A DNA stretch of 64,000 nt, from the NCBI RefSeq assembly GCF_014199195.1, contig NZ_JACIJE010000002.1, positions 1-64,000 on the forward strand. The letters run 5' to 3'. Positions 1-64,000 of this stretch are shown in pieces; the first letter of the stretch is position 1, and every line of letters starts with the position of its first letter. The notes beneath the pieces were generated by a model that was not told where the DNA came from, did no database searches, and worked only from the letters and a program-made list of their open reading frames with translations. Position numbers and translations under genes: made by a program. This DNA comes from Neoroseomonas alkaliterrae. GTDB taxonomy: Bacteria; Pseudomonadota; Alphaproteobacteria; Acetobacterales; Acetobacteraceae.

Positions 1-16
1 AGAGACCCCAAACCAT
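1..16 (-). CDS. start of the next phage late gene (partial)
   Basis: A minus-strand ATG at 16 opens a frame (Met-Val-Trp-Gly-Leu) that leaves the window after five codons. A purine-rich stretch (GGGAGAGG on the minus strand) lies about 11 bases upstream and could be the ribosome-binding site. By position this would be the gene after the tail chaperone region, where a tape-measure or minor tail gene is usual. Five residues show nothing of its function. Confidence 0.3.
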
Positions 17-86
17 GTGCGGCGACCCTCTCCCAGCGACCGCCGCGCCACCCTAGCCAAAGAGGGCGCACCGGCAGGGACACCAG

Positions 87-416
87 TTACAAGCCATGCG
101 GCTTTCCCTCCCCGTCCCGGTGAGCGGTGGCGCCCTCGGCCATGCCGATGCGGATGGCGAGCAGCAGTTCGGCGGCGGCCCAGCCGGTGGCGCCGAGATC
201 GCGCGCCGCGGCGAGCGCGCCGGCGGTGTCGAGGGTCAGGCCGGCCATGGTGACCGCAGCGCAGGTGGTGCCCGCCGCCCAGCAGGCGTGCCCTTCAACG
301 CTGGCGGGGGTGTGCGCGGCGTAGGGGCAGGCATCGGCGCAGTCGCGGCCGAGGGCAGCACAGCCACGGCAGTATTCGGGCCCGCGGCCGAAGTGCCAGG
401 CGGCGCGGGCCCTCAG
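87..416 (-). CDS. small cysteine-rich phage tail-region protein
   Basis: About 109 residues, unrecognised function. It follows the tail-chaperone-like gene directly and shares its last bases. The N-terminal third carries several cysteines (a CxxC followed by C and C within 20 residues, then two more), suggesting a small zinc-stabilised fold. The C-terminal half is an alanine-rich helix. No ATG or GTG lies in frame near the expected start. The best fit is a CTG at 416-414 that overlaps the upstream TGA, the same geometry as the ATGA overlaps elsewhere in this late operon. The start is therefore uncertain. Similar small genes often sit between tail chaperone and tape measure in siphophages. Confidence 0.5.
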   Translation of the reverse strand: MRARAAWHFGRGPEYCRGCAALGRDCADACPYAAHTPASVEGHACWAAGTTCAAVTMAGLTLDTAGALAAARDLGATGWAAAELLLAIRIGMAEGATAHRDGEGKPHGL

Positions 417-790
417 CCGTTTCCCTCGGCGGCCACCGTGGCGACGGGGGCGGTGGCGCGATCCCAGAAGGCGGCGGCGATGTCGTCGAGGTCCATCAGC
501 CGCTCGACCGCCTCGGGCGAGAGCGGCAGCGGCTTGCCGCCGGTGTCGCCGACGCCCTCCCAGGCGGTAACGGCGTGGCGGGCCAGCGCCTTGACCAGGA
601 AGGCGAAGGAGAGCCCGCGCGACATGTCGGGGTCGAGGTCCGGGTCCGCGACGCGGATCGCGGCGAGGCGGCGTGCGGCGGCGGCCTGCGCGGCGGCCAT
701 CACCGCGGTGGTCACTGGTCGGATCTCGACGCGGACGCCGCGCGGGAGGTCGAGCCAGTACGGCTCGGTGGGAAGGTCCAGGGTGAGCAT
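413..790 (-). CDS. phage tail assembly chaperone-like protein
   Basis: 125 residues. The start at 790 is chosen because GGAGG lies 10 bases upstream on the minus strand; the frame stays open further upstream but without homologous-looking sequence. The N-terminus (Leu-Pro-Arg-Gly-Val-Arg-Val-Glu-Ile) is a short beta segment, followed by an alanine-rich helical middle and an acidic end (Met-Asp-Leu-Asp-Asp-Ile near residue 105). Length, composition and position between the tail tube gene and the probable tape measure fit a tail assembly chaperone, which keeps the tape measure soluble while the tube polymerises. Homology was not tested. A toxin-antitoxin pair on the other strand separates it from the tail tube gene. 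Confidence 0.55.
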   Translation of the reverse strand: MLTLDLPTEPYWLDLPRGVRVEIRPVTTAVMAAAQAAAARRLAAIRVADPDLDPDMSRGLSFAFLVKALARHAVTAWEGVGDTGGKPLPLSPEAVERLMDLDDIAAAFWDRATAPVATVAAEGNG

Positions 791-866
791 GGTAAGGTGG
801 CCTCCGAGGGAAACATGGGTCCGCGCCCGGGCGTTGGCTGGGACAGCTTGGGCTGAGGAGATTGCG

Positions 867-1139
867 ATGACGGTCGTTCGGCTGACCGAGGAGCAGGAGG
901 CCATCGCCCAGTCGGCGATGGCGACCGGCCGCTACAACGGGCCGCAGGAGGTGATCGACGCGGCGCTCAAGCTGCTCAAGACGCGCGAGGAGCAGCGCGA
1001 GGCCTTCCTGCGCTCGCTCGACGATGCGCGCCGGGAGGGCGAGGAGCAGGGCTACGTCGAGATCGACGAGGTGGCGGTGGAGCTCGATGCCATCATCGCC
1101 GAGGCGGAGGGGAAGCTCGACGCGCGCAGCGGCCACTGA
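867..1139 (+). CDS. ParD-like type II antitoxin
   Basis: 90 residues. The N-terminus reads as a ribbon-helix-helix DNA-binding domain: a short beta strand (Thr-Val-Val-Arg-Leu), a helix starting Glu-Glu-Gln-Glu, then the ParD-type pattern Gly-Arg-Tyr-Asn-Gly-Pro-Gln-Glu-Val-Ile. The charged C-terminal part is expected to wrap and neutralise the toxin. The ATG at 867 has GAGGAG six bases upstream. The toxin gene follows after two bases, the usual antitoxin-first order, and the pair probably represses its own promoter in the 76-base gap to the divergent tail gene. It lies on the plus strand inside a minus-strand late operon, so it is an inserted moron-type cassette. Confidence 0.85.
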   Translation: MTVVRLTEEQEAIAQSAMATGRYNGPQEVIDAALKLLKTREEQREAFLRSLDDARREGEEQGYVEIDEVAVELDAIIAEAEGKLDARSGH

Positions 1140-1141
1140 CC

Positions 1142-1465
1142 TTGGAGAGATCGGCGCCTCGCGCGCGGCTCACGCCGCGGGCGCAGCGGGAGCTCACCGA
1201 GGCGGTGCGCTGGATCGCGCAGGAACAGCCCGCCGCCGCGCGCGCCCTTCGGGATGCTGTGCTCGGCGCGGCAGAACGCATCGGCCGCCACCCGGAGAGC
1301 GGCGCAGTGCGCGAGGACCTCGCTCCGCTGCCGGTGCGCTTCGTTGCCCTGCCGCGGTTCCGCTATGTCATCGTGTATGAGGCGCGGCCGCAGGAGCGGC
1401 CCGTCATCCTGCGCATCGTGCATGGTGCGATGGATCTGCCGGAGGTCCTCGGCCGGCGCGGCTGA
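1142..1465 (+). CDS. ParE/RelE-family toxin
   Basis: 107 residues, starting at TTG 1142 two bases after the antitoxin stop. The sequence follows the RelE/ParE fold: an N-terminal helix pair (Thr-Pro-Arg-Ala-Gln-Arg-Glu-Leu through Ala-Ala-Ala-Arg-Ala), then Arg-His-Pro-Glu-Ser-Gly, then beta strands Arg-Phe-Val-Ala-Leu-Pro, Tyr-Val-Ile-Val-Tyr-Glu and Val-Ile-Leu-Arg-Ile-Val-His. ParE toxins block DNA gyrase, whereas RelE-type members cut mRNA on ribosomes. The adjacent ParD-like partner favours ParE, though the sequence alone does not decide. Its stop lies nine bases from the convergent tail tube stop. In a prophage such a pair may stabilise the element. Confidence 0.85.
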   Translation: MERSAPRARLTPRAQRELTEAVRWIAQEQPAAARALRDAVLGAAERIGRHPESGAVREDLAPLPVRFVALPRFRYVIVYEARPQERPVILRIVHGAMDLPEVLGRRG

Positions 1466-1473
1466 GCGAAGGC

Positions 1474-2430
1474 TCACGCATACTCCGTCCCCGCCTGCTG
1501 GTTCTTCAGAACGGCGGTCATCATGCGCGTCGCGGTCGCGTTAAAGGCAGCCCTGAACTCGAAGCTCGCCTCGACGCCAGCGGGCCCCTCGATCGGGGTC
1601 TTCGCGAGCGCCAGGTACACCTCGTGCAGCGTGAAGGTGAGGCTGCGGTTGGCGTCGATGGTGAACGCGAAGGCGAACTCCGCCGCCGTGCCGTTCTGCG
1701 CCTGCGTCAGCAGCGTGGTGTCCGCGAAGCGCGCGGTGATCTGGCCGGTGGCGCGCGCGATGCCGGGATCCGCGCCCTCGATCTTGCGGTCGGCACGGAT
1801 CGTGCGCACGGCCTCGACGCTGTTCGAGTAGGTGAGCCGCGCGCCCGTGACCTGCGCGAGCGCGGATCCGGCACGAGAGATGGAGCCCTGCGCCTTGTTG
1901 AAGGCGGTGTAGGCCGCCGAGACCGGCGTGCCGCCCGAGGAGGAGCCCGAGCGCGTCGAGCCCTGCGCAATGAGCTTGATCGTCGCGGTGGCCGGCCCCG
2001 TCGGCGAGAAGTCGATCTCCAGAGCATCCGCTCGCACGCCGGCGCAGACGTCGTAGCTCGGCACGTCGGGATAGCCGATCTCGATCGCCTGCGAGGGCAG
2101 CGTCGCCGCGCCGGAGCCGAAGGTGTGGGTGAAGTTCGGATTGGTGCCGGTGGTGGTGGGCGCGCCGAGCAGCAGCCGCAGCCAGTGGCCGATGTTGATC
2201 AGGTCGACCGGCACGACGACGTCACCCTCGACCGTCACCGTGTCGAAGAACGGCGCGGCGGGGTCGCGATTGCCGCCGAGGCCGATGACGTCGGCGTCGA
2301 GCAACGGTTGCTCGGCGCCGAGGTTGCAGGAGAGGAAGGGCACGCGCCGCCAGTTGCCGCCCGGGGCGGTGCCATAGGTGACCTCGGGGATCATCAGCAG
2401 GCGCGAGTTCGCGCCGATGGCACGGGGCAT
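1474..2430 (-). CDS. phage major tail tube protein
   Basis: 318 residues. The opening (Met-Ile-Pro-Glu-Val-Thr-Tyr-Gly-Thr-Ala-Pro) is typical of tail tube proteins of siphophages and gene transfer agents. Alternating hydrophobic strands and Ser/Thr/Gly-rich loops follow, as expected for the tube beta-sandwich, with an Ig-like C-terminal part. These subunits stack as hexamers to form the DNA channel. The start at 2430 has a GGAG eight bases upstream. The gene lies directly after the tail completion genes and before the chaperone region, the usual late order. Role assigned by N-terminal pattern and position. Confidence 0.75.
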   Translation of the reverse strand: MPRAIGANSRLLMIPEVTYGTAPGGNWRRVPFLSCNLGAEQPLLDADVIGLGGNRDPAAPFFDTVTVEGDVVVPVDLINIGHWLRLLLGAPTTTGTNPNFTHTFGSGAATLPSQAIEIGYPDVPSYDVCAGVRADALEIDFSPTGPATATIKLIAQGSTRSGSSSGGTPVSAAYTAFNKAQGSISRAGSALAQVTGARLTYSNSVEAVRTIRADRKIEGADPGIARATGQITARFADTTLLTQAQNGTAAEFAFAFTIDANRSLTFTLHEVYLALAKTPIEGPAGVEASFEFRAAFNATATRMMTAVLKNQQAGTEYA

Positions 2431-2451
2431 GGGGCGTCTCCGGGAGCGGGA

Positions 2452-2880
2452 TCAGGCCAGCGGCGAGCCGGCGACGGTGAAGGACAGCGTGACGGGGACG
2501 GAGGCGGCGCGCGCCGCGGCGGCGCCCTCCGTCTCGGCATCGTCGAAGGTCGGCGCGCCGGGCTGCGCCCACTCGACCGCCCCGCCGAGGGTGCGATCGC
2601 CGGCGATCGCGGTGGCGATGTCGACCAGCAGCGCATCGAGGGTCGCGCCCGAGGCCGCGACGACCTCGACCTCGGCGCGATGCTCGATCGCCCAGGCGAG
2701 CGGCGAGAGGATCGGCGTCTCCTCCACCGTCTCGCCGTCACTCACCACGACGAGGCCGCCGGGCGGCAGGCGCTGGGGCACGGTCTCGTTGCGGAGGACC
2801 TTCGGGGCCGGGTTCCGCGCGGCCAGGGCGGCGCCCAGGCGGGCGTACAGGGCGGCCAGGGCCGTCTCGCGAACACTCAC
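2452..2880 (-). CDS. phage tail terminator / completion protein-like
   Basis: 142 residues. The N-terminus (Val-Arg-Glu-Thr-Ala-Leu-Ala-Ala-Leu-Tyr-Ala-Arg-Leu) is a helix, followed by a short strand with Arg-Asn-Glu and by strands around residues 65-80 (Glu-Val-Glu-Val-Val-Ala) and 128-140. This alpha-beta layout and its place immediately upstream of the tail tube gene fit the tail terminator, which caps the tube and meets the head. Its start overlaps the DUF6441-like stop by four bases (ATGA), so translation is coupled. I recognise the position better than the sequence. Confidence 0.6.
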   Translation of the reverse strand: MSVRETALAALYARLGAALAARNPAPKVLRNETVPQRLPPGGLVVVSDGETVEETPILSPLAWAIEHRAEVEVVAASGATLDALLVDIATAIAGDRTLGGAVEWAQPGAPTFDDAETEGAAAARAASVPVTLSFTVAGSPLA

Positions 2881-3599
2881 GCGGACCTCCCGGCTTCGGC
2901 CTCCCAGGCCGCCGCGAAACGCCGCGGCAGGCGCCGCAGGGCGCGCAGGGAGGCGCCGCGGACGTCGAGCCGCTTGGCCAGCTTCACCTGCGGCAGCAGG
3001 AGGAACATCGGCACCATCCCCTGTTCGAGCAGGCCGCGGGCCCAGGCCTCGCGGCCCTTGCGGTTGGCGGTGCCGACCTCAGCCACGCCGCCGGCGATGA
3101 GGCGGGTCCGCCGCCGTCGGCCCGTTGCTGCGCCCTGGCGCAGCGGCAGGCACCAGACGAAGCCGCGGCCGGAGCGGAAGGGCCGGAGGAAGCCCTGGCC
3201 GGAGGCGACCATCTGCGCCGGCGTGACGCGCAGCCCCTTGTCGCCGCGGCCGCGCCAGCCGCGGGCGGCGTTGAAGCCGGTGGCGATCGCCAGGAACCGC
3301 CCGCCGCCCTTGGGCCTAATCAGCGCGCCGCGCTCGAAGGCGTCGATCACCAGCGGGGTCTTGCTCCAGACCAGACCGGCGGCGCGCAGCGACACGCCGG
3401 TGCGCGGGAAGACCTGCGAGCGCCAGGCATTGGCGATGCCGCGCGCCTTGCCGCCGAGCGAGCCCGTGACCTGGCTGCGCAGTTCCCCCTTAAGTGCGTC
3501 GGTCTCAGAACGCACGACGCGGGAGGCGGCGCGCTCGCCGGCGCGGACCTCCTCGGCGAGCGCCTTGCGGAGATCGCCGACGATGGCGGTGAGCCGCAC
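2877..3599 (-). CDS. DUF6441-like phage structural protein
   Basis: 240 residues, strongly basic and arginine-rich. It resembles the DUF6441 family found between head-tail joining and tail genes of alphaproteobacterial phages. Features seen are an N-terminal amphipathic helix, a central stretch Gly-Gly-Lys-Ala-Arg-Gly-Ile-Ala-Asn-Ala-Trp-Arg typical of minor tail or connector proteins of the HK97 gp10 type, and a basic C-terminal tail. Function within the virion is unknown; a connector or neck role is inferred from position. It overlaps the next gene by four bases and follows the head-tail joining gene after three bases. Confidence 0.6.
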   Translation of the reverse strand: MRLTAIVGDLRKALAEEVRAGERAASRVVRSETDALKGELRSQVTGSLGGKARGIANAWRSQVFPRTGVSLRAAGLVWSKTPLVIDAFERGALIRPKGGGRFLAIATGFNAARGWRGRGDKGLRVTPAQMVASGQGFLRPFRSGRGFVWCLPLRQGAATGRRRRTRLIAGGVAEVGTANRKGREAWARGLLEQGMVPMFLLLPQVKLAKRLDVRGASLRALRRLPRRFAAAWEAEAGRSA

Positions 3600-3602
3600 G
3601 GC

Positions 3603-3911
3603 CTACCGCCGGCAGAGCACGCGCCAGGCGACCCCGGCGGCGTCCCGCTCGGCGCTGTCCACCGTCAGCAGGTCGGCACCGATGGCGAAGGTGTCGCCGG
3701 GCTCGATCGCCGGCAGGGCAGCGATGGCGACCGTCAGGACGTCGGTCGCGCGCAGCACCGGCGTGTCGAAGGCGTCCACCACGCGATCGGGGCTGGAGCG
3801 CAGGATGCGGAGGGACACGGGCGCGCCGGTGCCGGCGGCACGGTAGGTCGCCTCGACGCCGAGGTTCGGATCAGCCGCGAGCACCGCCAGCGCATCGTCG
3901 AACACGCCCAT
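3603..3911 (-). CDS. phage head-tail joining protein-like
   Basis: 102 residues, mostly beta strands: Ala-Thr-Tyr-Arg-Ala, Val-Ser-Leu-Arg-Ile-Leu, Thr-Asp-Val-Leu-Thr-Val-Ala, Asp-Thr-Phe-Ala-Ile-Gly and a final Gly-Val-Ala-Trp-Arg-Val-Leu-Cys. This small beta-barrel pattern matches stopper or joining proteins (gpFII-like) that seal the portal after packaging. It sits between a membrane-protein pair and the DUF6441-like gene in the late operon. Assigned from size, predicted strands and position only. Confidence 0.5.
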   Translation of the reverse strand: MGVFDDALAVLAADPNLGVEATYRAAGTGAPVSLRILRSSPDRVVDAFDTPVLRATDVLTVAIAALPAIEPGDTFAIGADLLTVDSAERDAAGVAWRVLCRR

Positions 3912-3917
3912 GACGGG

Positions 3918-4193
3918 TCAGCCGAGCCCGAGCCAGGAGGCGAGCTTCGCGCCGACCGCGGCGCCGACGATGCCGCCGGCTGCGGCCGCGCCCGTGGCCG
4001 GGATTGCAGGCGATGCGCCCGGCAGGCCGGCGGCCGCCAGCGACAGCCGCGCCGTCAGGCCGGCCATTGCCTTGACCAGCTCGGTGACGGTGCGGGTCAG
4101 CTCGCGCATGTCCTTGTCACCCTCGGCCAGGCGCCGCTCGATCTCGGTCAGGCGGGTGACGATGGTGCCGAGTTCCCGATCATGGTCCGTCAT
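3918..4193 (-). CDS. small membrane protein with coiled coil (possible holin partner)
   Basis: 91 residues. Residues about 5-50 form a charged heptad-like helix (Ile-Val-Thr-Arg-Leu-Thr-Glu-Ile-Glu-Arg-Arg-Leu), a probable coiled coil. Residues about 55-88 are a glycine/alanine-rich hydrophobic stretch (Gly-Gly-Ile-Val-Gly-Ala-Ala-Val-Gly-Ala) able to span the membrane. Its start overlaps the lytic-like P5 gene stop by four bases. A coiled coil plus one membrane segment next to a peptidoglycan-acting protein is compatible with a holin or spanin-like helper, but there is no diagnostic motif. It could also be an inner virion protein. Confidence 0.5.
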   Translation of the reverse strand: MTDHDRELGTIVTRLTEIERRLAEGDKDMRELTRTVTELVKAMAGLTARLSLAAAGLPGASPAIPATGAAAAGGIVGAAVGAKLASWLGLG

Positions 4194-4846
4194 CGGGTGA
4201 CCTCCCGCTGCCGCTGCAGCCGCTGGTGGATGGTCCAGGCCGCGACGCCGATCACCGCGGCGGCGACGCCCCAGGGGCCGAGCGCCCGCAGGACCGAAGC
4301 CAGGCCCTCGCCATGCGGCGCCAGCGTGGTGACCGCATCGACCACCGCCGCCGCCGTGACGCCGGCGACCACCGAGCCCGCGGCGGCCCGGACCGTCCCA
4401 CTGTGGGCAAGGCCGGGCTGGACCAGCCCCGCCATGCGCAGGCCCTCCGCGATCGTCTCCGGCGCGTAGGGCATGCCGCCGAGCTCATGGCGGATGATCG
4501 CCTCGACCAGCCCGCGCATGGTGGCCGCGTCGTGCAGATCGATCGGGTCGTCGAGCCCGACCCCGAGCCGCGCGGCGACCGCCGCCTGATAGGCGCGGGT
4601 GTCGTTCTCGGCGCTCGGCGCCCAGCGCGCGACGATGCCGCGCACCGTGCGCAGCCCGTGCCGGTCCTGGTAGCTCTGCAGCAGCAGGGCCAGCGCGCGA
4701 ATGCCGTGCTGGTGCGACCGGAAGCGGCAGAACCGCCCGTCCGAGGGCGGCGTCTCGAGGCCAAGCCACTTGTTCGTGGGCAGGTGCTCGATGTTGCCGG
4801 GGTTGCGGTTTCGATAGCCCCGGCTGAGCTTCGGATCGCCGCTCAT
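4190..4846 (-). CDS. P5-like virion/lytic protein with C-terminal membrane segments
   Basis: 218 residues. Residues 8-60 carry the Arg-Gly-Tyr-Arg-Asn-Arg-Asn-Pro-Gly-Asn-Ile signature and Phe-Arg-Ser-His-Gln-His-Gly-Ile-Arg-Ala-Leu of the structural protein P5 / transglycosylase-like family. Residues 68-80 contain the matching Arg-Trp-Ala-Pro-Ser-Ala-Glu-Asn-Asp-Thr motif. Family members act on peptidoglycan or sit in virions. The last 70 residues hold two hydrophobic stretches (Ala/Val-rich near 155-170, and Trp-Gly-Val-Ala-Ala-Ala-Val-Ile-Gly near 190-205) followed by a basic tail, so this version looks membrane-anchored. It is placed among capsid genes rather than in a lysis cassette. Confidence 0.6.
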   Translation of the reverse strand: MSGDPKLSRGYRNRNPGNIEHLPTNKWLGLETPPSDGRFCRFRSHQHGIRALALLLQSYQDRHGLRTVRGIVARWAPSAENDTRAYQAAVAARLGVGLDDPIDLHDAATMRGLVEAIIRHELGGMPYAPETIAEGLRMAGLVQPGLAHSGTVRAAAGSVVAGVTAAAVVDAVTTLAPHGEGLASVLRALGPWGVAAAVIGVAAWTIHQRLQRQREVTR

Positions 4847-5193
4847 GCGCCGCTCGCCGGCACGCGGGCCAGCATCACGCGCACTGTGGCATCGGCCGCC
4901 AGGGCAGCGACAGTGCAGAGGCCGACCTGGAAGTTGCCGGTCGCGGTAGTGGTGATGCGGCGGTTGGTGTTGTCCCAGAACACCCGCGCGCCCTGGCTGA
5001 TGGCCAGCGAGGGCTCCTTGGTCAGTTCGAACTCGCCGCGAGTCTCGCAGTCGACGCTGGCGTTCTGGGCGGCGTCGGACGCCGCCACCCCGAAGAAGGC
5101 GCCGACCAGCATGCCCTGGCCGGAGAGGATCCCGCCGGCATAGGGCACCACCATCGGGATGGAGCGCGCGTCGGGGCGGATGCAGTTGCGCAT
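4843..5193 (-). CDS. DUF2190 family capsid-associated protein
   Basis: 116 residues. The pattern fits DUF2190: an N-terminal strand (Arg-Ser-Ile-Pro-Met-Val-Val-Pro-Tyr), then Gly-Gly-Ile-Leu-Ser-Gly-Gln-Gly-Met-Leu-Val-Gly, then Gly-Ala-Arg-Val-Phe-Trp-Asp followed by Asn-Phe-Gln-Val-Gly. The family is found beside major capsid genes and is thought to decorate or reinforce the shell. It lies immediately downstream of the capsid fusion gene, separated by 128 bases holding a strong hairpin. The start overlaps nothing upstream, and its stop overlaps the P5-like gene start by four bases. Confidence 0.75.
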   Translation of the reverse strand: MRNCIRPDARSIPMVVPYAGGILSGQGMLVGAFFGVAASDAAQNASVDCETRGEFELTKEPSLAISQGARVFWDNTNRRITTTATGNFQVGLCTVAALAADATVRVMLARVPASGA

Positions 5194-5241
5194 GGGAGGG
5201 TCTCCTGAAAGCGCGCAGGGCGCCGACCGACTCTCCGGGAC

Positions 5242-5265
5242 CCCATCGCAGCCTGCTGCGATGGG
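5242..5265 (-). terminator. perfect 10-bp hairpin downstream of the capsid gene
   Basis: A perfect 10-bp inverted repeat (CCCATCGCAG / CTGCGATGGG) with a CCTG loop sits in the 128-base gap between the capsid fusion gene and the DUF2190 gene. No T-tract follows on the transcribed strand, so it is a poor intrinsic terminator. It may instead stabilise the abundant capsid message or attenuate read-through. Confidence 0.5.
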
Positions 5266-5321
5266 AACCCGTCCGGCGGCGCCCTGGCGCGATGCGGATG
5301 GGGAGGAAGGAAGCGGCGGGA

Positions 5322-7439
5322 TCAGGTGCCCGGGTTGAACCAGGCGCCGCGCCAGTCGATGGCGCCGACGCCGAAGTCGAAGATCACGCTGACCTCGACG
5401 CCATCGGCGCCCTGCACCGGGCCGGTCGTGACCTGCGGCCCCTCGGCACCATTGAGGTAGCCGTAGACATAGACCGGCGCGGCGACCGGGTCGGAGAACA
5501 GGTACCAGCGGTTCGCCTGGATCAGCGGCTCGATCACCGGCTGCACGAAGCCGGCAAAGACGTTCGCCTTGCCGATCTCGTTCGCCTGCACCACCACCGT
5601 CGCCTGGCGCGCGGCGAGTTCGAGGTTTGGCCCCACCAGCAGCCGCATGGTCTGGCCCATCGAGATGGGCAGCCCGTCCAGCGTGCGCTGCTTCATGATG
5701 GCGGTGCGGCCGGCGCCGATGGTCGTGGTGTCGAGCACCGTGCCGGTGCTGGCCTTGTTGGCGCGCGCCGCACCGGTGGCGAATACGGGCGCGCTGCCGG
5801 TGGTCAGCGTCGGACCGTCACCATTGGCGCTGTTGAGCAGGTTGTAGGCGGTGGCGTTCTCGAACTCGGCGACGCGCCGGCCGATCGCGGCGGCGAAGTC
5901 GGTGAAGGCACCCAGATCGTCGTTCACCAGCATCGGTCGCGTGACGCGGATACGCCGCGCGAAGGTCTGCAGGAGCACGATCTCCTGGCTCTCGGACATG
6001 GTGCCGACCTGGATCTCGCCGTTCTCCGCGAGCGGCAGCAGGGTCGGGAAGTCGCCAATGCGCAGGTGCCGGTGCGGCTTGAAGTCGCGGAAGTCACGGC
6101 GGAGGAAGATCTGGCGGTAGGTCGGCTGCGCCGGCTGGTAGGCGGCGAGCAGCATCTTGTTGGCAGCGGCAGCCAGCAGCAGCGGAAAGTCGGAGCTGGT
6201 GTGGAAGGCGCGCTCGGCGAGGAGCGTCGGGTTGCGGGGCACGCTCCGCGCGCCGCGGGCGCGCAGCAGTTCGCCGATCATGTCGGAGGGGCGCCAGCCC
6301 ATGAACTCGGCATGGCGGCCCGAACCCTGCGGCTGGTAGCCGGGCATGGCACGGGCGGCGAGCGCTTCGGCCATGGCGTCGAGGATCTGCGCCGGGTCGT
6401 CGTGGCCGGGGCCGGTCTCGGGGCGGGCCGGGAGCGTCGGGCGGCTCGTCTGCGTCTGGGTGAAGGCGTCCCACAGGCGGCCTCGCAGCACCTCGGGGCT
6501 GACACGCTCGCGGATGGCGGCCTGGCGCAGCGCGTCGATGGTGTCCGCGGCGAGCAGGCCGCGGGCAGCGGCGAGGACCGGCTCGTAGCTGGCAATGCGC
6601 TCGGCGGCGGCGCGCTCGGCCTCGGCCCGGACGGCCTCGAGGTCGATCGCCGGCACGGCCGGTGCGGGCGCGGCGCGGGTCGGCTCGGGCGGCGTGGTCG
6701 GCGCGGGGCTGGTGGTCACGGTGGTCTCCTGGAACGGGGCGGTGGACGGCGACGCGGCAGGCGGCGCCGACGGGGCAGCAGCCGGCTCGGCCGGCGTCGT
6801 CTCGGGCATGGGTGGTTCCTCGTCAGGCAGGGCGGGCTCGATGGCGATGGCTGGCGCGCCCTGCGGCGCCTCGCCACGCACCGCCGCATCCCGGTCCACC
6901 GGGACCGGCACGACGGAGATCTCAAAGGGCTCCCAATCCACCGCACGGTGGACGGTCTCGCCGGTGGCCGGATCAGGCCGCGGCTCGTAGCGGTGCACGC
7001 GATAGCCGACGCTCACCGCCCGCAGCGTGCCGTCAGCGATGCGCTGCCAGACAGGCTCGACGTCGGCGGCAGTGCTGAACTGCAGCGTGGCATAGCCGCG
7101 CCCGCGCTCGAGGCGGGCGGCGGTGACCCGACCGAGCACGTCGCGCGCGCCACCGCGGCGGTGGGTATCGAGCACCGGGGCGCGACCGGAGCGCAGCGCC
7201 TCCATGCGCACCGCGTTGGGCGACATCTCCAGCTCCTCGGTGATCAGGCCGAGGGCCGGGACGAAGTTCCGCGCGCGAGCGCCGGTGGACCACACCACCT
7301 CGACGGTGCGCGCGGCACGATCGACGGTGGCAGGCGCTGTGATGGCACGCTGCGCCACGAGCGGAACGTCCGCCGCGGTGGGCGCAGCTGCCGGCTCCGG
7401 CGTGGCATCGCTGCCGCCCGGTTCGGTGGTCTCGGTCAT
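5322..7439 (-). CDS. prohead protease-major capsid fusion protein
   Basis: 705 residues in two parts. Residues about 20-200 form a serine prohead protease: Val-Leu-Asp-Thr-His-Arg-Arg-Gly near residue 90 supplies the histidine, and Leu-Arg-Ala-Val-Ser-Val-Gly-Tyr near 140 supplies the serine. A Pro/Ala-rich linker (about 200-275) and a helical scaffold-like stretch follow. From about residue 390 comes an HK97-type capsid domain (Thr-Ser-Ser-Asp-Phe-Pro-Leu-Leu-Leu, then Ser-Glu-Ser-Gln-Glu). The protease presumably frees itself and trims the capsid precursor during head maturation. ATG 7439 lies two bases after the portal stop. Protease, scaffold and shell are usually separate genes; such fusions are known in some phages. 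Confidence 0.88.
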   Translation of the reverse strand: MTETTEPGGSDATPEPAAAPTAADVPLVAQRAITAPATVDRAARTVEVVWSTGARARNFVPALGLITEELEMSPNAVRMEALRSGRAPVLDTHRRGGARDVLGRVTAARLERGRGYATLQFSTAADVEPVWQRIADGTLRAVSVGYRVHRYEPRPDPATGETVHRAVDWEPFEISVVPVPVDRDAAVRGEAPQGAPAIAIEPALPDEEPPMPETTPAEPAAAPSAPPAASPSTAPFQETTVTTSPAPTTPPEPTRAAPAPAVPAIDLEAVRAEAERAAAERIASYEPVLAAARGLLAADTIDALRQAAIRERVSPEVLRGRLWDAFTQTQTSRPTLPARPETGPGHDDPAQILDAMAEALAARAMPGYQPQGSGRHAEFMGWRPSDMIGELLRARGARSVPRNPTLLAERAFHTSSDFPLLLAAAANKMLLAAYQPAQPTYRQIFLRRDFRDFKPHRHLRIGDFPTLLPLAENGEIQVGTMSESQEIVLLQTFARRIRVTRPMLVNDDLGAFTDFAAAIGRRVAEFENATAYNLLNSANGDGPTLTTGSAPVFATGAARANKASTGTVLDTTTIGAGRTAIMKQRTLDGLPISMGQTMRLLVGPNLELAARQATVVVQANEIGKANVFAGFVQPVIEPLIQANRWYLFSDPVAAPVYVYGYLNGAEGPQVTTGPVQGADGVEVSVIFDFGVGAIDWRGAWFNPGT

Positions 7440-7441
7440 GC

Positions 7442-8917
7442 TCAGCCCTGGGGTGCTGTGTCTCGGGGTGGCGCCGCTGCGCCGGTGGCGGCGATCTCGA
7501 CCGCGGCCATCTGCGCGGCGTCCTGGGCGGCGCCGGACTTCGCGACGCGGCGCGGGTCGGTGTCGAGCGAGATGCCCGCCTCGTCCAGCAGGGCGTTGGC
7601 CTCGCGGATCATCTCCACGGCGGCGCGGAAGTCGTAGCCGAAGGCGCCGGCCGCCTCCGGCTGCGGCACAAAGCCGGCGCGCACCTGGGCGATCAGCGCC
7701 GTAGTGTCCTTCAGCGGGTCGATCATCTCGTGCGCCGGCGGGACGTGGCTGACGCCGTCCGGCAGCTCCGCACCCCACAGCCCGAGCAGCGCACCCTGCG
7801 CGTGGAAGCGGTCCGCGATGGGCCGCACGAGCATTGGGATGAGCATGCCGTACTGCACCTGCTCGCAGAGGCGGCGGAACTCGATCTTGCCGGCCCGCAG
7901 CGAGGAGTAGTTCGCCTGGGTCAGGTCGCCCGAGACCTGGTCGTAGGTGAGGCCGGCGCCGACCGCGGCCGCCTCGAGGGCGCGTCGGGCGAAGGCGGCG
8001 TGGCTGCCGCCGCCGGAGGGGTTCACCACCTCGACGCTGCCCATGCCGCGGCGATAGAGGATCATCCCCGGCTCGAAGCTCTCGACCGTCCGACCCTGGG
8101 CGTCGCGGAGCAGGCCGGTCGCCGCACCGGTGAGCGCCTCATCGCCCTCCTCGGTGACCACGGCTGCGAGGCAGGCTTCGATCTTGGCCTTCATCAGCAG
8201 CGCCGCCTCGTAGTCGCCGAGGTCGCGCAGCCGAAGCAGCACAGGAGCCAGCCAGGAGACGTCACGCAGCTGGCCGGGGCGGCGCTTGCGGTAGATGTGC
8301 AGCACCTCGGCCGCAGGGATCCGCTCGCTGCTCTGCCAGGTCGCACCCGGCAGGATCCAGGCCGCGCCGGGGTGGACCCGATGCAGCCAGTAGCCGACCG
8401 GCGCGCCCGCCTCGCCGAGGGCGATGCCCTGGATGGTCGGCGTGCCGTCCACCGTGCCGGTCCGCGCCGTGTCGAGGTGATCGCTCTCCAGCACCTGCAG
8501 GCGTAGGCCGATCGGGTTGGTGAGCGATGGCGACACCGTCAGGAAGCGCACGAAGCACTCGCCGCTCTCGACCACCGCCCGCATGACCAGCGCCTGCAGG
8601 CCGTAGAGGTCCAGCCGCCCCTCGGCGTCGCAGGCGGTGCTCTCCGCCCAGCGTTGCCAGGCGCGGCCATGCGCGTCGTCGGGCCAGCGCGTGGTGATGC
8701 CGGCGCCGACCGCGTTTCCGGTCCACAGATCGACGATGCGGCTGGCATAGGGATCGTTGCGGACCGCATCACGCGCGCGCCGCGCCACCGTCGTTGCCGC
8801 CAGGCCGACCTCGGCGTTGGGGCTACCGCCAGACGGCGCCCAGGCGGACGCCCGCTGGTCCTGTGCCGCGGCATAGCCGCGCAGCACCTGCCATGCATCG
8901 CGGAGGCGTCGGATCAC
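7442..8917 (-). CDS. phage portal protein (lambda gpB type)
   Basis: 491 residues, the usual length for a lambda-type portal. The N-terminal region reads Ala-Arg-Asp-Ala-Val-Arg-Asn-Asp-Pro-Tyr-Ala-Ser-Arg-Ile-Val-Asp, a family signature, followed by Asn-Ala-Val-Gly-Ala-Gly-Ile. The middle holds His-Ile-Tyr-Arg-Lys-Arg-Arg-Pro-Gly-Gln-Leu-Arg-Asp-Val-Ser-Trp, and later Asn-Tyr-Ser-Ser-Leu-Arg-Ala-Gly, both typical of this family. Twelve subunits form the ring at one capsid vertex through which DNA is packaged and ejected. It lies between the gpW-like gene (four-base overlap) and the capsid fusion. Confidence 0.92.
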   Translation of the reverse strand: MIRRLRDAWQVLRGYAAAQDQRASAWAPSGGSPNAEVGLAATTVARRARDAVRNDPYASRIVDLWTGNAVGAGITTRWPDDAHGRAWQRWAESTACDAEGRLDLYGLQALVMRAVVESGECFVRFLTVSPSLTNPIGLRLQVLESDHLDTARTGTVDGTPTIQGIALGEAGAPVGYWLHRVHPGAAWILPGATWQSSERIPAAEVLHIYRKRRPGQLRDVSWLAPVLLRLRDLGDYEAALLMKAKIEACLAAVVTEEGDEALTGAATGLLRDAQGRTVESFEPGMILYRRGMGSVEVVNPSGGGSHAAFARRALEAAAVGAGLTYDQVSGDLTQANYSSLRAGKIEFRRLCEQVQYGMLIPMLVRPIADRFHAQGALLGLWGAELPDGVSHVPPAHEMIDPLKDTTALIAQVRAGFVPQPEAAGAFGYDFRAAVEMIREANALLDEAGISLDTDPRRVAKSGAAQDAAQMAAVEIAATGAAAPPRDTAPQG

Positions 8918-9150
8918 CCGGTTCTCTCCCGCGAGAAGCTAGCGAGTGTCACGGAGGGACGGCGCGTTGCGCTCATCTCCGCACCGCGCAGCACGGCCAG
9001 CGCGCGGCCAAGCTCATCGAGGCTGCGATACTCCACCGTCCGCCCGTCGAAGCTCACGCGCGTCGTGCCGCCCGTGTAGGCGGCCGCCAGCGCCGCGGCG
9101 CGGCTCCCCTCCGGCTGCGCCAGCGCCCACGCGAGAACAGTCGGATCCAT
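8914..9150 (-). CDS. gpW-like phage head-tail joining protein
   Basis: 78 residues, about the size of lambda gpW. Pattern: an alanine-rich helix (Trp-Ala-Leu-Ala-Gln-Pro-Glu-Gly-Ser-Arg-Ala-Ala-Ala-Leu), a beta hairpin (Thr-Thr-Arg-Val-Ser-Phe-Asp-Gly-Arg-Thr-Val-Glu-Tyr-Arg) and a second helix (Leu-Asp-Glu-Leu-Gly-Arg-Ala-Leu). This is the alpha-beta-beta-alpha gpW fold, which binds under the portal. The start at 9150 abuts the previous gene's stop, and its end overlaps the portal start by four bases. It lies just upstream of the portal gene, as in lambda. Confidence 0.8.
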   Translation of the reverse strand: MDPTVLAWALAQPEGSRAAALAAAYTGGTTRVSFDGRTVEYRSLDELGRALAVLRGAEMSATRRPSVTLASFSRERTG

Positions 9151-9758
9151 CACGCGGCCCGCAACGTCGGCAGCGGTGTCGCCGCGTTGACCAGGTAGGA
9201 CAGCCCGGTGGGCGGGTTCGGCATGATCGGCACACCGGCCTGGTGCGTCAGCGCCGCGAAGAACCCGTTCTCGCTGCCGGTCGTGCCACCGCCGGCGCCG
9301 CCATCCGCCGCGGCCGAGCCGAGCAGCAGCGTGTTCCCGCCGCTGAACGCCTGCGTGCTGGTACCGCGTACCGAGGGAACCCCGGAGAAGCACAGCAGCA
9401 GCCACCAGATGCCGGCCGAGATCCAGCGCGGCTGCGCGAAGGGGCAGAGTGCGTTGCCAGTGGCGGCGGTGTCGGCGTCCACCACCGGCTCTTCGATCAC
9501 CGCTCCCGGCCGGCCGGCACCATTGTCCGCCGCGAGCGCCATACGCAGGAGTCCGGCCGCGCCCGTCGTCACACTGACAGCCATGGCCGAGAACAGCCCG
9601 GGACGCGCCAGCACGTAAGGGACGCAGTACAGCCGGTTCGCCGTCATCGCGACCGCGCCGCCGACGGCGCGCGCATGCTGCGAGGCGTAGAAGCGCCCCG
9701 AGACGTGGGGCAGCATCGCCGGCGCCGGCGGCAGGTAGTGCTGGAACAGCGCGGTCAT
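9150..9758 (-). CDS. unrecognised phage structural-region protein
   Basis: 202 residues, not recognised. It opens with a Pro-rich stretch (Tyr-Leu-Pro-Pro-Ala-Pro) and is rich in Gly, Ala, Ser and Thr with little charge. Several predicted strands alternate with glycine loops (Gly-Gly-Gly-Ala-Gly-Gly-type near residue 150), as in small fibre or surface-exposed virion proteins. It lies between the 117-aa protein and the gpW-like gene and overlaps both by a few bases, so it is translated with the head genes. A head fibre or decoration role is possible but not shown. Confidence 0.55.
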   Translation of the reverse strand: MTALFQHYLPPAPAMLPHVSGRFYASQHARAVGGAVAMTANRLYCVPYVLARPGLFSAMAVSVTTGAAGLLRMALAADNGAGRPGAVIEEPVVDADTAATGNALCPFAQPRWISAGIWWLLLCFSGVPSVRGTSTQAFSGGNTLLLGSAAADGGAGGGTTGSENGFFAALTHQAGVPIMPNPPTGLSYLVNAATPLPTLRAA

Positions 9759-10108
9759 GCCAGGGGCCGGATGCCGAGGGTGAGAAGGCGCTCCGCCACC
9801 TGGTTCACCGGCGCAGCGGCGAGGCCGGAGCGCATCCGCAGCCAGCGCCAGCCGAGCAGAAGGGTGGGCGGCAGGGTGAGTGCCCGGCCGGCGGCGGCGG
9901 CCAGCACCAACTCATTGCCGAGATGGTCGTAGAGATCCGCCCAGCCGGCGGGCTCCCCCTCGTCGAGCGAGCCCTGCAGGGTGAGCGGGGCGTCGGTCCA
10001 GGCGGCGGGCAGCAGCAGCAGGCAGACGCCGTAGCCGACGCTGGCGACGGGTCCGCTCAGCGCCTGGCCGGCGGCGATGCTGGTGCGCACCGGGACGATG
10101 GCGGTCAT
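9755..10108 (-). CDS. unrecognised small phage protein
   Basis: 117 residues. The start at 10108 (Met-Thr-Ala-Ile-Val-Pro-Val-Arg) is chosen because it lies 13 bases after the terminase stop with AGAACC-type spacing. The sequence looks beta-rich: Gly-Val-Cys-Leu-Leu-Leu-Leu-Pro, Thr-Leu-Gln-Gly-Ser-Leu-Asp-Glu-Gly and Arg-Trp-Leu-Arg-Met-Arg-Ser-Gly. It resembles small jelly-roll-like virion proteins seen between terminase and portal, but I cannot name a family. Its stop overlaps the next gene's start by four bases. Confidence 0.55.
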   Translation of the reverse strand: MTAIVPVRTSIAAGQALSGPVASVGYGVCLLLLPAAWTDAPLTLQGSLDEGEPAGWADLYDHLGNELVLAAAAGRALTLPPTLLLGWRWLRMRSGLAAAPVNQVAERLLTLGIRPLA

Positions 10109-10121
10109 GGGGTTCTCCAGG

Positions 10122-12020
10122 TCAGCGCAGCCAGCCGCTGCGCGGCGCGAGCCAGCCACGCGGGCGATGAGTGTCGGTCGCGACCGGTGGCGGTGATGGG
10201 GGAGCGACATTCCCGCCGGTGGGAAGCTCGCTCGGTTGGAGTGGGGCGTTGGCGACCTGCTCGCGCAGCTGCGCCCAAAAACGCTCGCCGTAGCGGTCGG
10301 CGCCGAGCAGCCAGAGCGCGGCACGCGCCAGTACGGCGCAGTCCAGCGCTTCATTCCTCTCGCGCAGCTTCGCCCATTCCTGCCGGGCGAAGCCGCGGCG
10401 GTCCTTCACCGTGCGCAGCTGCTCGGCGACCAGCTGCTTCACCCACTCGGCCTCGATGCCCTGCGGCAGATGCACCCAGCCGGGCGGGAACTCCTCTGCG
10501 TCGCCGCGGCCGAGCCAGAGCCGGCGGTAGAGGTCGGCCTTCCAGGTCGAGACCGACACCGTCCACAGCTTGAGGCCGCGGCGGAGCTTGCGGCCATCGA
10601 CCAGCGCATCGACCGGTGTCGGACCCTGCACCGGCTGCGCCCGGTTCCAGCCCTCGACGCCCTTGGTCGGCGCGATGCGCGGGTCCCGCAGCCGGCGGAG
10701 ATGGCCGTAGACGGCGGCGGTGTCGCGCCCGCCGGTGTCGACGCAGGCCTTGGCTATGCGGATGGTGCCGCCGCCTTCGCGCGGCCAGTCCCTGGCGAGC
10801 AGCTTCGCCAGCGCATCCCACGGCTCCCGCTCGCGCGGGCTGCCGGGGATGACCAGGTGGTCCACCAGCCAGGAGGAGAACCCCTCCGCCCAGCCCCAGA
10901 CGTCGCACTCGAGCCGGTCGTCCTGCACGTCCACGCCCGCCGTCAGCACCAGCGCGCCTGGCGGGACGATGCCCATCCGGAAGTCCTCGCGCCGCTCGAC
11001 CAAGCGCTCCCAGTCCGGCGCCTCGCCCTGCTCCTGCCAGGTCTCGCCGAGCACCGTGTTCTTGAAGGTCTTCAGGTCCTCGGGCTTCCCTTGCGCCGCC
11101 TCCCAGTCGCGGGCGATCTGCTCCCAGGAGAGCCAGCCCACCGGCGAGTAGAGTGCGGAGATGTGGAAGCCGACCGTGTGCGGGTCCTGCGCTTCCGCCG
11201 TGGGGCGCCACTCGCCGCCGGCCAGCATCGCGGTCTTGTGGTGCTCCTCGATCCCTTCGTCGCAGGCTTCGCAGTGGTAGCGGACCGAGCGCGGGTCGCC
11301 CTTCTCCCAGCGCAGGCGCTCGAACTTGAGCCACTGCATCTCCTGGCAGTGGGGACAGGGCACGAAATAGCGCCGCTGGTCGGAGGCAGCGTATTCGCGC
11401 TCGATCCGGCTGCGGCCGGCGATGGTCGGGGTCGAGACCAGGAAGGCCTTGCGCCGCCAGCCGAAGGTCCGCGCCCGCGCCTCGGCCAGCGCGATCGGGT
11501 CGCCTTCGCCCTCGACGTCGCCGGGATAGGCGTCCACCTCGTCGAGGAAGAGGAACCGCGCGGTCATCGAGCGCAGCCCGACCGCACTGTTCGCGCCGGT
11601 CAGCACCAGGATGCCGCCCGGGAATTCCTTCGACAGCAGCGTATTGCCGCTGTCCCGGGCGCGGGCGGGCGCGACGCGCTCCTTGAGCGCCGGCGTCTCC
11701 TCCAGCAAGGGGTCGATGCGCTGGCGCGAGAAGCGCTTGGCCAGCTCGACGGTGGGCTGCACCGCGAGCACCGGGGCCGGCACATGGTGGAGGATGTAGC
11801 CGAGCCAGCAGTTGCCGCTCTCGGTGGCGCCGACCTGGGCGCCCTTCATGAACACCACGCGCCGGGCGGGGTGCACCGCCGAGAGCGCGTCCATCACCTC
11901 GCGCAGGTACGGGGTCCGGCTGGTGCGCCAAGGGCCGGGTTCCGAGGAGGCACGGCTGCCGAGGATGCGGTGCCGTTCCGCCCATTCCGAGACCCTGAGC
12001 TGCGGCGGCGGACGGAGCAT
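10122..12020 (-). CDS. terminase large subunit (gpA family)
   Basis: 632 residues. The packaging ATPase comes first: a gpA-type Walker A Lys-Gly-Ala-Gln-Val-Gly-Ala-Thr-Glu-Ser at 59-68 and Walker B Phe-Leu-Phe-Leu-Asp-Glu at 156-161. A zinc finger (Cys-Pro-His-Cys ... Cys-Glu-Ala-Cys) follows. The C-terminal nuclease begins at Ala-Gly-Val-Asp-Val-Gln-Asp-Asp-Arg-Leu-Glu. The enzyme cuts concatemeric DNA and pumps it into the prohead through the portal. Start 12020 is chosen because the frame upstream reads through the small-subunit gene and has no family-like sequence; this leaves 25 bases between genes. The gpA type suggests cos-style packaging. Confidence 0.93.
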   Translation of the reverse strand: MLRPPPQLRVSEWAERHRILGSRASSEPGPWRTSRTPYLREVMDALSAVHPARRVVFMKGAQVGATESGNCWLGYILHHVPAPVLAVQPTVELAKRFSRQRIDPLLEETPALKERVAPARARDSGNTLLSKEFPGGILVLTGANSAVGLRSMTARFLFLDEVDAYPGDVEGEGDPIALAEARARTFGWRRKAFLVSTPTIAGRSRIEREYAASDQRRYFVPCPHCQEMQWLKFERLRWEKGDPRSVRYHCEACDEGIEEHHKTAMLAGGEWRPTAEAQDPHTVGFHISALYSPVGWLSWEQIARDWEAAQGKPEDLKTFKNTVLGETWQEQGEAPDWERLVERREDFRMGIVPPGALVLTAGVDVQDDRLECDVWGWAEGFSSWLVDHLVIPGSPREREPWDALAKLLARDWPREGGGTIRIAKACVDTGGRDTAAVYGHLRRLRDPRIAPTKGVEGWNRAQPVQGPTPVDALVDGRKLRRGLKLWTVSVSTWKADLYRRLWLGRGDAEEFPPGWVHLPQGIEAEWVKQLVAEQLRTVKDRRGFARQEWAKLRERNEALDCAVLARAALWLLGADRYGERFWAQLREQVANAPLQPSELPTGGNVAPPSPPPVATDTHRPRGWLAPRSGWLR

Positions 12021-12045
12021 GGAGCCCGCCCGGCGCCGGACATGG

Positions 12046-12558
12046 TCACGGGTCCTGGGCCCGATCTCCGAGGCCTGGGGGATCGAAGCGATCGGCCGCC
12101 TCCGAAAGCAGGTCGGTGATGTGCCCCTGCAGGACCGTCTGCAGCAGGTGCGGGTCGACGCCGAGCTCGGCGGCAATCAGCCCGGAGACGCGGGCCGGCC
12201 AGTTCAGCAGCGCGTCGCGCATGGCGCCCGCGATCTCGTCGATCGTGGCGTTGACCTCCGCCACATCGAGCAGCCGGCGCTTGTTCTCATCGAGGGCAAG
12301 CCGCTGCGCCTCGACCTTGAGGGCGAGCTGCGCGACCTTCAGTCGGGCATAGGGCGTGCCCTCGGCACCCGAACCGCCAGCGAGCGGGGAGCGGTGCGGA
12401 TCCGCGGTCTCCACCAGGCGGCGGCGGGTCTTGTCGATATCCCACTGGCCATCCGGCTCGCGGACGATGCGGCCGCTGCCCTCGGCCTTGCGCAGCGCCG
12501 TCTCGCTGATGCCGATGCGGCGGGCCGCCTCGCGGTTCGATGGGGTCATCTCGGGCAT
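12046..12558 (-). CDS. terminase small subunit-like DNA-binding protein
   Basis: 170 residues. Residues 6-45 form a winged helix-turn-helix of the gpNu1 type (Asn-Arg-Glu-Ala-Ala-Arg-Arg-Ile-Gly-Ile-Ser-Glu-Thr-Ala-Leu-Arg). Residues 70-105 are a long charged helix (Leu-Lys-Val-Glu-Ala-Gln-Arg-Leu-Ala-Leu-Asp-Glu-Asn-Lys-Arg-Arg-Leu) that probably oligomerises. The C-terminal part should contact the large subunit. It recognises the packaging site. It lies immediately upstream of the large subunit. Start could be Met1 or Met4. Confidence 0.82.
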   Translation of the reverse strand: MPEMTPSNREAARRIGISETALRKAEGSGRIVREPDGQWDIDKTRRRLVETADPHRSPLAGGSGAEGTPYARLKVAQLALKVEAQRLALDENKRRLLDVAEVNATIDEIAGAMRDALLNWPARVSGLIAAELGVDPHLLQTVLQGHITDLLSEAADRFDPPGLGDRAQDP

Positions 12559-12725
12559 GGCGGCGACCTCCCGCCGCGCGCGACGATGATGCAGGCCTCG
12601 TCAGGTTGGATTGACGGCGCGCCGGGAGGATCGCCGGCGTATGTGATCGCGCGGCACCGCGCATTCTGCGTGCGTCTCACGGGGCACGCGGCGCATCATC
12701 GCCGCGACATCAGCGGAGAAGCGGG

Positions 12726-12983
12726 ATGTCGCCGAAGGATCCCGAGAAGATGGTGATGGCGACCGCTTACGCGATGGCCATGGCGGACGGTGGCGTTGGC
12801 ACGCCGCGGGTGGTTCGGCTCTACGTGGATGACGCGCGGAAGGTGCTGGTCGATGTACTGAAAGCGGCGAAGCGCCAGCAATGGGAGCTGTCGGAGATGC
12901 TGCTGGCGCTCGATCCGCCGAAGCCCAAACCGAAGCCCTGGGAGAAGTATCAGGGCCCGCTGCCGTCGCGCCGCGAGCCCTGA
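12726..12983 (+). CDS. small unrecognised protein on the opposite strand
   Basis: 85 residues, on the plus strand between minus-strand terminase and DUF3489 genes. GGAG lies about eight bases before ATG 12726. The sequence has helical segments (Met-Val-Met-Ala-Thr-Ala-Tyr-Ala-Met-Ala-Met-Ala; Val-Leu-Val-Asp-Val-Leu-Lys-Ala-Ala-Lys-Arg) and a proline/lysine tail. Codon use is moderate and the sequence less arginine-rich than the shadow frames around it, which favours a real gene. No family recognised; possibly a moron. Confidence 0.5.
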   Translation: MSPKDPEKMVMATAYAMAMADGGVGTPRVVRLYVDDARKVLVDVLKAAKRQQWELSEMLLALDPPKPKPKPWEKYQGPLPSRREP

Positions 12984-12999
12984 GCCGTTCTGCGGGGCG

Positions 13000-13833
13000 T
13001 CACCCGGCGATGCGGTACACCGTGTAGGAGCCGCGGGCGCCCTCCTTGTTCGGCCCGACCTGGCGCACCCGCTCCAGCACCTCGACCGCGATCCCCTGGC
13101 GCTTCTTCAGCCCGGCGAAGAAGCCGCGGACCGTGTGCGGCGCCCAGCCGGTCGCCTCGGCGATCTGCGCCACCGTCGCGCCCTCGGGCCGACGCAGCAT
13201 GGCCAGCACCTGCTCCTGCTTCGTGCCCTCGCGCGGCTTGCGCGGCGCTCCGGGCTCGCGCGGCATGCGTGCCGGCTTGCCGGCCAGGGCGGCGCGGAGA
13301 CGCGCCATCGGGCCTTCGAGGGCGCCGATCATGTCGGTGTCGCGGTTGGTCGCGTCCTCCCAGGCGGTGAGCACCGCCGCGGCGGCATCGCGCAGGCTGC
13401 CCCGCGGCGCGGGGCCTGGCGCCGCGAGGGCCTGGTCGAGCAGGGCAAGGTCCTCCGCGCGGGTGGCGTCGTCCGGCGCCGCAGGCGCGGCCTGGGTGGG
13501 TTCGGTGGCGCCGGCGGGGTTGGCCTGCGGTGGCGCCTCCGGTGCGCCCTTGGGCGCCGCGTCCGGGGCCGGTGCGGCGCCCTGCGGGTCGATGCCGATG
13601 GCGCGCAGTCCCTCGTCCGTGATCTTCAGCAAGACGCTGTCGCCATCCACCATCCAGAGGGCCTGCGCATCGTAGGCGGGGCGGTGCACCGCGATCACCA
13701 GGTCGTTCTTCAGCAGCGCCTTCGCCACCGCCTGCCGCGCCGCGGCCGGCAGGCGCTCGGGCGGGTAGGCCAGGTGCTCGGGGTGCCGCGCGGCGGCGGC
13801 CAGGATCGCCATCTGCGTCTCGGTGAGCTTCAT
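13000..13833 (-). CDS. DUF3489 domain protein (winged-helix regulator-like)
   Basis: 277 residues. The N-terminus (Lys-Leu-Thr-Glu-Thr-Gln-Met-Ala-Ile-Leu-Ala-Ala-Ala-Ala) is the usual opening of DUF3489 proteins. Residues 95-165 are a low-complexity Ala/Pro/Gly linker. The DUF3489 winged helix is C-terminal (about 200-277): Thr-Lys-Gln-Glu-Gln-Val-Leu-Ala-Met-Leu-Arg-Arg, Ala-Thr-Val-Ala-Gln-Ile-Ala-Glu-Ala-Thr-Gly-Trp, Pro-His-Thr-Val-Arg-Gly-Phe. Such proteins are common in alphaproteobacterial prophages with unknown role; DNA binding is likely from the fold. Start at Met 13833 matches the family opening. Confidence 0.8.
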   Translation of the reverse strand: MKLTETQMAILAAAARHPEHLAYPPERLPAAARQAVAKALLKNDLVIAVHRPAYDAQALWMVDGDSVLLKITDEGLRAIGIDPQGAAPAPDAAPKGAPEAPPQANPAGATEPTQAAPAAPDDATRAEDLALLDQALAAPGPAPRGSLRDAAAAVLTAWEDATNRDTDMIGALEGPMARLRAALAGKPARMPREPGAPRKPREGTKQEQVLAMLRRPEGATVAQIAEATGWAPHTVRGFFAGLKKRQGIAVEVLERVRQVGPNKEGARGSYTVYRIAG

Positions 13834-13930
13834 CCTCGGGGTCCTCGGTCCGGCACCCGACCAGCCGGGTGCTACCGCCCCGAGCCCCGCCGGGCGCCAC
13901 CCGGTCGGGGCCATGCGGGTGGCGACCGCA

Positions 13931-14155
13931 TCAGCCGGCGTATTCGCCGCGCTTGAAGTGCTGGTCCGCGATGTCCTTCAGCTTCGCGGCGGCGTCCGCG
14001 AGCCAGGCGGTCTCGCCCCAGAGCACCGCCTCGGGATCGGCGCCGAAGTGATCCGCGCTGGCCTGCTGCAACTCCGCGAGCAGCGCATCGAACTCGGCCT
14101 TCTTGGCCAGGAAGGCCTCGAGGCTCCGCTGCTGGTTGGCTTCGCGCTTGGTCAT
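13931..14155 (-). CDS. small unrecognised prophage protein
   Basis: 74 residues starting Met-Thr-Lys-Arg-Glu-Ala-Asn-Gln at 14155, with GGAGA seven bases upstream. The sequence is almost wholly helical and charged (Leu-Glu-Ala-Phe-Leu-Ala-Lys-Lys-Ala-Glu-Phe-Asp-Ala-Leu-Leu-Ala-Glu-Leu), followed by Trp-Gly-Glu-Thr-Ala-Trp-Leu. It looks like a small helical-bundle adaptor. It is placed between the methyltransferase pair and the DUF3489 gene. Function unknown. Confidence 0.6.
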   Translation of the reverse strand: MTKREANQQRSLEAFLAKKAEFDALLAELQQASADHFGADPEAVLWGETAWLADAAAKLKDIADQHFKRGEYAG

Positions 14156-14243
14156 CGGGCTCTCCGTCCTGCTCATCGCGTGACGGACCATTCGCGCTGC
14201 GGCGCGCCCGAGCCAAGCAACATGCAGCGTCAGATGATTGCTC

Positions 14244-15512
14244 TTATTGGGCTTTCTCGGTCATCCCAGCTTCGCCGACGCCGCGGGCCGCGGCGATGTC
14301 GCCGAAGGTGCGGTCCTCGCCGTCCAGGACGGCGGCCTCCCCGGTGGCCTCCTGCCAGCGCCGGACGATGACGTCGGCGTAGGCGGGATCGAGCTCGAGC
14401 AGCACGGCGCGCCGCCCGGTGCGCTCCGCCGCGATCATGGTCGTCCCGGAGCCGCCGAAGGGATCGAGCACGGTGTCGCGCTGCTTGCTGCTGTTGCGGA
14501 TCGCGCGCTCCACCAGCGCCACCGGCTTCATGGTGGGGTGCAGGTCGTTCCGCGCCGGCTTGTCGAAGTGCCAGACGTTGCCCTGGTCGCGGGCGCCGCA
14601 CCAGTAGTGCTGGGCGCCTGCCTTCCAGCCGTAGAGCATCGCCTCGAACTGCTGGTGGTAGTCGGCGCGGCCGAGCGCGAAGGTGTTCTTCGCCCAGATG
14701 ATGGTGCTCGACCACTTCCCACCGGCCTCCTGCCAGGCGCGATGCAGCGTCGGCCACTCGGACGAGGACATGCAGACGTAGCAGGCGCCCTTCGTCACCG
14801 AGAGCAGGTTCGCCAGCGCCGGGCGAAGGAAGTCGAGGAAGCCAGAGCCCAGCGCGTCGTTGGCGATGGTCATCCTGGCCGCTGTGCCGCCCCGGTAGGC
14901 GACGTTGTAGGGCGGGTCCGTGAAGGCCATGTCGGCGAGGCGATCGGCACCGAGCGCCCGCTGCACGTCATCTAACCTGGTCGCGTCGCCGCAGAGCAGG
15001 CGGTGCTCGCCGCAGCGCCAGAGGTCGCCCGCGCGGGTGACCGGGACGGCGGGCGGCGGCGGGGCGTCGTCGGCGCCGTCTTCGCCGAGCCCGGCGTCGG
15101 CCGCGGCCAGCAGCCGGTCGAGCTCCATCCCTGAGAAGCCGAGGACGTCGAGGTCCACCGCCGCCTCGTCGCGGATGCGGGCGATCTCGGCCGCCAGGAG
15201 CGCCTCGTCCCAGCCGGAGTTGAGCGCGATCTGGTTGTCCGCCAGCCGCAGGGCCCGGGCTTGCGCCTCGGTCAGGTGGGCAAGGCGGATCGCCGGCACC
15301 GCCGCCATGCCGAGGCGCTTGGCCGCCATGACCCGGCCGTGGCCGGCCACCAGGACGCCGGCGGCGTCGACCAGCACCGGGTTCACGAAGCCGAACTCGG
15401 CGATCGAGGCGGCGATCTGCGCCACCTGCGCCTCGGAATGGGTGCGGGCGTTCTCGGCGTAGGGGATCAGCGCCGCCACCCCCAGCGTGGTGACCTGCAG
15501 ATCAGGCTGCAT
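14244..15512 (-). CDS. ParB-domain DNA methyltransferase (DPPY, adenine-N6 type)
   Basis: 422 residues. An N-terminal ParB-like nuclease fold (residues 5-90, with Ala-Gly-His-Gly-Arg at 57-61) is followed by a beta-class methyltransferase: catalytic Asp-Pro-Pro-Tyr-Asn at 199-203 and SAM-binding Phe-Gly-Gly-Ser-Gly-Thr-Thr at 352-358. DPPY is the usual motif of adenine-N6 methylases. Phage enzymes of this type protect DNA from host restriction; the ParB part may guide DNA binding. Start 15512 overlaps the preceding methyltransferase stop by 11 bases, so the two form one unit. No endonuclease partner is adjacent. Confidence 0.9.
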   Translation of the reverse strand: MQPDLQVTTLGVAALIPYAENARTHSEAQVAQIAASIAEFGFVNPVLVDAAGVLVAGHGRVMAAKRLGMAAVPAIRLAHLTEAQARALRLADNQIALNSGWDEALLAAEIARIRDEAAVDLDVLGFSGMELDRLLAAADAGLGEDGADDAPPPPAVPVTRAGDLWRCGEHRLLCGDATRLDDVQRALGADRLADMAFTDPPYNVAYRGGTAARMTIANDALGSGFLDFLRPALANLLSVTKGACYVCMSSSEWPTLHRAWQEAGGKWSSTIIWAKNTFALGRADYHQQFEAMLYGWKAGAQHYWCGARDQGNVWHFDKPARNDLHPTMKPVALVERAIRNSSKQRDTVLDPFGGSGTTMIAAERTGRRAVLLELDPAYADVIVRRWQEATGEAAVLDGEDRTFGDIAAARGVGEAGMTEKAQ

Positions 15513-16971
15513 CGGCCAGGGCCTCCGCACGCGCCGCGGCGATGGCGTCGTAATCCCGCCCGTCCTCCGCCAGCGTCACCGGCAGGTCCGGATGCAGCAG
15601 GCGCCAGCGGGCGATGGCCAGATCGACATAAGCCGGCGCGAGTTCGATAGCCCGCACCTGCCGGCCGATCCGCTGACCGGCAAGGAGGGTAGTGCCGGAG
15701 CCGGCGAAGGGCTCGAACACCGCCTCGCCCTCGTCCGTGTAGGCCCGCATCAGGAACTCCGGCAGCGCGACCGGGAACACCGCCGGGTGCTCGGTCTCGA
15801 TGCCGCGGCCCTTGTGGCGGGTGATCCGCAGCACGCTGTCCGGGATCCGGCTCTCCTGCACCGGCAGGCCGATGTGGGTGTAGGCCTTCACCTCGCCGTC
15901 GGCGGCACGCAGGCCGCTACCCTTGTTCGGGGTGCCGGCCCACTTGCAGGGCACGATCTTGTTGGGCTGGCGCGGCTGGCGATTGAGGTGGAACACCAAC
16001 TCGAAGGCCGGGGCGAGGCGGCCGTTCCAGTCACCGGGCAGGCCGGGGCCCTGGTCCCAGGCGTAGAGCCCGAACCGCCGCCAGCCCTGCGCTCGCATCC
16101 AGTCGAGCCAACCGGACCAGTAGGGCAGCCATTCCCCGTCGCGGTGGATCAGGCCGAGGTTCACCAGCACCTGGCCGTCAGCCTGAAGGGCCTCGCTCAT
16201 GGCGCCGAACACGCCCCGCATCAGGGCATCCCAGTCCGACACGCCACCGGTGGTGTAGTCGCGCTGGTTCCCGTAGGGCGGGCTGGTGAAGAGCAGCGCC
16301 GCGCGGTCGCCGGCCATGACCTGAGCTACCGAGGCAGCGTCGGTGGAGTCCCCACAGAGTAGACGGTGGTCGCCGAGCAGCCAGAGATCGCCCGGGCGAG
16401 TGACGGCCTGACGCGGCGGGTCCGGTTCGGCATCGGCGGGATCATCCGCCGGCGCCTCGTCCGTGTCCGTCGCGCCGGGCGCGCCACCGCCGCTGGCCTC
16501 CGGCTGATCTGCCTCCTCGGGCGCATCGCCATCGGTGACGGCCGCATCCGCCGCCGCGAGGATTGCGGTCAGCTCGTCCGCCGAGAAGCCGAGCATGGCC
16601 ACGTCGATCTCCGCCGCGGCCTGCACACCGGCCAGCGCCTCGCGCAGCAGCGCCTGGTCCCAGGTCGCGTTCTCGGCGATGCGGTTGTCAGCGAGCCGGA
16701 GCGCGTCCTTCTGCGCCGGCGAGAGGTGGCGCAGCACGATCACCGGCACCCGCTCGATGCCGAGCGCCACCGCCGCCTCGAGCCGGCCATGACCGGCGAT
16801 CAGCACGCCGGCCTCGTCCACCAGCAGCGGGTTGGTGAAGCCGAAGGCCAGCATGCTGGCCTTGATCTGCTCGAGCTGCGCGGCGCCGTGCACGCGGGCA
16901 TTGCCGGGGTGGGCGCGCAGCTCCGCCACCGGGCGCAGCAGGATCTTCGCCGCCATCCAGGGGAGCGTCAT
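15502..16971 (-). CDS. ParB-domain DNA methyltransferase (TSPPY type)
   Basis: 489 residues, same layout as its neighbour: ParB-like domain (residues 10-100, Ala-Gly-His-Gly-Arg at 59-63), a Pro/Asp/Glu-rich linker (about 145-190), then a methyltransferase with Thr-Ser-Pro-Pro-Tyr-Gly at 229-234 and Phe-Ala-Gly-Ser-Gly-Thr-Thr near residue 430. The Ser-Pro-Pro-Tyr form is characteristic of cytosine-N4 methylases, so it may modify a different base from the DPPY enzyme next to it; base specificity is inference. It is the first gene after the 365-base non-coding stretch carrying the GGTGCGAACC repeats, the nearest of which lies 22 bases before the start. Confidence 0.88.
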   Translation of the reverse strand: MTLPWMAAKILLRPVAELRAHPGNARVHGAAQLEQIKASMLAFGFTNPLLVDEAGVLIAGHGRLEAAVALGIERVPVIVLRHLSPAQKDALRLADNRIAENATWDQALLREALAGVQAAAEIDVAMLGFSADELTAILAAADAAVTDGDAPEEADQPEASGGGAPGATDTDEAPADDPADAEPDPPRQAVTRPGDLWLLGDHRLLCGDSTDAASVAQVMAGDRAALLFTSPPYGNQRDYTTGGVSDWDALMRGVFGAMSEALQADGQVLVNLGLIHRDGEWLPYWSGWLDWMRAQGWRRFGLYAWDQGPGLPGDWNGRLAPAFELVFHLNRQPRQPNKIVPCKWAGTPNKGSGLRAADGEVKAYTHIGLPVQESRIPDSVLRITRHKGRGIETEHPAVFPVALPEFLMRAYTDEGEAVFEPFAGSGTTLLAGQRIGRQVRAIELAPAYVDLAIARWRLLHPDLPVTLAEDGRDYDAIAAARAEALADAA

Positions 16972-17336
16972 CGGGCCATCCGGGATCAGGGTGGTGCGAA
17001 CCGTGCGCGCGGCCGGCGCGAGCCTCGCGCCGCCACGGTTCGCAGCTAAACGATTGAGATCAGGGCCGTGTGGTGCGAACCGCGAACCATGTTTTCGGCC
17101 TGGCGCTAGCGAAGTCGCGCGCTTCCGCTTCCCGCATACGCCAGGCCCAGGAAGGACCCTGCGGCTCGCGAGCCACTGTCTCGATCGAGCGACGCTGTGG
17201 CTGGTCGGCCGCTTCGCGCTCGCGCATCTTCAAGTTGGCCGCAGGATAGGACAGACGGATTCCAGGGCGCAACGCGACATTTCCGCGCAGGCGTTCCTTT
17301 GTTTTCGCTCCGAAGCCGGGTCACGGCGTGCGGCCG
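16972..17336. promoter_or_regulatory. 365-base gap with repeated GGTGCGAACC boxes
   Basis: No convincing gene. Two exact copies of the near-palindrome GGTGCGAACC lie at 16993-17002 and 17072-17081. The latter is followed at once by a half-copy GCGAACC (17082-17088), and an inverted GGTTCGC sits at 17037-17043. The same 10-mer recurs at 29743-29752 in the other prophage control region. A minus-strand open frame of 70 codons (17060-17272) crosses the gap and lacks homology-like features; I doubt it is a gene. The gap probably holds the promoter and operators of the methyltransferase pair. Confidence 0.5.
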
Positions 17337-17888
17337 TCACGCCGCCCTCGTCCGCGGCACGAGGCCGAAGTGCCCCGCCAGCACACCGAGCGTTGCGACC
17401 AGCATGCCCTGCGCCTGCGGCGGCGAGACCGGCCGCCCTCCCCAGCCCTGGCGCGTCGCCCACTCGCGCACCGACATCTCGAGGCCGAGCACGTGCCAGG
17501 CGCAGGAGCCGGCGGCGCTGTCGTGACCGCCCAGCGCGTCGAGCGCCTCGGCCACGCGCCGTCGCGCGTCCATGGCGCGCTCGGACAGCGCGTCGGCGGT
17601 CCGGCCTGGCAGGCGCAGCAGGGAGGCGCGCACCATGCCGTCCAGCGCGGCGCGCCGGAACAGCACCCGGAAGCAGCCGCCCGCATCGTGCATCTCCTGG
17701 GTGATGGTGCCGTTGGCGAGCATCAGGCCAAGGGTGTCGATGGCGCGGCGATGGAGGACGGGCGCGCCGGTCTCCGGATCGGCCTCGCGGACGGGCTCGC
17801 TGAAGCCGCCATGCTGCAGGCGCCACCGGCTCGGCAGGGCGAGGCTCTCCTCCCGGGTGCGGGCCTTCTTCTTGCGCTTACCGGCCAT
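17337..17888 (-). CDS. DUF6456-like protein
   Basis: 183 residues. A basic N-terminus (Gly-Lys-Arg-Lys-Lys-Lys-Ala-Arg) is followed by Arg-Arg-Ala-Ile-Asp-Thr-Leu-Gly-Leu-Met-Leu and Ala-Gly-Gly-Cys-Phe-Arg-Val-Leu-Phe-Arg-Arg-Ala. The C-terminal part (about 105-180) has the layout of DUF6456 domains: Ala-Arg-Arg-Arg-Val-Ala-Glu-Ala-Leu-Asp-Ala-Leu-Gly-Gly, then Cys-Ala-Trp-His-Val-Leu-Gly-Leu-Glu, then Leu-Ala-Gly-His-Phe-Gly. The family occurs in alphaproteobacterial phages and chromosomes, often as putative DNA-binding regulators. It lies at the end of the replication set and overlaps the next small gene by 11 bases. Confidence 0.6.
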   Translation of the reverse strand: MAGKRKKKARTREESLALPSRWRLQHGGFSEPVREADPETGAPVLHRRAIDTLGLMLANGTITQEMHDAGGCFRVLFRRAALDGMVRASLLRLPGRTADALSERAMDARRRVAEALDALGGHDSAAGSCAWHVLGLEMSVREWATRQGWGGRPVSPPQAQGMLVATLGVLAGHFGLVPRTRAA

Positions 17889-18105
17889 GGCTCGGGCCTC
17901 CTGTGCGCGGCCCCCAGCGCCGCGTCGCTTCGTTGGTGAGGGCCTGGCGGAGCCAGGGATCGGCGATGTCCTCGAGGCGGAGGGCGACGACGCCCTGCTC
18001 GCGCCAGACGCGCCGGCGCATGGCCTCGAGGTCGGCCGGGTTGGCGGGGCTCGGCTCGCGGCCGAGGGGGCATCGCGGCAGCGCCGGCGCGCCGGGCAGC
18101 CTCAC
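17878..18105 (-). CDS. small unrecognised prophage protein
   Basis: 75 residues from GTG 18105, whose last two bases join the upstream TGA (GTGA overlap). An ATG further upstream would read through the resolvase gene and is less likely. The sequence has a Pro-rich N-terminus and a conserved-looking helix pair (Asp-Leu-Glu-Ala-Met-Arg-Arg-Arg-Val-Trp and Leu-Glu-Asp-Ile-Ala-Asp-Pro-Trp-Leu-Arg-Gln-Ala-Leu). Small genes of this kind often follow phage resolvases. Function unknown. Confidence 0.55.
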   Translation of the reverse strand: MRLPGAPALPRCPLGREPSPANPADLEAMRRRVWREQGVVALRLEDIADPWLRQALTNEATRRWGPRTGGPSHGR

Positions 18106-18602
18106 TGCACACCGCCCCGGGCGTCGATCGCCCACAGCAGCAGGGCGAGGGCATCCGCCTCATTGTCGTCCGCCGGCGCGAAGCCGCGCGCCCGCATGGC
18201 GGCGATCACCGCCTCCTTCGGTGCATTGCCCTTGCCGGTCGCGAAGCGCTTGATCGTGCCGACCGGGACGCCCTGGTAGGGGACGCCGGCGCCTTCGCAC
18301 CAGGCGGTCAGGTGCGCGAGGAAGCCGCCATAGACATGGGCGGCGGTGGTGCCGGCGTGCCGCCGCACCTCCTCGAAGACGACGCTGCCGAGCGGGCCGG
18401 CGCTCGAGCCCATGCTGTCCAGCCAGCGGCGGAAGCGCAGCCAGCCCATGCCGCCGCCCTCGAAGCGGCCGGGCCGAAAGGCGGCGGTGCCGGAGGCGAT
18501 GCTGCCATCCGGCAGCCGCAGCGCCCAGCCGAGAGAGCTGCCGAGGTCGAGGGCGAGCAGGCTTCCGTGACGCATGGTGACGATTGCGGCGGGTTTTTCC
18601 AT
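18102..18602 (-). CDS. RuvC-like Holliday junction resolvase
   Basis: 166 residues. RNase H fold markers: first catalytic Asp at residue 19 (Leu-Leu-Ala-Leu-Asp-Leu-Gly-Ser-Ser-Leu-Gly-Trp-Ala), a Glu pair in Val-Val-Phe-Glu-Glu-Val near 80, Gly-Thr-Ile-Lys-Arg-Phe-Ala-Thr-Gly-Lys-Gly-Asn-Ala (the RuvC-type KxxxTGxGxA pattern), and Asn-Glu-Ala-Asp-Ala near the end supplying the last acidic residues. It resolves branched recombination or replication intermediates, which also helps packaging. Start 18602 or the Met nine codons later are both possible. It follows the primase-helicase gene. Confidence 0.82.
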   Translation of the reverse strand: MEKPAAIVTMRHGSLLALDLGSSLGWALRLPDGSIASGTAAFRPGRFEGGGMGWLRFRRWLDSMGSSAGPLGSVVFEEVRRHAGTTAAHVYGGFLAHLTAWCEGAGVPYQGVPVGTIKRFATGKGNAPKEAVIAAMRARGFAPADDNEADALALLLWAIDARGGVQ

Positions 18603-18680
18603 TGACTGCTCACGCGCGCGCGCGCACGCGAGGGCATCAATAGGGGAGTGACGCGTCAATCCGTCACAATCGGTCATCGC

Positions 18681-21065
18681 TCAGAACTCCATCTCGATTT
18701 CGGAATGGGTTGTGTTCGCGCGCAGGCGCAGGCCGATGAAGCAGCGCTGCGCGCTGGTGCGGTGGGGCGAAAACCCGCGCGCGCTCAGCGTCTGCGAGAA
18801 GCGCTTGATCGAGCCGACGAATTCGCCGCTGGCTTCGGCCCAGGCCTTCCACGACGCGTAGAGGGCCGCAGTCGCCTCGCTGTGCTGGCTGCCGCGCTCG
18901 CAGCACTCCTCGATCCACCGCCCCAGCGCGTCCTCCGCCTCGAAGTACTCGTCGGTGGCGGCGAGCACGGTGGCGGGCGGGCGGAGCCCGACGCGCTGCC
19001 ATTCGAGGCAGCCCTCGATCGCCCAGGCGAGGATGCCGTCGCGCTCCGCGAGCAGCCGCTCGGGCAGGCGCTTGTCGCGCCGGGCGGGCGGGATGGTGAC
19101 CGTGAACGGCACCATGTGCAGCCGCCGCCGCATCGCCTCGTCGACATTGCGGATCGCTGGCTTGTGGTTGCCCGCGACCAGCAGCTTGAACTGCGGGGTG
19201 AACTCGAAAAAGTCCTGCCGCATGAAGCGCGCGGTGATGCGGTCGCCCCCCGTAAGCGCCTTGAGCTTGCTCTCGGCCCAGCGGCTGCCCTGCTCGGTCT
19301 CGATCGAGGTGACGATGCGGGCGCCGCGCAGCCCGGCCATGTCGGTCGGATGGCGTTCGCCGCTGGTCGCCATGAACATGTCCATGGGCGCGACGGTGGC
19401 GTAGTCGCCGAGGAGGGCGGTGAGCGTGTTGAGGAACACCGACTTGCCGTTGGCGCCGGTGCCGTAGAGGAAGAACAGCGCGTGCTCGGTGGTCACGCCG
19501 GTGAGCGCGTAGCCGACCACCCGGCGGAGGTAGGCCTGCAGCTCGGCGTCGCCGCCCGTGACCTGGGCGAGGAAGGCGAGCCAAGCCGGGCAGTCGCCCC
19601 GGGGCGCGGCGGTGGTGATCTTGGTCATGCAGAGGGCGCGGTCGTGCGGGGCGAGCGCGCCGCTGCGCAGATCCACGACGCCGGCCGGGGTGTTCAGCAG
19701 CCAGGGATCGCGGTCCCAGACCTCGGCGGTGGTGGCGTGGCGCCGATCGGCGCGCGCCAGGCGCTCGACGGCGGCGACGGTTGCGGCCTGGGAGAGCTTC
19801 GTGCGGACCCTGGCGTTGTTGGCGCGGTTGGCCGCGGCGCGGCAGACGTGGCGGGCGAGGTCGAAGGCGCGCAGCGTGCCCTCGCGCTCCCAGCGCGTTC
19901 CGGTCCAGGTGAGCCAGGCGCCCCAGACCGCGACATGCCGCCAGTCCTCGCCATGCTGCGCGCTGAACGCGGCGGCGAGGGCGTCCTCGGTGAAGCCGAC
20001 CGGCAGCGGGCCATCGTCGCCCGGCCCATCGCCCTCGGCTACGGCCTGGTCGGGCTCGCCTGCACCTGTGCCGGGGTGACTGGCCTCGGCGCGGCGCCAC
20101 AGCCGCTCCGCCTCCTGGCGCAGCCGGTCCTCGGGCCAGGGCGGGCTGATCCGTGCGGCGTTGTAGTCCTGGATCTCCTGCCAAGCCTGGGCCGCGGTGA
20201 CGAAGCCGTCCTGGCAGCGGCGGATCCAGTAGCCGATGATGCGGGAGAGCGCCTCGAAGCGGGTGAGGCCATCGGCGCCGCCCTCGCGCACCACCTGGGC
20301 GAAGAGCTCGGTCACCTCGCCGCGGCCGGCGCCGTTGAAGTCGAGCGGGTCCTCCGCCGGGTCCGGCGCCACCTCGCTGCCCACCCCCGCCAGGGGCGGC
20401 ATGGCGAGCACCGCCTCGGCGAACTCCGTGAGGTCGCGGTCCGCGCCGCCCGAGGAGAGGATGGCGACCAGCCTCGGCTGCCCGCCCTTGGCATGGACAG
20501 ACCCGGCGACGCGGATCGGCTGGTGCGCCGAGCGGAAGGCCGGATCGCCGCCGACCTTCACCGCGATCGCGTGCCGCAGCCGGCACACCGTGGCCAGGTC
20601 CTCGCCGGTGGCCGGCTCGGTGAGCCGCCAGTAGAGGTGGAGCTTCGCCTGGCCCTCCGGCGTGACGCCGCCGGAGGCGACCTCGAGGCTGGGCGGGCCG
20701 AGGTGCCGGACCAGATGCGCCCGCTTCGCGGCGATGTCGCCGCCGTCGAGATCGACCAGCACCACCTGCATCTGCACGATGTGCTCGGCGCTGGCCTGGC
20801 CGGGTGCGACGACCGTGCCGGGGATGACGTAGAGCGCCATGCCCGCCTCGGCGGCCCAGCGCGCCTGCACGGCGAGCTTCGCCGGCAGCTCGCCATCGGC
20901 GGGCAGGAAGGGCGTGTGCGGCGCGCGGTCGGGCCCGCCCTTCTCGGCCAGCGCCCGGACCGCGACCCAGCCCTCGCACCAGCCGAAGACCATCTCGGCA
21001 TAGGCCGCGACCATGGCGGGATCGGGGGCGACCGGCATCGGCGGGTTCACCTCGGCGGCGCTCAT
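18681..21065 (-). CDS. phage primase-helicase (RepB-like primase + D5 helicase)
   Basis: 794 residues. The N-terminal part is a RepB/AEP-type primase: Val-Val-Leu-Val-Asp-Leu-Asp at 101-107 and a Leu-His-Leu-Tyr-Trp-Arg-Leu strand near 155. A PriCT-like linker follows (Gly-Leu-Thr-Arg-Phe ... Trp-Glu-Ile-Gln-Asp-Tyr-Asn). The C-terminal half is a D5/P4-type superfamily 3 helicase with Walker A Gly-Thr-Gly-Ala-Asn-Gly-Lys-Ser near 533-540 and a later Ala-Gly-Asn-His-Lys-Pro sensor. It would open the origin, prime and unwind. The ATG at 21065 overlaps the exonuclease stop (ATGA); longer frames upstream run through that gene. Confidence 0.9.
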   Translation of the reverse strand: MSAAEVNPPMPVAPDPAMVAAYAEMVFGWCEGWVAVRALAEKGGPDRAPHTPFLPADGELPAKLAVQARWAAEAGMALYVIPGTVVAPGQASAEHIVQMQVVLVDLDGGDIAAKRAHLVRHLGPPSLEVASGGVTPEGQAKLHLYWRLTEPATGEDLATVCRLRHAIAVKVGGDPAFRSAHQPIRVAGSVHAKGGQPRLVAILSSGGADRDLTEFAEAVLAMPPLAGVGSEVAPDPAEDPLDFNGAGRGEVTELFAQVVREGGADGLTRFEALSRIIGYWIRRCQDGFVTAAQAWQEIQDYNAARISPPWPEDRLRQEAERLWRRAEASHPGTGAGEPDQAVAEGDGPGDDGPLPVGFTEDALAAAFSAQHGEDWRHVAVWGAWLTWTGTRWEREGTLRAFDLARHVCRAAANRANNARVRTKLSQAATVAAVERLARADRRHATTAEVWDRDPWLLNTPAGVVDLRSGALAPHDRALCMTKITTAAPRGDCPAWLAFLAQVTGGDAELQAYLRRVVGYALTGVTTEHALFFLYGTGANGKSVFLNTLTALLGDYATVAPMDMFMATSGERHPTDMAGLRGARIVTSIETEQGSRWAESKLKALTGGDRITARFMRQDFFEFTPQFKLLVAGNHKPAIRNVDEAMRRRLHMVPFTVTIPPARRDKRLPERLLAERDGILAWAIEGCLEWQRVGLRPPATVLAATDEYFEAEDALGRWIEECCERGSQHSEATAALYASWKAWAEASGEFVGSIKRFSQTLSARGFSPHRTSAQRCFIGLRLRANTTHSEIEMEF

Positions 21066-21823
21066 GACCAGCACCGCGTGCGCCAGGGGCAGCGCGCACA
21101 TTCGGGGTGATCGGGCTCGGCGGCGATGCGCGGCAGCCACTCGCCGGCGTCGCAGGCCTGCAGGACGCGCACCGCCTTGTCGCTGGTGGCCTGGGCCAGC
21201 GCGCCGTCGAAGGGCACCAGCTCGTGGTGCAGCTCGGCGGTGTCCTTGTTCACCGCGGTGAACAGGGCCGGCGCCTCGGTCAGGCCCATGTACGCCTGGT
21301 AGAGCGCGACCTGCGCCGCGTAGATCGGCTTGGCCGCGGCGACGCCGCGCCGGACGATCTCCTTCCAGTTGCGGGCGTTGGCCGACTTGCATTCCCACAG
21401 CGCCGGGACGGCGACGACGCTCTGGGCGGAGGCTGGCGCTGCCACGACCACGCCGTCGATGTGGCCCTGCACGCGGCCGGCCGCGACCGAGAAGCCGAAC
21501 TGCTCGCCGGCGCGGCTGCGGGTGCGGAGGTCGAAGCCGGCGCGGCGGAGCCAGCCGATGGCGAGGTCCTCGAAGACGTGCCCCACCGCGAAGATCCGCA
21601 GCGTCTGGCCCGAAAAGGCGGTCTCCGGGTCGCGCGGGACGTCCAGGAACTCGTACTGCAGCCGGCGGACGCAAGGGTCGCCGAGCCGGGAGCCGCCGAG
21701 GTAGTCCCGGCGGGGCCGGGTGCCGTTCTCCGCCACCAGCGCGGTGTCGATCAGGGCGTTGATCGCCTCCGCGGCTGTCGGCGGCTTCGGGCGATGGTTG
21801 AAGTCGAGGCTGTGCTCCGCCAT
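21062..21823 (-). CDS. Cas4/AddB-like PD-(D/E)XK exonuclease with Fe-S cysteines
   Basis: 253 residues. Nuclease motifs: Gly-His-Val-Phe-Glu-Asp at 81-86, Gly-His-Ile-Asp at 120-123 and Glu-Cys-Lys at 144-146. Four cysteines, one early (Cys51) and three late (Cys242, Cys245, Cys251; CxxCx5C), reproduce the iron-sulfur staple of AddB and Cas4 nucleases. In this context it is probably the phage recombination exonuclease that resects DNA ends for the Sak4-like annealing protein. Overlaps of four bases at the end and one base at the start tie it to the replication operon. Confidence 0.85.
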   Translation of the reverse strand: MAEHSLDFNHRPKPPTAAEAINALIDTALVAENGTRPRRDYLGGSRLGDPCVRRLQYEFLDVPRDPETAFSGQTLRIFAVGHVFEDLAIGWLRRAGFDLRTRSRAGEQFGFSVAAGRVQGHIDGVVVAAPASAQSVVAVPALWECKSANARNWKEIVRRGVAAAKPIYAAQVALYQAYMGLTEAPALFTAVNKDTAELHHELVPFDGALAQATSDKAVRVLQACDAGEWLPRIAAEPDHPECARCPWRTRCWS

Positions 21824-22197
21824 CAGAACGGCACCTCCGGCGACGCTGTGGAGGCGGAGGCGCGCATCGCGTCCTGGAAGGCGCCGACCGCGACCTCCGC
21901 CAGCGTCAGCACCTGCTGCTCCGAGAGCGCGTTCAGCGCCGTGGTCCAGCCGATCTCGGCCATGACCTCGGCCATGGCCCGCATGGCGGCGCGGAGGGCA
22001 GCGCGCTCGTGTTCGGTGAGGTCAACCATGGCGGTGGACCGCCGCGCCAAGCGCACCCACCAGCCCTGGCAGGTGATGGAGCAGAAGGAGACCGAGGGCC
22101 GCGGCGGCCTCGACGATGTCGGGTCGAACCAGCCGAAGCCGCGCTCCGGCCGCCGACAGGCGGCGCAGAGCGAGCGCGGCGCGGGTGCGAGGGGCAT
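21823..22197 (-). CDS. DUF6511-like small zinc-finger protein
   Basis: 124 residues. The N-terminus has Cys-Ala-Ala-Cys-Arg-Arg-Pro-Glu-Arg-Gly-Phe-Gly-Trp, followed 25 residues later by Phe-Cys-Ser-Ile-Thr-Cys: a four-cysteine zinc knuckle. The C-terminal half is helical (Met-Val-Asp-Leu-Thr-Glu-His-Glu-Arg-Ala-Ala-Leu). This layout matches what I know of DUF6511 proteins in alphaproteobacterial prophages, whose role is unknown. It lies between the helicase and exonuclease, suggesting part in DNA transactions. Confidence 0.6.
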   Translation of the reverse strand: MPLAPAPRSLCAACRRPERGFGWFDPTSSRPPRPSVSFCSITCQGWWVRLARRSTAMVDLTEHERAALRAAMRAMAEVMAEIGWTTALNALSEQQVLTLAEVAVGAFQDAMRASASTASPEVPF

Positions 22198-22212
22198 GGT
22201 CGTGCGCCGGGG

Positions 22213-23898
22213 TCATGCCGCCCTCCCCAGGCCGCCGGGAAACACCGCGGCCAGGATCTGCGGCCGGTGCCAGAGGAAGTTCAGCCGGCAGTTCGCGGCG
22301 TACTTCGACAGGCCGAAGTCCAGCGCAGGATCGGCGTCCCCGGCCTTGACCAGCAGCTCGCGCTGGCGTGGGCTGGCGGGGTGGTTCAGCCACAGGCGGC
22401 TCTTGGTGGCGGCGGCCCCGGTCTCGGCCTGGCGCAGGAAGTCGTCGGCCCCGGCCAGGACCTGGGCGCGCTCGCCGACCCCGAGGTGGCGCAGCCGCCC
22501 CTGGCGCAGCTTGCCGACCGCGTGCCAGTGCTCGCCGTCGAAGAACACGCCGGCCCAGGCGTCGAAGCCGGAGGCGATCATGGCGTGGCCGTCGCCGTGC
22601 ATGTCCCACCAGCGGAAGGGCGAGCGGTCGAGCAGGTCGATCTCGGTCAGCCCGAAGCACTGGAGCGGGCGCTTCTCGCGGAGCTTGCGCTCCCAGACGT
22701 GGCCGCAGAACGGGCAGGCGAGGGTGCCGAGCGGCACCTCCGCCTCGCAGTCCGGGCAGGTCTTGTAGGGCGCCTGGCCCGGCTCGGCTTCCTCCTCCTC
22801 GGAGAGCATCCCGTCGTGCTCGATCGAGCCGTGGCGCTGCGCCGCGCCGGCGAAGTCGAGGACGACGCAGTCGGTCTTCACCACGCCGGGGAAGCGCTCC
22901 GGGTCCACCTTCCGCAGCCCCCGCCCGATCGCCTGGATGAAGGTGCCGCGGTGGAGCATCGGGCGGAGGACGACGATGCAGCCGACCGGCTGGCTGTCGA
23001 AGCCCTCGGTCAGCACCATGCAGTTGGTGACCACCTGCACCTCGCCGCGGTCGAAGCGGGCGAGCAGCGCCGCGCGCTCCTTCGCCGGCATCTCGCCGGT
23101 CACCGTCTCGGCGGTGATCCCCGCGGCGCGGAAGGCGGCCGCGACCGCCTCGGCGTGGGCGACCGTGGCGCAGAAGGCGATGGTGCGGCGGTCGCCGGCC
23201 CGCTCGCGCCAGTGCTCGACCACCGCCTCGTTCACCACCGCCCGGTTGAGCACCCTGGCGGCGGCGTCCATGTCGTACTCGCCGGCCGTGGCGCCCACCT
23301 GGTCCAGGTCGTCGGAGACGCCGACATCGATGGTGAAGGTGCGCGGCGGCACCAGGATGCCCTGGGCGATCAGCGCCGAGATCGGCAGGTGGAAGGCGAT
23401 GTTCGAGAAGGTCTTCCGGAGGCTCCGCCCGTCGCCGCGCTCGGGCGTGGCCGAGAGGCCGAGCAGCTTGACCTTCGGGTTCGCGGCTCGCGCGTCGGCG
23501 ATGATGGCCTGGTAGCTGTCGGCGGCCGCGCGATGGCACTCGTCGATGACGAGGTGCGAAACCTGCCCCATGCGGGCGCGCCGCGCGGAGCGGGCCAGCG
23601 TCTGCACGCTGCCGAACACGACCTGGCCGGACCAGTCGTCCCGCTCGGCCTTCACCACCGAGGCGGACAGCCCGGCGACCCGGCCGATGGTGGCGCGGTT
23701 CTGCTCGATCAGCTCGTCCGTGTGCTGCAGCACCAGGATGCGGGCGCCGGGCTCGGCCGCCGCCTCCTCGCCGATGTAGAAGCCGGCAACCACGGTCTTG
23801 CCGGCGCCCACGGGAAGCGCGACCAGCGTATTGCCCTCCGTCGCGGTCTTGGCGCGGGCGGCGGCGACCGCCGCCCGCTGGTAGTCGCGCGGGATCAT
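22213..23898 (-). CDS. superfamily 2 DExH helicase with zinc ribbon
   Basis: 561 residues. Motif I Gly-Ala-Gly-Lys-Thr at 31-35, motif II Asp-Glu-Cys-His at 118-121, motif III Ser-Ala-Thr-Pro-Glu-Arg near 151, and motif VI Gln-Ala-Ile-Gly-Arg-Gly-Leu-Arg near 322. After the second RecA domain comes a zinc ribbon (Cys-Pro-Asp-Cys ... Cys-Pro-Phe-Cys, about 383-401) and a C-terminal region typical of phage RecQ/SSL2-like helicases. It would unwind duplex or forked DNA during phage replication or recombination. It is flanked by an unknown 214-aa protein and the zinc-finger protein, all within 15-base gaps. Confidence 0.9.
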   Translation of the reverse strand: MIPRDYQRAAVAAARAKTATEGNTLVALPVGAGKTVVAGFYIGEEAAAEPGARILVLQHTDELIEQNRATIGRVAGLSASVVKAERDDWSGQVVFGSVQTLARSARRARMGQVSHLVIDECHRAAADSYQAIIADARAANPKVKLLGLSATPERGDGRSLRKTFSNIAFHLPISALIAQGILVPPRTFTIDVGVSDDLDQVGATAGEYDMDAAARVLNRAVVNEAVVEHWRERAGDRRTIAFCATVAHAEAVAAAFRAAGITAETVTGEMPAKERAALLARFDRGEVQVVTNCMVLTEGFDSQPVGCIVVLRPMLHRGTFIQAIGRGLRKVDPERFPGVVKTDCVVLDFAGAAQRHGSIEHDGMLSEEEEAEPGQAPYKTCPDCEAEVPLGTLACPFCGHVWERKLREKRPLQCFGLTEIDLLDRSPFRWWDMHGDGHAMIASGFDAWAGVFFDGEHWHAVGKLRQGRLRHLGVGERAQVLAGADDFLRQAETGAAATKSRLWLNHPASPRQRELLVKAGDADPALDFGLSKYAANCRLNFLWHRPQILAAVFPGGLGRAA

Positions 23899-23912
23899 CG
23901 GGGGCCTCCCGC

Positions 23913-24557
23913 TCAGCGCGCCCAGAAGGGCGCGTTGCCCGCCGCGGCGGGCGGCTGGGAGGGCTGAGCCGCTGCCCAGGGCGGCGCGGCGCCGCCAGTG
24001 GCCGGGGCCGCCGGGCCGGGCGGCATGGGCTGCGCCGGCGCCGCCCCCATCAGCCGGGCGTAGTCGGCATGCTCGGGCCCGATGGCGGCGGCGATGACGT
24101 TGCGGCCCGGGCCGCGCGGATCGTCGCGGTCCTTCTCAAGCCCGATGCGGGCGACGAACTCCATCCCGTTGAGGTCGCCGTAGCCGCGGATGGTGCGCGC
24201 GGCGCGGGCGCGGTCGGAGCTGTCCTTCGCGGCGATGCCGCGCGCGCTCTCCAGGATCCCGCGGATCAGGGCGCGACCGCGGTTGGCGTAGGTGTCGTCC
24301 CCGCCCTGCGCGCCCTTCCCGCGGAGGCCGATGCGCGTGTAGACGCGCCGCCGCGCATGCGGCCCCTCCACGATCACCGCCTCGGTGTTGAGGTACTGCG
24401 CCTCGCTGGTGCGGCTCTGCGTGACCCAGCCCTCCGGACCGACGCCGCCGGGCCGGATGGTGAGGCGGACCTTCGCCAGCGTGCCGGCGGGAATGGGCTC
24501 GAAGGCGTCCTGCTGCGCCTCGGCGCCGTTGAAGTCGTGCGTGAAGTTGCCGGACAT
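23913..24557 (-). CDS. unknown protein of the phage recombination set
   Basis: 214 residues. It opens Phe-Thr-His-Asp-Phe-Asn-Gly-Ala-Glu-Ala-Gln with strands around Leu-Ala-Lys-Val-Arg-Leu-Thr-Ile and Tyr-Leu-Asn-Thr-Glu-Ala-Val-Ile-Val-Glu-Gly. It ends in a Pro/Ala/Gly-rich disordered tail (about 170-214) closing with Phe-Trp-Ala-Arg. The layout (beta-rich core plus flexible tail, next to a Sak4-type ATPase) recalls phage single-strand DNA-binding proteins and DUF669 proteins, but the tail lacks an acidic tip. Placed three bases after the ATPase gene. Function is inferred from position. Confidence 0.6.
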   Translation of the reverse strand: MSGNFTHDFNGAEAQQDAFEPIPAGTLAKVRLTIRPGGVGPEGWVTQSRTSEAQYLNTEAVIVEGPHARRRVYTRIGLRGKGAQGGDDTYANRGRALIRGILESARGIAAKDSSDRARAARTIRGYGDLNGMEFVARIGLEKDRDDPRGPGRNVIAAAIGPEHADYARLMGAAPAQPMPPGPAAPATGGAAPPWAAAQPSQPPAAAGNAPFWAR

Positions 24558-24560
24558 GGC

Positions 24561-25475
24561 TCAGCCCTCCTGCGCCGTCGTGCTGGTGGTGGGGGTCGCG
24601 GGCGCCGCCGCGAGCAGTGCGACCTGGAACTGCGCCGCGGGCGGCGAGGCGAGCGGACGGCGGATCTTCTCCATCAGCCGGCCGAGATGCGGCTCCTCGA
24701 TCGTCGCGAGACGACCGCTGCGGTCCTTCGCCGGGTAGCCGAAGGGATTGAGCGTGGTGCAGACGAAGGCGCGATACGGCGCCTCCTTCTCGCGCGGGAT
24801 CTCGGCGAGGGTGATGACCTCATCGACGATGCCCGGCAGCTCGAGCCCGGTCTTGCTGCCCTCGATCTGCAGCGAGAAGTACGGGCGGTTGAAGTCGTCG
24901 AGCTGCTTGTTGAGCAGGCCGACCAGCCAGACGTTCTTGTCCGGCGTGTGCTGGAGGTGCGTCAGCCAGCCGATCATCTCCTGGCCGAGCAGGCCGTAGG
25001 CGCCGCGCAGGTCGGGCTTGCCGCTGCGGTCGGAGACCGCCTGCGGCTGCCCTTTGCACCACTGGAGGCACAGGCGCGAGGCGACGGTGATGCTGTCCAC
25101 GAAGATGGTGTCGTACTTCGCCAGCTGCTCGGGGCTGCCGAAGGCGGCACAGACGCGCTCGTAGTGGGTCGTGTCGTAGGGCTGGTCCGGTCGCATCGCC
25201 GGGTTCGGCCCGCCGATCCAGCACGCCAGGTCGCGCGCCATCTCCCAGCTGCGCACGCGAACCTCGTCGCCGGGCCAGCCCTGCACGGCGAGTTCGCCGG
25301 CCTCGAGGTTGATGAACAGAGTCCGGCCCGCGTCCAGCGTCCAGAGCTGCGAGGTCTTGCCGATACCCGAGATGCCGATCAGCACGCCCTTGATGCCGCG
25401 CCGCTCGGCCATCCGCTCGTCGGCGGTGATGATGCGGAAGCCGCCCGGCGGCCGGCTGTCGAAGGGGGCGCTCAC
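24561..25475 (-). CDS. Sak4-like RecA-fold ATPase (recombination/annealing)
   Basis: 304 residues. Walker A Gly-Ile-Ser-Gly-Ile-Gly-Lys-Thr-Ser at 34-42, preceded by a strand (Gly-Val-Leu-Ile) and followed by Leu-Phe-Ile-Asn-Leu-Glu-Ala-Gly-Glu. Walker B Thr-Ile-Phe-Val-Asp-Ser near 125-130. The arrangement matches Sak4-type single-strand annealing ATPases of phages (also annotated AAA ATP-binding protein). Together with the exonuclease and putative SSB it would form a phage recombination pathway. Its start overlaps the preceding 100-aa gene by four bases. Confidence 0.82.
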   Translation of the reverse strand: MSAPFDSRPPGGFRIITADERMAERRGIKGVLIGISGIGKTSQLWTLDAGRTLFINLEAGELAVQGWPGDEVRVRSWEMARDLACWIGGPNPAMRPDQPYDTTHYERVCAAFGSPEQLAKYDTIFVDSITVASRLCLQWCKGQPQAVSDRSGKPDLRGAYGLLGQEMIGWLTHLQHTPDKNVWLVGLLNKQLDDFNRPYFSLQIEGSKTGLELPGIVDEVITLAEIPREKEAPYRAFVCTTLNPFGYPAKDRSGRLATIEEPHLGRLMEKIRRPLASPPAAQFQVALLAAAPATPTTSTTAQEG

Positions 25476-25774
25476 GTGCGGCGCTCCTCGAAGCGGGCGG
25501 CGGCCTCCACGGCCAGGTCCGCGCCGCGGGCACCGGCGCGGCGCGCGCGGTCGTGCAGCTGCTTCAGCGCGGTGACGCGGCGGTAGATCGCGTCCGCCTC
25601 GTCGCCGAGCGCCTGGATGGCGAAGGCGACGTCGTCCACCGTCGCGTCGGTGAGCGCCTTGCTGAGCGGCTGGCCGTACTCGCCGAGCTCGCCGGTGCGG
25701 AAGCTGTCCGGCAGGTCGGCCAGTGCGTAGGAGGACTCGCGGAGCCGCTGCAGCGGCGTCGTGGTCTTGAACAT
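25472..25774 (-). CDS. small helical prophage protein
   Basis: 100 residues. Nearly all helix: Pro-Leu-Gln-Arg-Leu-Arg-Glu-Ser, then Ala-Ile-Gln-Ala-Leu-Gly-Asp-Glu-Ala-Asp-Ala-Ile-Tyr, then a basic-acidic C-terminal helix that could be a coiled coil. No family recognised. It is the first gene of the recombination cluster, 147 bases downstream of the HTH gene's stop and overlapping the ATPase gene by four bases. Confidence 0.6.
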   Translation of the reverse strand: MFKTTTPLQRLRESSYALADLPDSFRTGELGEYGQPLSKALTDATVDDVAFAIQALGDEADAIYRRVTALKQLHDRARRAGARGADLAVEAAARFEERRT

Positions 25775-25921
25775 GGGAGCTCGACTCCTTCGTCGTCGCG
25801 CTCCTGGTCCGTCGATGGAGGTGCTGCCGGGCCCCGACGCGGCGGAGCAGACCGTCCCGGTGTTTCCGCCTCGCGGCGGTGTTGCATTCCCAGGAAGACC
25901 CGGCAGGAAAGCCGGGCGCGG

Positions 25922-26134
25922 TCAGGCGGCGTTGCGGGCGTCGGAAACGGCGGAGCTGGAGGTGCGCAGCTGCGCCGCCTCGTACGCCTCGATGTCCTCG
26001 AGGCGATAGGCGACGCGGCCGCCGATCTTGAGGAAGCGCGGCCCCTGGCCGAGCCAGCGCCAGCGCTCCAGCGTGCGCGGGCTGATATTCCAGCGGCGAG
26101 CCAGATCGGCCTGGTGCAGATGCCTGACGGACAT
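25922..26134 (-). CDS. AlpA/excisionase-like HTH protein
   Basis: 70 residues from ATG 26134. Helix-turn-helix of the MerR/AlpA class: Gln-Ala-Asp-Leu-Ala-Arg-Arg-Trp-Asn-Ile-Ser-Pro-Arg-Thr-Leu-Glu-Arg-Trp-Arg-Trp, followed by the wing Gly-Pro-Arg-Phe-Leu-Lys-Ile-Gly-Gly-Arg-Val-Ala-Tyr-Arg. This is typical of phage excisionases and small transcription activators. It stands alone, 92 bases after the unknown 310-aa gene stop and upstream of the recombination genes, so it may regulate them or act with the serine recombinase in excision. Confidence 0.82.
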   Translation of the reverse strand: MSVRHLHQADLARRWNISPRTLERWRWLGQGPRFLKIGGRVAYRLEDIEAYEAAQLRTSSSAVSDARNAA

Positions 26135-26226
26135 GGCGACTTCCCTCGAAGACCTGCGGGGAAGGTCGCGCCGAGGCAGGCAGAAAACCGAGCCGGCGAT
26201 CGGCAGAAGAAGCGGCAGAAATTCGG

Positions 26227-27159
26227 TTAGGGCTCGAACCCCCAGAGGCCCCCGTCGCTCTTCAGGAACGGCGCCAGCCGTGACCACTTCGCCTTGCCGA
26301 AGAAGGTCTGCAGGCTGTGGTGGTGGGTCAGGTCCCGTGCGCGGAGGCGGGTGCCCGCATAGAAGGCGTCGACCAGTTTCCGTATGGCCTCCTTCTGCGC
26401 TTCACTCCGGAAAAGGATTGGGTCGCCATCGTTGATCGAGAGCTTGGTGCCGTCAGGGGACAGGACCAGCGGCCCCGCCGCAACTGGCGGCACTCCCCGA
26501 AGCCGGGCGTCGAGGATGTCGGGGCTGACGGCGAGACGGTCCGGAGCGGCGAGTACGTCGTGCAGGGCCACCACGACGGCCCCCGGAATGGCGACGTTGG
26601 TCAGGCGGGCCGGGCGCGTGCTCGTGAGGATCACCCGCTGGCGGGTGTTTGGTCGGGCTCGAGCTGCTTCGGCGACCTGCCGATTGACCGCGGGATCGCC
26701 GAGGCGGCGTGTGAACCAAAGCGGGTCGCGCTCGCGACGACGCCCAATACGCACATCGCCGAGCTCCCACAGCAATCCATCGACGAGGGGAAAGGCTGGC
26801 CGATTGCGCGGCCGGTCCAGGCGTTCGGCAACGGCATCGAGGACCACGTCGATATCGACGCGGTGCCGCACCAACCGTTCCCGAGGCACAGCCACCGGCC
26901 CCACGGCGGGACTGAAATAGGCGAACCCCCCAGCCGCTTCGGACCAGATGAGCGAAACCGGCGTGTCCTCGTGATCGGCCAGGGATGCGCTGACCGCTTC
27001 ATGGTCATGCGGCACGAGCAGGCCGGCCGCCTTCAGCAGCGCCGCGGCTCGGGGGCCTAGCTCTGCCGCAGCGCCGGACAACAGCGGCTCCCGAAGCTCA
27101 AGGATCTCAAGGATTAGGTCCACCGCCTCGGCATCGAGCGGCGGCTGGCCCTCAGACAT
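26227..27159 (-). CDS. unrecognised protein B of the XRE-ImmA module
   Basis: 310 residues from ATG 27159, which overlaps protein A's stop by eight bases; an earlier in-frame start would lie deep inside protein A. The N-terminal 60 residues are helical and acidic. The middle has strands (Val-Ser-Leu-Ile-Trp-Ser; Phe-Ala-Tyr-Phe-Ser-Pro). The last 75 residues (Thr-Lys-Leu-Ser-Ile-Asn-Asp-Gly, Lys-Glu-Ala-Ile-Arg-Lys-Leu-Val-Asp-Ala, Trp-Ser-Arg-Leu-Ala-Pro-Phe-Leu) read like a winged-helix domain. No known family. It is the last gene of a four-gene run starting at the XRE regulator, so it may be its effector or co-regulator. Confidence 0.65.
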   Translation of the reverse strand: MSEGQPPLDAEAVDLILEILELREPLLSGAAAELGPRAAALLKAAGLLVPHDHEAVSASLADHEDTPVSLIWSEAAGGFAYFSPAVGPVAVPRERLVRHRVDIDVVLDAVAERLDRPRNRPAFPLVDGLLWELGDVRIGRRRERDPLWFTRRLGDPAVNRQVAEAARARPNTRQRVILTSTRPARLTNVAIPGAVVVALHDVLAAPDRLAVSPDILDARLRGVPPVAAGPLVLSPDGTKLSINDGDPILFRSEAQKEAIRKLVDAFYAGTRLRARDLTHHHSLQTFFGKAKWSRLAPFLKSDGGLWGFEP

Positions 27160-28318
27160 CGCGCAGCAGCCGCCAGCGCCGGAGGTACTTCTCCCCGATG
27201 ATGCGCTCGCGCTCGGTGCGGTCCTTGAGATCGCAGCCCTTCGGCATGGTGATGGTGACCGGCAGGGTGCGGCCGCCACGGGTCCCGGGCGCCGCGCGGA
27301 ACTTGATGGTGAGCCGCACCACAGTGATGGCATAGCCCTCGATGCCATGCTCCTGGCCCCTCAAGCAGTCCGCGGCGGCCTGCCAGATCGTGGAGTCGTC
27401 GCCGCGCATGCACTCGACGGTGATGCGCCTTCCCTGAGTCTCGTAGGGCATCAGCTTCATCATGGTGATGCGCACCGATTCGATGCCGTCCTCCGGGTCG
27501 GTCGGGAAGTCGAAGGGCTGCCGGAGGCGATCGAGGCTGAATTGACGGATGGGCAGCCGCTCCCCCTGGAAGGCCGTGCCCAGGAGATGCTCGGCGAACA
27601 GCCGGACGAGGTCCTCGCGGGTCTCCCGGGCCGCGGCGACCACCTCGATCGCCCCCGTCGCCGGCTCATAGGTCAAGGCCGCCTCGACCACCGGCTTGTG
27701 GGGGCGGCGCGAGAGCCTGCCGTCCACGAATTCGAGGACGTCGCCCGCGCGTCCCTCCCGGTAGACGGCGGCCTGGACCAGCGCCGCGTCAGGGCCTTCG
27801 AGCATCGGGCGGGAGCGATCGCAGATCTCGACCTCGACGTTCGCGCTGCCGAAGCGCTCCGCGACGGCCTGCCGGAACGCTTCGACGGCGGCGCCGCCGC
27901 GCGCGACGGTGAGGTGCGGCCGACCGGCGAAGCCGTCCCACATGCGGCCGAAGCGCTTCTCGTCGGCGAAGCGGACCTCCTCGGCGTGGCGGAAGGTGGT
28001 CTGGTCGTGCAGGAACACCCACAGGGCCCGCGCATGACCGTTCTCCATCCCGTCGAGCAGCTCGTGGTGGGGGCACACCGAATAGATCGCCGCCTGGCCC
28101 GGCTCGTCGGCCATGGCGCCCACCCGCTCGGCGTCGTTCATCACCCGCAGCCGATCGGCCTCGTCCATGGCGTCCACCGCGCGGAGGAGCGGCGCCGCGA
28201 TCGCGCCGGCCGGGCCGTCCCAGGGGATCTCCGCCGGCAGGGGGGCGGCGAGGGTGCTGAAGTAGCTGCGCAGCGACGTCGGCGGGGTGCTGCGGATGAA
28301 GCTCGCCAAGGTGAGCAT
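27152..28318 (-). CDS. unrecognised protein A of the XRE-ImmA module
   Basis: 388 residues from ATG 28318 (Met-Leu-Thr-Leu-Ala-Ser-Phe-Ile-Arg); a start 17 codons earlier at 28369 is possible. Visible features: a Cys-Pro-His-His (about residue 82), an aromatic Leu-Trp-Val-Phe-Leu-His-Asp-Gln strand, and repeated alpha-beta segments (His-Leu-Thr-Val-Ala; Val-Glu-Val-Glu-Ile-Cys; Ile-Glu-Val-Val-Ala-Ala-Ala). The C-terminal half (Thr-Ile-Lys-Phe-Arg-Ala, Leu-Pro-Val-Thr-Ile-Thr-Met-Pro-Lys) is beta-rich. No catalytic signature or known family. It follows ImmA after about 120 bases and overlaps protein B. Confidence 0.7.
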   Translation of the reverse strand: MLTLASFIRSTPPTSLRSYFSTLAAPLPAEIPWDGPAGAIAAPLLRAVDAMDEADRLRVMNDAERVGAMADEPGQAAIYSVCPHHELLDGMENGHARALWVFLHDQTTFRHAEEVRFADEKRFGRMWDGFAGRPHLTVARGGAAVEAFRQAVAERFGSANVEVEICDRSRPMLEGPDAALVQAAVYREGRAGDVLEFVDGRLSRRPHKPVVEAALTYEPATGAIEVVAAARETREDLVRLFAEHLLGTAFQGERLPIRQFSLDRLRQPFDFPTDPEDGIESVRITMMKLMPYETQGRRITVECMRGDDSTIWQAAADCLRGQEHGIEGYAITVVRLTIKFRAAPGTRGGRTLPVTITMPKGCDLKDRTERERIIGEKYLRRWRLLRDV

Positions 28319-28438
28319 GCTCGGACTCCGATGGGCGAATCGCGCCGGGTCATCCGGCGATCCGCTCATTGCCGTATCAAAGGGACGGCAGCGAAATCAA
28401 CCGCAATTCTACGCGGAGTGGCGTAGCGGCGCCGGCGC

Positions 28439-29158
28439 TCAGTCGAACAGCGTCGGCGCCCGGCGCTCCGTGGTCAGGAAGTCCAGCTTGAGGAGGCGGA
28501 CCCGCGCCGCGTCCGGGGAGACCCGGAAGGCCTCGACCACCCGCCCGACCATCTCCGCCGCGAGCGGCGATTCGACGTGCACGGCGGCGTGGATGCCGCG
28601 GGGGACGCAGAGCTCCGCCACCAGGCGGCCGAGGACGGAGCGCGGCATCAGGATGGCGCCACTGACGTAGCCCGCCTGCCACTCCATCCAGTCCACCTCG
28701 CGGGCCTCCAGGATGGAGTCCCGCTTGCAGATCGCCTTCGCCTCCGGGTCGGCGCGGTCGAACAGGCCACCGCGGGAGAACCGCTCGGCCCAGAGGGCGC
28801 GATGGAACTGGGCGTGGCCGAGCTCGTGCGCCAGCGTCGTCCGCAGCCGGTTCTCGCGCCTCGGGTCCGAGGACAGGCGCTCGGACACCGCCACCGCCGG
28901 CAGCTCGTCCGGGAAGAACTCGGTCATGCCCTCGACGTCCTCGCCGTGGGCGGACAGGTCGGCGTAGAGGTCGAGGCTGGAAGTGTACCGCTCCACCAGC
29001 ACCGTGAGGTCATCGGTCGAGATCGGGTACCGCGCCTCGCCGTACCGGCCGCGGAGGAAGGTGCCGACGATCGCCTCGCACTCCCGGTCGAGCTCCTCCC
29101 GGCTGAAGTGCGGGCGCCGGCCGAATCGGCCGGATCTGTCGGGCACCCAAGCCACCAT
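28439..29158 (-). CDS. ImmA/IrrE family metallopeptidase
   Basis: 239 residues. The zinc site His-Glu-Leu-Gly-His lies near residue 112 within Thr-Leu-Ala-His-Glu-Leu-Gly-His-Ala-Gln-Phe-His. The downstream Glu of Trp-Met-Glu-Trp-Gln-Ala fits the family's third zinc ligand region (usually Glu-x-x-Ala-x-x-Phe/Tyr-Ala). ImmA-type peptidases cleave a paired XRE repressor on damage or signalling and so release the repressed operon. Its gene starts 11 bases after the XRE gene stop, the classic pairing. A C-terminal winged-helix-like part (about 190-239) may sense the signal. Confidence 0.88.
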   Translation of the reverse strand: MVAWVPDRSGRFGRRPHFSREELDRECEAIVGTFLRGRYGEARYPISTDDLTVLVERYTSSLDLYADLSAHGEDVEGMTEFFPDELPAVAVSERLSSDPRRENRLRTTLAHELGHAQFHRALWAERFSRGGLFDRADPEAKAICKRDSILEAREVDWMEWQAGYVSGAILMPRSVLGRLVAELCVPRGIHAAVHVESPLAAEMVGRVVEAFRVSPDAARVRLLKLDFLTTERRAPTLFD

Positions 29159-29169
29159 GCGCCACCCCC

Positions 29170-29496
29170 TCAGTTCGACACGCTCTTCCGGAAGTTCCGG
29201 AACGCCGCGGCGACCTTGTCAGGATCGCGGGCCTTCAGCCGCACCTCGTCGGGGATCTTGCCGGCCAGCACGAAGAGGTAGTTCTCGTCGACGCCCAGGG
29301 CCCTCGCGAACTGGCGGATCAGGTGGTCCGAGCTCGGGCTGCGCCGGTCGTGCTCGATGTCGTTCAGGTACTGGGGCGAGATCGGTCCGGAGCCGTCGTC
29401 CTTCAGCACGGACGCCGCCAGGTCCTTCTGGCTGATGCCCTTCTCCTTGCGGGCCGCCACGATGGCCTTGCCCAGCGTCGTCGCCCGCGACGTCAT
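29170..29496 (-). CDS. XRE-family repressor-like HTH protein
   Basis: 108 residues. HTH at about 8-70: Leu-Gly-Lys-Ala-Ile-Val-Ala-Ala-Arg-Lys-Glu-Lys-Gly-Ile-Ser-Gln-Lys-Asp-Leu-Ala, then Ile-Ser-Pro-Gln-Tyr-Leu-Asn-Asp-Ile-Glu, typical XRE/Cro. The C-terminal 35 residues are charged and helical and could carry the ImmA cleavage region. It is the first gene of the leftward operon and faces the rightward recombinase operon across a 257-base gap, so it probably controls both, acting as the prophage repressor. Confidence 0.88.
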   Translation of the reverse strand: MTSRATTLGKAIVAARKEKGISQKDLAASVLKDDGSGPISPQYLNDIEHDRRSPSSDHLIRQFARALGVDENYLFVLAGKIPDEVRLKARDPDKVAAAFRNFRKSVSN

Positions 29497-29753
29497 CGCG
29501 CGTCCATCCCGCGGCTTCCCATCCTACGGTGCTTCGCGGATTGACGTATCTTGGCTGGCGGCTCCGAGGTCAAGCAGGGATTAGGAGCCCGCCGGGAGGC
29601 GATGGCCGCGACTCGGGCTGCCGGCCCGGGAGCGAGGCGGGCGGCGGGTGCGAGGGAGGCTGCGCACGGCTGCCTTCTTCTTCGCTGTGGTTCGCTAAGA
29701 GATTGTTTTGGCTATCCAAATTGGCCGGTCAGGGTGATCTTGGGTGCGAACCG
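29497..29753. promoter_or_regulatory. divergent control region of XRE and recombinase operons
   Basis: No gene. It separates the leftward XRE operon from the rightward recombinase operon. Visible elements are GGTTCGC at 29689-29695; an inverted repeat TTTGG-ctat-CCAAA at 29707-29720; and GGTGCGAACC at 29743-29752, directly before ATG 29754. The 10-mer also occurs twice at 16.99-17.08 kb, so these are candidate operators for the XRE protein or another phage regulator. The last 70 bases are AT-richer than their surroundings, as expected for a promoter. Confidence 0.55.
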
Positions 29754-29974
29754 ATGATCCCGAGCCCCTCACCCCACTCCGCCGCCCTGCAGCACCTCCC
29801 GCCGCACCTCCGCGAGGTCTGCGCCCTCCTGGCCGCCGGCCTGCTGCGGCTGCGCAGCCGCGCCGCCGAGGAACTGGCGCGCGACGCCGCCGAGGCCCGG
29901 GACCGGGGAGAGGTTCGCCTACACTCCGCGCCCCGGCAGCGCCGTCATGCCAACCCGACTCGTCGGAGACAGGC

Positions 29975-29978
<4 letters not shown>
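29754..29978 (+). CDS. small protein preceding DUF2924
   Basis: 74 residues from ATG 29754. A leucine/alanine-rich helix (His-Leu-Pro-Pro-His-Leu-Arg-Glu-Val-Cys-Ala-Leu-Leu) is followed by Leu-Arg-Ser-Arg-Ala-Ala-Glu-Glu and a basic tail ending Arg-Arg-Arg-Gln-Ala. I recognise it as the small protein that usually precedes DUF2924 and a large serine recombinase in alphaproteobacterial phages. Its stop overlaps the DUF2924 ATG (ATGA). Function unknown; a recombination cofactor is plausible. The longer frame upstream runs through the operator region and is not used. Confidence 0.65.
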
Positions 29979-30483
<505 letters not shown>

Positions 30484-30487
<4 letters not shown>

Positions 30488-31833
30488 GGCGGAAGGCCAC
30501 CGCCGCGGCCCACGCCGGCACGCCGGCCACGGTGAAGAAGCTCCGCTGCGCCGTCTACACCCGGAAATCGACCGAGGAGGGGCTGGAGAAGGAGTTCAAC
30601 AGCCTCGACGCCCAGCGCGACGCCTGCGAGGCCTTCATCGCCAGCCAGCGCGCCGAGGGTTGGGTGTTGGTGCCGGACCACTACGACGATGGCGGCGTCT
30701 CTGGCGGCACCCTGGAGCGCCCCGCCCTGCAACGCTTGCTGCGCGACATCGAGGCCGGCCGGGTCGACGTGGTGGTGGTCTACAAGATCGACCGCCTGTC
30801 CCGTTCCCTCATGCACTTCGCCAAGCTGGTCGAGGTGTTCGACGCGCACAGCGTCACCTTCGTCTCGGTGACGCAGAGCTTCAACACCACCACCTCCATG
30901 GGCCGGCTGACGCTCAACATCCTGCTCAGTTTCGCCCAGTTCGAACGCGAGGTGATCGGCGAGCGGGTGCGCGACAAGATCGCCGCCTCGAAGGCCCGCG
31001 GCATGTGGATGGGCGGCTCGGTCCCGCTCGGCTACGAGGTGCGCGACCGCAAGCTGGCGGTGAACGAGGACGAGGCGGCGCGGGCGCGACGGGCGTTCGA
31101 GCTCTTCGCCGAGACCGGCTCCGGGGTGGAGGCCGTCCGGCGGCTGCGCGCGGAGGGCGTGCTGACCAAGACCGGCCGGCCCTTCGACAAGGGGGCGCTC
31201 TACCGGCTGCTGAACAACCGGACCTTCCTCGGCGAGGTGACCCACAAGGGGAAGGTCCATCCCGGCGAGCACCGGGCCATCGTGCCCAGGGAGCTGTGGG
31301 ACCGGGTCCACGTCATCCTGCAGGAGAGCCCGCGGGTCCGCGCCAACCGGAACCGCCGGCAGACCCCGGCCCTGCTCAGGGGCCTCATCTTCGGGCCGGA
31401 CGGCCGGGCCATGTCGCCCACCCACACCCGGCGGCGGGGGCGGCTCTACCGCTACTACGTCAGCCAGGCCGTGCTGAAGGGCGAGACCAGCGACTGCCCG
31501 GTCCGGCGCCTGCCGGCGGCCGAGATCGAGGCCGCGGTGGTGGACCAGGTCCGGGCGCTGCTGCGCCAGCCCGAGGTGGTGGTCGGCACTTGGCGGGCGG
31601 CGCGGGCCGAGGCGCTGGACCTGACCGAGGCCGAGACCCTGGCCGTCCTGGAGCGGCTGGACCCGCTGTGGGACGAGCTGTTCCCGGCCGAGCAGGCGCG
31701 CATCGTCCGGCTGCTGGTGGAGCGGGTCGACATCAGCGGCGCCGGTGCTGACGTCCGCCTTCGGCTAGAGGGGTTGGCCAGTCTAGTGCGCGACCTCGGC
31801 GGCATCGGGGCCGACACGCGGAGGGCGGCGTGA
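30484..31833 (+). CDS. large serine recombinase (probable integrase)
   Basis: 449 residues. Resolvase domain about 19-165 with the catalytic Ser at 29 (Val-Tyr-Thr-Arg-Lys-Ser-Thr) and Lys-Ile-Asp-Arg-Leu-Ser-Arg-Ser near 100. A recombinase domain follows (about 185-290; Gly-Tyr-Glu-Val-Arg, Leu-Asn-Asn-Arg-Thr-Phe-Leu-Gly-Glu). The zinc-ribbon region (about 300-345) is present in outline but has lost the usual cysteines; only one Cys (Asp-Cys-Pro) is left. It inserts or excises the element at attachment sites. ATG overlaps the DUF2924 stop. As the only integrase seen, it probably belongs to the prophage. Confidence 0.92.
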
Positions 31834-32225
31834 CGGCGGCCACCAGCATCACGGTCCGCGTGCCACTGGTGATCCGCCGGCGCGGTGGGCGGAAGCTGGT
31901 GGTCACGCCGGACGGCGGCGCGCCTGGCGCCGCGCCGGCGCGACTGCGGGCCGACCCGGCCCTGGTCAAGGCACTGGCCCGGGCGTTCCGGTACCGGAGG
32001 CTGCTGGACCAGGGGCGCTACGGCTCGATCAGCGAGATGGCCACCGCCGAGCGAATCGACCGCGGCTACCTCGGCCGCCTCCTGCAGATCACGCTGCTCG
32101 CGCCGGACATCGTGGAGGCAATCCTGGACGGGCGGCAGCCGGACGGGCTGGGGCTGCCTCAACTCCTGAGGGTGCTACCCGTGCAATGGGAAGCGCAGCG
32201 ACAGCTTGCCCGGGGAGCTGGATAG
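31830..32225 (+). CDS. small HTH protein following the recombinase
   Basis: 131 residues. N-terminal beta strands (Ile-Thr-Val-Arg-Val-Pro-Leu-Val-Ile-Arg-Arg) come before Leu-Val-Lys-Ala-Leu-Ala-Arg-Ala-Phe-Arg-Tyr. A helix-turn-helix follows: Gly-Ser-Ile-Ser-Glu-Met-Ala-Thr-Ala-Glu-Arg-Ile-Asp-Arg-Gly-Tyr-Leu-Gly-Arg-Leu. It matches the small phage-related protein that usually follows the DUF2924-recombinase pair and overlaps the recombinase stop by four bases. It may act as directionality factor or regulator; not shown. Confidence 0.75.
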   Translation: MTAATSITVRVPLVIRRRGGRKLVVTPDGGAPGAAPARLRADPALVKALARAFRYRRLLDQGRYGSISEMATAERIDRGYLGRLLQITLLAPDIVEAILDGRQPDGLGLPQLLRVLPVQWEAQRQLARGAG

Positions 32226-32348
32226 GGGACACCGGCAGGGAGCGGCGCTACCCGCCCGCAACCCGAGGGGTATAGCCTCGACCGATCTGCAATCTTCCGG
32301 TAAGCGTGCTTGCTGGCACGGAGTCCGCTCTACGGATCATGAGCAGGC
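32226..32348 (+). promoter_or_regulatory. leader of the defence operon with inverted repeat
   Basis: A 123-base gap between the recombinase set and the ATPase gene. It contains an inverted repeat CGAGG-N7-CCTCG at 32264-32280, whose spacer holds the AT-rich GTATA. No clear -35/-10 pair could be assigned. Probably the operon's own promoter region; the repeat could be an operator. Confidence 0.35.
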
Positions 32349-35321
32349 ATGTTCCCGGACGGTGCCAAAGCATTCGGGCGGGGTCTATCGGGCATGGGTG
32401 TCAAGGCTGGCAGTAAGCCCCGTGACGATGTTCGTCATGGAGAGCTTGATGACGCGATCTTCGCCGCGAGCTTCGGAAAGCTGATCCGGAACGAAGGTCC
32501 AGACATCTACAAGAAGCCCGGTCCCTTCTTTCAGAACACCCATCCCACAGCGGCCCTGTCAAAGCTTTGCCGTGACGTCTTCGGCCGCCTTGCATCCCCG
32601 ACCGAAGGGGGGGCTGTCCTCCGTCTCTCCACCGGATTCGGCGGCGGCAAAACCCATGCGCTGATGACCCTCTGGCATCTCGCGCAGAACATCGGCGACC
32701 CCACGATGGGGACCGACCTGCTGCCGCCCGCCGGGCGCCCGAAGAGCGTCCGGGTTGTCGGCATCGACGCTGAGGGAGCGGGCTATCCGATCTTCGCCCG
32801 GCATGGCGACCAGGAGGCCCGCAGCCTGGCCGCGGAACTGGCTTTCCAATTCGGCGGCGCAAGTGCCTTGAATGCCTTCGGCCCCGCCAACTCTGCCGCT
32901 GCGTCGCCCGATGCCGCAACAGTCGAGGCCATGCTTCCGAACGAACCCGTCCTGATCCTGCTGGACGAACTCGTTCTCTACATGGCCAAGCTGACGGCAC
33001 AGGAGGTTGGCAACCTCATCGGTTTCCTCCGCACGCTGATGACGGCGGTCGTCACGCGCAAGCAGGCCGTCCTCGTCATCACAGATCCGAAGGACCAGCC
33101 GGCCGACGCCGAGAATGCGGCGCGGCTCGAGCACCTGGCTCGAATGATCGAGCAACAGACCGGGCGGCAGGCGACCGTCATCGAGCCGATCGGTGATGAA
33201 ACGGCCCAGGTCATCATCCGGCGCCTGTTCGATTCCGTAGACCCGGCCGCGGCTGCCAAGGCCTCGGCCGATTACCACGCGCTGTACCAGCGGGTTGCCG
33301 AGGACCACCCCAACTTGGTCCCAGAGGAAGCCCGATCCCCGAAGTATGCGGAGCGGATCCGCATCTGCTACCCGCTCCATCCTCGGCTGCTAAAGACGGC
33401 CGAGGAGCGGCTGCGCGTGCTGCCGGACTACAACCTGTCCCGCGGCACCCTGCGCCTCTTTGCTCGCGTGATCCGCGGCGTTTGGGAAGACCCGACCCGG
33501 GATCCGGACCTAATCACCGCCGGGGAGATCGACTGGTCCAGCCGACCCATTCAGACCGACCTGCTCGAACGCCTCGACCGTGAGAAGTTCCGTGCGGCTG
33601 TCAGCGCCGACGTCGTGGGCCACGCGCGAGAGCTCGATCAGGCCGATTGGGGGGCGCACCGCCGCGTGGCCTCGGCACTCCTGCTGGAGAGCCTGCCGCT
33701 CGAGGCGAACAGCGGGCTGGCGCCGGCCGACCTGACCCTCGCGGTGCTCCGCCCGGACGAGGCCGGCACTGAGCCGGCGGAGGCGCTTGACCGGCTGGCG
33801 GGCGCCTGTTGGCACCTCTATCCCATGAGCGGCTCGGCCAATGCCTGGCAGTTCCGCTATGAGCCGAACATCCTGAAGCAGATCGAGGAGCGGATGGGCC
33901 AGGTCCAGCGCCCCGACGCGCTGGATCGCCTCAAGACGGAAGTTCAGAAGTCGTTCCAGGGCGCCTTCGCCCGCCTTCTGCCCTGGCCGCCCAACGCCAA
34001 AGCCGTCCCCGAGCGGCCGGAACTGCAGCTCGCCCTCTGCGAGAGCGAGGACATCGCGAAGTCAGTCGTGACCTACAGCGACGACACCCCGGGCGCGCAG
34101 ATCATCCGTACCTACCGTAACGCCATGCTCGCCGTCGCCCCGGATGCCTCTGGGCTGGAAAAGGCCATCCAACGGATCCAGCGCCTGAAGGCCGCCGAGG
34201 ACATCGAGGATGAGACGCCGAACTCCGAGGCCGGCAAGCTCGCCCGCGAGCAGCTCAAGAAGCAGAAACCCGAGCTCATCAAGGCCGCCCGGCTCGAGGC
34301 GGCGCGCGCCTTCAATCGCCTGGTGCTGGCCGATGGCGGCGTGCTCACGATCGATGAGCGCTTTATCGCGCCGCCCGACACTTCGCCCCTCCAGCTTCCC
34401 TCCGGCCAGGACGCGGTGCGGGCCTTCGTCGAGGACCGCAAGCTGATCTACGGCCCTCAGGACAGCCTGCACCCTGACTACTTCATCGAGCGCGTGTTCA
34501 GCGGCGCCGTGCCGGTGGCCGACACACCTGACGCCCGCACCACCGCGGGCCTCCAGAAGCGCTTCCTCGGGGCGCAGGGCCTCAAGCTGGTCAGCGACCC
34601 CAGCGTCATCCGTGCCTCCATTCTCCGCGCGGTGACCGAAGGCCGCCTGGTGGTGCGCCTTGAGGACGGAACCGCCTTCGACAAGGACGGCGCGGTCGCG
34701 ACCAGCAACGGCATCCGCCAGCGAGACCCGGGACGGAAGCTCAACACCCTGCCGATGGACGAGGCGACGCTGGTGGCCGAAGCCGGCAGCACGGCCGCGC
34801 AGGACTGGCTCAAGACGACCAAGGGTATGGGGGAGAAGCCGATGACGCCCGGCAGCCTCCCCCTGCCTCCGCCGCCACCCAAGGGCTCCGGCCCCATGAC
34901 CGCGACCGATATTGCCGTGGCCTGCCAGTTGGCGGACAAGCGACGGCTGCTCTCTCTGCGCATCACCTGCCTCTCCGCGGCCGATGCACAGAAGATCCTT
35001 GGCGCGGCATCCCCCCTGGGCGCATCCAGTGTGCACATCGAGGCGGAACTGACCGGCGACCTGAAGGACGGCGGCAAGCTGTCCTTCAGCGTGGCGGAGG
35101 CGAAGGTCTCGGCCGCCATCAAGCCCCTAACCATGGCGCAGACGCTGGGCAATGCCCTGGTGCCCGGCAGCAGCATCCGGGTCTCGGTCGTCCTCGGCTT
35201 CGGCCCGGACGGCAAGGCCGATCTCGGCGCATTGCTGCGGACCCTGGAGATGCAGCTGCCCGACACCTCCAGCATCGAGGCCCGTTTCGCGCCGCTCTCC
35301 GACACTGTCTCGGCGGGCTGA
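32349..35321 (+). CDS. DUF499 family ATPase of the defence operon
   Basis: 990 residues. Walker A Gly-Phe-Gly-Gly-Gly-Lys-Thr-His at 96-103 and Walker B Val-Leu-Ile-Leu-Leu-Asp-Glu-Leu at 201-208; the Asp-Ile-Tyr ... Phe-Phe-x-x-Thr-His-Pro-Thr segment before the P-loop is typical of DUF499. Tyr-Pro-Leu-His-Pro follows near 338. The C-terminal third (about 820-990) is beta-rich after a Pro-rich linker. DUF499 proteins are large AAA-type ATPases found with DUF1156 methylases and helicases in phage-defence loci. It starts the four-gene operon, with six bases to the next gene. Met1 is used; Met16 (32394) is possible. Confidence 0.88.
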   Translation: MFPDGAKAFGRGLSGMGVKAGSKPRDDVRHGELDDAIFAASFGKLIRNEGPDIYKKPGPFFQNTHPTAALSKLCRDVFGRLASPTEGGAVLRLSTGFGGGKTHALMTLWHLAQNIGDPTMGTDLLPPAGRPKSVRVVGIDAEGAGYPIFARHGDQEARSLAAELAFQFGGASALNAFGPANSAAASPDAATVEAMLPNEPVLILLDELVLYMAKLTAQEVGNLIGFLRTLMTAVVTRKQAVLVITDPKDQPADAENAARLEHLARMIEQQTGRQATVIEPIGDETAQVIIRRLFDSVDPAAAAKASADYHALYQRVAEDHPNLVPEEARSPKYAERIRICYPLHPRLLKTAEERLRVLPDYNLSRGTLRLFARVIRGVWEDPTRDPDLITAGEIDWSSRPIQTDLLERLDREKFRAAVSADVVGHARELDQADWGAHRRVASALLLESLPLEANSGLAPADLTLAVLRPDEAGTEPAEALDRLAGACWHLYPMSGSANAWQFRYEPNILKQIEERMGQVQRPDALDRLKTEVQKSFQGAFARLLPWPPNAKAVPERPELQLALCESEDIAKSVVTYSDDTPGAQIIRTYRNAMLAVAPDASGLEKAIQRIQRLKAAEDIEDETPNSEAGKLAREQLKKQKPELIKAARLEAARAFNRLVLADGGVLTIDERFIAPPDTSPLQLPSGQDAVRAFVEDRKLIYGPQDSLHPDYFIERVFSGAVPVADTPDARTTAGLQKRFLGAQGLKLVSDPSVIRASILRAVTEGRLVVRLEDGTAFDKDGAVATSNGIRQRDPGRKLNTLPMDEATLVAEAGSTAAQDWLKTTKGMGEKPMTPGSLPLPPPPPKGSGPMTATDIAVACQLADKRRLLSLRITCLSAADAQKILGAASPLGASSVHIEAELTGDLKDGGKLSFSVAEAKVSAAIKPLTMAQTLGNALVPGSSIRVSVVLGFGPDGKADLGALLRTLEMQLPDTSSIEARFAPLSDTVSAG

Positions 35322-35327
35322 ATTGCC

Positions 35328-35771
35328 ATGGCAAGCGCCAAGGCGCAGGCGACCCGGGCCGCCCCCTTCGCCCTGCGCGTGGTGCAGCGGAGCGAGGGGC
35401 TGGCCGCAATCATCTACCGCCGCCGCGTGAACGACCGCATGGAGGAGCGCTTCGACCGCGTCGCGGCGCTCTCTCCCCTAGCCCTAACGGCGGCGAGCGG
35501 CTTGCTGCGCACGGCGGTGCGTGCCGGCGGCGGCGCCGCGAAGCTGGAGCCCGGGCCCTTCCTGCCGCTGGACGCCGATTGGGGCGCGCGTGTCGCAGGT
35601 TTCGCCATAGTGGCGCGCGGGCTGCGCGACCCACGGCGTCTGTCGAAGGCGGCCGAGCATTTCCGCACGGCCGATGCCGCCGAGGCAGCGGCCTGGTTCG
35701 GGCGCATGCAGGATGGGCGGGGTACCCGCTGGGTGCGCGCCCTGAGGATCATCACGGAGGCGGTGGCGTAG
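35328..35771 (+). CDS. unknown 147-aa component of the defence operon
   Basis: 147 residues. Basic N-terminus, then a strand pair (Ala-Leu-Arg-Val-Val-Gln-Arg; Ala-Ala-Ile-Ile-Tyr-Arg-Arg) and Glu-Glu-Arg-Phe-Asp-Arg-Val-Ala-Ala-Leu-Ser. A helical C-terminal half follows with Ala-Trp-Phe-Gly-Arg-Met and Trp-Val-Arg-Ala-Leu-Arg-Ile. I do not recognise the family. Its place between the ATPase (six bases) and methylase (four bases) is fixed and in the same operon, so it is an integral component, perhaps a specificity or adaptor subunit as DUF3780 is thought to be in related loci. Confidence 0.75.
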   Translation: MASAKAQATRAAPFALRVVQRSEGLAAIIYRRRVNDRMEERFDRVAALSPLALTAASGLLRTAVRAGGGAAKLEPGPFLPLDADWGARVAGFAIVARGLRDPRRLSKAAEHFRTADAAEAAAWFGRMQDGRGTRWVRALRIITEAVA

Positions 35772-35775
35772 GACG

Positions 35776-38763
35776 ATGCCGGAGGGGATGGGGGCGGCGC
35801 AGCCGCGGCTGCTGATCGAGGAATGGCTGCCCGCGGCAGCGATCGGCGTGGAGTGCATGCGAGAGCGCGGGTCCGCCAGCGCGTTGGCGCCGACGACGTT
35901 CCTGCATGTGTGGTGGGCGCGTCGCCCGCTGGCCGCGAGCCGCGCGGCTGTGCTGGCCAGCGTACTGCCGGCGGATTTCCCACGCGAGACTTTCGAGCGG
36001 CTGCTGGGCTTCGGCCGGTCCGGCCAGGAGCTCGTCGCCATCCGTGAGCTGATGAACACCGGCGTGAAGGTGGAGGGCGGCTTTGGCGCCCCACGCGCCT
36101 TCAAGGCCGGGCTGCGCGAGAAGGATGTCGAGGTCGCGCACGCAGCCGCAGCGCGTCTCTGGGGTCATCTGCCGACCGTGATGGACCCCATGGCCGGCGG
36201 CGGCTCCATCCCGCTGGAGAGCGCGCGGCTCGGCTTCCCGACGCTCGCCAATGAATACAACCCCGTCGCCTGCAGCGTGTTGGAAGCGACCCTCGACTAT
36301 TCCTTTCGCTTCGGGCCACGGCTCGCGGAGCGCGCGCGGCACTGGGGACGCGTCTGGGAGAAGCGGGTGGCCGAGCGACTCGGGCGGTTGTTCCCGAAGG
36401 AGACAGGCGCCACCGTCCACGCCTACATCTTCGCCCGCACCATCCCCTGCCCGACGACGAAGCACCCGACGCCGCTGGTGCCGGACTGGCACCTGCTGAA
36501 GCCGAAGGGCGGCGTGGCGGTGGTGGCGGTGCCGGTGGTGGACAAGGCGGCCGGCACCTGGACGACCGAGATCCGCAAGGTAGGCGTAGGCCCGGGCGCG
36601 GTGGCCGCCCCGCCGCCGCGCACCTACAGCAAGGGCAAGGGCATCAGCCTGTTCACCGGCGAGAGCATCCCGGCCGATTGGATCAAGGCACAGGCGCAAC
36701 AGGGCAGGATGGGCAGCGCGCTTTACGCCGTGGCGCTGAAGACACCGCAAGGCTTGCAATTCCGCCCACCCCTGCCAGGCGATCTTGAGGCGCTGGAGGC
36801 CGCCGAGGCACAGCTTGCGCAATGGCGCGCCGACTGGGAGGCGCGGAACCTGATCCCGACGGAGGAATATCCCGAGGTCTCGAGCGACCCGCGCCCGCGC
36901 GTGTATGGCATGAAGCGCTGGGCCGACATGTTCAGCCCGCGCCAGTTGCTCGGCTTTGGCGTGCTGATGGAGGAGCTGCACGCACTGCGACCAACCATCC
37001 TCGCCGAGGAGGGCGAGGAGATGGGCGAGGCGGTGGTCCATCTCCTTGCATTCGCGCTAGACAAGCTCGCGAACTGGAACTGCATCCTTTCCTCCTGGAA
37101 TGTCCGGGCGCAGACAGTTCGGTCGCTGTTCGATCGTCACGATTTCTCGTTCAAGGTGACTTTCTCGGAGTTGGCACCGGTTGTGGCCGGCGGAGGGTTG
37201 GCCTGGGCGCTGGACAATGCCTGTTCGGCCTTCGAGGACATCGCAAAGCTGCCTCATGCGGAGGCGCGTCAGCACATGGAGCTTTCGCAAGGCTCCGCCG
37301 CTTCGCTCATCCACCTCGCCGACCACTCAGTTGATGCGATCGTCGTGGACCCGCCATACTCAGATAACGTCCAGTATAGCGAACTTGCCAACTTCTTCTA
37401 TGTTTGGCTGAAGCGCAGCCAAGGCCACCGCCGGCCCGAATGGTTCTCCTCACTCCTCAGCGAGAACACCGAGGAGGCGGTGAAGAACTCCGCCCGCTTC
37501 CGCGCCCGTTTCAAGACGGCGAAAGAGGCTGCCGCCGCCGCGCAGGCTCACTACCAGGCGCTGATGACCCAGGTCTTCACCGAGGCCCGCCGCGTGCTGC
37601 GCACTGAAGGCGTGCTGACGGTCATGTTCACCCACAAGAAGCAGGAGGCGTGGGAGGCGCTCTTCGCCTCGCTGATCGAGGCCGGCTTCACCATCTCCGC
37701 CACCTGGCCGGTGATGACCGAAGGGGCGCACAGCCTGCACCAGGCAAAGAAGAACGCGGCACAGTCCACCGTCATCCTCGTCGCCCGGGCGCGGGCGCCC
37801 AATATCGGGACGGGCTACTTCGATGCCAAGATGCAGGCGGACATCAAGGCGGCGGCGGAGCGCACCGCCGAGCGCCTCTCGGCCGAGGGTCTGAACCCCG
37901 TGGATCAGCTCGTCGGCAGCTTCGGTCCCGCCATGGCGGTGTTCAGCGCCTACGACCGGGTGCGGACCGACACGGGCGAGCCGGTAAGCGTGGGCGCGGC
38001 CATCGACATCGCCGCCGATGCAGTCGCCGGCTGGCGCATCCGTCAGCTCGCCAGGGGCGGGCTGCAGGACGTGGAGGCCGAGGCGCAGTTCGCTCTGCTG
38101 TGCTGGGCCACGCTGCGCGCCGCGGAATTCCGCTTCAACGAAGCGAAGCTGCTCGGCCACGCCGTCGGCATGGATGTCTCCGCCTTGGAACAGGCGGGGC
38201 TTATCACGGTGAAGGCGGACAAGGTGAACATCCTCTCCGCCGCCCAGCGCCGGCGCGAGGCCCCGCTGCGCGAGGACGAAGCACAGCAGCTTCTGTTCGG
38301 CTGGACACCCGGGGAGAGCAGGCGCCTAAAGAAGGCCGACGCATTGAAGATCCATCCCCGCGACCCCGCCTTCCGGACACACTTGGACAAGGCGCAGGCC
38401 CTGGCGCTGGTCTATGCCGATGCGGGCGGAGGAGCGGCTGGTATCGGCGCCGCGAAGTCCTTCGCCCTCAAGCACGGCATCAAGGCCGGCGATCCGACCG
38501 TGCGCCTGATCGAAGCCCTGCTCAATGCGGCCCCGCCGGCGGTGCGGCGGGAGAAGACAGCGGTCGCCGCCCAGTTCCCCGAGTTCCGCGCCTGGCACGC
38601 CATGCTGCAACCCCTCTTCGGGATCACGCCGCCGGATTGGACAGAGAAAGGCCCCGACCAACGCGTGCTCGAGTTCCTCTCCCGCCCTGCCGCCACTACT
38701 GAGGAGGATGAGGCGGAGATCGAGGAGGAGGATGAGGCGGAGGACGAAGAGGAGGAGGAATGA
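35776..38763 (+). CDS. DUF1156 DNA methyltransferase of the defence operon
   Basis: 995 residues. N-terminal DUF1156 motif (Leu-Ile-Glu-Glu-Trp-Leu-Pro about 13-19, then Val-Trp-Trp-Ala-Arg-Arg-Pro at 45-51). SAM-binding Asp-Pro-Met-Ala-Gly-Gly-Gly-Ser at 137-144 and catalytic Asp-Pro-Pro-Tyr at 525-528 show an adenine methylase with the SAM motif first and a very long insert that probably recognises DNA. The last 20 residues are almost all Glu/Asp, an unusual acidic tail encoded next to the helicase start (ATGA overlap). It should mark host DNA as self, with the ATPase and helicase acting on unmodified DNA. GC content dips around the DPPY region. Confidence 0.9.
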   Translation: MPEGMGAAQPRLLIEEWLPAAAIGVECMRERGSASALAPTTFLHVWWARRPLAASRAAVLASVLPADFPRETFERLLGFGRSGQELVAIRELMNTGVKVEGGFGAPRAFKAGLREKDVEVAHAAAARLWGHLPTVMDPMAGGGSIPLESARLGFPTLANEYNPVACSVLEATLDYSFRFGPRLAERARHWGRVWEKRVAERLGRLFPKETGATVHAYIFARTIPCPTTKHPTPLVPDWHLLKPKGGVAVVAVPVVDKAAGTWTTEIRKVGVGPGAVAAPPPRTYSKGKGISLFTGESIPADWIKAQAQQGRMGSALYAVALKTPQGLQFRPPLPGDLEALEAAEAQLAQWRADWEARNLIPTEEYPEVSSDPRPRVYGMKRWADMFSPRQLLGFGVLMEELHALRPTILAEEGEEMGEAVVHLLAFALDKLANWNCILSSWNVRAQTVRSLFDRHDFSFKVTFSELAPVVAGGGLAWALDNACSAFEDIAKLPHAEARQHMELSQGSAASLIHLADHSVDAIVVDPPYSDNVQYSELANFFYVWLKRSQGHRRPEWFSSLLSENTEEAVKNSARFRARFKTAKEAAAAAQAHYQALMTQVFTEARRVLRTEGVLTVMFTHKKQEAWEALFASLIEAGFTISATWPVMTEGAHSLHQAKKNAAQSTVILVARARAPNIGTGYFDAKMQADIKAAAERTAERLSAEGLNPVDQLVGSFGPAMAVFSAYDRVRTDTGEPVSVGAAIDIAADAVAGWRIRQLARGGLQDVEAEAQFALLCWATLRAAEFRFNEAKLLGHAVGMDVSALEQAGLITVKADKVNILSAAQRRREAPLREDEAQQLLFGWTPGESRRLKKADALKIHPRDPAFRTHLDKAQALALVYADAGGGAAGIGAAKSFALKHGIKAGDPTVRLIEALLNAAPPAVRREKTAVAAQFPEFRAWHAMLQPLFGITPPDWTEKGPDQRVLEFLSRPAATTEEDEAEIEEEDEAEDEEEEE

Positions 38764-41700
38764 GCGCCTCCCTTCGCGACGTCACCTGGCCTCGTTTCCT
38801 GCGGGCGCCGGACGGACAGTTGGTGGCCCGGCTTTATGAGCCGGCCCTACGCCGGGCGGTGCGCTACGACCGCTGCTGCGCCTACTTCTCCTCCTCCGTC
38901 CTCTCCGCCGCGGCCTCCGGTTTCGGCGCCTTCATCCAGCGAGTGCTGGACGGCGAGGTGGTGAACAAGCCGGCGATCCGCCTGCTGGTGAATGAGGAGC
39001 TTTCGGAAGCGGACGTAGCGGCGTTGCTGGATGCCGGGCAGGAGGCGCCGCTGGTCCAGGCGCTCCTGGCACAGCTCGGCAGCCCCGAGACGGCGCTGCA
39101 AAAGCGACGGCTGGAGATGCTGGCCTGGCTGGCCCGCGAAGGCTGGCTCGAGGTTCGGGTCGGCATCATGCGCCAAGCCGACGGGATCCTGCATGCCAAG
39201 TTCGGCCTGTTCGTTGACGCGCAGAAGGACGCGGTCGTCTTCGCCGGCAGCGGCAATGAAAGCGCCAATGGTCTCCGTGGCAACTACGAGAAGCTCGAGA
39301 TCAGCTGGAGTTGGGGCGACGCCGAACGCCACGTGCACTTCCGTGATGAATTCGAGGCGCTGTGGTCAGGCAATGATCCGGCCGTCGCCAGCGTCCCCCT
39401 GCCGCAAGCGGTGCGCGACGCGCTGATCAAGCTTGCGCCCGATGTACCGCCGGTCGCGGAGGCGGAGGACAATCTGCGACGCCAGCGTGCGGCGATGCTT
39501 TGGAGCTACGCCCTGGCGGCGCCCTATATGCCGGAGGGCGGGGCGGCGACCTGCGACGCCATGGCGCCGGTGACGCTGTGGCCGCACCAGCGCCGCGTGG
39601 TGGCGGAGGCCGCCTCCGCTTGGCCGGAGGGCCGCCTCCTCTGCGATGAGGTGGGCATGGGCAAGACGGTGGAGGCGATCCTGATCCTCCGCCGCCTGCT
39701 GGCGGGGCGCGGCGTGAAGCGAGCCCTGCTGCTGCCGCCCGCCAATCTTCTGCCGCAGTGGCAGGGGGAGCTGCGTGAGAAGGGCGGACTGCGTGTGCCG
39801 CGCCTCGAAGGCCCGCGCACGCTGGTCTGGCCCGACGGCACCAAACAGACCGTGGCGGGCCTGGCCGAGGCCCTGGAGCAGGATCTGCTGCTGCTCAGCC
39901 GCGAGACGGCGCGCACCGAGGGCAATCTCCCGATCCTACTCGCCGCCCGCCCCTGGGATCTCGTGCTGCTTGACGAAGGCCATGCCGCGCGGCGCGCTAG
40001 CCAGATCGAGGGCGAGTTCAACACCCCGACTCTGCTCCTCGGGCTACTGCGGCGGCTCCAAGCGACCGGCCAAGCGCGGAGCTTCATGATCCTGTCGGCC
40101 ACGCCCATGCAGACCCACCCCTGGGAGCCCTGGGACCTGCTCCAGGTGCTGGGCGAGGGCGGCCTGTGGCTTTCGGGGTTCCACGTCGTTTCTCGGTTCT
40201 ACGAGGCGTTGGCGGCCTTGGAGCGCGGTCAGCTCTCGCGGCGAGAGGCCTTGGCACTCGCACGGATCCTCGCCGCGACACCCCAGCGCCCGAGCCCACC
40301 CGCTGAGCTCTCGCTGCCGCCGGTGGAGGATGCCGAGGCATTCGCGCAGGCGCTTCGGTTCTTGCCGGCCGAAGCGCGCACACGGACGGTCGCGTGGCTG
40401 CGGAGCTGCTCGCCACTGGCGCGACGCATGCACCGGAACACGCGGCGTACGCTGCGACGCTATTACGAGATGGGCTTGCTGGAACGCCCGCCGCCCCAGC
40501 GTGACGTCCGCGAGGATCCCTTTGACTTTGAGACGCAGGAGGAGCGGGAGGTCTACGAGGCCGTCACGCGCTACATCGACCGGCGCTTCGACGAGCTGGA
40601 GGGGCAGAAGCCCGGCAAGGGCTTCGTGATGACCATCTACCGGCGCCGGGCCGCCAGCTCTCCAGTGGCCCTGCGCAAGAGCCTTGAACGGCGCGCGATG
40701 GGCCTGAAGGCCGTCATCGCGCAGCGCGCCTACGACGATACGGTTCTCGACCTCGAAGACGCGGAGGAACTCGAGGATCTGCTGAACGTGAAGCTGACAT
40801 CGGCGCTGCCCGAGACTCCGCAAGAAGCGGCGGCAGAGCTGGCCGAAGTCGAGGACCTGCTCTCGCGCATCGCCAGTCTCGGTGGGTTGGACACGAAGCG
40901 CGACCGATTGGTCGCCTGGACGAAGAAGCTGACGGCGGACGGCCGGGGCGTCCTGATCTTCACCGGATACACGGACACGATGGAGTATCTGCGGGATGCT
41001 CTGGCCAGCGCCTTCGGGTCCGCCGTCGCGTCCTACTCCGGCGAAGGTGGTGCCGTTCGCGCAGGCCAGGCATGGATTCCGGCGTCGAAGGAGGCCGTGA
41101 CGGCGGCCCTCCGCGCCGGGACGATCAAGGTCCTGGTCTGCACGGATGCCGCGAGCGAAGGTCTTAACCTGCAGGCCGCCGGCGCGCTGGTGAACTTCGA
41201 CCTGCCCTGGAATCCGTCGAAGGTCGAGCAGCGCATCGGGCGCGTGGATCGGATTGGGCAGGAGCTGCCCGTCCTTCCCATCGTGAACCTATACCTGCAG
41301 GACAGTGTGGACGAACGGGTGTACCGCGCGCTGGCCCGCCGCTGCGGCCTATTCGAGACGTTTGTCGGCCCCATGCAGCCGGTGCTGTCGCAGGCGATCC
41401 GCATGCTCATCGGCAAGGAGCATGTGGACGAGGAAGCCCTGGCGAAGGCGGCGGAAGCGATCAGGAAGAACCCGGCTGTCATGCAGGCCTTCCCGGAGGA
41501 CGAGCCAGCGGCCCTCCAGGCCGAGGAAGGATTGTTCCGCCCCGAGCAAGTGGAAACGCTCCTTTCGGCCTTGGAAGGGACAGGCATCCGCGTGAAGGCC
41601 GAGAGCAATACGGTGCATCTCATCGGCACGGGGCCCCTCCGTATCGTGACGCACCCATCCGGTGTTGTGGCGCATCCGGAGGCGAGCTGCGTCGATGGAC

Positions 41701-42317
41701 TTGATGCCCGCCAATGGCGGCTCCTGCGGGAGCTGCAACAGCCCGGCGAGCGCCTGCCCCTGGTCCTCGCTTCTGCCGAGGAGGGGGCCTTTCGAGCCGT
41801 GGTCTGTGGTTGGGTTTCCGCCGAGGGGCTCCATGAGGTCCGGTCATTCGCGGACCTGCAGGCTCTCATGGTTGATTGGGACGGCCAGGAACCGCCCAAT
41901 GGAGCCTGGAAGACCGCGCGCCTGCAGTTGGCGGCCAAGGCGCGGCAGCACGTCTCGGAGCTGGCTCAACGATGCGCCGCCGCTGCGGCGGTGAGCCGAG
42001 TCGCGCAGGCGGAGGCGGCGCGGCTTCGACTGATCGAAGAGCTGGGCCGAACCCTCATCTGCTTCGAGCCAGATACGAACGACCTCAACGGCAAGTTTCA
42101 CCGCCTTGCCACCGAGCGGACCGCCACGGCAGAGCGACTCCAGCATGTGTATGGCCGCCTCGGCGGCTACCCAGAGTGGGACGAGTTCCAGCTCGCTGAC
42201 TTGCGCGAATTCCGCACGGGTCTAACGGGAAACCAGGTCAAGACCCGCCTCACTGGGCGCGAATTGGACGCAGCGATGGCCGACCCTCGGTGGGCGTTGG
42301 CGCTACCCACGAGCTGA
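38760..42317 (+). CDS. PLD-SNF2 helicase of the defence operon
   Basis: 1185 residues. N-terminal phospholipase D-like module: His-Ala-Lys at 145-147, Gly-Ser-Gly-Asn-Glu-Ser at 163-168 and a Glu at 178, the HxK-N-E set of PLD nucleases (a single copy, so a dimer is needed for activity). SNF2-type helicase follows: Asp-Glu-Val-Gly-Met-Gly-Lys-Thr at 296-303, Asp-Glu-Gly-His at 406-409, Ser-Ala-Thr-Pro-Met near 446, and Gln-Arg-Ile-Gly-Arg-Val-Asp-Arg-Ile-Gly-Gln near 823-833. The C-terminal 250 residues are unassigned. It is the probable effector: DNA translocation plus cleavage. Last gene of the operon. Confidence 0.9.
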   Translation: MSASLRDVTWPRFLRAPDGQLVARLYEPALRRAVRYDRCCAYFSSSVLSAAASGFGAFIQRVLDGEVVNKPAIRLLVNEELSEADVAALLDAGQEAPLVQALLAQLGSPETALQKRRLEMLAWLAREGWLEVRVGIMRQADGILHAKFGLFVDAQKDAVVFAGSGNESANGLRGNYEKLEISWSWGDAERHVHFRDEFEALWSGNDPAVASVPLPQAVRDALIKLAPDVPPVAEAEDNLRRQRAAMLWSYALAAPYMPEGGAATCDAMAPVTLWPHQRRVVAEAASAWPEGRLLCDEVGMGKTVEAILILRRLLAGRGVKRALLLPPANLLPQWQGELREKGGLRVPRLEGPRTLVWPDGTKQTVAGLAEALEQDLLLLSRETARTEGNLPILLAARPWDLVLLDEGHAARRASQIEGEFNTPTLLLGLLRRLQATGQARSFMILSATPMQTHPWEPWDLLQVLGEGGLWLSGFHVVSRFYEALAALERGQLSRREALALARILAATPQRPSPPAELSLPPVEDAEAFAQALRFLPAEARTRTVAWLRSCSPLARRMHRNTRRTLRRYYEMGLLERPPPQRDVREDPFDFETQEEREVYEAVTRYIDRRFDELEGQKPGKGFVMTIYRRRAASSPVALRKSLERRAMGLKAVIAQRAYDDTVLDLEDAEELEDLLNVKLTSALPETPQEAAAELAEVEDLLSRIASLGGLDTKRDRLVAWTKKLTADGRGVLIFTGYTDTMEYLRDALASAFGSAVASYSGEGGAVRAGQAWIPASKEAVTAALRAGTIKVLVCTDAASEGLNLQAAGALVNFDLPWNPSKVEQRIGRVDRIGQELPVLPIVNLYLQDSVDERVYRALARRCGLFETFVGPMQPVLSQAIRMLIGKEHVDEEALAKAAEAIRKNPAVMQAFPEDEPAALQAEEGLFRPEQVETLLSALEGTGIRVKAESNTVHLIGTGPLRIVTHPSGVVAHPEASCVDGLDARQWRLLRELQQPGERLPLVLASAEEGAFRAVVCGWVSAEGLHEVRSFADLQALMVDWDGQEPPNGAWKTARLQLAAKARQHVSELAQRCAAAAAVSRVAQAEAARLRLIEELGRTLICFEPDTNDLNGKFHRLATERTATAERLQHVYGRLGGYPEWDEFQLADLREFRTGLTGNQVKTRLTGRELDAAMADPRWALALPTS

Positions 42318-42485
42318 CTCGGTGGCGGGGTTTGTTCCAAGGGCCACTCGCGATGCGAACTTGCCACACGCCCGTGGCTTCAAATTCAGAATAATATCAG
42401 TCTCTTAAAGCTTGTAGACTAGATCGCCGAAGTCCCAAGGTGCGGAGAGAACCACCGTTGCCGAGAGAGAATTCCAGCCCGCCTT

Positions 42486-42507
42486 GACCTTGGCGCCCCC
42501 CAAGGTC
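42486..42507. terminator. 8-bp perfect hairpin between the defence operon and tRNA-Arg
   Basis: GACCTTGG and CCAAGGTC form a perfect 8-bp stem around a six-base C-rich loop, 169 bases after the helicase stop and 77 bases beyond the tRNA 3' end. There is no T-run on either side. The surrounding stretch (about 42370-42450) is notably AT-rich. It may end transcription from either side or mark the island junction. Confidence 0.4.
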
Positions 42508-42583
42508 GCCGCGCCAACCCTGGCCCAACCTGCGGTTCCAGGCGCCACCCGCCCAACCGGAGAGCGAGTTTGCAGGAAGAAAT

Positions 42584-42659
42584 GGTGTCCCCGAGAGGAT
42601 TCGAACCTCCGGCCCCAGGATTAGGAATCCTGTGCTCTATCCTGCTGAGCTACGGGGAC
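42584..42659 (-). tRNA. tRNA-Arg (anticodon CCT)
   Basis: 76-base cloverleaf including encoded CCA on the minus strand. Acceptor stem GTCCCCG/CGGGGAC; D stem GCTC/GAGC; anticodon stem CAGGA/TCCTG around the loop TTCCTAA, giving anticodon CCT (reads AGG); variable loop GGGCC; T arm GGAGG-TTCGAAT-CCTCT with one G-T pair. It stands at the junction between the defence operon and core genes. tRNA genes are common insertion points for islands, but no second copy of its 3' end was found in this window. Confidence 0.95.
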
Positions 42660-42684
42660 ATCCAGCATCACGTCTACCACGCTC

Positions 42685-43632
42685 TCACCGCCGCCGGAAC
42701 CGCTCCACCGCCGCGACGAGCGCCGTCCGCACCCCGGGTTCAAGCGCCGAATGCCCCGCGTCCGGCACCACTGTCAGCCGGGCCCCCGGCCAGGCGGCCG
42801 CCAGTTCGAACGCCGTCTCCGGCGGGCACACCATGTCGTAGCGGCCCTGCACGATCTCGGCCGGGATGTTCGCGATCCGCCCGATCCGCCCGAGCAGCCC
42901 TTCCTCCGGCAGGAACAGATCATGCGCGAAGTAGTGTGCCTCGATCCGCGCGAGCCCCAGCGCGGTCCGGTCCTGCGCGAAGGAGGCGACGGTCTCCGGC
43001 GAGGGCAGCAACGTCGAGCACGAACCCTCGTACTGGCTCCAGGCCCGCGCCGCGGGCAGATGCACCGCCGGGTCGGGGTGGCACAGGCGCTTCAAATAGC
43101 CTCCGAGCAGGTCGCCCCGCTCCTCGGGCGGCAGGTGCTCGGCAAAGGCCGCCCAGGCGTCGGGGAAGACGCGCCGCAGCCCGGTGAGGAACCACTCCAC
43201 CTCGGTCCGCCGGCCGAGGAACACGCCGCGCAGCACGCAACCTGACACGCGCTCGGGATGCTCCTGCGCATAGGCGAGGGCGAGCGTCGAACCCCAGGAA
43301 CCGCCGAACAGGAGCCACCGTTCGATGCCGAGGAAACGGCGCAGCGTCTCGATGTCGCCAACCAGATGCGGCGTCGTGTTCTCGCGCAGCTCGCCGAGCG
43401 GGCGCGACCGCCCCGCCCCGCGCTGGTCGAAGATGACCACGCGCCAATGCCCGGGGTCGAAGAAGCGCCGATGCACCGCGCCGGCGCCCGCACCGGGACC
43501 ACCGTGCAGGAACAGCACCGGCTGGCCGCGGGGATTGCCGACCTGCTCCCAATACATGACATGACCGCCCGAGAGCGGCAGCAGGCCGGTCTCGTAGGGC
43601 GCGATATCGGGAAAGAGGTCGCCGCGGGGCAT
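42685..43632 (-). CDS. pip: proline iminopeptidase
   Basis: 315 residues. Alpha/beta hydrolase with oxyanion motif His-Gly-Gly-Pro-Gly at 43-47, nucleophile Ser112 in Gly-Gly-Ser-Trp-Gly, catalytic Asp in Gly-Arg-Tyr-Asp-Met-Val and His in Asp-Ala-Gly-His-Ser near the C-terminus. The start pattern (Asp-Leu-Phe-Pro-Asp-Ile-Ala-Pro-Tyr) is the family hallmark. The enzyme releases N-terminal proline from peptides in the cytoplasm. Start 43632 is preferred since family similarity begins there; an ATG at 43683 would add 17 residues but has its GGAGG only one base away. Divergent from the zinc-finger gene at 43732. Confidence 0.92.
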   Translation of the reverse strand: MPRGDLFPDIAPYETGLLPLSGGHVMYWEQVGNPRGQPVLFLHGGPGAGAGAVHRRFFDPGHWRVVIFDQRGAGRSRPLGELRENTTPHLVGDIETLRRFLGIERWLLFGGSWGSTLALAYAQEHPERVSGCVLRGVFLGRRTEVEWFLTGLRRVFPDAWAAFAEHLPPEERGDLLGGYLKRLCHPDPAVHLPAARAWSQYEGSCSTLLPSPETVASFAQDRTALGLARIEAHYFAHDLFLPEEGLLGRIGRIANIPAEIVQGRYDMVCPPETAFELAAAWPGARLTVVPDAGHSALEPGVRTALVAAVERFRRR

Positions 43633-43731
43633 CGGCGCAAGATGTGCCCAAGGCCGCGCCGGGCTGCAACGGTCTGTCGTCATGCCTCCGCGATTCCGGT
43701 GCGGCGCGTCCTGCTGTATCGTGGAGGTTCC

Positions 43732-44487
43732 ATGGCAGAAACGCCGTCCGCCTCCCCCCGCTCCGCCGCCGCCGGCCAGACCGCCTGCGGGGTCTGCGGG
43801 CGCGAGAGCCGCCAGCCGCCGTTCCGACCGCCGCCGCCCGAGCAGGCGCCCGACCTCGACCTTCGCCCCGGCGAGCCGGTGCGCTCGACCATGGCGCGCT
43901 GGCTGCAGCAATGCCCGCATTGCGGATACGCCGCCCCCTCGATCGCGCGGGCGCACCCGGCCGCGGCGGCGGCGGTCCATGCCGCGCCGTTCCGCGCGCT
44001 GATCCAGGACGCCTCCCACCCGCCGGTCGCGAGGCGCTTCCTCGCCTGGGCGCATGTGCTCGAGGAGACGGGCGCGCTGCACGCCGCCGCCGAGGCCACG
44101 CTGCAGGCCGCCTGGGTGGCCGATGACGCGGGCCGTCCCGACCTTGCCAGCGCCTGGCGGCAGGAGGCAGTGGCGCTCTGGCGCTCCGGCCCGCCGCTCG
44201 ATGCCGAGCAGACGGTGCGCGTCATTGACGCCCTGCGACGCGCGGAAGCCTGGGAGGATGCCGAGGCCACCGCCGCCGAACTCGCCGGCCTGCATCCGCC
44301 CGAGGCGGTCGCGCAGGTTGTCGCGCTGGAGCGGCGGCTGATTGCCGCGCGGGATTCGGGCCGGCACACGGTCGCCTCCGCGCTGCCGCCGCCGGCCCGG
44401 CGGCCCCATGCGACGCATCAGCGGCGCGACCACGCCCCGGGTGGCGGGCTGATGGGCTGGTTGCGCCGGCTGTTCGGGCGGGGCTGA
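43732..44487 (+). CDS. unknown protein with two CxxC zinc motifs
   Basis: 251 residues from ATG 43732 (GGAGG five bases before). Cys-Gly-Val-Cys at about residue 20 and Cys-Pro-His-Cys-Gly-Tyr near 62 form a probable zinc ribbon, spaced like DUF2225 proteins. The middle is a TPR-like helical region (Phe-Leu-Ala-Trp-Ala-His-Val-Leu-Glu-Glu-Thr-Gly; Ala-Ala-Trp-Val-Ala-Asp-Asp-Ala-Gly). The C-terminus ends in a short hydrophobic Gly-Trp-Leu-Arg-Arg-Leu-Phe. Function unknown. Divergent from pip; not in an obvious operon. Confidence 0.75.
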   Translation: MAETPSASPRSAAAGQTACGVCGRESRQPPFRPPPPEQAPDLDLRPGEPVRSTMARWLQQCPHCGYAAPSIARAHPAAAAAVHAAPFRALIQDASHPPVARRFLAWAHVLEETGALHAAAEATLQAAWVADDAGRPDLASAWRQEAVALWRSGPPLDAEQTVRVIDALRRAEAWEDAEATAAELAGLHPPEAVAQVVALERRLIAARDSGRHTVASALPPPARRPHATHQRRDHAPGGGLMGWLRRLFGRG

Positions 44488-44539
44488 GGGCTGAAGGGGC
44501 AACCAGGTTGACCACCCGCCCGTATCGCTGCTAGATAAC

Positions 44540-44552
44540 GTTATTATATAAC
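44540..44552 (+). promoter_or_regulatory. Zur-type zinc operator
   Basis: GTTAT-tat-ATAAC, a perfect dyad in an AT-rich 25-base island within otherwise 70% GC DNA, ends 16 bases before the start of the zinc-binding protein gene. It matches the GTTATA-type core of Zur boxes, where zinc-loaded Zur represses zinc-uptake genes. The Zur gene itself is not in this window. Confidence 0.75.
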
Positions 44553-44568
44553 ATTGCGTGAGTGCGAG

Positions 44569-45537
44569 ATGCTCCGCCGAACCTTCCTCGCCCTGCCGCC
44601 GGCGCTTCTGGCGGCGCGGGTTTCCGCCCAGCCTGCCCGCCTGCCCGTGGTCGCCTCCTTCTCCATCCTCGGCGACATGGCCGCGCAGATAGGGGGGGAG
44701 CGGATCGCCCTGACGGTGATCGCCGGCGCCGATGCCGATGCGCATGGATTCCAGCCCCGTCCGTCCGATGCCGCCGCGTTGCGCGGGGCAAGGCTGGTCC
44801 TGCGCAACGGCCTCGGTTTCGACGCCTGGATGGACCGCATGCTGCGCGCGGCCAGTTTCCAAGGCGCCGTTGTCACGACGACCGAGGGCATCACCCCTCG
44901 CATGATGGAGAGCCATCATCACCATGGCCACGGCCATGGGCACGCACACGGCCACGACCACGGCGCCGGCCGTCGCACGCAGCACAGCGTCGGCCCCCGC
45001 CGTGTGCCCGACCCGCATGCCTGGCAGGATCTCCGCCATGGCCAGGCCTATGTCCGCACCATCGCCGCGGCGCTCGCCGCCGCCGATCCGGGCGGCGCGG
45101 ATGGCTATCGCGCACGCGCTGATGGCTATCTCGCTCGCCTCGCCGCTCTCGACTCCTGGGTCCGCGCCGAGATCGCAGCCGTGCCGCCGGCGCGCCGTCG
45201 CGTCGTCACCAGCCATGATGCCTTCGGCTATTTCGGCGATGCCTATGGGATCACCTTCCTCGCTCCACAGGGTGTCTCGACCGAGGCGGAGCCTTCCGCC
45301 CAGCAGGTCGCGCGGCTGATCCGGCAGATCAAGGCAGAGAACATCACCGCAGTATTCATGGAGAACATAGCGAATCCGGCCACGCTGCGCCGTATCGCGG
45401 CCGAGGCGGGGGTCACGGTCGGCGGCCGCCTCTATGCGGACGCGCTCTCCGGGCCGGGCGGTCCAGCGCCGACCTACGAAGCGATGTTCGGCCACAATGT
45501 CAGGCTGCTGGTGCCGGCCATGCGGGGCGCCGCATGA
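44569..45537 (+). CDS. znuA: zinc ABC transporter substrate-binding protein (ZnuA-like)
   Basis: 322 residues. An N-terminal signal peptide (Arg-Arg-Thr-Phe-Leu-Ala-Leu-Pro ... Val-Ser-Ala) exports it to the periplasm. Zinc ligands: His59 (Asp-Ala-His-Gly-Phe), His150 (Asp-Pro-His-Ala-Trp), a Thr-Ser-His-Asp-Ala-Phe later, and an acidic ligand near the C-terminus. Residues 116-131 are a His-rich loop characteristic of zinc rather than manganese binders. Preceded by a Zur-type box. The permease and ATPase genes are not next to it; the following gene is an outer-membrane protein, overlapping by four bases. The TTG five codons upstream is less likely. Confidence 0.88.
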   Translation: MLRRTFLALPPALLAARVSAQPARLPVVASFSILGDMAAQIGGERIALTVIAGADADAHGFQPRPSDAAALRGARLVLRNGLGFDAWMDRMLRAASFQGAVVTTTEGITPRMMESHHHHGHGHGHAHGHDHGAGRRTQHSVGPRRVPDPHAWQDLRHGQAYVRTIAAALAAADPGGADGYRARADGYLARLAALDSWVRAEIAAVPPARRRVVTSHDAFGYFGDAYGITFLAPQGVSTEAEPSAQQVARLIRQIKAENITAVFMENIANPATLRRIAAEAGVTVGGRLYADALSGPGGPAPTYEAMFGHNVRLLVPAMRGAA

Positions 45538-46748
45538 TGCACGGGCGGATAGGGCTCGCGGCTGCGCTGCTCATGGCTGCGCCGGCCGTCGCGCAGGAAT
45601 TCCCGCAGCTCTCGGTCGAGACCGATCTCGGCCTCTATTCCATCACAACGACACGCGCGTCCGATGCCGAGCGCCGTGGTACGAGCATCTTCCTCTTCGG
45701 GGAGATCGCCGCCGGCCTGCATATCGCGCGCGGCCTCTCGATCCAGGGCGTGCTGGCCTTCGAGCCGATCGGAGAGGGGGATTCGACAGGCGGCACGCCC
45801 CAGGACGGCGTGATCGGCTTCCGGCGGCAAGCGGCCTTCCTCGAGGCGCTGTTCCTGGAGTGGAAGCCGGCCGAGACGCTCACTCTCCATGGCGGCCGCT
45901 TCGTCGCGCCTTTCGGGCGAGGTCATCATGACTTCCCCGGGATCCTCACGCGCGTCCGCGCGCACGAGGTGCAGATGATCGGCGACAGTCTTGGCGTCGG
46001 CGGCAGCTGGACGTTCCTCTCGCACCCGGATTTCGGCGAGCACGACATCTCGGCCGCGCTCTTCACGCTCGACCGCACCTTTCTCTCATCGACTTGGCTG
46101 ACGCGCCGTCGCTGCTGCGACGAGCGGTACGAACGCTTCAATCGCAACACGCGGCAGCAGGGCGGCCCCGCCAATACCGGGCAGCTTGACAGTTTCGCCC
46201 TCGCCCTTGATGGGGATGGTATCTCCTGGGCGCCGGGCCTGTCCTACCATCTCGCTCTCGTCAGCCGGGCGGCCGGGCTGGATGGCACCGCCCGCGAATG
46301 GGGCTATGCGGCTGCGCTGCGCTACCAGCACCGCTGGTCGGCGGACCATTGCACGCTGTTCTTCGCCGAGGCCGTGCAGTTCCGCGGGGCCGGAGGCCGC
46401 CCACGCACCGAGCTGACGATCCTGGGAAGCGATCCCAATACCGGCGATCCGGTCGAGGCGATTCTGGACACCACCCTTTCCGAGCGCCGGACCTTCACGA
46501 CGCTCGGCGTCCAGCACCGCTACGGCGACTGGCGCGCGACGCTCGCCTGGCAGCGCGACCAGCGCAAGCGCAGCACCGACTCGCTGCCAACCGAGAACTA
46601 TGTCGAGGCCTCGGTCGGCCGCGATCTCGGCGCCGGCTTCGGGCTCGATGTCGGCTACCAGTACGGGCGCTCGGTGCGGGAGGAGACGGGCCGCCTCGGC
46701 ACCTCCCACGCCGTGCTGCTGCGCCTCGGCTACAGCGGCGGCTTCTGA
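45534..46748 (+). CDS. outer-membrane beta-barrel protein, zinc operon
   Basis: 404 residues with a signal peptide (Ala-Ala-Ala-Leu-Leu-Met-Ala-Ala-Pro-Ala-Val-Ala-Gln). The mature part shows alternating amphipathic strands with aromatic edges (Gly-Leu-Tyr-Ser-Ile-Thr, Ala-Leu-Arg-Tyr-Gln-His-Arg-Trp, Val-Gly-Tyr-Gln-Tyr-Gly) and ends Arg-Leu-Gly-Tyr-Ser-Gly-Gly-Phe, with the C-terminal Phe required for barrel insertion. It is translationally coupled to ZnuA and downstream of the Zur box, so it probably serves zinc entry across the outer membrane. The family is not otherwise recognised. Confidence 0.78.
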   Translation: MMHGRIGLAAALLMAAPAVAQEFPQLSVETDLGLYSITTTRASDAERRGTSIFLFGEIAAGLHIARGLSIQGVLAFEPIGEGDSTGGTPQDGVIGFRRQAAFLEALFLEWKPAETLTLHGGRFVAPFGRGHHDFPGILTRVRAHEVQMIGDSLGVGGSWTFLSHPDFGEHDISAALFTLDRTFLSSTWLTRRRCCDERYERFNRNTRQQGGPANTGQLDSFALALDGDGISWAPGLSYHLALVSRAAGLDGTAREWGYAAALRYQHRWSADHCTLFFAEAVQFRGAGGRPRTELTILGSDPNTGDPVEAILDTTLSERRTFTTLGVQHRYGDWRATLAWQRDQRKRSTDSLPTENYVEASVGRDLGAGFGLDVGYQYGRSVREETGRLGTSHAVLLRLGYSGGF

Positions 46749-46767
46749 TCCGTGGCAGACTCCGGCC

Positions 46768-47463
46768 ATGGCGCCGGATACGCTCCGCCACTGGCTCCAC
46801 CCGAGGGACATCGCCGAGGCGCGTGCGGCGCAGGCGGAGATGGCCGCCCGCCTCGTCACCACGGACGACCTGCCGCCCCCACCCTGGCGCCTGGGCGGCG
46901 CCGATGCCAGCAACACGCGCTTCGATCCCGCGCGGCGCGTGCATGCGGCGATCGTCACGCTCGATCCTGCCGGCGGCGTCCTCGCCACCGCCACGGAAAG
47001 CCGCATCGCCGATTTCCCCTACATCCCCGGCTATCTCGGCTTCCGCGAGGTGCCCGCGCTGGCCGCCTGCTGGGGGCGGCTTGCCGTGAAGCCCGACATC
47101 ATCCTGGTGGACGGGCAGGGCATCGCGCATCCGCGCGGCCTCGGGCTCGCCTGCCATCTCGGCCTCGTGCTCGGCGTGCCCACCATCGGCGTGGCGAAAT
47201 CCCTGCTGGTGGGGGAGGGCGAGCCGGGCCCCGATCCAGGCGATTCCGCGCCGGTCCGCTGGAAGGGCGCGGTCATCGGCATGGCGCTGCGCACGCGGCG
47301 CGGGGCGCGGCCGCTCTACCTGTCCTCCGGCCACCGCGTCGGGCTCGCCACGGCGGCCGCGATCGTGCTCGGCGCGACGGGCGGCCGCCGGCTGCCGGCG
47401 CCGATCCGCGCCGCGCACCAGGCCGCCAATGCCGCCCGGCGCGGCGCTACTTCGCCGCCTTGA
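46768..47463 (+). CDS. nfi: endonuclease V
   Basis: 231 residues. Deoxyinosine-specific repair nuclease. Conserved sites: Asp46 (Gly-Gly-Ala-Asp-Ala-Ser; the usual form is G-x-D-x-S-F), Tyr-Ile-Pro-Gly-Tyr-Leu-Gly-Phe-Arg-Glu at 85-94 (wedge and catalytic Glu94), Val-Asp-Gly-Gln-Gly at 114-118 (catalytic Asp115) and Gly-Val-Ala-Lys-Ser. The segment after Asp46 (Asn-Thr-Arg-Phe) differs from the common form. It cuts one base 3' of deaminated adenine. Start ATG 46768. Its 3' end overlaps the convergent polyphosphate enzyme gene by 17 bases. Confidence 0.9.
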   Translation: MAPDTLRHWLHPRDIAEARAAQAEMAARLVTTDDLPPPPWRLGGADASNTRFDPARRVHAAIVTLDPAGGVLATATESRIADFPYIPGYLGFREVPALAACWGRLAVKPDIILVDGQGIAHPRGLGLACHLGLVLGVPTIGVAKSLLVGEGEPGPDPGDSAPVRWKGAVIGMALRTRRGARPLYLSSGHRVGLATAAAIVLGATGGRRLPAPIRAAHQAANAARRGATSPP

Positions 47464-48931
47464 GCGCCACCTCGAGCCGGTCGGCGAGGGTGGCGATCAC
47501 CTTGACCCGGGCATGCAGCTTGTTGTCCGCCTCCACCAGCGTCCAGGGCGCCTCGCGTGTCGAGGTCCGCTCGACCATCTCGCAGACCGCGGCCTCGTAG
47601 GCGTCCCATTTCTCGCGGTTGCGCCAGTCCTCGGCGGTGATCTTGTGCTGCTTGAAGGGCGTCGCCTCGCGGTCCTTGAAGCGGCGATGCTGCTCGTCCT
47701 TGCTGATGGCGAGCCAGAACTTCGCCACCACCGCGCCATGGCCGGCGAGTTGCGCCTCGAAATCGTTGATCTCGGCATAGGCGCGCCGCCAGTCCGGCTC
47801 CGCCGCGAAGCCCTCCACACGCTCGACCAGCACGCGCCCATACCAGGAGCGGTCGAAGATCGTCAGCCGCCCGGGCCGGGGCACATGCCGCCAGAAGCGC
47901 CACAGATAGGGCTGCGCGCGCTCCTCCTCCGAGGGAGCCGCGACCGGCACGATTCGGTAGGCACGCGGGTCGAGCGCGGCGGCAAGCCGCCGGATCGCGC
48001 CCCCCTTGCCGGCCGCGTCATTGCCCTCGAACACCGCGACCACGCTGATCCGGCCATAGCGCTTGTGGCGCGTCGCGCGCGCAAGCCGGCCCTGCACCTC
48101 GGCCAGCCGGCGCTCGTAATCCTCGCGCGACATCGCTTGCCGCAGTTCGAGCGCGCGAATCACATTGACCTTGTCCGGCACCGTCGCCGCCGGTGCAGGG
48201 GCCGCGGCCGGCGGCTCCGGCGCATCGAGCCGCGCGCGCAGCGCGGCGAGCAGGTGCCGGCCGACGAAGAGCGCACGGTAGCGGTCGTCGGCCGCCGGCA
48301 CGACGGTCCAGGGCGCCTCGGCGGTCGAGGTTTCGCGCACGAAGGGCTCGCAGACCGCGATGAAGTCGTCGTAGTGCTCGAACAGTTTGCGGTCGTAGCG
48401 GGTGACCTTCCAGGAGGTCTCGCGGTCCTTCTCCAGCGCCTTGATGCGGCGCTTCTGCTGCGCCTTGGAAAGGTGGAACCAGTATTTCAGCAGCAGCACG
48501 CCTTCCTGGGCGAGCATGCGCTCGAGGCGCATGATCTCCTCCATCCGCGCGGCGAAGTCGCCGGCGGAAAGCCTGCCGAGCACCCGCTCGAGGATCGGAA
48601 TGGTGTGCCAGGCGCCGAAGAAGACGCCGATCCGCCCCTTGGGCGGCAGCGCCCGCCAGAAGCGCCACATGGGCGGGTGGGCGGCCTCCTCCTCGGTCGG
48701 CAGGCCGAAGCCCGAGACCTCGATGAAGCGCGGGTCCATCCATTCGTTGAGCAGGTGGACGGTCTCGCTCTTGCCCGCGCCCTCCACGCCGGCGATCAGG
48801 ATCAGCACCGGGAAGCGCGGCCTCTGCCCGAGCGCGCGCTGCACGGCGAGAAGGTCGCGGCGCAGCGTCTCCTCCTCGCGCTTGTAGTCGGCCTTGGCGA
48901 CCTTGTGCTCGAGTTCGGCCGCTTCGAACAT
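47447..48931 (-). CDS. pap: polyphosphate:AMP phosphotransferase (two PPK2 domains)
   Basis: 494 residues, a tandem PPK2. The N-terminal copy has Gly-Val-Glu-Gly-Ala-Gly-Lys-Ser at 48-55; the C-terminal one has Gly-Asn-Asp-Ala-Ala-Gly-Lys-Gly-Gly near 300 and Phe-Asp-Arg-Ser-Trp-Tyr-Gly-Arg-Val later. Two-domain members (class II) transfer phosphate from polyphosphate to AMP, making ADP; normally the C-terminal domain is active, consistent with the N-terminal lid Trp-His-Thr replacing the usual Arg-Ser-Trp-Tyr. Start 48931 gives the family opening (Met-Phe-Glu-Ala-Ala-Glu-Leu); a Met 15 codons earlier is less likely. Confidence 0.9.
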   Translation of the reverse strand: MFEAAELEHKVAKADYKREEETLRRDLLAVQRALGQRPRFPVLILIAGVEGAGKSETVHLLNEWMDPRFIEVSGFGLPTEEEAAHPPMWRFWRALPPKGRIGVFFGAWHTIPILERVLGRLSAGDFAARMEEIMRLERMLAQEGVLLLKYWFHLSKAQQKRRIKALEKDRETSWKVTRYDRKLFEHYDDFIAVCEPFVRETSTAEAPWTVVPAADDRYRALFVGRHLLAALRARLDAPEPPAAAPAPAATVPDKVNVIRALELRQAMSREDYERRLAEVQGRLARATRHKRYGRISVVAVFEGNDAAGKGGAIRRLAAALDPRAYRIVPVAAPSEEERAQPYLWRFWRHVPRPGRLTIFDRSWYGRVLVERVEGFAAEPDWRRAYAEINDFEAQLAGHGAVVAKFWLAISKDEQHRRFKDREATPFKQHKITAEDWRNREKWDAYEAAVCEMVERTSTREAPWTLVEADNKLHARVKVIATLADRLEVALKAAK

Positions 48932-49047
48932 GACGCTTTCCTCACCCTGCGCGCCTGACGCGGGCGCATCCTTCATCCGGTATCATGCATGGTGCTGCGG
49001 GGCGACGGTAGCGCGAAGCGAGCAGGGGGAGGGTTCGCGCGGGCCGC

Positions 49048-49980
49048 TCAGCCGGCGCGCGGATGGGCGCGCCGCCAGGTGGCGAGCAGCGCCTCGGCAT
49101 CCACCGCGGTGTAGCGCTGCGTGGTCGAGAGGCTCGCATGGCCCAGCAGTTCCTGGATGGCGCGCAGATCCGCCCCGCCGCCCAGCAGATGCGTCGCGAA
49201 GGAATGGCGGAGCGCATGCGGCGTCGCGTGCTCGGGCAGGTTCGCGAGGCGGCGGAACGCCCGCAGCGCCCGCTGCGCGACCGCGGCATCGAGCCGCCTG
49301 CCGCGCGCGCCGATGAAGAGCGGGTCTCCGGGGGCGCCCGGCCCGCGCACGCGCAGATAGGCCGCGATCGCCTCCCGCACCGCGGGCAGCACCGGCACCA
49401 GCCGCGGCTTCGCGCCCTTGCCCATCACCCGCAGCGCCGCCTCGCCGCCGGGCAACGGCGCGTCGCCGAGGTTCAGCGCCAGCGCCTCCGCGATGCGCAG
49501 GCCCGCCCCGTAGAGCAGGGCGAAGAGCGCGACATCGCGCGCGGCCTGCATCGCCGGCCGCTCGTGCCGCCCGGTGGCATAGGCATCGCCCGCCTCGGTC
49601 GCCACCGCGCGCGCCTCTTCCGCGCTCAGCGCGCGCGGGATGGGCGGCTTCGGGCGCGGGCCGCGCAGCGCGCCGAGCGGCAGCGCCGCCATGCCGTGAT
49701 GGCGCGTGAGGTAGCGCAGGAAGCCGCGCACGGCGGCAAGCCGCCGCGCCCGCGTCGCGGTCGAATCCCCCTGCGCCGCCCGCTCGGCGAGGAAGCCGCG
49801 CAGATCGGCCGGCCGCAGCGCACCGAGCGCGGCGAGATCCGGCTCCCCGCCCAGGTGCCGCGCGAGGAAGCCGAGGAACTCGGCCACGTCGCGGCCGTAG
49901 GCCTCGAGCGTATTGGCGCTCGCCCGCCGTTCCCGCGCCAGCCAGGCGAGCCAGGCGGTGCGCGCCTGATCCCCCATCAT
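49048..49980 (-). CDS. xerC: tyrosine recombinase XerC
   Basis: 310 residues. SAM-like N-terminal domain (Glu-Arg-Arg-Ala-Ser-Ala-Asn-Thr-Leu-Glu-Ala-Tyr-Gly-Arg-Asp) and catalytic domain with Arg in Gly-Ala-Gly-Leu-Arg-Ile-Ala-Glu-Ala, Lys in Gly-Lys-Gly-Ala-Lys, His-Ala-Leu-Arg-His-Ser-Phe-Ala-Thr-His, and Tyr in Ser-Thr-Thr-Gln-Arg-Tyr-Thr. With XerD it resolves chromosome dimers at dif. Genomic position beside DUF484, transaldolase and priA supports housekeeping XerC rather than a phage integrase. Confidence 0.94.
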   Translation of the reverse strand: MMGDQARTAWLAWLARERRASANTLEAYGRDVAEFLGFLARHLGGEPDLAALGALRPADLRGFLAERAAQGDSTATRARRLAAVRGFLRYLTRHHGMAALPLGALRGPRPKPPIPRALSAEEARAVATEAGDAYATGRHERPAMQAARDVALFALLYGAGLRIAEALALNLGDAPLPGGEAALRVMGKGAKPRLVPVLPAVREAIAAYLRVRGPGAPGDPLFIGARGRRLDAAVAQRALRAFRRLANLPEHATPHALRHSFATHLLGGGADLRAIQELLGHASLSTTQRYTAVDAEALLATWRRAHPRAG

Positions 49981-49981
49981 T

Positions 49982-50665
49982 TCAGCGCGACAGGGCGGCG
50001 GCGACCGCGCGGCCGAGGAAGGCGAGCACGGCCACGCTCTGCCGCGCCGGCAGCGCCCCGGCCTCCCGCGCGCCGACGGCGATCAGCATCGGCGGCCCCG
50101 CCGCCATGGGCACGCGCGCCAGCGCATCTCGCACCACGAGCGGCGCCGCCTCGGCATGCAGCAGCGCCGTCTCGCTCGGGCTGGTGCGCACCACGGCGTC
50201 GCGCCCCCGCCCGATCAGCCGCGTGACACTGCCCGCGGGCAGCAGGCGCAGGCCGGCCGGGCGCGGCCCGTCCGCGGGGCCGCACCAGGGCTCGGCACAG
50301 AGCGTGCAGGTCTCGACGCCGAGCAGCGCCGGCACTTCCTGCGTCAGCGCCTCGATGACGTCCTGCGCGCGCATCAGCGCCAGCACCGCGAGGCGGATGC
50401 GCAGGCCGAGCCCGGCCCCGGCGCGCCCGGCCTCGACGGCGGCGCGCATCTCGGCCTCGATGGCGCGGGTGCGGCTGCGCTCGGCCTCGAGCATCGCGGC
50501 CATGTGGTCGGTCAGGTGCTCGCCATGCACCCGGCGCGGCGGCACGAGGATGCGGTAGATCTCGGGCCGCTCGGCCAGGAAGGCCGGGTTGGCGCGCAGG
50601 AAGGCCTCGACCTCCTCCGCCTGGAGGTCCTGCTGGACGTCCGGGACGGGGAGGCGTTCGCTCAC
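49982..50665 (-). CDS. DUF484 family GAF-like protein
   Basis: 227 residues from GTG 50665, overlapping the transaldolase stop (GTGA). N-terminal helix with [17 protein letters not shown], the DUF484 hallmark, then a coiled segment ([10 protein letters not shown]) and a GAF-like domain with Cys-Thr-Leu-Cys-Ala-Glu-Pro. Its stop lies one base before the xerC start. The DUF484-xerC pairing is widespread in proteobacteria; the protein's role is unknown. Confidence 0.85.
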
Positions 50666-51318
50666 AGGATGCTTTGCCCCGTCTTCTTCCAGTCGGCCAG
50701 GAAGGCCTCGAGGCCGCGATCGGTCAGCGGATGCTTGAGCAGCATGCGGATCACGCCCGGCGGCAGCGTCGCCACATGGGCGCCGAGCTTCGCCGATTCC
50801 ACGAGGTGGATCGGGTGGCGGACCGAGGCGACGAGAACCTCGGTCTTCAACTGAGGATAGTTGCGGTAGATCTGGATGATGTCCGCGATCAGCCGCATGC
50901 CGTCGGTGGAGATGTCGTCGAGCCGGCCCACGAAGGGAGAGATGAAGGTCGCCCCGGCCTTGGCCGCGAGCAGCGCCTGCGCGGCGCTGAAGCACAGCGT
51001 CACGTTGACCATCGCGCCCTCGCCGGCGAGCGTGCGGCAGGCGACGAGTCCGGCCTCGGTCAGCGGCACCTTCACCGCAACGTTCGGCGCGATGGCGCGC
51101 AGCGCGCGGCCCTCGGCGATCATGCCGGCGGCGTCGGTGGCGGTGACCTCGGCGCTCACCGGGCCCTGCGTGATGGCGCAGATCTCGGCGATCACCTCCT
51201 TGAAGTCGCGGCCGGATTTCGCGACCAGGGAGGGGTTGGTGGTGACACCGTCCACGAGGCCGGCCTCCGCGAGCGAGCGGATCTCGGCGACCTCGGCGGT
51301 ATCGACGAAGAACTTCAT
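50662..51318 (-). CDS. fsa: transaldolase / fructose-6-phosphate aldolase family
   Basis: 218 residues, the short (TalC/FSA) form. Opening Met-Lys-Phe-Phe-Val-Asp-Thr-Ala and Asp-Gly-Val-Thr-Thr-Asn-Pro-Ser-Leu are family signatures; Lys83 (Val-Ala-Val-Lys-Val-Pro-Leu-Thr) forms the Schiff base; [11 protein letters not shown] follows. It transfers or splits dihydroxyacetone units in the pentose phosphate pathway. Whether transaldolase or aldolase activity dominates cannot be read here. First gene of a run fsa-DUF484-xerC, divergent from priA. Confidence 0.93.
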
Positions 51319-51390
51319 GCGATGGACCTTCCAGCGGCAGTCTGCGGCCGTTCATGGCGGCTGGTTGTGCTGAGGGCCACAGTCTAGCCG

Positions 51391-53610
51391 ATGGGGGCGG
51401 CCGCGGACATGGAGGAGGGCGCGGCGGGCGGGAGTGTTGCCCGCGGGGCACGCCTGAGGGTGCTGTTGCCGCTGCCGCTGGCCGACGCCTACGACTACCG
51501 CGCCCCGGCCGGCCCGCCGCCGCCGGCCGGCTCCTTCGTGCTGGTGCCGCTCGGCACGCGGCGCGCCATCGGGGTGGTCTGGGACGGGGAGGCGGATTCG
51601 CGCCTGCCCGAATCGCGCCTGCGGGCTGTGATCGAGGTGCTCGACGCCCCGCCCATGACCGCGACGCTGCGCCGCTTCGTGGACTGGGTGGCTGCCTACA
51701 CGCTCAGCCCACCCGGGGCGGTTCTGCGCATGGCCATGAGCGCGCCGGCCGCGCTCGAACCCCCCGCGCCGCAGGCCGGCTGGCGGCTCGCTTCCGCGCC
51801 GGAGGGTGCGCGGATCACGCCCGCGCGGCGGCGGGTGCTCGACCTTCTCGCCGATGGGCGGCCGCGGGCCGGGGGCGAGATCGCCGAGGCCGCCGGCGTC
51901 ACCCCCGCCGTGCTGCGCGGCATGGCCGAGGCCGGTCTCATCGCCCCCGCGCTGCTGCCCCACCGGCCCCGCTTCGCCCCGCCCGATCCGGCGCGGCCGG
52001 GCCCCGCCCTCGGGCCCGAACAACAGGCCGCGGCCGACCTGCTGCGCGAGGCGGCCGGGCGGCGGGCCTTCTCGACCACCCTGCTGACCGGCGTGACCGG
52101 CTCTGGCAAGACCGAGGTCTATTTCGAGGCCATCGCCGAGACGCTGCGCAGCGGCCGCCAGGCGCTGGTCCTGCTGCCCGAGATCGCGCTCTCCGCCCAG
52201 TGGCTCGAACGCTTCCGCGCCCGCTTCGGCGCCGCGCCGGCGCTGTGGCATTCGGAACTGACCGCGCGCACCCGCCGCGACACCTGGCGGGCGGTGGCGG
52301 AGGGGCAGGCTCCGGTGCTGGTCGGCGCCCGTTCCGCCCTGTTCCTGCCCTTCCCCGATCTCGGCCTGATCGTGGTGGACGAGGAGCACGAGACCGCCTT
52401 CAAGCAGGAGGAGGGCGTCGTCTATCACGCGCGCGACATGGCGGTGGTGCGGGCGCGGCTATCGGAGGCCGCCTGCGTGCTGGCCAGCGCCACGCCCTCG
52501 CTCGAGAGCGTGACCAATGCCGCGACCGGGCGCTACGCCTCGGTCCATCTGCCGGCCCGGCACGGCGGCGCGGCGATGCCGCAGGTGACGCTGGTGGACC
52601 TGCGCCGCAGCCCGCCCGAGCGCGGCCGCTTCCTCTCCCCCCCGCTCGTCGCCGCGGTGGGGGAGACGCTGGCGCGCGGGGAACAGGCGATGCTGTTCCT
52701 CAACCGCCGCGGCTATGCGCCCATGACCCTGTGCCGCGCCTGCGGCCACCGCCTGCGCTGCCCCAACTGCACCGCCTGGCTGGTCGAGCACCGCGCCGCG
52801 CGCCGGCTGCAATGCCACCATTGCGGCCATGCCGAGGCCCCGCCCGAGGCCTGCCCCTCCTGCGGGGCGCCGCATTCCACCGTGCCCATCGGCCCCGGAG
52901 TCGAGCGCGTGCTCGAGGAGGCCTCCGCCCTCTGGCCCGAGGCGCGGCGGCTCGTCATGGCCTCGGACACCATCGCCGGCCCGGCGGCCGCGGCGGCGGC
53001 CGCGGCGGCGATCCGCGACCGCGAGGTGGACCTGCTGATCGGCACCCAGATCGTCGCCAAGGGCTGGCACTTCCCGCATCTGACGCTGGTGGGCGTGGTG
53101 GATGCGGATCTCGGCCTCGCCGGGGGCGACCTGCGCGCGGCGGAGCGGACCTTCCAGCTCCTGCACCAGGTCGCGGGGCGGGCGGGGCGGGAGGAGCATC
53201 CGGGCCGCGTGCTACTGCAGACCTTCGCCCCCGAGCATGCGGTGATGCAGGCGCTGGTCTCGGGCGACCTCGACGCCTTCATGGCGGCCGAGGCCGAGGC
53301 CCGCCGCCCGGGCCACTGGCCGCCCTTCGGGCGCCTGGCCGCGCTGATCGTCAGCGCGGAGGAGGATCGCGCCGCGGATCGCGTGGCGCGCGACCTCGGC
53401 CTGGCCGCGCCGGGCGGGGAGGGGGTGGAAGTGCTCGGCCCCGCGCCGGCGCCGCTCGCCATCCTGCGCGGGCGGCACCGGCGCCGCCTGCTGCTCAAGA
53501 CGCGGCGGGACATCGCGGTGCAGCCGCTGCTGCGCGCGTGGCTCGCCCGCGTCGAGGTGCCGGGCCATGTGCGCGTGCAGGTGGACGTGGACCCGGTGGG
53601 CTTCCTCTGA
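51391..53610 (+). CDS. priA: primosomal helicase PriA
   Basis: 739 residues. N-terminal 3'-end-binding domain (Ala-Asp-Ala-Tyr-Asp-Tyr-Arg-Ala-Pro), Walker A Gly-Val-Thr-Gly-Ser-Gly-Lys-Thr at 234-241, Asp-Glu-Glu-His later, a zinc region with paired Cys-x-x-Cys (Cys-Arg-Ala-Cys, Cys-Pro-Asn-Cys, Cys-His-His-Cys, Cys-Pro-Ser-Cys) and Gly-Thr-Gln-Ile-Val-Ala-Lys-Gly. It reloads the replisome at stalled forks. Divergent from fsa across 72 bases. The first residues to about 15 are variable; Met7 could also start. Confidence 0.95.
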
Positions 53611-53720
53611 CCGGGCACCGGCCTGCCTGAGACGGGCCGCGCCCTTCCTGCGCGCGGCCGGCCCGCGCGCCGAGCGAGCGGACCGAAGGCGGAGACCGCC
53701 CGCCGCCTGCGCCTCGCGCC

Positions 53721-54686
53721 TTACCGCCGGCCGTTGCGCCGCTGCTCCGGGTGCAGCGTCTTGCCGAGGATATGCGCGCTGTTGCCGATCACATGCGCGG
53801 TGGACCCGACGATCAGCGGGTCGGGCTCGTGCACCACGCTCGTGTCCTTGCCCTCGTAGGGCAGGTGGAACAGGAAGTGGCGCATCGCCTCGATGCGCGC
53901 GCGGCGCTTGTCGTCGGACTTCACGATGGTCCAGGGCGCGTCGGCGGTGTCCGTGTAGAAGAACATCGCCTCCTTGGCCTCGGTGTAGTCGTCCCACTTG
54001 TCGAGGCTCGCCTTGTCGATCGGGCTGAGCTTCCACTGCTTCAGCGGGTCGGTCTCGCGCGCCTTGAAGCGGCGGGCCTGCTCCTCGCGCGTGACGCTGA
54101 ACCAGAACTTGAAGAGCCTGAGGCCGGAGCGCACCAGCATGCGCTCCAGCTCGGGCGCCTGGCGCATGAACTCCAGGTATTCGGCCGGCTTGCAGAAGCC
54201 CATGACGCGCTCGACGCCGGCGCGATTGTACCAGGAGCGGTCGAAGAAGACGATCTCGCCCCCGCTCGGCAGGCGGCTGACGTAGCGCTGGAAGTACCAC
54301 TGCGAGCGTTCCTGCTCGCTCGGCTTTTCCAGCGCCACGATGCGGGCGCCGCGCGGGTTCAGGTGCTCCATGAAGCGCTTGATGGTGCCGCCCTTGCCGG
54401 CGGCGTCGCGGCCCTCGAAGAGCACGGTCACGCGCTCGTTGGCCGCCTTGATCCAGGACTGCGCCTTCAGCAGCTCGACCTGCAGGGGCATGATGCGCGT
54501 GACGTATTCCTTCTCCGTCAGGCGCGTCGCGTAGGGGTAGGCGCCGGATTCGAAGGCGCGGCGGATGGCCTCGGGGTCGCGCGACGGGCGCGGCGGGCGC
54601 CGTTCGGGCGCGCCGAGCGCGGCGGCGGCGGAGGCGATGGAGCGCGCGCCGTCGTCCTCTGCGGGCGGGATTCTGTCCTGGTCCAT
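53721..54686 (-). CDS. ppk2: polyphosphate kinase 2, single domain
   Basis: 321 residues. Walker A Gly-Arg-Asp-Ala-Ala-Gly-Lys-Gly-Gly at 92-100 and the lid/Walker B stretch Phe-Phe-Asp-Arg-Ser-Trp-Tyr-Asn-Arg-Ala-Gly near 147-157. The intact Arg-Ser-Trp-Tyr-Asn-Arg set fits class I PPK2, which converts NDP to NTP with polyphosphate. N-terminal 40 residues look disordered. A TTGA-N6-TCAA FNR-type box lies 63 bases before the start, suggesting control by oxygen. It is the second PPK2-family gene in the window, after pap. Confidence 0.93.
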   Translation of the reverse strand: MDQDRIPPAEDDGARSIASAAAALGAPERRPPRPSRDPEAIRRAFESGAYPYATRLTEKEYVTRIMPLQVELLKAQSWIKAANERVTVLFEGRDAAGKGGTIKRFMEHLNPRGARIVALEKPSEQERSQWYFQRYVSRLPSGGEIVFFDRSWYNRAGVERVMGFCKPAEYLEFMRQAPELERMLVRSGLRLFKFWFSVTREEQARRFKARETDPLKQWKLSPIDKASLDKWDDYTEAKEAMFFYTDTADAPWTIVKSDDKRRARIEAMRHFLFHLPYEGKDTSVVHEPDPLIVGSTAHVIGNSAHILGKTLHPEQRRNGRR

Positions 54687-54748
54687 CGGGCTCGGCCTCG
54701 CCTGTCACATGCGGGCTGTCATGCAGACGTCACGGAACGGACATGTCC

Positions 54749-54762
54749 TTGACCTCCCTCAA
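54749..54762 (-). promoter_or_regulatory. FNR-type box upstream of ppk2
   Basis: TTGAGGGAGGTCAA on the minus strand (TTGA-N6-TCAA, 8 of 10 matches to TTGAT-N4-ATCAA), 63 bases before the ppk2 start and touching the end of the metallophosphatase gene. It shares 19 of 22 bases, including flanks, with the box at 60714-60727 beside the fnr gene. Confidence 0.65.
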
Positions 54763-55502
54763 TCCAGCAGCGCATCGAGGGGGAAATCCTGCCATGCGAG
54801 CGCGCCACCCTTGCCCGCGCCGGTGTCGAGGAAGACCACGCGCCCGCCCCGCGCGCCGCCCAGCACCGCGGGCCGCCCGTCCTTCGAGCGGTTGTCGTGC
54901 CCGACCAGCACGGTCATGCCGGCCGGCACATGGTCCACCCAGCCGGTCAGGCGGATCGGGAAGCCGTCGGGTCCGCGCCGGCTGGTGACCTGGCCGTAGA
55001 TGGCGCGGCCGACATGCCCTTCGGGCCGCGTCGCGCCGGCATCGGGTGGCGGGGGGTGCAGCAGCATCCCGTCATGGAAGGCGGCATGGACGCAGAACAG
55101 CGGCCCGAGTCGCAGCCAGGCCGGCGCGCGGCCGATCTCGGCCACGGCGCGGGCGGCGAGCGGCCCGGCATCGGGCGCGGCGGCGATCTGCGCGAGCGTT
55201 CGCCCGAGCCCCGCCGCCTCCACCCGCACGGCGCCGCCGGTCAGCGCGCGCCTGAGCTTGTGGTCGTGGTTGCCGAGCAGGAACAGCCCGCGCCCGGCAT
55301 CGAGCAGCCCGAACATCGCGCGCAGCACCGCCGGGCTGTCCGGGCCGTGGTCGGTGAGGTCCCCGAGCTGCACGAGGAACAGCCCGGCCGCCTCGGCGCC
55401 GGCGATGGCGGCGGCGAAGCCCTTCGCATCGCCGTGCACGTCGCCGACCACGCGGATGCCGCGAAAGCCCGCCTCGCGCAGCGCCCTTGGTGTGGGGCTC
55501 AC
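54759..55502 (-). CDS. calcineurin-like metallophosphoesterase
   Basis: 247 residues from GTG 55502 (GTGA overlap with the photolyase stop). Metal motifs in order: Gly-Asp-Val-His-Gly near 20, Gly-Asp-Leu-Thr-Asp-His-Gly-Pro-Asp-Ser near 47, Gly-Asn-His-Asp-His-Lys near 78, and later His in Phe-Cys-Val-His-Ala and Gly-His-Asp-Asn. The set is that of protein-phosphatase-like or PrpA/ApaH-type phosphoesterases. Substrate unknown. Coupled to the photolyase gene. Confidence 0.88.
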   Translation of the reverse strand: MSPTPRALREAGFRGIRVVGDVHGDAKGFAAAIAGAEAAGLFLVQLGDLTDHGPDSPAVLRAMFGLLDAGRGLFLLGNHDHKLRRALTGGAVRVEAAGLGRTLAQIAAAPDAGPLAARAVAEIGRAPAWLRLGPLFCVHAAFHDGMLLHPPPPDAGATRPEGHVGRAIYGQVTSRRGPDGFPIRLTGWVDHVPAGMTVLVGHDNRSKDGRPAVLGGARGGRVVFLDTGAGKGGALAWQDFPLDALLD

Positions 55503-56929
55503 GCCGCCTCGCCGCCCTTGATGGCGGCGAAGGCCGCGAGCGCGCGCGCGCGCCCCTCGGCGAGGTCCACCAGCGGCGCCGGCCAGTCGCGGCCGATCAC
55601 GATGCCGGCCTCGCGCAGCACGGCCTCGGGCGCCTCGTGCGGGCGGTGGATGAAGCGGTCGGGCAGGCGCGCGAGTTCGGGGCACCAGCGCCGCACATAG
55701 GCGCCCTCCGGGTCGAACTTCTCACCCTGCAGGACGGGGTTGAAGATGCGGAAATAGGGCGCCGCATCGGCCCCGCAGCCGGCCACCCATTGCCAGGAGG
55801 CGCAGTTGTTCGCGAGGTCGGCATCCACCAGCGTGTCCCAGAACCAGGCCTCGCCCGCCTGCCAGGGCTGCAGCAGGTGCTTCACGAGGAAGGAGGCGGC
55901 GATCATCCGCACCCGGTTGTGCATCCAGCCGGTGCGCCAGAGTTCGCGCATGCCCGCATCCACGATGGGATAGCCGGTGCGGCCACGCTGCCAGGCGCGC
56001 AGCAGGGCGGCGTCCTCGCGCCAGGGGAAGGCCGCGAATTCCGGGCGCAGCGGGGTGTCCACCATCTCCGGCCGGTGCCAGAGCAGGTGGTGGGAGAATT
56101 CCCGCCAGAGCAGCTCCTTGAGGAAGGTCTCGAGCCCCGCCCCGCCCTTCTCGCGGGCCGCGTGCCAGACCTGGCGCGGGGAGATCTCGCCGAGATGCAG
56201 GTGCGGCGAGAGGCCGGATGTTCCCCACGCCACGCCGGGCATGTTGCGCCGCGCGGCGTAGCGGTCGAGCCCGTGTTCGAGAAAGGCGGCAAGCCGCGCA
56301 TGGGCGCCGGACTCGCCGGGCGTCCAGTGCTCGCGGAACTCCGCCGCCCAGTCCGGCACGGGCGGCGCCGGCAGCAGGCCGAGCCCATCGAGCGGCAGGC
56401 CCGAAGGTGCCCCGGCCGCCGGTCTCAGCCTCCCGGGCGCGGGCAGCGGCGGGGGCAGGCCCTCGAGCAGCGCGAACACGGCGCGGGAGAACGGGGTATA
56501 GACGCCATAGGGCCTGCCTTCCCCGGTGCGGACGCGGTGCGGCTCGTGCAGCAGCGCGTTGCGGTGCAGGACGAGGCGCCGGCCGGTGGCCTCGAGCGCG
56601 GCATGCGTCGCGGCGTCGCGGCTGCGGGCGAGGGGCTCGGTCTGCCGCCCGGCATGGACCTCGGTGGCGCCGATCTCCGCTGCGAGGCGGGGGATGATCT
56701 CCCGCGCATCGCCGCGCAGGATCACGAGCGGCGCGCCGCGTTCGGCCAGCGCCCCGGCCAGCGCGGCGAGGCTGTGATGCAGCCACCAGCGCGCCGCTCC
56801 GCCGGGCGCGCGGGGGCCGTCCTCGAACACGAAGACCGGCAGGACGGGGCGCTCCGCCGCGACGGCGAGGACGGGGTTGTCCCCCAGGCGGAGGTCCTGG
56901 CGGAACCAGAGGATCGCGGGATCGGTCAT
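55499..56929 (-). CDS. phrB: deoxyribodipyrimidine photolyase
   Basis: 476 residues. N-terminal antenna domain (Ile-Leu-Trp-Phe-Arg-Gln-Asp-Leu-Arg-Leu-Gly-Asp-Asn) and FAD domain with Trp-Gly-Thr-Ser-Gly-Leu-Ser-Pro-His-Leu-His-Leu-Gly, Arg-Glu-Phe-Ser-His-His, and Trp-Met-His-Asn-Arg-Val-Arg-Met-Ile-Ala-Ala-Ser-Phe-Leu-Val-Lys. Asn-Asn-Cys-Ala-Ser-Trp-Gln-Trp follows. It repairs UV pyrimidine dimers with blue light. Length and motifs match class I CPD photolyases. Immediately upstream of the metallophosphatase, overlapping it by four bases. Confidence 0.95.
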   Translation of the reverse strand: MTDPAILWFRQDLRLGDNPVLAVAAERPVLPVFVFEDGPRAPGGAARWWLHHSLAALAGALAERGAPLVILRGDAREIIPRLAAEIGATEVHAGRQTEPLARSRDAATHAALEATGRRLVLHRNALLHEPHRVRTGEGRPYGVYTPFSRAVFALLEGLPPPLPAPGRLRPAAGAPSGLPLDGLGLLPAPPVPDWAAEFREHWTPGESGAHARLAAFLEHGLDRYAARRNMPGVAWGTSGLSPHLHLGEISPRQVWHAAREKGGAGLETFLKELLWREFSHHLLWHRPEMVDTPLRPEFAAFPWREDAALLRAWQRGRTGYPIVDAGMRELWRTGWMHNRVRMIAASFLVKHLLQPWQAGEAWFWDTLVDADLANNCASWQWVAGCGADAAPYFRIFNPVLQGEKFDPEGAYVRRWCPELARLPDRFIHRPHEAPEAVLREAGIVIGRDWPAPLVDLAEGRARALAAFAAIKGGEAA

Positions 56930-56982
56930 GGCGACGAATGTGGGATGCCCCGGCGCGCGTCAATCGGGGCTCGGCTTGAGGC

Positions 56983-57023
56983 TTGCGCGATAATCACAGT
57001 TTCCTTATATTCGGATGACCGAA
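56983..57023 (+). promoter_or_regulatory. promoter with overlapping inverted repeat, sulfur transporter genes
   Basis: A -35-like TTGCGC (56983-56988) and -10-like TATATT (57006-57011) are 17 bases apart, a good sigma70-type promoter. The inverted repeat TTCGG-atga-CCGAA (57010-57023) covers the -10 end and the likely transcription start, a typical repressor position; the regulator is unknown. ATG follows at 57049 with AGGAG before it. Confidence 0.55.
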
Positions 57024-57048
57024 CTGACTGGAGCAAGGAGCCCCCACC

Positions 57049-57612
57049 ATGAGTGGCCTCGCCCTTCGCCAGGCCCTGCCGGCAGCCTCCCCGCGCGAGG
57101 AAGCCGCTGCGGGGCGCTGGAACCCCTATCTGATCGGCGCCGGCATCGGCGTCCTGTCCTGGCTGGTCTTCGTCATCGTCGCCGCGCCGATCGGCATCAC
57201 CACCGCCGGCGCGCAGGTCGCGGGCGGCATCGCGGCGCTGTTCGTCGGGCAGGAGGCGGTCTCCGCCAATGCCTACTGGGCGCGCAACCCGATGCGCCTC
57301 GACTACGGCACGCTGTTCCTGATCGGCACGGCGGCGGGCGCCTTCCTCTCGGCGCTCGCGCGCGGCAGCCTGCGGGTCGAGCACGTGCCCACGGTCTGGG
57401 CCGAGCGTTTCGGTCCCTCCGTCGCGCGGCGCTTCGCCTGGGCCTTCATCGGCGGGGCGATCATCATGTTCGCCTCGCGCCTCGCCAATGGCTGCACTTC
57501 CGGCAACGGCATCTCGCAGAGCCTGCAGATGGCCGTGGTCGGCTGGACCTTCTTCGCCACCATGTTCGCCTCGGGCGTCGCCACGGCGTGGCTGATGTTC
57601 CGCGGCCGCTGA
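57049..57612 (+). CDS. YeeE/YedE family sulfur transporter, N-terminal half
   Basis: 187 residues with about four membrane helices (Trp-Leu-Val-Phe-Val-Ile-Val-Ala-Ala near 30-45; Thr-Leu-Phe-Leu-Ile-Gly; Ile-Ile-Met-Phe; Phe-Phe-Ala-Thr-Met-Phe). It carries Ser-Arg-Leu-Ala-Asn-Gly-Cys-Thr-Ser-Gly-Asn-Gly-Ile-Ser, the cysteine motif of thiosulfate-type YeeE channels. In many bacteria one polypeptide holds both halves; here the second half is a separate gene 16 bases downstream. A promoter with an inverted repeat precedes it. Confidence 0.88.
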   Translation: MSGLALRQALPAASPREEAAAGRWNPYLIGAGIGVLSWLVFVIVAAPIGITTAGAQVAGGIAALFVGQEAVSANAYWARNPMRLDYGTLFLIGTAAGAFLSALARGSLRVEHVPTVWAERFGPSVARRFAWAFIGGAIIMFASRLANGCTSGNGISQSLQMAVVGWTFFATMFASGVATAWLMFRGR

Positions 57613-57628
57613 GGGAGGCAGACGCATC

Positions 57629-58192
57629 ATGTTCCCCGTCGCCAAGGAAACCGCTCTCTGGCTCGCGCCGCTCTTCGGCCTCGCCTTCGGCTGGCTGCTC
57701 GAGCGCGGGCGCGTGCTCGACTACAACGTCATCGTCAACCAGCTGCGGCTGCGCGACTTCACCGTGCTCAAGGTCATGCTGACCGCGGTCGTGGTCGGCG
57801 GCATCGGCGTCTTCGTGCTGGTGCAGATGGGCGAGGCGCGCTGGCACCTGCGCGACGCCAACATGGGCGGCGTGGTGCTCGGCGGGCTGCTGTTCGGCGT
57901 GGGCATGGCGATCTACGGCTACTGCCCGGGCACCGGGCTCGCCGCGGCCGCGACCGGGCGCACCCATGCGCTGGTGGGCGTGCTCGGCATGATCGCCGGC
58001 GCCATCGCCTATGCCTATGCCTTCGAGTGGCTGCGCGGCACCGTGCTCGCCTGGTGGAACCTCGGCCGGGTCACGCTGGCCGACATCACCGGCCAGCCGC
58101 TCTGGGTGCTCTATGCGGTGCTCGCGGTCGTCGCGCTCGGCGTCTTCGCGGCTATCGAGCGTTGGGAGGCCGGCCGCCGCACTGCGGGCTGA
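57629..58192 (+). CDS. YeeE/YedE family sulfur transporter, C-terminal half
   Basis: 187 residues, about five membrane helices. The second cysteine motif Gly-Tyr-Cys-Pro-Gly-Thr-Gly near residue 98 completes the transporter formed with the upstream gene (both halves meet in the membrane with their cysteines lining the path). Hydrophobic stretches include Val-Met-Leu-Thr-Ala-Val-Val-Val-Gly-Gly and Leu-Tyr-Ala-Val-Leu-Ala-Val-Val. Substrate probably thiosulfate or another reduced sulfur species; not read from sequence. A hairpin lies 18 bases after the stop. Confidence 0.88.
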   Translation: MFPVAKETALWLAPLFGLAFGWLLERGRVLDYNVIVNQLRLRDFTVLKVMLTAVVVGGIGVFVLVQMGEARWHLRDANMGGVVLGGLLFGVGMAIYGYCPGTGLAAAATGRTHALVGVLGMIAGAIAYAYAFEWLRGTVLAWWNLGRVTLADITGQPLWVLYAVLAVVALGVFAAIERWEAGRRTAG

Positions 58193-58209
58193 GGCCGGGG
58201 CTCTATGTG

Positions 58210-58227
58210 CCGCCCCTGCGGGGGCGG
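58210..58227. terminator. GC-rich hairpin between convergent genes
   Basis: CCGCCCC-TGCG-GGGGCGG, a perfect 7-bp stem with a four-base loop, lies between the convergent yeeE-type gene (stop 58192) and the beta-CASP gene (stop 58230). Its position suits a bidirectional terminator; a T-run is lacking. Confidence 0.5.
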
Positions 58228-58229
58228 GC

Positions 58230-59834
58230 TCAGCCGGGCGGTGCCTCCAGCGCCGCCCGCAGCCGTGCCAGCAGCGCGTTGCGCGCCGCGGCGTCCGGCG
58301 CCTTCTCGATGGCATCCTCGATCGAAAGCAGCAGCGCCGCGCGCGCATTGTGCCAGTCCGGCCGGCCGGCATCGGCAGGGTCGGGCCGGCGGCGGGCCAC
58401 CTCCATCGGCAGCGGGGCGGTGCCGCGCGCGAGCCGCCAGCCATCGTCCAGCGTGGGCAGCACCACCCGGCCCGGCGCGGCAAGCCCCTCCGCCTCGATC
58501 CGCCCGGCCAGCGCCTGCATCGCCGGCGGCTCGCCATGCACGAGGAACACCCCGCCCGAGACGGGCCCGCGCGCCTTGAGCCAGGCGGCGAGTTCCGGCG
58601 CGTCGGCATGGCCCGAATAGTCGCGGATCTCGCGGATGTTCGCGCGCACGCGGATGGTCTCGCCCTGGATGCGGACCTCCTGCTTGCCCTCCAGCAGCAG
58701 GCGGCCGAGCGTGCCTTCCGCCTGGAATCCTGTCAGCAGCACCGTCGCCTCGGGCGACCAGAGCCAGCGCTTGAGGTGGTGGCGGATGCGCCCCGCATCG
58801 CACATCCCCGACCCGGCGATGACGATGTGGAAGCCCTCGACCTCGGCGATGCGGCGCGACTGCTCGCCGGTCTCGGTGTAGTTCAGCAGCGGCGAGCGCA
58901 GGGCGCGCCTGACCGAACGCCCGTCCTCGAGTTCCGCCGCATGCTCGAGGAAGACCTGCGTCGCGCGGATGGCGAGCGGGCTGTCCACCATGATCGGCGC
59001 CATCGGGATGCGCCCGGACTGCATCAGCGTCACGAAGTCCCAGCAGATCTCCTGCGTGCGTTCCACCGCGAAGGCCGGGATCAGCAGCGCACCGTCGGGA
59101 TGCACGGCATCGTGCACGATCCCGGCGAGGCGATCCCGCCGCGCGGCATGGTCCACGCAGGGCCTGTCCTCGTCGCCATAGGTGCTTTCGAGGAAGACGT
59201 GGTCGAGGCCGTCCGGCCCCTCCGGGTCGCGATGGAAGGCGGCGCAGTCGGGGCCGAGATCGCCTGAGACCAGCACGCGCAGCGGCGCCTCGCCATCCTC
59301 GTGGAACGCGATCTCGATCGAGGCCGAGCCGAGCATGTGCCCCGCGTTCCACCAGCGCGCGCGGATGCCGGGCAGCTCCTCGAACTCGAGCCAGCGGTTC
59401 ATCGGCACGGAGCGGAAATGGCGCAGCGCCGCGGCGGCGTCGTCCGGGGTGTAGATGGGCTCGACCTCCGCCCGCCCGCGCCGGCGGTTGCGGCGGTTGA
59501 GCATCTCGACCTCCATCACCTGCACATGCCCCGAATCCGGCAGCATCACGCCGCAGAGATCCACCGTCGGCGTGCTCGCGCGGATGGGGCCGCGGAAGCC
59601 TTCCTTCACGAGCCGGGGCAGCAGGCCGGAATGGTCGATATGCGCATGCGTCAGCAGCACGGCCGCGATGTCGCGCGGTCGGTAGGGGAAGGGCTCCCAG
59701 TTCAGCGCCTTGAGCGTCTTGGGCCCCTGGAACATGCCGCAATCCACCAGGAAGCGCGTGCGCGGCGTCTCGAACAGCAGCGACAGGCCGGTGACGGTGC
59801 GCGCGGCGCCGCAGGTGCGGACGGTGACGGCCAT
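58230..59834 (-). CDS. metallo-beta-lactamase / beta-CASP RNA-processing nuclease
   Basis: 534 residues. Zinc motif His-Ala-His-Ile-Asp-His at 63-68, later Ala-Gly-His-Met-Leu-Gly-Ser-Ala near 166 and Ser-Gly-Asp-Leu-Gly. A beta-CASP insert follows (Pro-Ala-Phe-Ala-Val-Glu-Arg-Thr-Gln-Glu; Asp-Ser-Pro-Leu-Ala), then Ser-Gly-Met-Cys-Asp-Ala-Gly-Arg and Tyr-Ser-Gly-His-Ala-Asp. This set defines YSH1/CPSF-type exo/endoribonucleases widely present in proteobacteria; the cellular substrate here is unknown. The last 60 residues are helical and variable. Next to, and co-directional with, the SDR gene. Confidence 0.9.
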   Translation of the reverse strand: MAVTVRTCGAARTVTGLSLLFETPRTRFLVDCGMFQGPKTLKALNWEPFPYRPRDIAAVLLTHAHIDHSGLLPRLVKEGFRGPIRASTPTVDLCGVMLPDSGHVQVMEVEMLNRRNRRRGRAEVEPIYTPDDAAAALRHFRSVPMNRWLEFEELPGIRARWWNAGHMLGSASIEIAFHEDGEAPLRVLVSGDLGPDCAAFHRDPEGPDGLDHVFLESTYGDEDRPCVDHAARRDRLAGIVHDAVHPDGALLIPAFAVERTQEICWDFVTLMQSGRIPMAPIMVDSPLAIRATQVFLEHAAELEDGRSVRRALRSPLLNYTETGEQSRRIAEVEGFHIVIAGSGMCDAGRIRHHLKRWLWSPEATVLLTGFQAEGTLGRLLLEGKQEVRIQGETIRVRANIREIRDYSGHADAPELAAWLKARGPVSGGVFLVHGEPPAMQALAGRIEAEGLAAPGRVVLPTLDDGWRLARGTAPLPMEVARRRPDPADAGRPDWHNARAALLLSIEDAIEKAPDAAARNALLARLRAALEAPPG

Positions 59835-59840
59835 GGCGCG

Positions 59841-60602
59841 CTACTCCGCCGTCACGCCGCCATCCACCGGCAGGGCGATGCCGGTGATGCCGGAGGACGC
59901 GCCCGAGAGCAGGAACACCGCCGGGCCGGCGATGTCCTCGGGCTCCATGATGCGCCCGAGCGGGATGCGCGCGCGCGTGGCCGCGACGAAGGCGGCATCG
60001 GCCATCAGCTCGGCCGCGAGCGGCGTGTTCACGAGGCCCGGGCAGACGGCGTTCACGCGGATGCCCAGCGGCCCGAGTTCCAGCGCCATGCTGCGCGTCA
60101 GCCCCATCACCGCGTGCTTGGTCGCGGCGTAGAAGCTGCGGTTGCGCGCCCCGACCAGCCCCGCGACCGAGGCGATGTTGACGATGGAGCCGCCGCTTCC
60201 CGCCCTGGCCATCGCGCGCGCGGCCTCCTGCGCGACGAGGGTCGCCCCCTTCACGTTCAGGGTGAGGACGCGGTCCAGCTCCGCCTCGCTGGCTTCGAGG
60301 AACGGTTCGCGCGTGACCGAACCGGCATTGTTCACGAGGCCGTCGAGCGGCCCGGCCAAGGCGAAGGCCGCGCGGATCGCGCGCGGATCGGCGGCGTCGA
60401 AGGGCAACACCCGGGCGCGGCCGCCCGCCGCCGCGATCTCCTGCGCGAGCGCCTCGAGTCCCTCCCGCCGGCGCGCGGAGAGGATCACCTCAGCCCCGCT
60501 TGCCGCAGCCGCGGCGGCGATAGCCCTGCCGATGCCGAGCGAGGCGCCGGTGACGAGGATCCGTCTGCCATCGAGACGAAAATCCGGGGCTTTGACGGTC
60601 AT
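59841..60602 (-). CDS. short-chain dehydrogenase/reductase
   Basis: 253 residues. Cofactor motif Thr-Gly-Ala-Ser-Leu-Gly-Ile-Gly at 18-25, Asn-Asn-Ala-Gly at 91-94, catalytic Ser145, Tyr158 and Lys162 (Tyr-Ala-Ala-Thr-Lys), and Pro-Gly-Leu-Val-Asn-Thr-Pro later. Ser-Ala-Arg-Arg-Arg at 42-46 favours NADP. Classical SDR (FabG-like); substrate unknown. Starts divergently from fnr across about 200 bases that carry an FNR-type box 112 bases before its ATG. Confidence 0.9.
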   Translation of the reverse strand: MTVKAPDFRLDGRRILVTGASLGIGRAIAAAAAASGAEVILSARRREGLEALAQEIAAAGGRARVLPFDAADPRAIRAAFALAGPLDGLVNNAGSVTREPFLEASEAELDRVLTLNVKGATLVAQEAARAMARAGSGGSIVNIASVAGLVGARNRSFYAATKHAVMGLTRSMALELGPLGIRVNAVCPGLVNTPLAAELMADAAFVAATRARIPLGRIMEPEDIAGPAVFLLSGASSGITGIALPVDGGVTAE

Positions 60603-60713
60603 CGCGCTTTCCTGGCTGGCTTCGCGCGCAGTCTGGACGGCCCGGCGCGGCGCGCAAGCCTCGGCTTCGAGCCGGCGCGGAACGGGGATGTCCTGCGAGG
60701 GATGCGTTTGTTC

Positions 60714-60727
60714 TTGATCTACCTCAA
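60714..60727. promoter_or_regulatory. FNR-type box between sdr and fnr
   Basis: TTGATCTACCTCAA on the plus strand (minus: TTGAGGTAGATCAA), 9 of 10 matches to TTGAT-N4-ATCAA. It lies 77 bases before the fnr ATG and 112 bases before the divergent sdr ATG, so it may serve autoregulation or sdr control. Its 22-base extended sequence recurs with three changes at 54744-54765. Confidence 0.7.
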
Positions 60728-60803
60728 TCCGCGGGGGACATTACCCCAAGACGCCTCTGGACGACGGGGAGTAGGCAGGCGATTACGCCGCCGTGTCAGG
60801 TGA

Positions 60804-61565
60804 ATGATCCTCATGAACCCGCTCGACGCGACACGCGCCCTGATGGATGGCCTCGGCTCCGAGGCCAATGTCTGCATGAAATGCGGTTCGCGTTCGATCG
60901 GTCTCTGCGCGCCGCTCGACGTCGCCGCGCTCGACGACATGTCGGGCGAGAGCGAGCGCCATGCGCTCGAGCCGCGCGACGCCATCTTCCACCAGGGTGA
61001 TCCCGCCCGCCACATCTATACCCTGACCGAAGGCACCGCGCGCCTGACCCGCGTGCTGCCCGATGGGCGGCAGGCGGTGATCGGCTTTCGCTTCGCCGGC
61101 GACATCCTCGGCTTCACGCCGGACAAGGAACACGCCGTGGGCGCCGAGATGCTGACCAAGGGAACGGTCTGCCGGCTCGACCGCCGCCGGCTCGAGCATC
61201 TGTTCCGCCGCTATCCGGTACTCGAGCGTCGCTTTCTCGATCTCTGCGTCAAGGAACTGGCCGCGAGCCAGGACCATATCCTCGCCCTCGGGCGCTTCAG
61301 CGCCGAGGAGCGCGTGGCGGGCTTCATCATCTCCCTCGTCGAGGCGCAGGAGCGCCGCGGCCGTGTGGGCCCGGTCTTCGACCTGCCGGCGACGCGGGCG
61401 GATATCGGCGAGTTCCTCGGCCTGACGCTGGAGACGGTGAGCCGCGCCATCTCCGCCTTCCGCAAGCGCGGCTGGATCCGGCTGCACGGCCATTCGGGCA
61501 TCGAGATCACCGATCGGCCTGCGCTGATGGGCCTCGGCAGCGGCGAGGGCGTGCACGCCGCCTGA
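60804..61565 (+). CDS. fnrL: FNR-type oxygen-responsive regulator (FnrL)
   Basis: 253 residues. N-terminal Fe-S cysteines Cys24, Cys27 and Cys35 plus Cys123 in the effector domain reproduce the four-cysteine cluster of FNR. The CRP-type sensor region (Gly-Asp-Pro-Ala-Arg-His-Ile-Tyr-Thr-Leu-Thr-Glu-Gly) is followed by the C-terminal HTH with Leu-Glu-Thr-Val-Ser-Arg, the E-x-x-S-R DNA-reading set of FNR proteins. Under low oxygen it should bind TTGAT-N4-ATCAA sites such as those at 54749 and 60714. Met1 or Met4 could be the start. Confidence 0.92.
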   Translation: MILMNPLDATRALMDGLGSEANVCMKCGSRSIGLCAPLDVAALDDMSGESERHALEPRDAIFHQGDPARHIYTLTEGTARLTRVLPDGRQAVIGFRFAGDILGFTPDKEHAVGAEMLTKGTVCRLDRRRLEHLFRRYPVLERRFLDLCVKELAASQDHILALGRFSAEERVAGFIISLVEAQERRGRVGPVFDLPATRADIGEFLGLTLETVSRAISAFRKRGWIRLHGHSGIEITDRPALMGLGSGEGVHAA

Positions 61566-61673
61566 GCCGGCAGGCTCCGGCTCGCCGCGGGCGTCGCTCG
61601 GCACCCGGCCTTGCGCAGCGGCCGGCGCTCCCCATGCTGGCGCGATGCCGAGACCGCACCACCCACCCGCGGC

Positions 61674-62571
61674 ATGAGCACGCTGCCGAGCCCGCAACAG
61701 CTCCGCTACCTCGTCGCGCTCGCCGAGCATGGGCATTTCGGCCGCGCCGCCGCCGCCTGCGCGGTGACGCAATCCACCCTCTCCTCCGGCATCCTCGCGC
61801 TCGAACGCCAGCTCGATGCCGCGTTGCTCGAGCGCAACGGCGGCAAGCGGCCGGTCTTCACGCCGCTGGGCCGCGAACTCGTCGGTCGCGCGCGCGAGGC
61901 CCTCACCGCGCTTGCGGCGGTGATGGAGACGGTGGAGGGCGCGCGCCCCGCTCGCCGGGCCGCTGCGCCTCGGCACCATCCCCACCATCGGGCCGTTCCT
62001 GCTGCCGCGGCTCATGCCCAGGCTGCGCGAGGCCTTTCCGCGCCTGCGCCTGTGGCTGCGGGAGGATGCGGCCGACATGCTCGCGGACAGGCTCGCGGCG
62101 GGGCGGCTCGACCTGCTGGTCATCGCCCTTCCCGGCGACTGCGGCGGGGCGGAGACGCTGCCGATCGCCGAGGATCCCTTCCTGGTCGCGCTGCCCGCCG
62201 GCCATCGCCTCGCCGGCGCGGAGGCGATCGCGCCCGAGGCCTTGGCCGGGGAGAGGCTGCTGCTGCTCGAACAGGGGCATTGCCTGCGCGATCACGCGCT
62301 GCTCGCGGCCGGCTTGCCCTCGGCCGGGGCGGTGGAGGGCTTCGCCGCCTCCTCGCTGCACACGCTGCTGCAGATGGTCGGCAACGGGCTGGGGGTGACG
62401 CTGCTGCCGCGCCTCGCCATGGCCGGCGGCGCCGCGGCGCCGGTGGTCCTGCGGCCGCTGGACGGCGGCTTCGCGCGGCGCATCAGCCTCGCCTGGCGTG
62501 CCGGCGATCCGCGGGCGGAGGCGTTCCGCGCCCTCGCGCCCACCATTGCGGCGGCCCTCGACGGCCTGTAG
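61674..62571 (+). pseudogene. oxyR: OxyR-like LysR regulator broken by a one-base frameshift
   Basis: The N-terminal HTH part starts at ATG 61674 ([19 protein letters not shown]). At the CCCC run 61946-61949 one extra C shifts the frame; removing it gives the expected [14 protein letters not shown] and continues to 62571. The sensor half has Glu-Gln-Gly-His-Cys-Leu-Arg-Asp (codon 62281), matching the peroxidatic Cys199 of OxyR; the Cys208 position is Ala. A sequencing error or a recent mutation are both possible. Confidence 0.8.
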
Positions 62572-62600
62572 CAGTCTCGGCAGTCGGAGGGTCCACGCCC

Positions 62601-63356
62601 ATGGCGAAGTTCGATCTCGGCAGTGTCCTCGGCGCGGTGCTTGGCGGCGGCGGGGCGGCGCGCCGGCCGCGGCGGCGCTCCGGCAACCAGGATCTGGGGC
62701 GCGCACTCGCGGTGCTCGCCGGTGTCGCGGTGGAAGCCATGACGCGCGGGCAGACCGCGCCCGCGCCGGCACGGACCGGCGGGCGGACCGCCGGGGGCTG
62801 GGGCGAGCCCAGCCCGGCCAAACCCGCGCCTGCCCCGGCACCCCGGGGCAAGCCCGCCCCCGCGCCGGCCCCGAAGCCCGGACCCGCGCGCACCAGCGTG
62901 CCCTCCGCCGGCGGATGGGGCGCCGAGCCGGCCGCGAAGCCGGCGCCTGCGGGGGGCGGCTGGTTCCCGGTGCCGGGCGCGCCGCCGCCGCCTGCCATTC
63001 CGGCCGAGGAGCGCGAGGCGCTGCTGATGCTGCGCGCCATGATCGCCGCTGCCCGCGCCGATGGCCATGTGGACGCGGAGGAGCGCGCGCGGATCGCCCA
63101 GCAGCTCGACGCCGCGGGCCTCTCGCCCGCAGCGCGCGATGCCGCGCTCGCCGGGTTCGATCAGGCCGCCGCGCCGGAGGAACTCGCGCGCGAGGCGCGG
63201 GATCCGATGCTCGCCGCGCAGCTCTACGCCGCCGCCGTGGCCGGCGCGGGCCGCATCGAAGGCGCCGAACGCACCTGGCTCGACGGCTTCGCGAAGGCGT
63301 TGCGCCTCGACCGCGCCGCGACCGAGGCGATCGAGCGCCGCATCATGGGAGGATGA
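62601..63356 (+). CDS. DUF533/TerB-like protein
   Basis: 251 residues. N-terminal 50 residues include a glycine-rich basic stretch, then about 100 residues of Pro/Ala/Lys/Gly low-complexity linker. The C-terminal 105 residues are a TerB-type helical domain: [23 protein letters not shown] matches the metal-binding D-G-x-x-x-x-x-E core. Annotated in genomes as tellurite resistance TerB or DUF533; function uncertain. It starts 30 bases after the OxyR-like gene end. Confidence 0.8.
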
Positions 63357-63357
63357 C

Positions 63358-64000
63358 ATGCACGCCCTGACCGCGGCCGAGGCGAGGCTGCGCGACCGCG
63401 CCCGCGAGGTGGCGCGCGAGGCCGCCGCCCAGGCCGCCGCCACCGACCGCTCCGAACAGTATCCCTGGCCGATGGTCCGCCGCATGACCGAGGCTGGCTT
63501 CATGGGGCTGACGGTGCCGAAGGAATGGGGCGGGCCGGGCCTGTCCTACTTCGACGCCGTGCTGGTCATCGAGGAGTTCGCCAGGGCCTGCGCCGTGTGC
63601 GGCCGCATCGCGGTCGAGGCCAACATGGGCGCGATCGGCGCCATCATGGCCTACGGCACGCCGGCGCAGAAGCGCATCGCGGCCGATTGCGTGCTCTCGG
63701 GCGACAAGCCGGCCATCCTGATCACGGAGCCCGAGGCCGGCTCGGCTGCGACCGAGATGCGCACCCGCGCGGTCAGGCGCGGCGACGGCTGGGAGATCAC
63801 GGGCGAGAAGACCTGGATCACTGGCGGCGGCATCTCCCGCCTGCATCTCGTCTTCGCCCGGGTGATCGAGGATGGCGAGGAGAAGGGCATCGGCGGCTTC
63901 ATCGTGGTGCGCGACGGCGAGGCCATGCCCGCCGGCATGGAGGCGCGGCGCATCCCCTCCATGGGCCTGCGGGGCATGCCGGAGGCGGATGTGACGATGC
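63358..64000 (+). CDS. acyl-CoA dehydrogenase (partial, N-terminal)
   Basis: About 214 residues before the window ends. GGGAGG lies just before ATG 63358, two bases after the TerB-like stop. The sequence follows the family: N-terminal helices, Gly-Leu-Thr-Val-Pro-Lys-Glu-Trp-Gly-Gly-Pro-Gly-Leu-Ser, then Ile-Thr-Glu-Pro-Glu-Ala-Gly-Ser-Ala-Ala-Thr-Glu-Met (FAD/substrate signature) and Ile-Thr-Gly-Glu-Lys-Thr-Trp-Ile-Thr-Gly-Gly. It oxidises an acyl-CoA in the cytoplasm; substrate length cannot be told. C-terminal catalytic Glu lies outside the window. Confidence 0.93.
   Translation, partial: MHALTAAEARLRDRAREVAREAAAQAAATDRSEQYPWPMVRRMTEAGFMGLTVPKEWGGPGLSYFDAVLVIEEFARACAVCGRIAVEANMGAIGAIMAYGTPAQKRIAADCVLSGDKPAILITEPEAGSAATEMRTRAVRRGDGWEITGEKTWITGGGISRLHLVFARVIEDGEEKGIGGFIVVRDGEAMPAGMEARRIPSMGLRGMPEADVTM

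Follow-up and report, generated by a model that had tools for sequence, protein, structure and literature searches.

A DUF7680-bearing, defence-like operon of Neoroseomonas alkaliterrae as a probable sister of the Type-2 BREX-Related systems

Background

In the available part of a 2026 survey (PMC12839542), loci of the Type-2 BREX-Related (BR) system are described as having the gene order DUF499 ATPase, small protein, DUF1156 methylase and SNF2 helicase, the last with an HKD nuclease at its N-terminus, and accessory genes may lie within the locus. Their DUF499 proteins have a C-terminal RRM, with or without FnIII, and BR helicases contain an inactive REase and an alpha+beta domain. The small protein is a standalone DUF3780 in 98% of the published set, with 2% lacking it, and is fused to ASCH/PUA or RAMA in a subset; DUF3780 is depicted with four antiparallel strands in one sheet and five helices at its sides, and this part of the survey reports no definitive homologue and gives the reader role as a proposal. 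Hma (Type-1 BR) systems, as far as they are covered by the available parts of two sources (PMC8565338, PMC12839542), have three genes and a TUDOR domain and, in most cases, end in a PD-(D/E)XK nuclease, with neither an N-terminal HKD nuclease nor a fourth gene.

Here, a stretch of 64,000 nucleotides of N. alkaliterrae (contig NZ_JACIJE010000002.1, positions 1 to 64,000), referred to as the window, was analyzed. Its four-gene operon probably acts against phages in an RM-like manner, as a sister of the Type-2 BR system, a function that we infer from its domains, the linkage to DUF7680, the gene order, the catalytic motifs, the ASCH fusions, the plasmid and viral copies, and the restriction cargo at the tRNA site (see below). 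The gene set and order, motif conservation, subunit-homology evidence and mobility context are direct observations, whereas all activities, the motif that would be modified and the role as reader are inferred.

Organization and domain content of the operon

Four intact ORFs on the + strand fill positions 32349-42317 (Table 1), and the spacing of 6 bp, 4 bp and a 4-bp overlap given in the original prediction was reproduced in the ORF listing. The predicted content of an ATPase, a methylase and a helicase joined to a PLD nuclease is borne out by Pfam, with matches to DUF499 (PF04465; 71.9 bits, cut-off 23), to DUF1156 (PF06634; 55.9 bits, cut-off 24) and UPF0020 in the methylase core (32.5 bits, cut-off 22.3), and, in the helicase, to PLDc_2 (28.2 bits, cut-off 27), SNF2-rel (41.3, cut-off 24.9) and Helicase_C (61.5, cut-off 23.5). 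The 147-aa protein had been left unassigned, but it matches DUF7680 (PF24728; 25.1 bits, cut-off 24, E 2.2e-5), a family with a conserved place in the related loci. As predicted, the helicase C-terminus remains uncharacterized, with no family match in the Pfam and C-terminal scans; this region is found in the window's relatives and is shorter in another subclade.

Table 1. Features of the operon and its surroundings
Feature	Position	Strand	Length or residues	Basis
Serine recombinase, mobile module upstream of operon	30394..31833	+		Pfam and other profile matches
Small recombinase-associated protein, phrog_14161, second module gene	31830..32225	+		
DUF499 AAA+ ATPase, HmaC/BrxC-like	32349..35321	+	990 aa	Pfam, PADLOC, motifs
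DUF7680 small subunit, probable remote DUF3780 homologue	35328..35771	+	147 aa	Pfam, locus survey, hhalign, AlphaFold2
Predicted DUF1156 N6-adenine DNA methyltransferase (DPPY)	35776..38763	+	995 aa	Pfam, PADLOC, motifs, tree
HKD(PLD)-SNF2 helicase, putative effector	38760..42317	+	1185 aa	Pfam, PADLOC, NCBIfam, motifs
Helicase N-terminal HKD nuclease domain	38766..39473	+	residues 3-238	H145, K147, N166, E167
Helicase SNF2 translocase core	39474..41426	+	residues 239-889	
Helicase C-terminal region	41352..42314	+	321 aa	30 residues past helicase motif VI to the end
tRNA-Arg (CCT), 3' end towards operon	42583..42659	-		

The DUF499 match starts at residue 16 in the window and at residue 1 or 2 in many relatives; the true start of the ATPase may therefore be the ATG at 32394.

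Among the PADLOC models, the ATPase matched HmaC and then DUF499, and the methylase ranked HmaB at the top, while for the helicase PLD_Helicase came first (2.3e-64) and HmaA seventh (2.9e-46). Experimental work on HmaA has reportedly been done by Liu et al. in 2024. Set against the Type-2 BR system, with which it shares the HKD nuclease at the helicase N-terminus, the operon differs in that its scores with three NCBIfam antiphage equivalogs (NF042962, NF042963 and NF042964, which represent the Type-2 BR system in NCBIfam beside the DUF3780 antiphage protein) are far under the cut-offs (153/1200, 189/1000 and 325/1100, score/cut-off). TUDOR had no match in the Pfam scan, the helicase N-terminus being taken up by the HKD domain. 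With BREX and Type-3 BREX the operon shares a BrxC-like ATPase, an N6 methylase and an SNF2 helicase, but PglZ gave 0 matches across its own genome. With DISARM it shares a DrmD-like SNF2 helicase similarity (215.8 bits, cut-off 610), but none of the four proteins had a DUF1998/MZB match in Pfam, and PLD is here fused to the helicase. The absence of PglZ and DUF1998 agrees with the original prediction. The single MZB/DUF1998 match of the genome lies on contig C21 (11175-11474), inside a 1752-aa open frame, where there may be another defence locus.

Catalytic motifs were counted over the window and the DUF7680-bearing loci. Broken motifs were looked for in the homologues, and near-invariance was found instead. 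The Lys of Walker A (GxGGGKT) is present in all 69 aligned DUF499 rows (4 of 73 gapped) and the Asp-Glu of Walker B (hhhhDE) in 72 of 73, the other being a gap. DPPY (residues 525-528 in the window) is invariant in the methylases (81/81). In the PLD rows, the HKD His and Lys are each kept in 67 of 68, motif II (DEXH) of SNF2 is intact at D, E and H in each of the 63 aligned rows (5 of 68 gapped), and motif VI has QR in all 61. In the target-recognition insert of the methylase (36448-36468, residues 225-231), the second Cys of a CPxC motif is Thr in 61 of 81 rows, including the window, and Cys in 16.

Conservation of the four-gene arrangement

In a search of relatives, a methylase match at E 1e-30 was obtained in 13 of 99 genomes, own included, with 14 matches. 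Fifteen regions were extended, namely 12 methylase matches (without the window's own and L018) and three picked by DUF7680. The HKD domain was detected in 7 of the 15 (L019-L022 and L025-L027), all seven with DUF7680, the independent cases being L019-L022 only, since L025-L027 had been picked via DUF7680. The remaining regions (L023, L024 and L028-L033) encode DUF499, a methylase and an SNF2 protein that lacks HKD, with DUF7680 found in 0 of these 8; they were labelled Type-1-like from gene content, TUDOR and the C-terminal nuclease not being part of the label. In L025 (303-7342), the methylase and helicase are broken over several ORFs, suggesting decay or misassembly.

A scan of genome contigs with seven seed methylases gave 470 confirmed stretches, of which the best 80 were kept; since all seeds came from DUF7680 loci, this survey gauges linkage within the DUF7680 clade and not in BR systems at large. 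An iterated DUF7680 profile found the family in 75 of the best 80 of 470 loci, and the five loci without it (L059, L068, L073, L094 and L096) have <1.6 kb before the methylase match. Among these 75, DUF499 is present in 67, PLD in 64 and all four genes, whole or partial, in 59, showing that the co-occurrence, which the original prediction had marked for checking, is conserved. The gene order recurs in 58 of these 59, the exception being L104, and the arrangement is thus not due to chance. Sixteen of the 75 are short of a gene that would fall at or past the end of the available DNA, except in L056 and L058: nine of the 11 loci without PLD end ≤119 bases from the methylase ORF, L056 and L058 continue for ~1.5 kb more without a helicase, and in the eight loci that lack DUF499 the DUF7680 ORF is preceded by 1005 bases or fewer.

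The 75 loci are spread over 19 named phyla, three of them archaeal, and 7 of the loci are unassigned; since many are MAGs, individual assignments could be in error. In 398 genomes drawn evenly over the phylum, PF24728 was found in 4 (own included) and PF12635 (DUF3780) in 1. On the Promethearchaeum-assigned contig of L104, two DUF7680 copies and an altered gene order were seen at 15844-17073. Three loci of Roseomonas mucosa look decayed: L035 (241-1542) with a shortened DUF499 frame of 433 aa, plasmid L116 (7134-9126), in which the DUF499 frame is likewise shortened and adjoins an IS6 element, and L117 (16546-23543) with a shortened DUF1156 gene and no DUF499 or DUF7680 in view.

Methylase phylogeny

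A methylase tree of 95 rows was built by a quick search with SH-aLRT support only and rooted on the Type-1-like rows; near-copies (L022, L043 and L036, which shares its contig with L019), loci in which no methylase frame exceeded 850 aa, and the DUF3780 loci L115 and L121 were omitted. The rows could be divided into three groups: 1) the Type-1-like methylases (8 rows, support 99), 2) the DUF3780 type (8 rows, support 100, branch length 2.0) and 3) a clade of 79 rows (support 99) containing all 72 DUF7680 rows, five rows of loci without DUF7680 in view, and the plasmid rows L127 and L128, both DUF7680-bearing. The tree program warned of two long Type-1-like branches meeting and of a long L128 branch. 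The window falls in a 17-row subclade (support 100; 46-82% identity) together with Roseomonas mucosa, Humitalea and Rhodoplanes as well as representatives of several further phyla, a span that points to wide horizontal transfer.

Relationship of DUF7680 to DUF3780

HMMER revealed no connection between the two families: Pfam assigns the small protein of the window to DUF7680 only, and at E 1e-3 a DUF3780 profile picked up all 10 of the DUF3780 loci and none of those with DUF7680. Profile-profile comparison with hhalign, in contrast, aligned them co-linearly over ~140 columns. The local and global scores were 26.9 and 24.5 when ten DUF3780 sequences were used and 31.4 and 27.0 with 31 sequences, and alignments A3 and A5 gave 31.7 (E 2.6e-4, calculated for a single comparison). 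Restriction to core columns yielded 23.7 and 20.6 for the real pair; 200 column shuffles did not exceed 22.1 (over 30 columns) and 13.0, and the reversed alignment gave 16.3 and 4.2; 55 windows of partner proteins reached at most 16.9 and 10.7. The HH probabilities were modest, at 6-43% in seven runs, with 83% in one global run in which query and template were exchanged.

An AlphaFold2 model of DUF7680 from 69 sequences (mean pLDDT 92.2, pTM 0.87) has strands at 14-21, 24-34, 40-48 and 79-81 and helices at 2-11, 50-55, 57-66, 83-96, 102-114, 117-127 and 132-142. By element count only, this equals the four strands and five helices described for DUF3780, if 50-66 is taken as one helix and the less confident N-terminal helix is set aside. 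No fold stood out when the model was compared with the PDB. Eighteen DUF7680 ORFs have an N-terminal extension of at least 95 aa, of which 15 appear ASCH-like by eye (one contig-cut) and three resemble other-frame read-through; in the extended proteins that were scanned, ASCH is fused to DUF7680 in 3 of 3. Since the profile alignment beats every null run, the predicted fold fits the DUF3780 description and ASCH fusions occur, the two families are likely to be remote homologues, and a shared role as modification reader or in coupling is plausible. DUF7680 would thereby supply DUF3780 with a probable homologue for which there is a confident model, making the reader hypothesis testable in two lineages.

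Inserted genes and mobile copies

The operon of the window is compact, but a gap of >300 bp was present in 32 of the 59 four-gene loci among the best 80 of 470, lying between DUF7680 and methylase in 25 and between methylase and helicase in 15. Selected inserts that were scanned encode MBL hydrolase, DUF932, GmrSD, NYN, DUF3800, HD, OLD/TOPRIM, DEAD and UvrD proteins, and some had no match. In L021 (7940-13948), a PtuA/PtuB (Septu) pair is located between DUF7680 and methylase, and the interval from methylase to helicase holds a DUF932 protein. Such inserts fit known behaviour, since accessory nucleases encoded inside the locus are known from BREX and BR systems according to the available part of PMC12839542. 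Inserts similar in size to those of L021 were seen in L022 (6272-12223). L078 (7724-9433 and 13109-15046) has a GajB-like UvrD helicase between the methylase and helicase genes and Argonaute-type matches in the insert on the opposite side of the methylase.

Plasmids L127 and L128 carry all four genes. Some plasmid records (L116 and L127) annotate genes of this branch as 'hypothetical protein' or 'helicase-related protein', and DUF7680 could serve as a marker for defence-finding tools. Among 34 loci of the viral collection retrieved via methylase alignment, DUF7680 was found in 10: six are four-gene copies (L129, L130 and L132-L135; L130 leaves the contig within the helicase) and in L159-L162 it is accompanied by a methylase fragment. 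Exceptions to this linkage are L131, in which a methylase and an HKD helicase are present but neither DUF499 nor DUF7680 was found, and L136-L138, in which no core gene besides the methylase was found; these four methylases possibly represent phage-borne self-protection.

Possible function and alternative assignments

The domains suggest how the proteins may act together: i) the DUF1156 methylase would mark adenines in a host motif, ii) the DUF499 ATPase would build a scanning complex on DNA, as thought for BrxC, iii) DUF7680, as the counterpart of DUF3780, may serve as a small adaptor or reader, signalling whether the DNA is modified or linking the ATPase and the methylase to the effector, and iv) the SNF2 motor may travel along DNA without the mark, which the HKD domain would cut, probably as a dimer, since a single HKD motif is seen in the helicase.

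The original prediction likened the gene set to Hma-type defence loci. A defence-like operon of helicase, methylase and ATPase is indeed present, but its filing under Hma is not supported. Although the ATPase and methylase families and the SNF2 helicase are common to both, and HmaB and HmaC are the top PADLOC matches for methylase and ATPase, an Hma (Type-1 BR) system that gained an extra gene is highly improbable, considering the HKD N-terminus, the fourth gene, the ranking of PLD_Helicase over HmaA and the lack of DUF7680 in all 8 Type-1-like loci; the methylase tree, with its separate group, largely refutes it. A modification-dependent (Type IV-like) system, with DUF7680 as a sensor of modified phage bases and a different role for the methylase, would be in line with the ASCH fusions and with the detection of modified phage bases named as an option for DUF3780 in the available part of PMC12839542. 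However, an intact and conserved cognate methylase is more naturally explained by self-protection, and we regard this possibility as rather improbable.

The operon could also be a divergent Type-2 BR system already counted by the 2026 survey, whether DUF7680 was subsumed in DUF3780 there or its loci fall within the 2% without DUF3780. The same gene order and HKD-SNF2 architecture, together with small subunits that are probably remote homologues, would be expected of such a system, but the slot of DUF3780 is filled here by a protein that Pfam calls DUF7680, the eight DUF3780-type methylases form a group separate from the clade of the window, and DUF7680 is not named in the literature found on DUF499, DUF1156 or DUF3780, a partial coverage without supplements. 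In addition, the helicase has 1046-1330 aa in most whole-frame DUF7680 copies as compared with ~900-940 aa in annotated DUF3780 loci. We consider prior inclusion in the survey unlikely, though with some chance of being correct, and the DUF7680 operons are probably a widespread, unnamed sister branch of the Type-2 BR system. A broader and tentative proposal is that DUF7680 and DUF3780 constitute one superfamily of methylation-reading licensing subunits that gate an HKD-SNF2 nuclease, the DUF7680 branch being a fourth, unnamed BR subtype of bacteria and archaea with an open operon that takes in whole second defence systems, e.g. Septu.

Genomic setting

Upstream of the operon is the recombinase module (Table 1), and a gene at about 29744-30487 may be DUF2924-like. 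DNA similarity to relatives starts at the tRNA-Arg downstream of the operon or within ~60 bases of it, and the block next to the tRNA is conserved in the genus. An att repeat was searched for, and none was found. Of the 15 best-matching relatives, 14 were fetched (the flank of G402 was too short) and 13 were read (L188 is contig-cut). The module precedes the tRNA-Arg in four of the 13 (L184, L185, L186 and L190), and the cargo differs across these sites: MmeI-type, DEAD and GmrSD; HsdR and AAA; C5 methylase and NOV_C; HsdM and HsdR. Of the other nine, L178 and L183 were checked for cargo, and no module was seen in them. The tRNA-Arg(CCT) site (29744-42659 in the window) is thus likely to be a defence hotspot in these genomes. 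Recombinase adjacency alone is weak evidence, since the recombinase is multi-copy in many genomes (42 of 99 have a match, and the own genome has five). The module also lies just upstream of DUF499 in L036 and L039; in L129 the distance to it is ~3.8 kb. In L020-L022, L031 and L033 it is found close to BR loci, both kinds being represented (small gene only in L022). Farther upstream of the recombinase in the window, an HTH regulator and an ImmA/IrrE-type peptidase (M78) are encoded as a pair on the minus strand (28439-29496).
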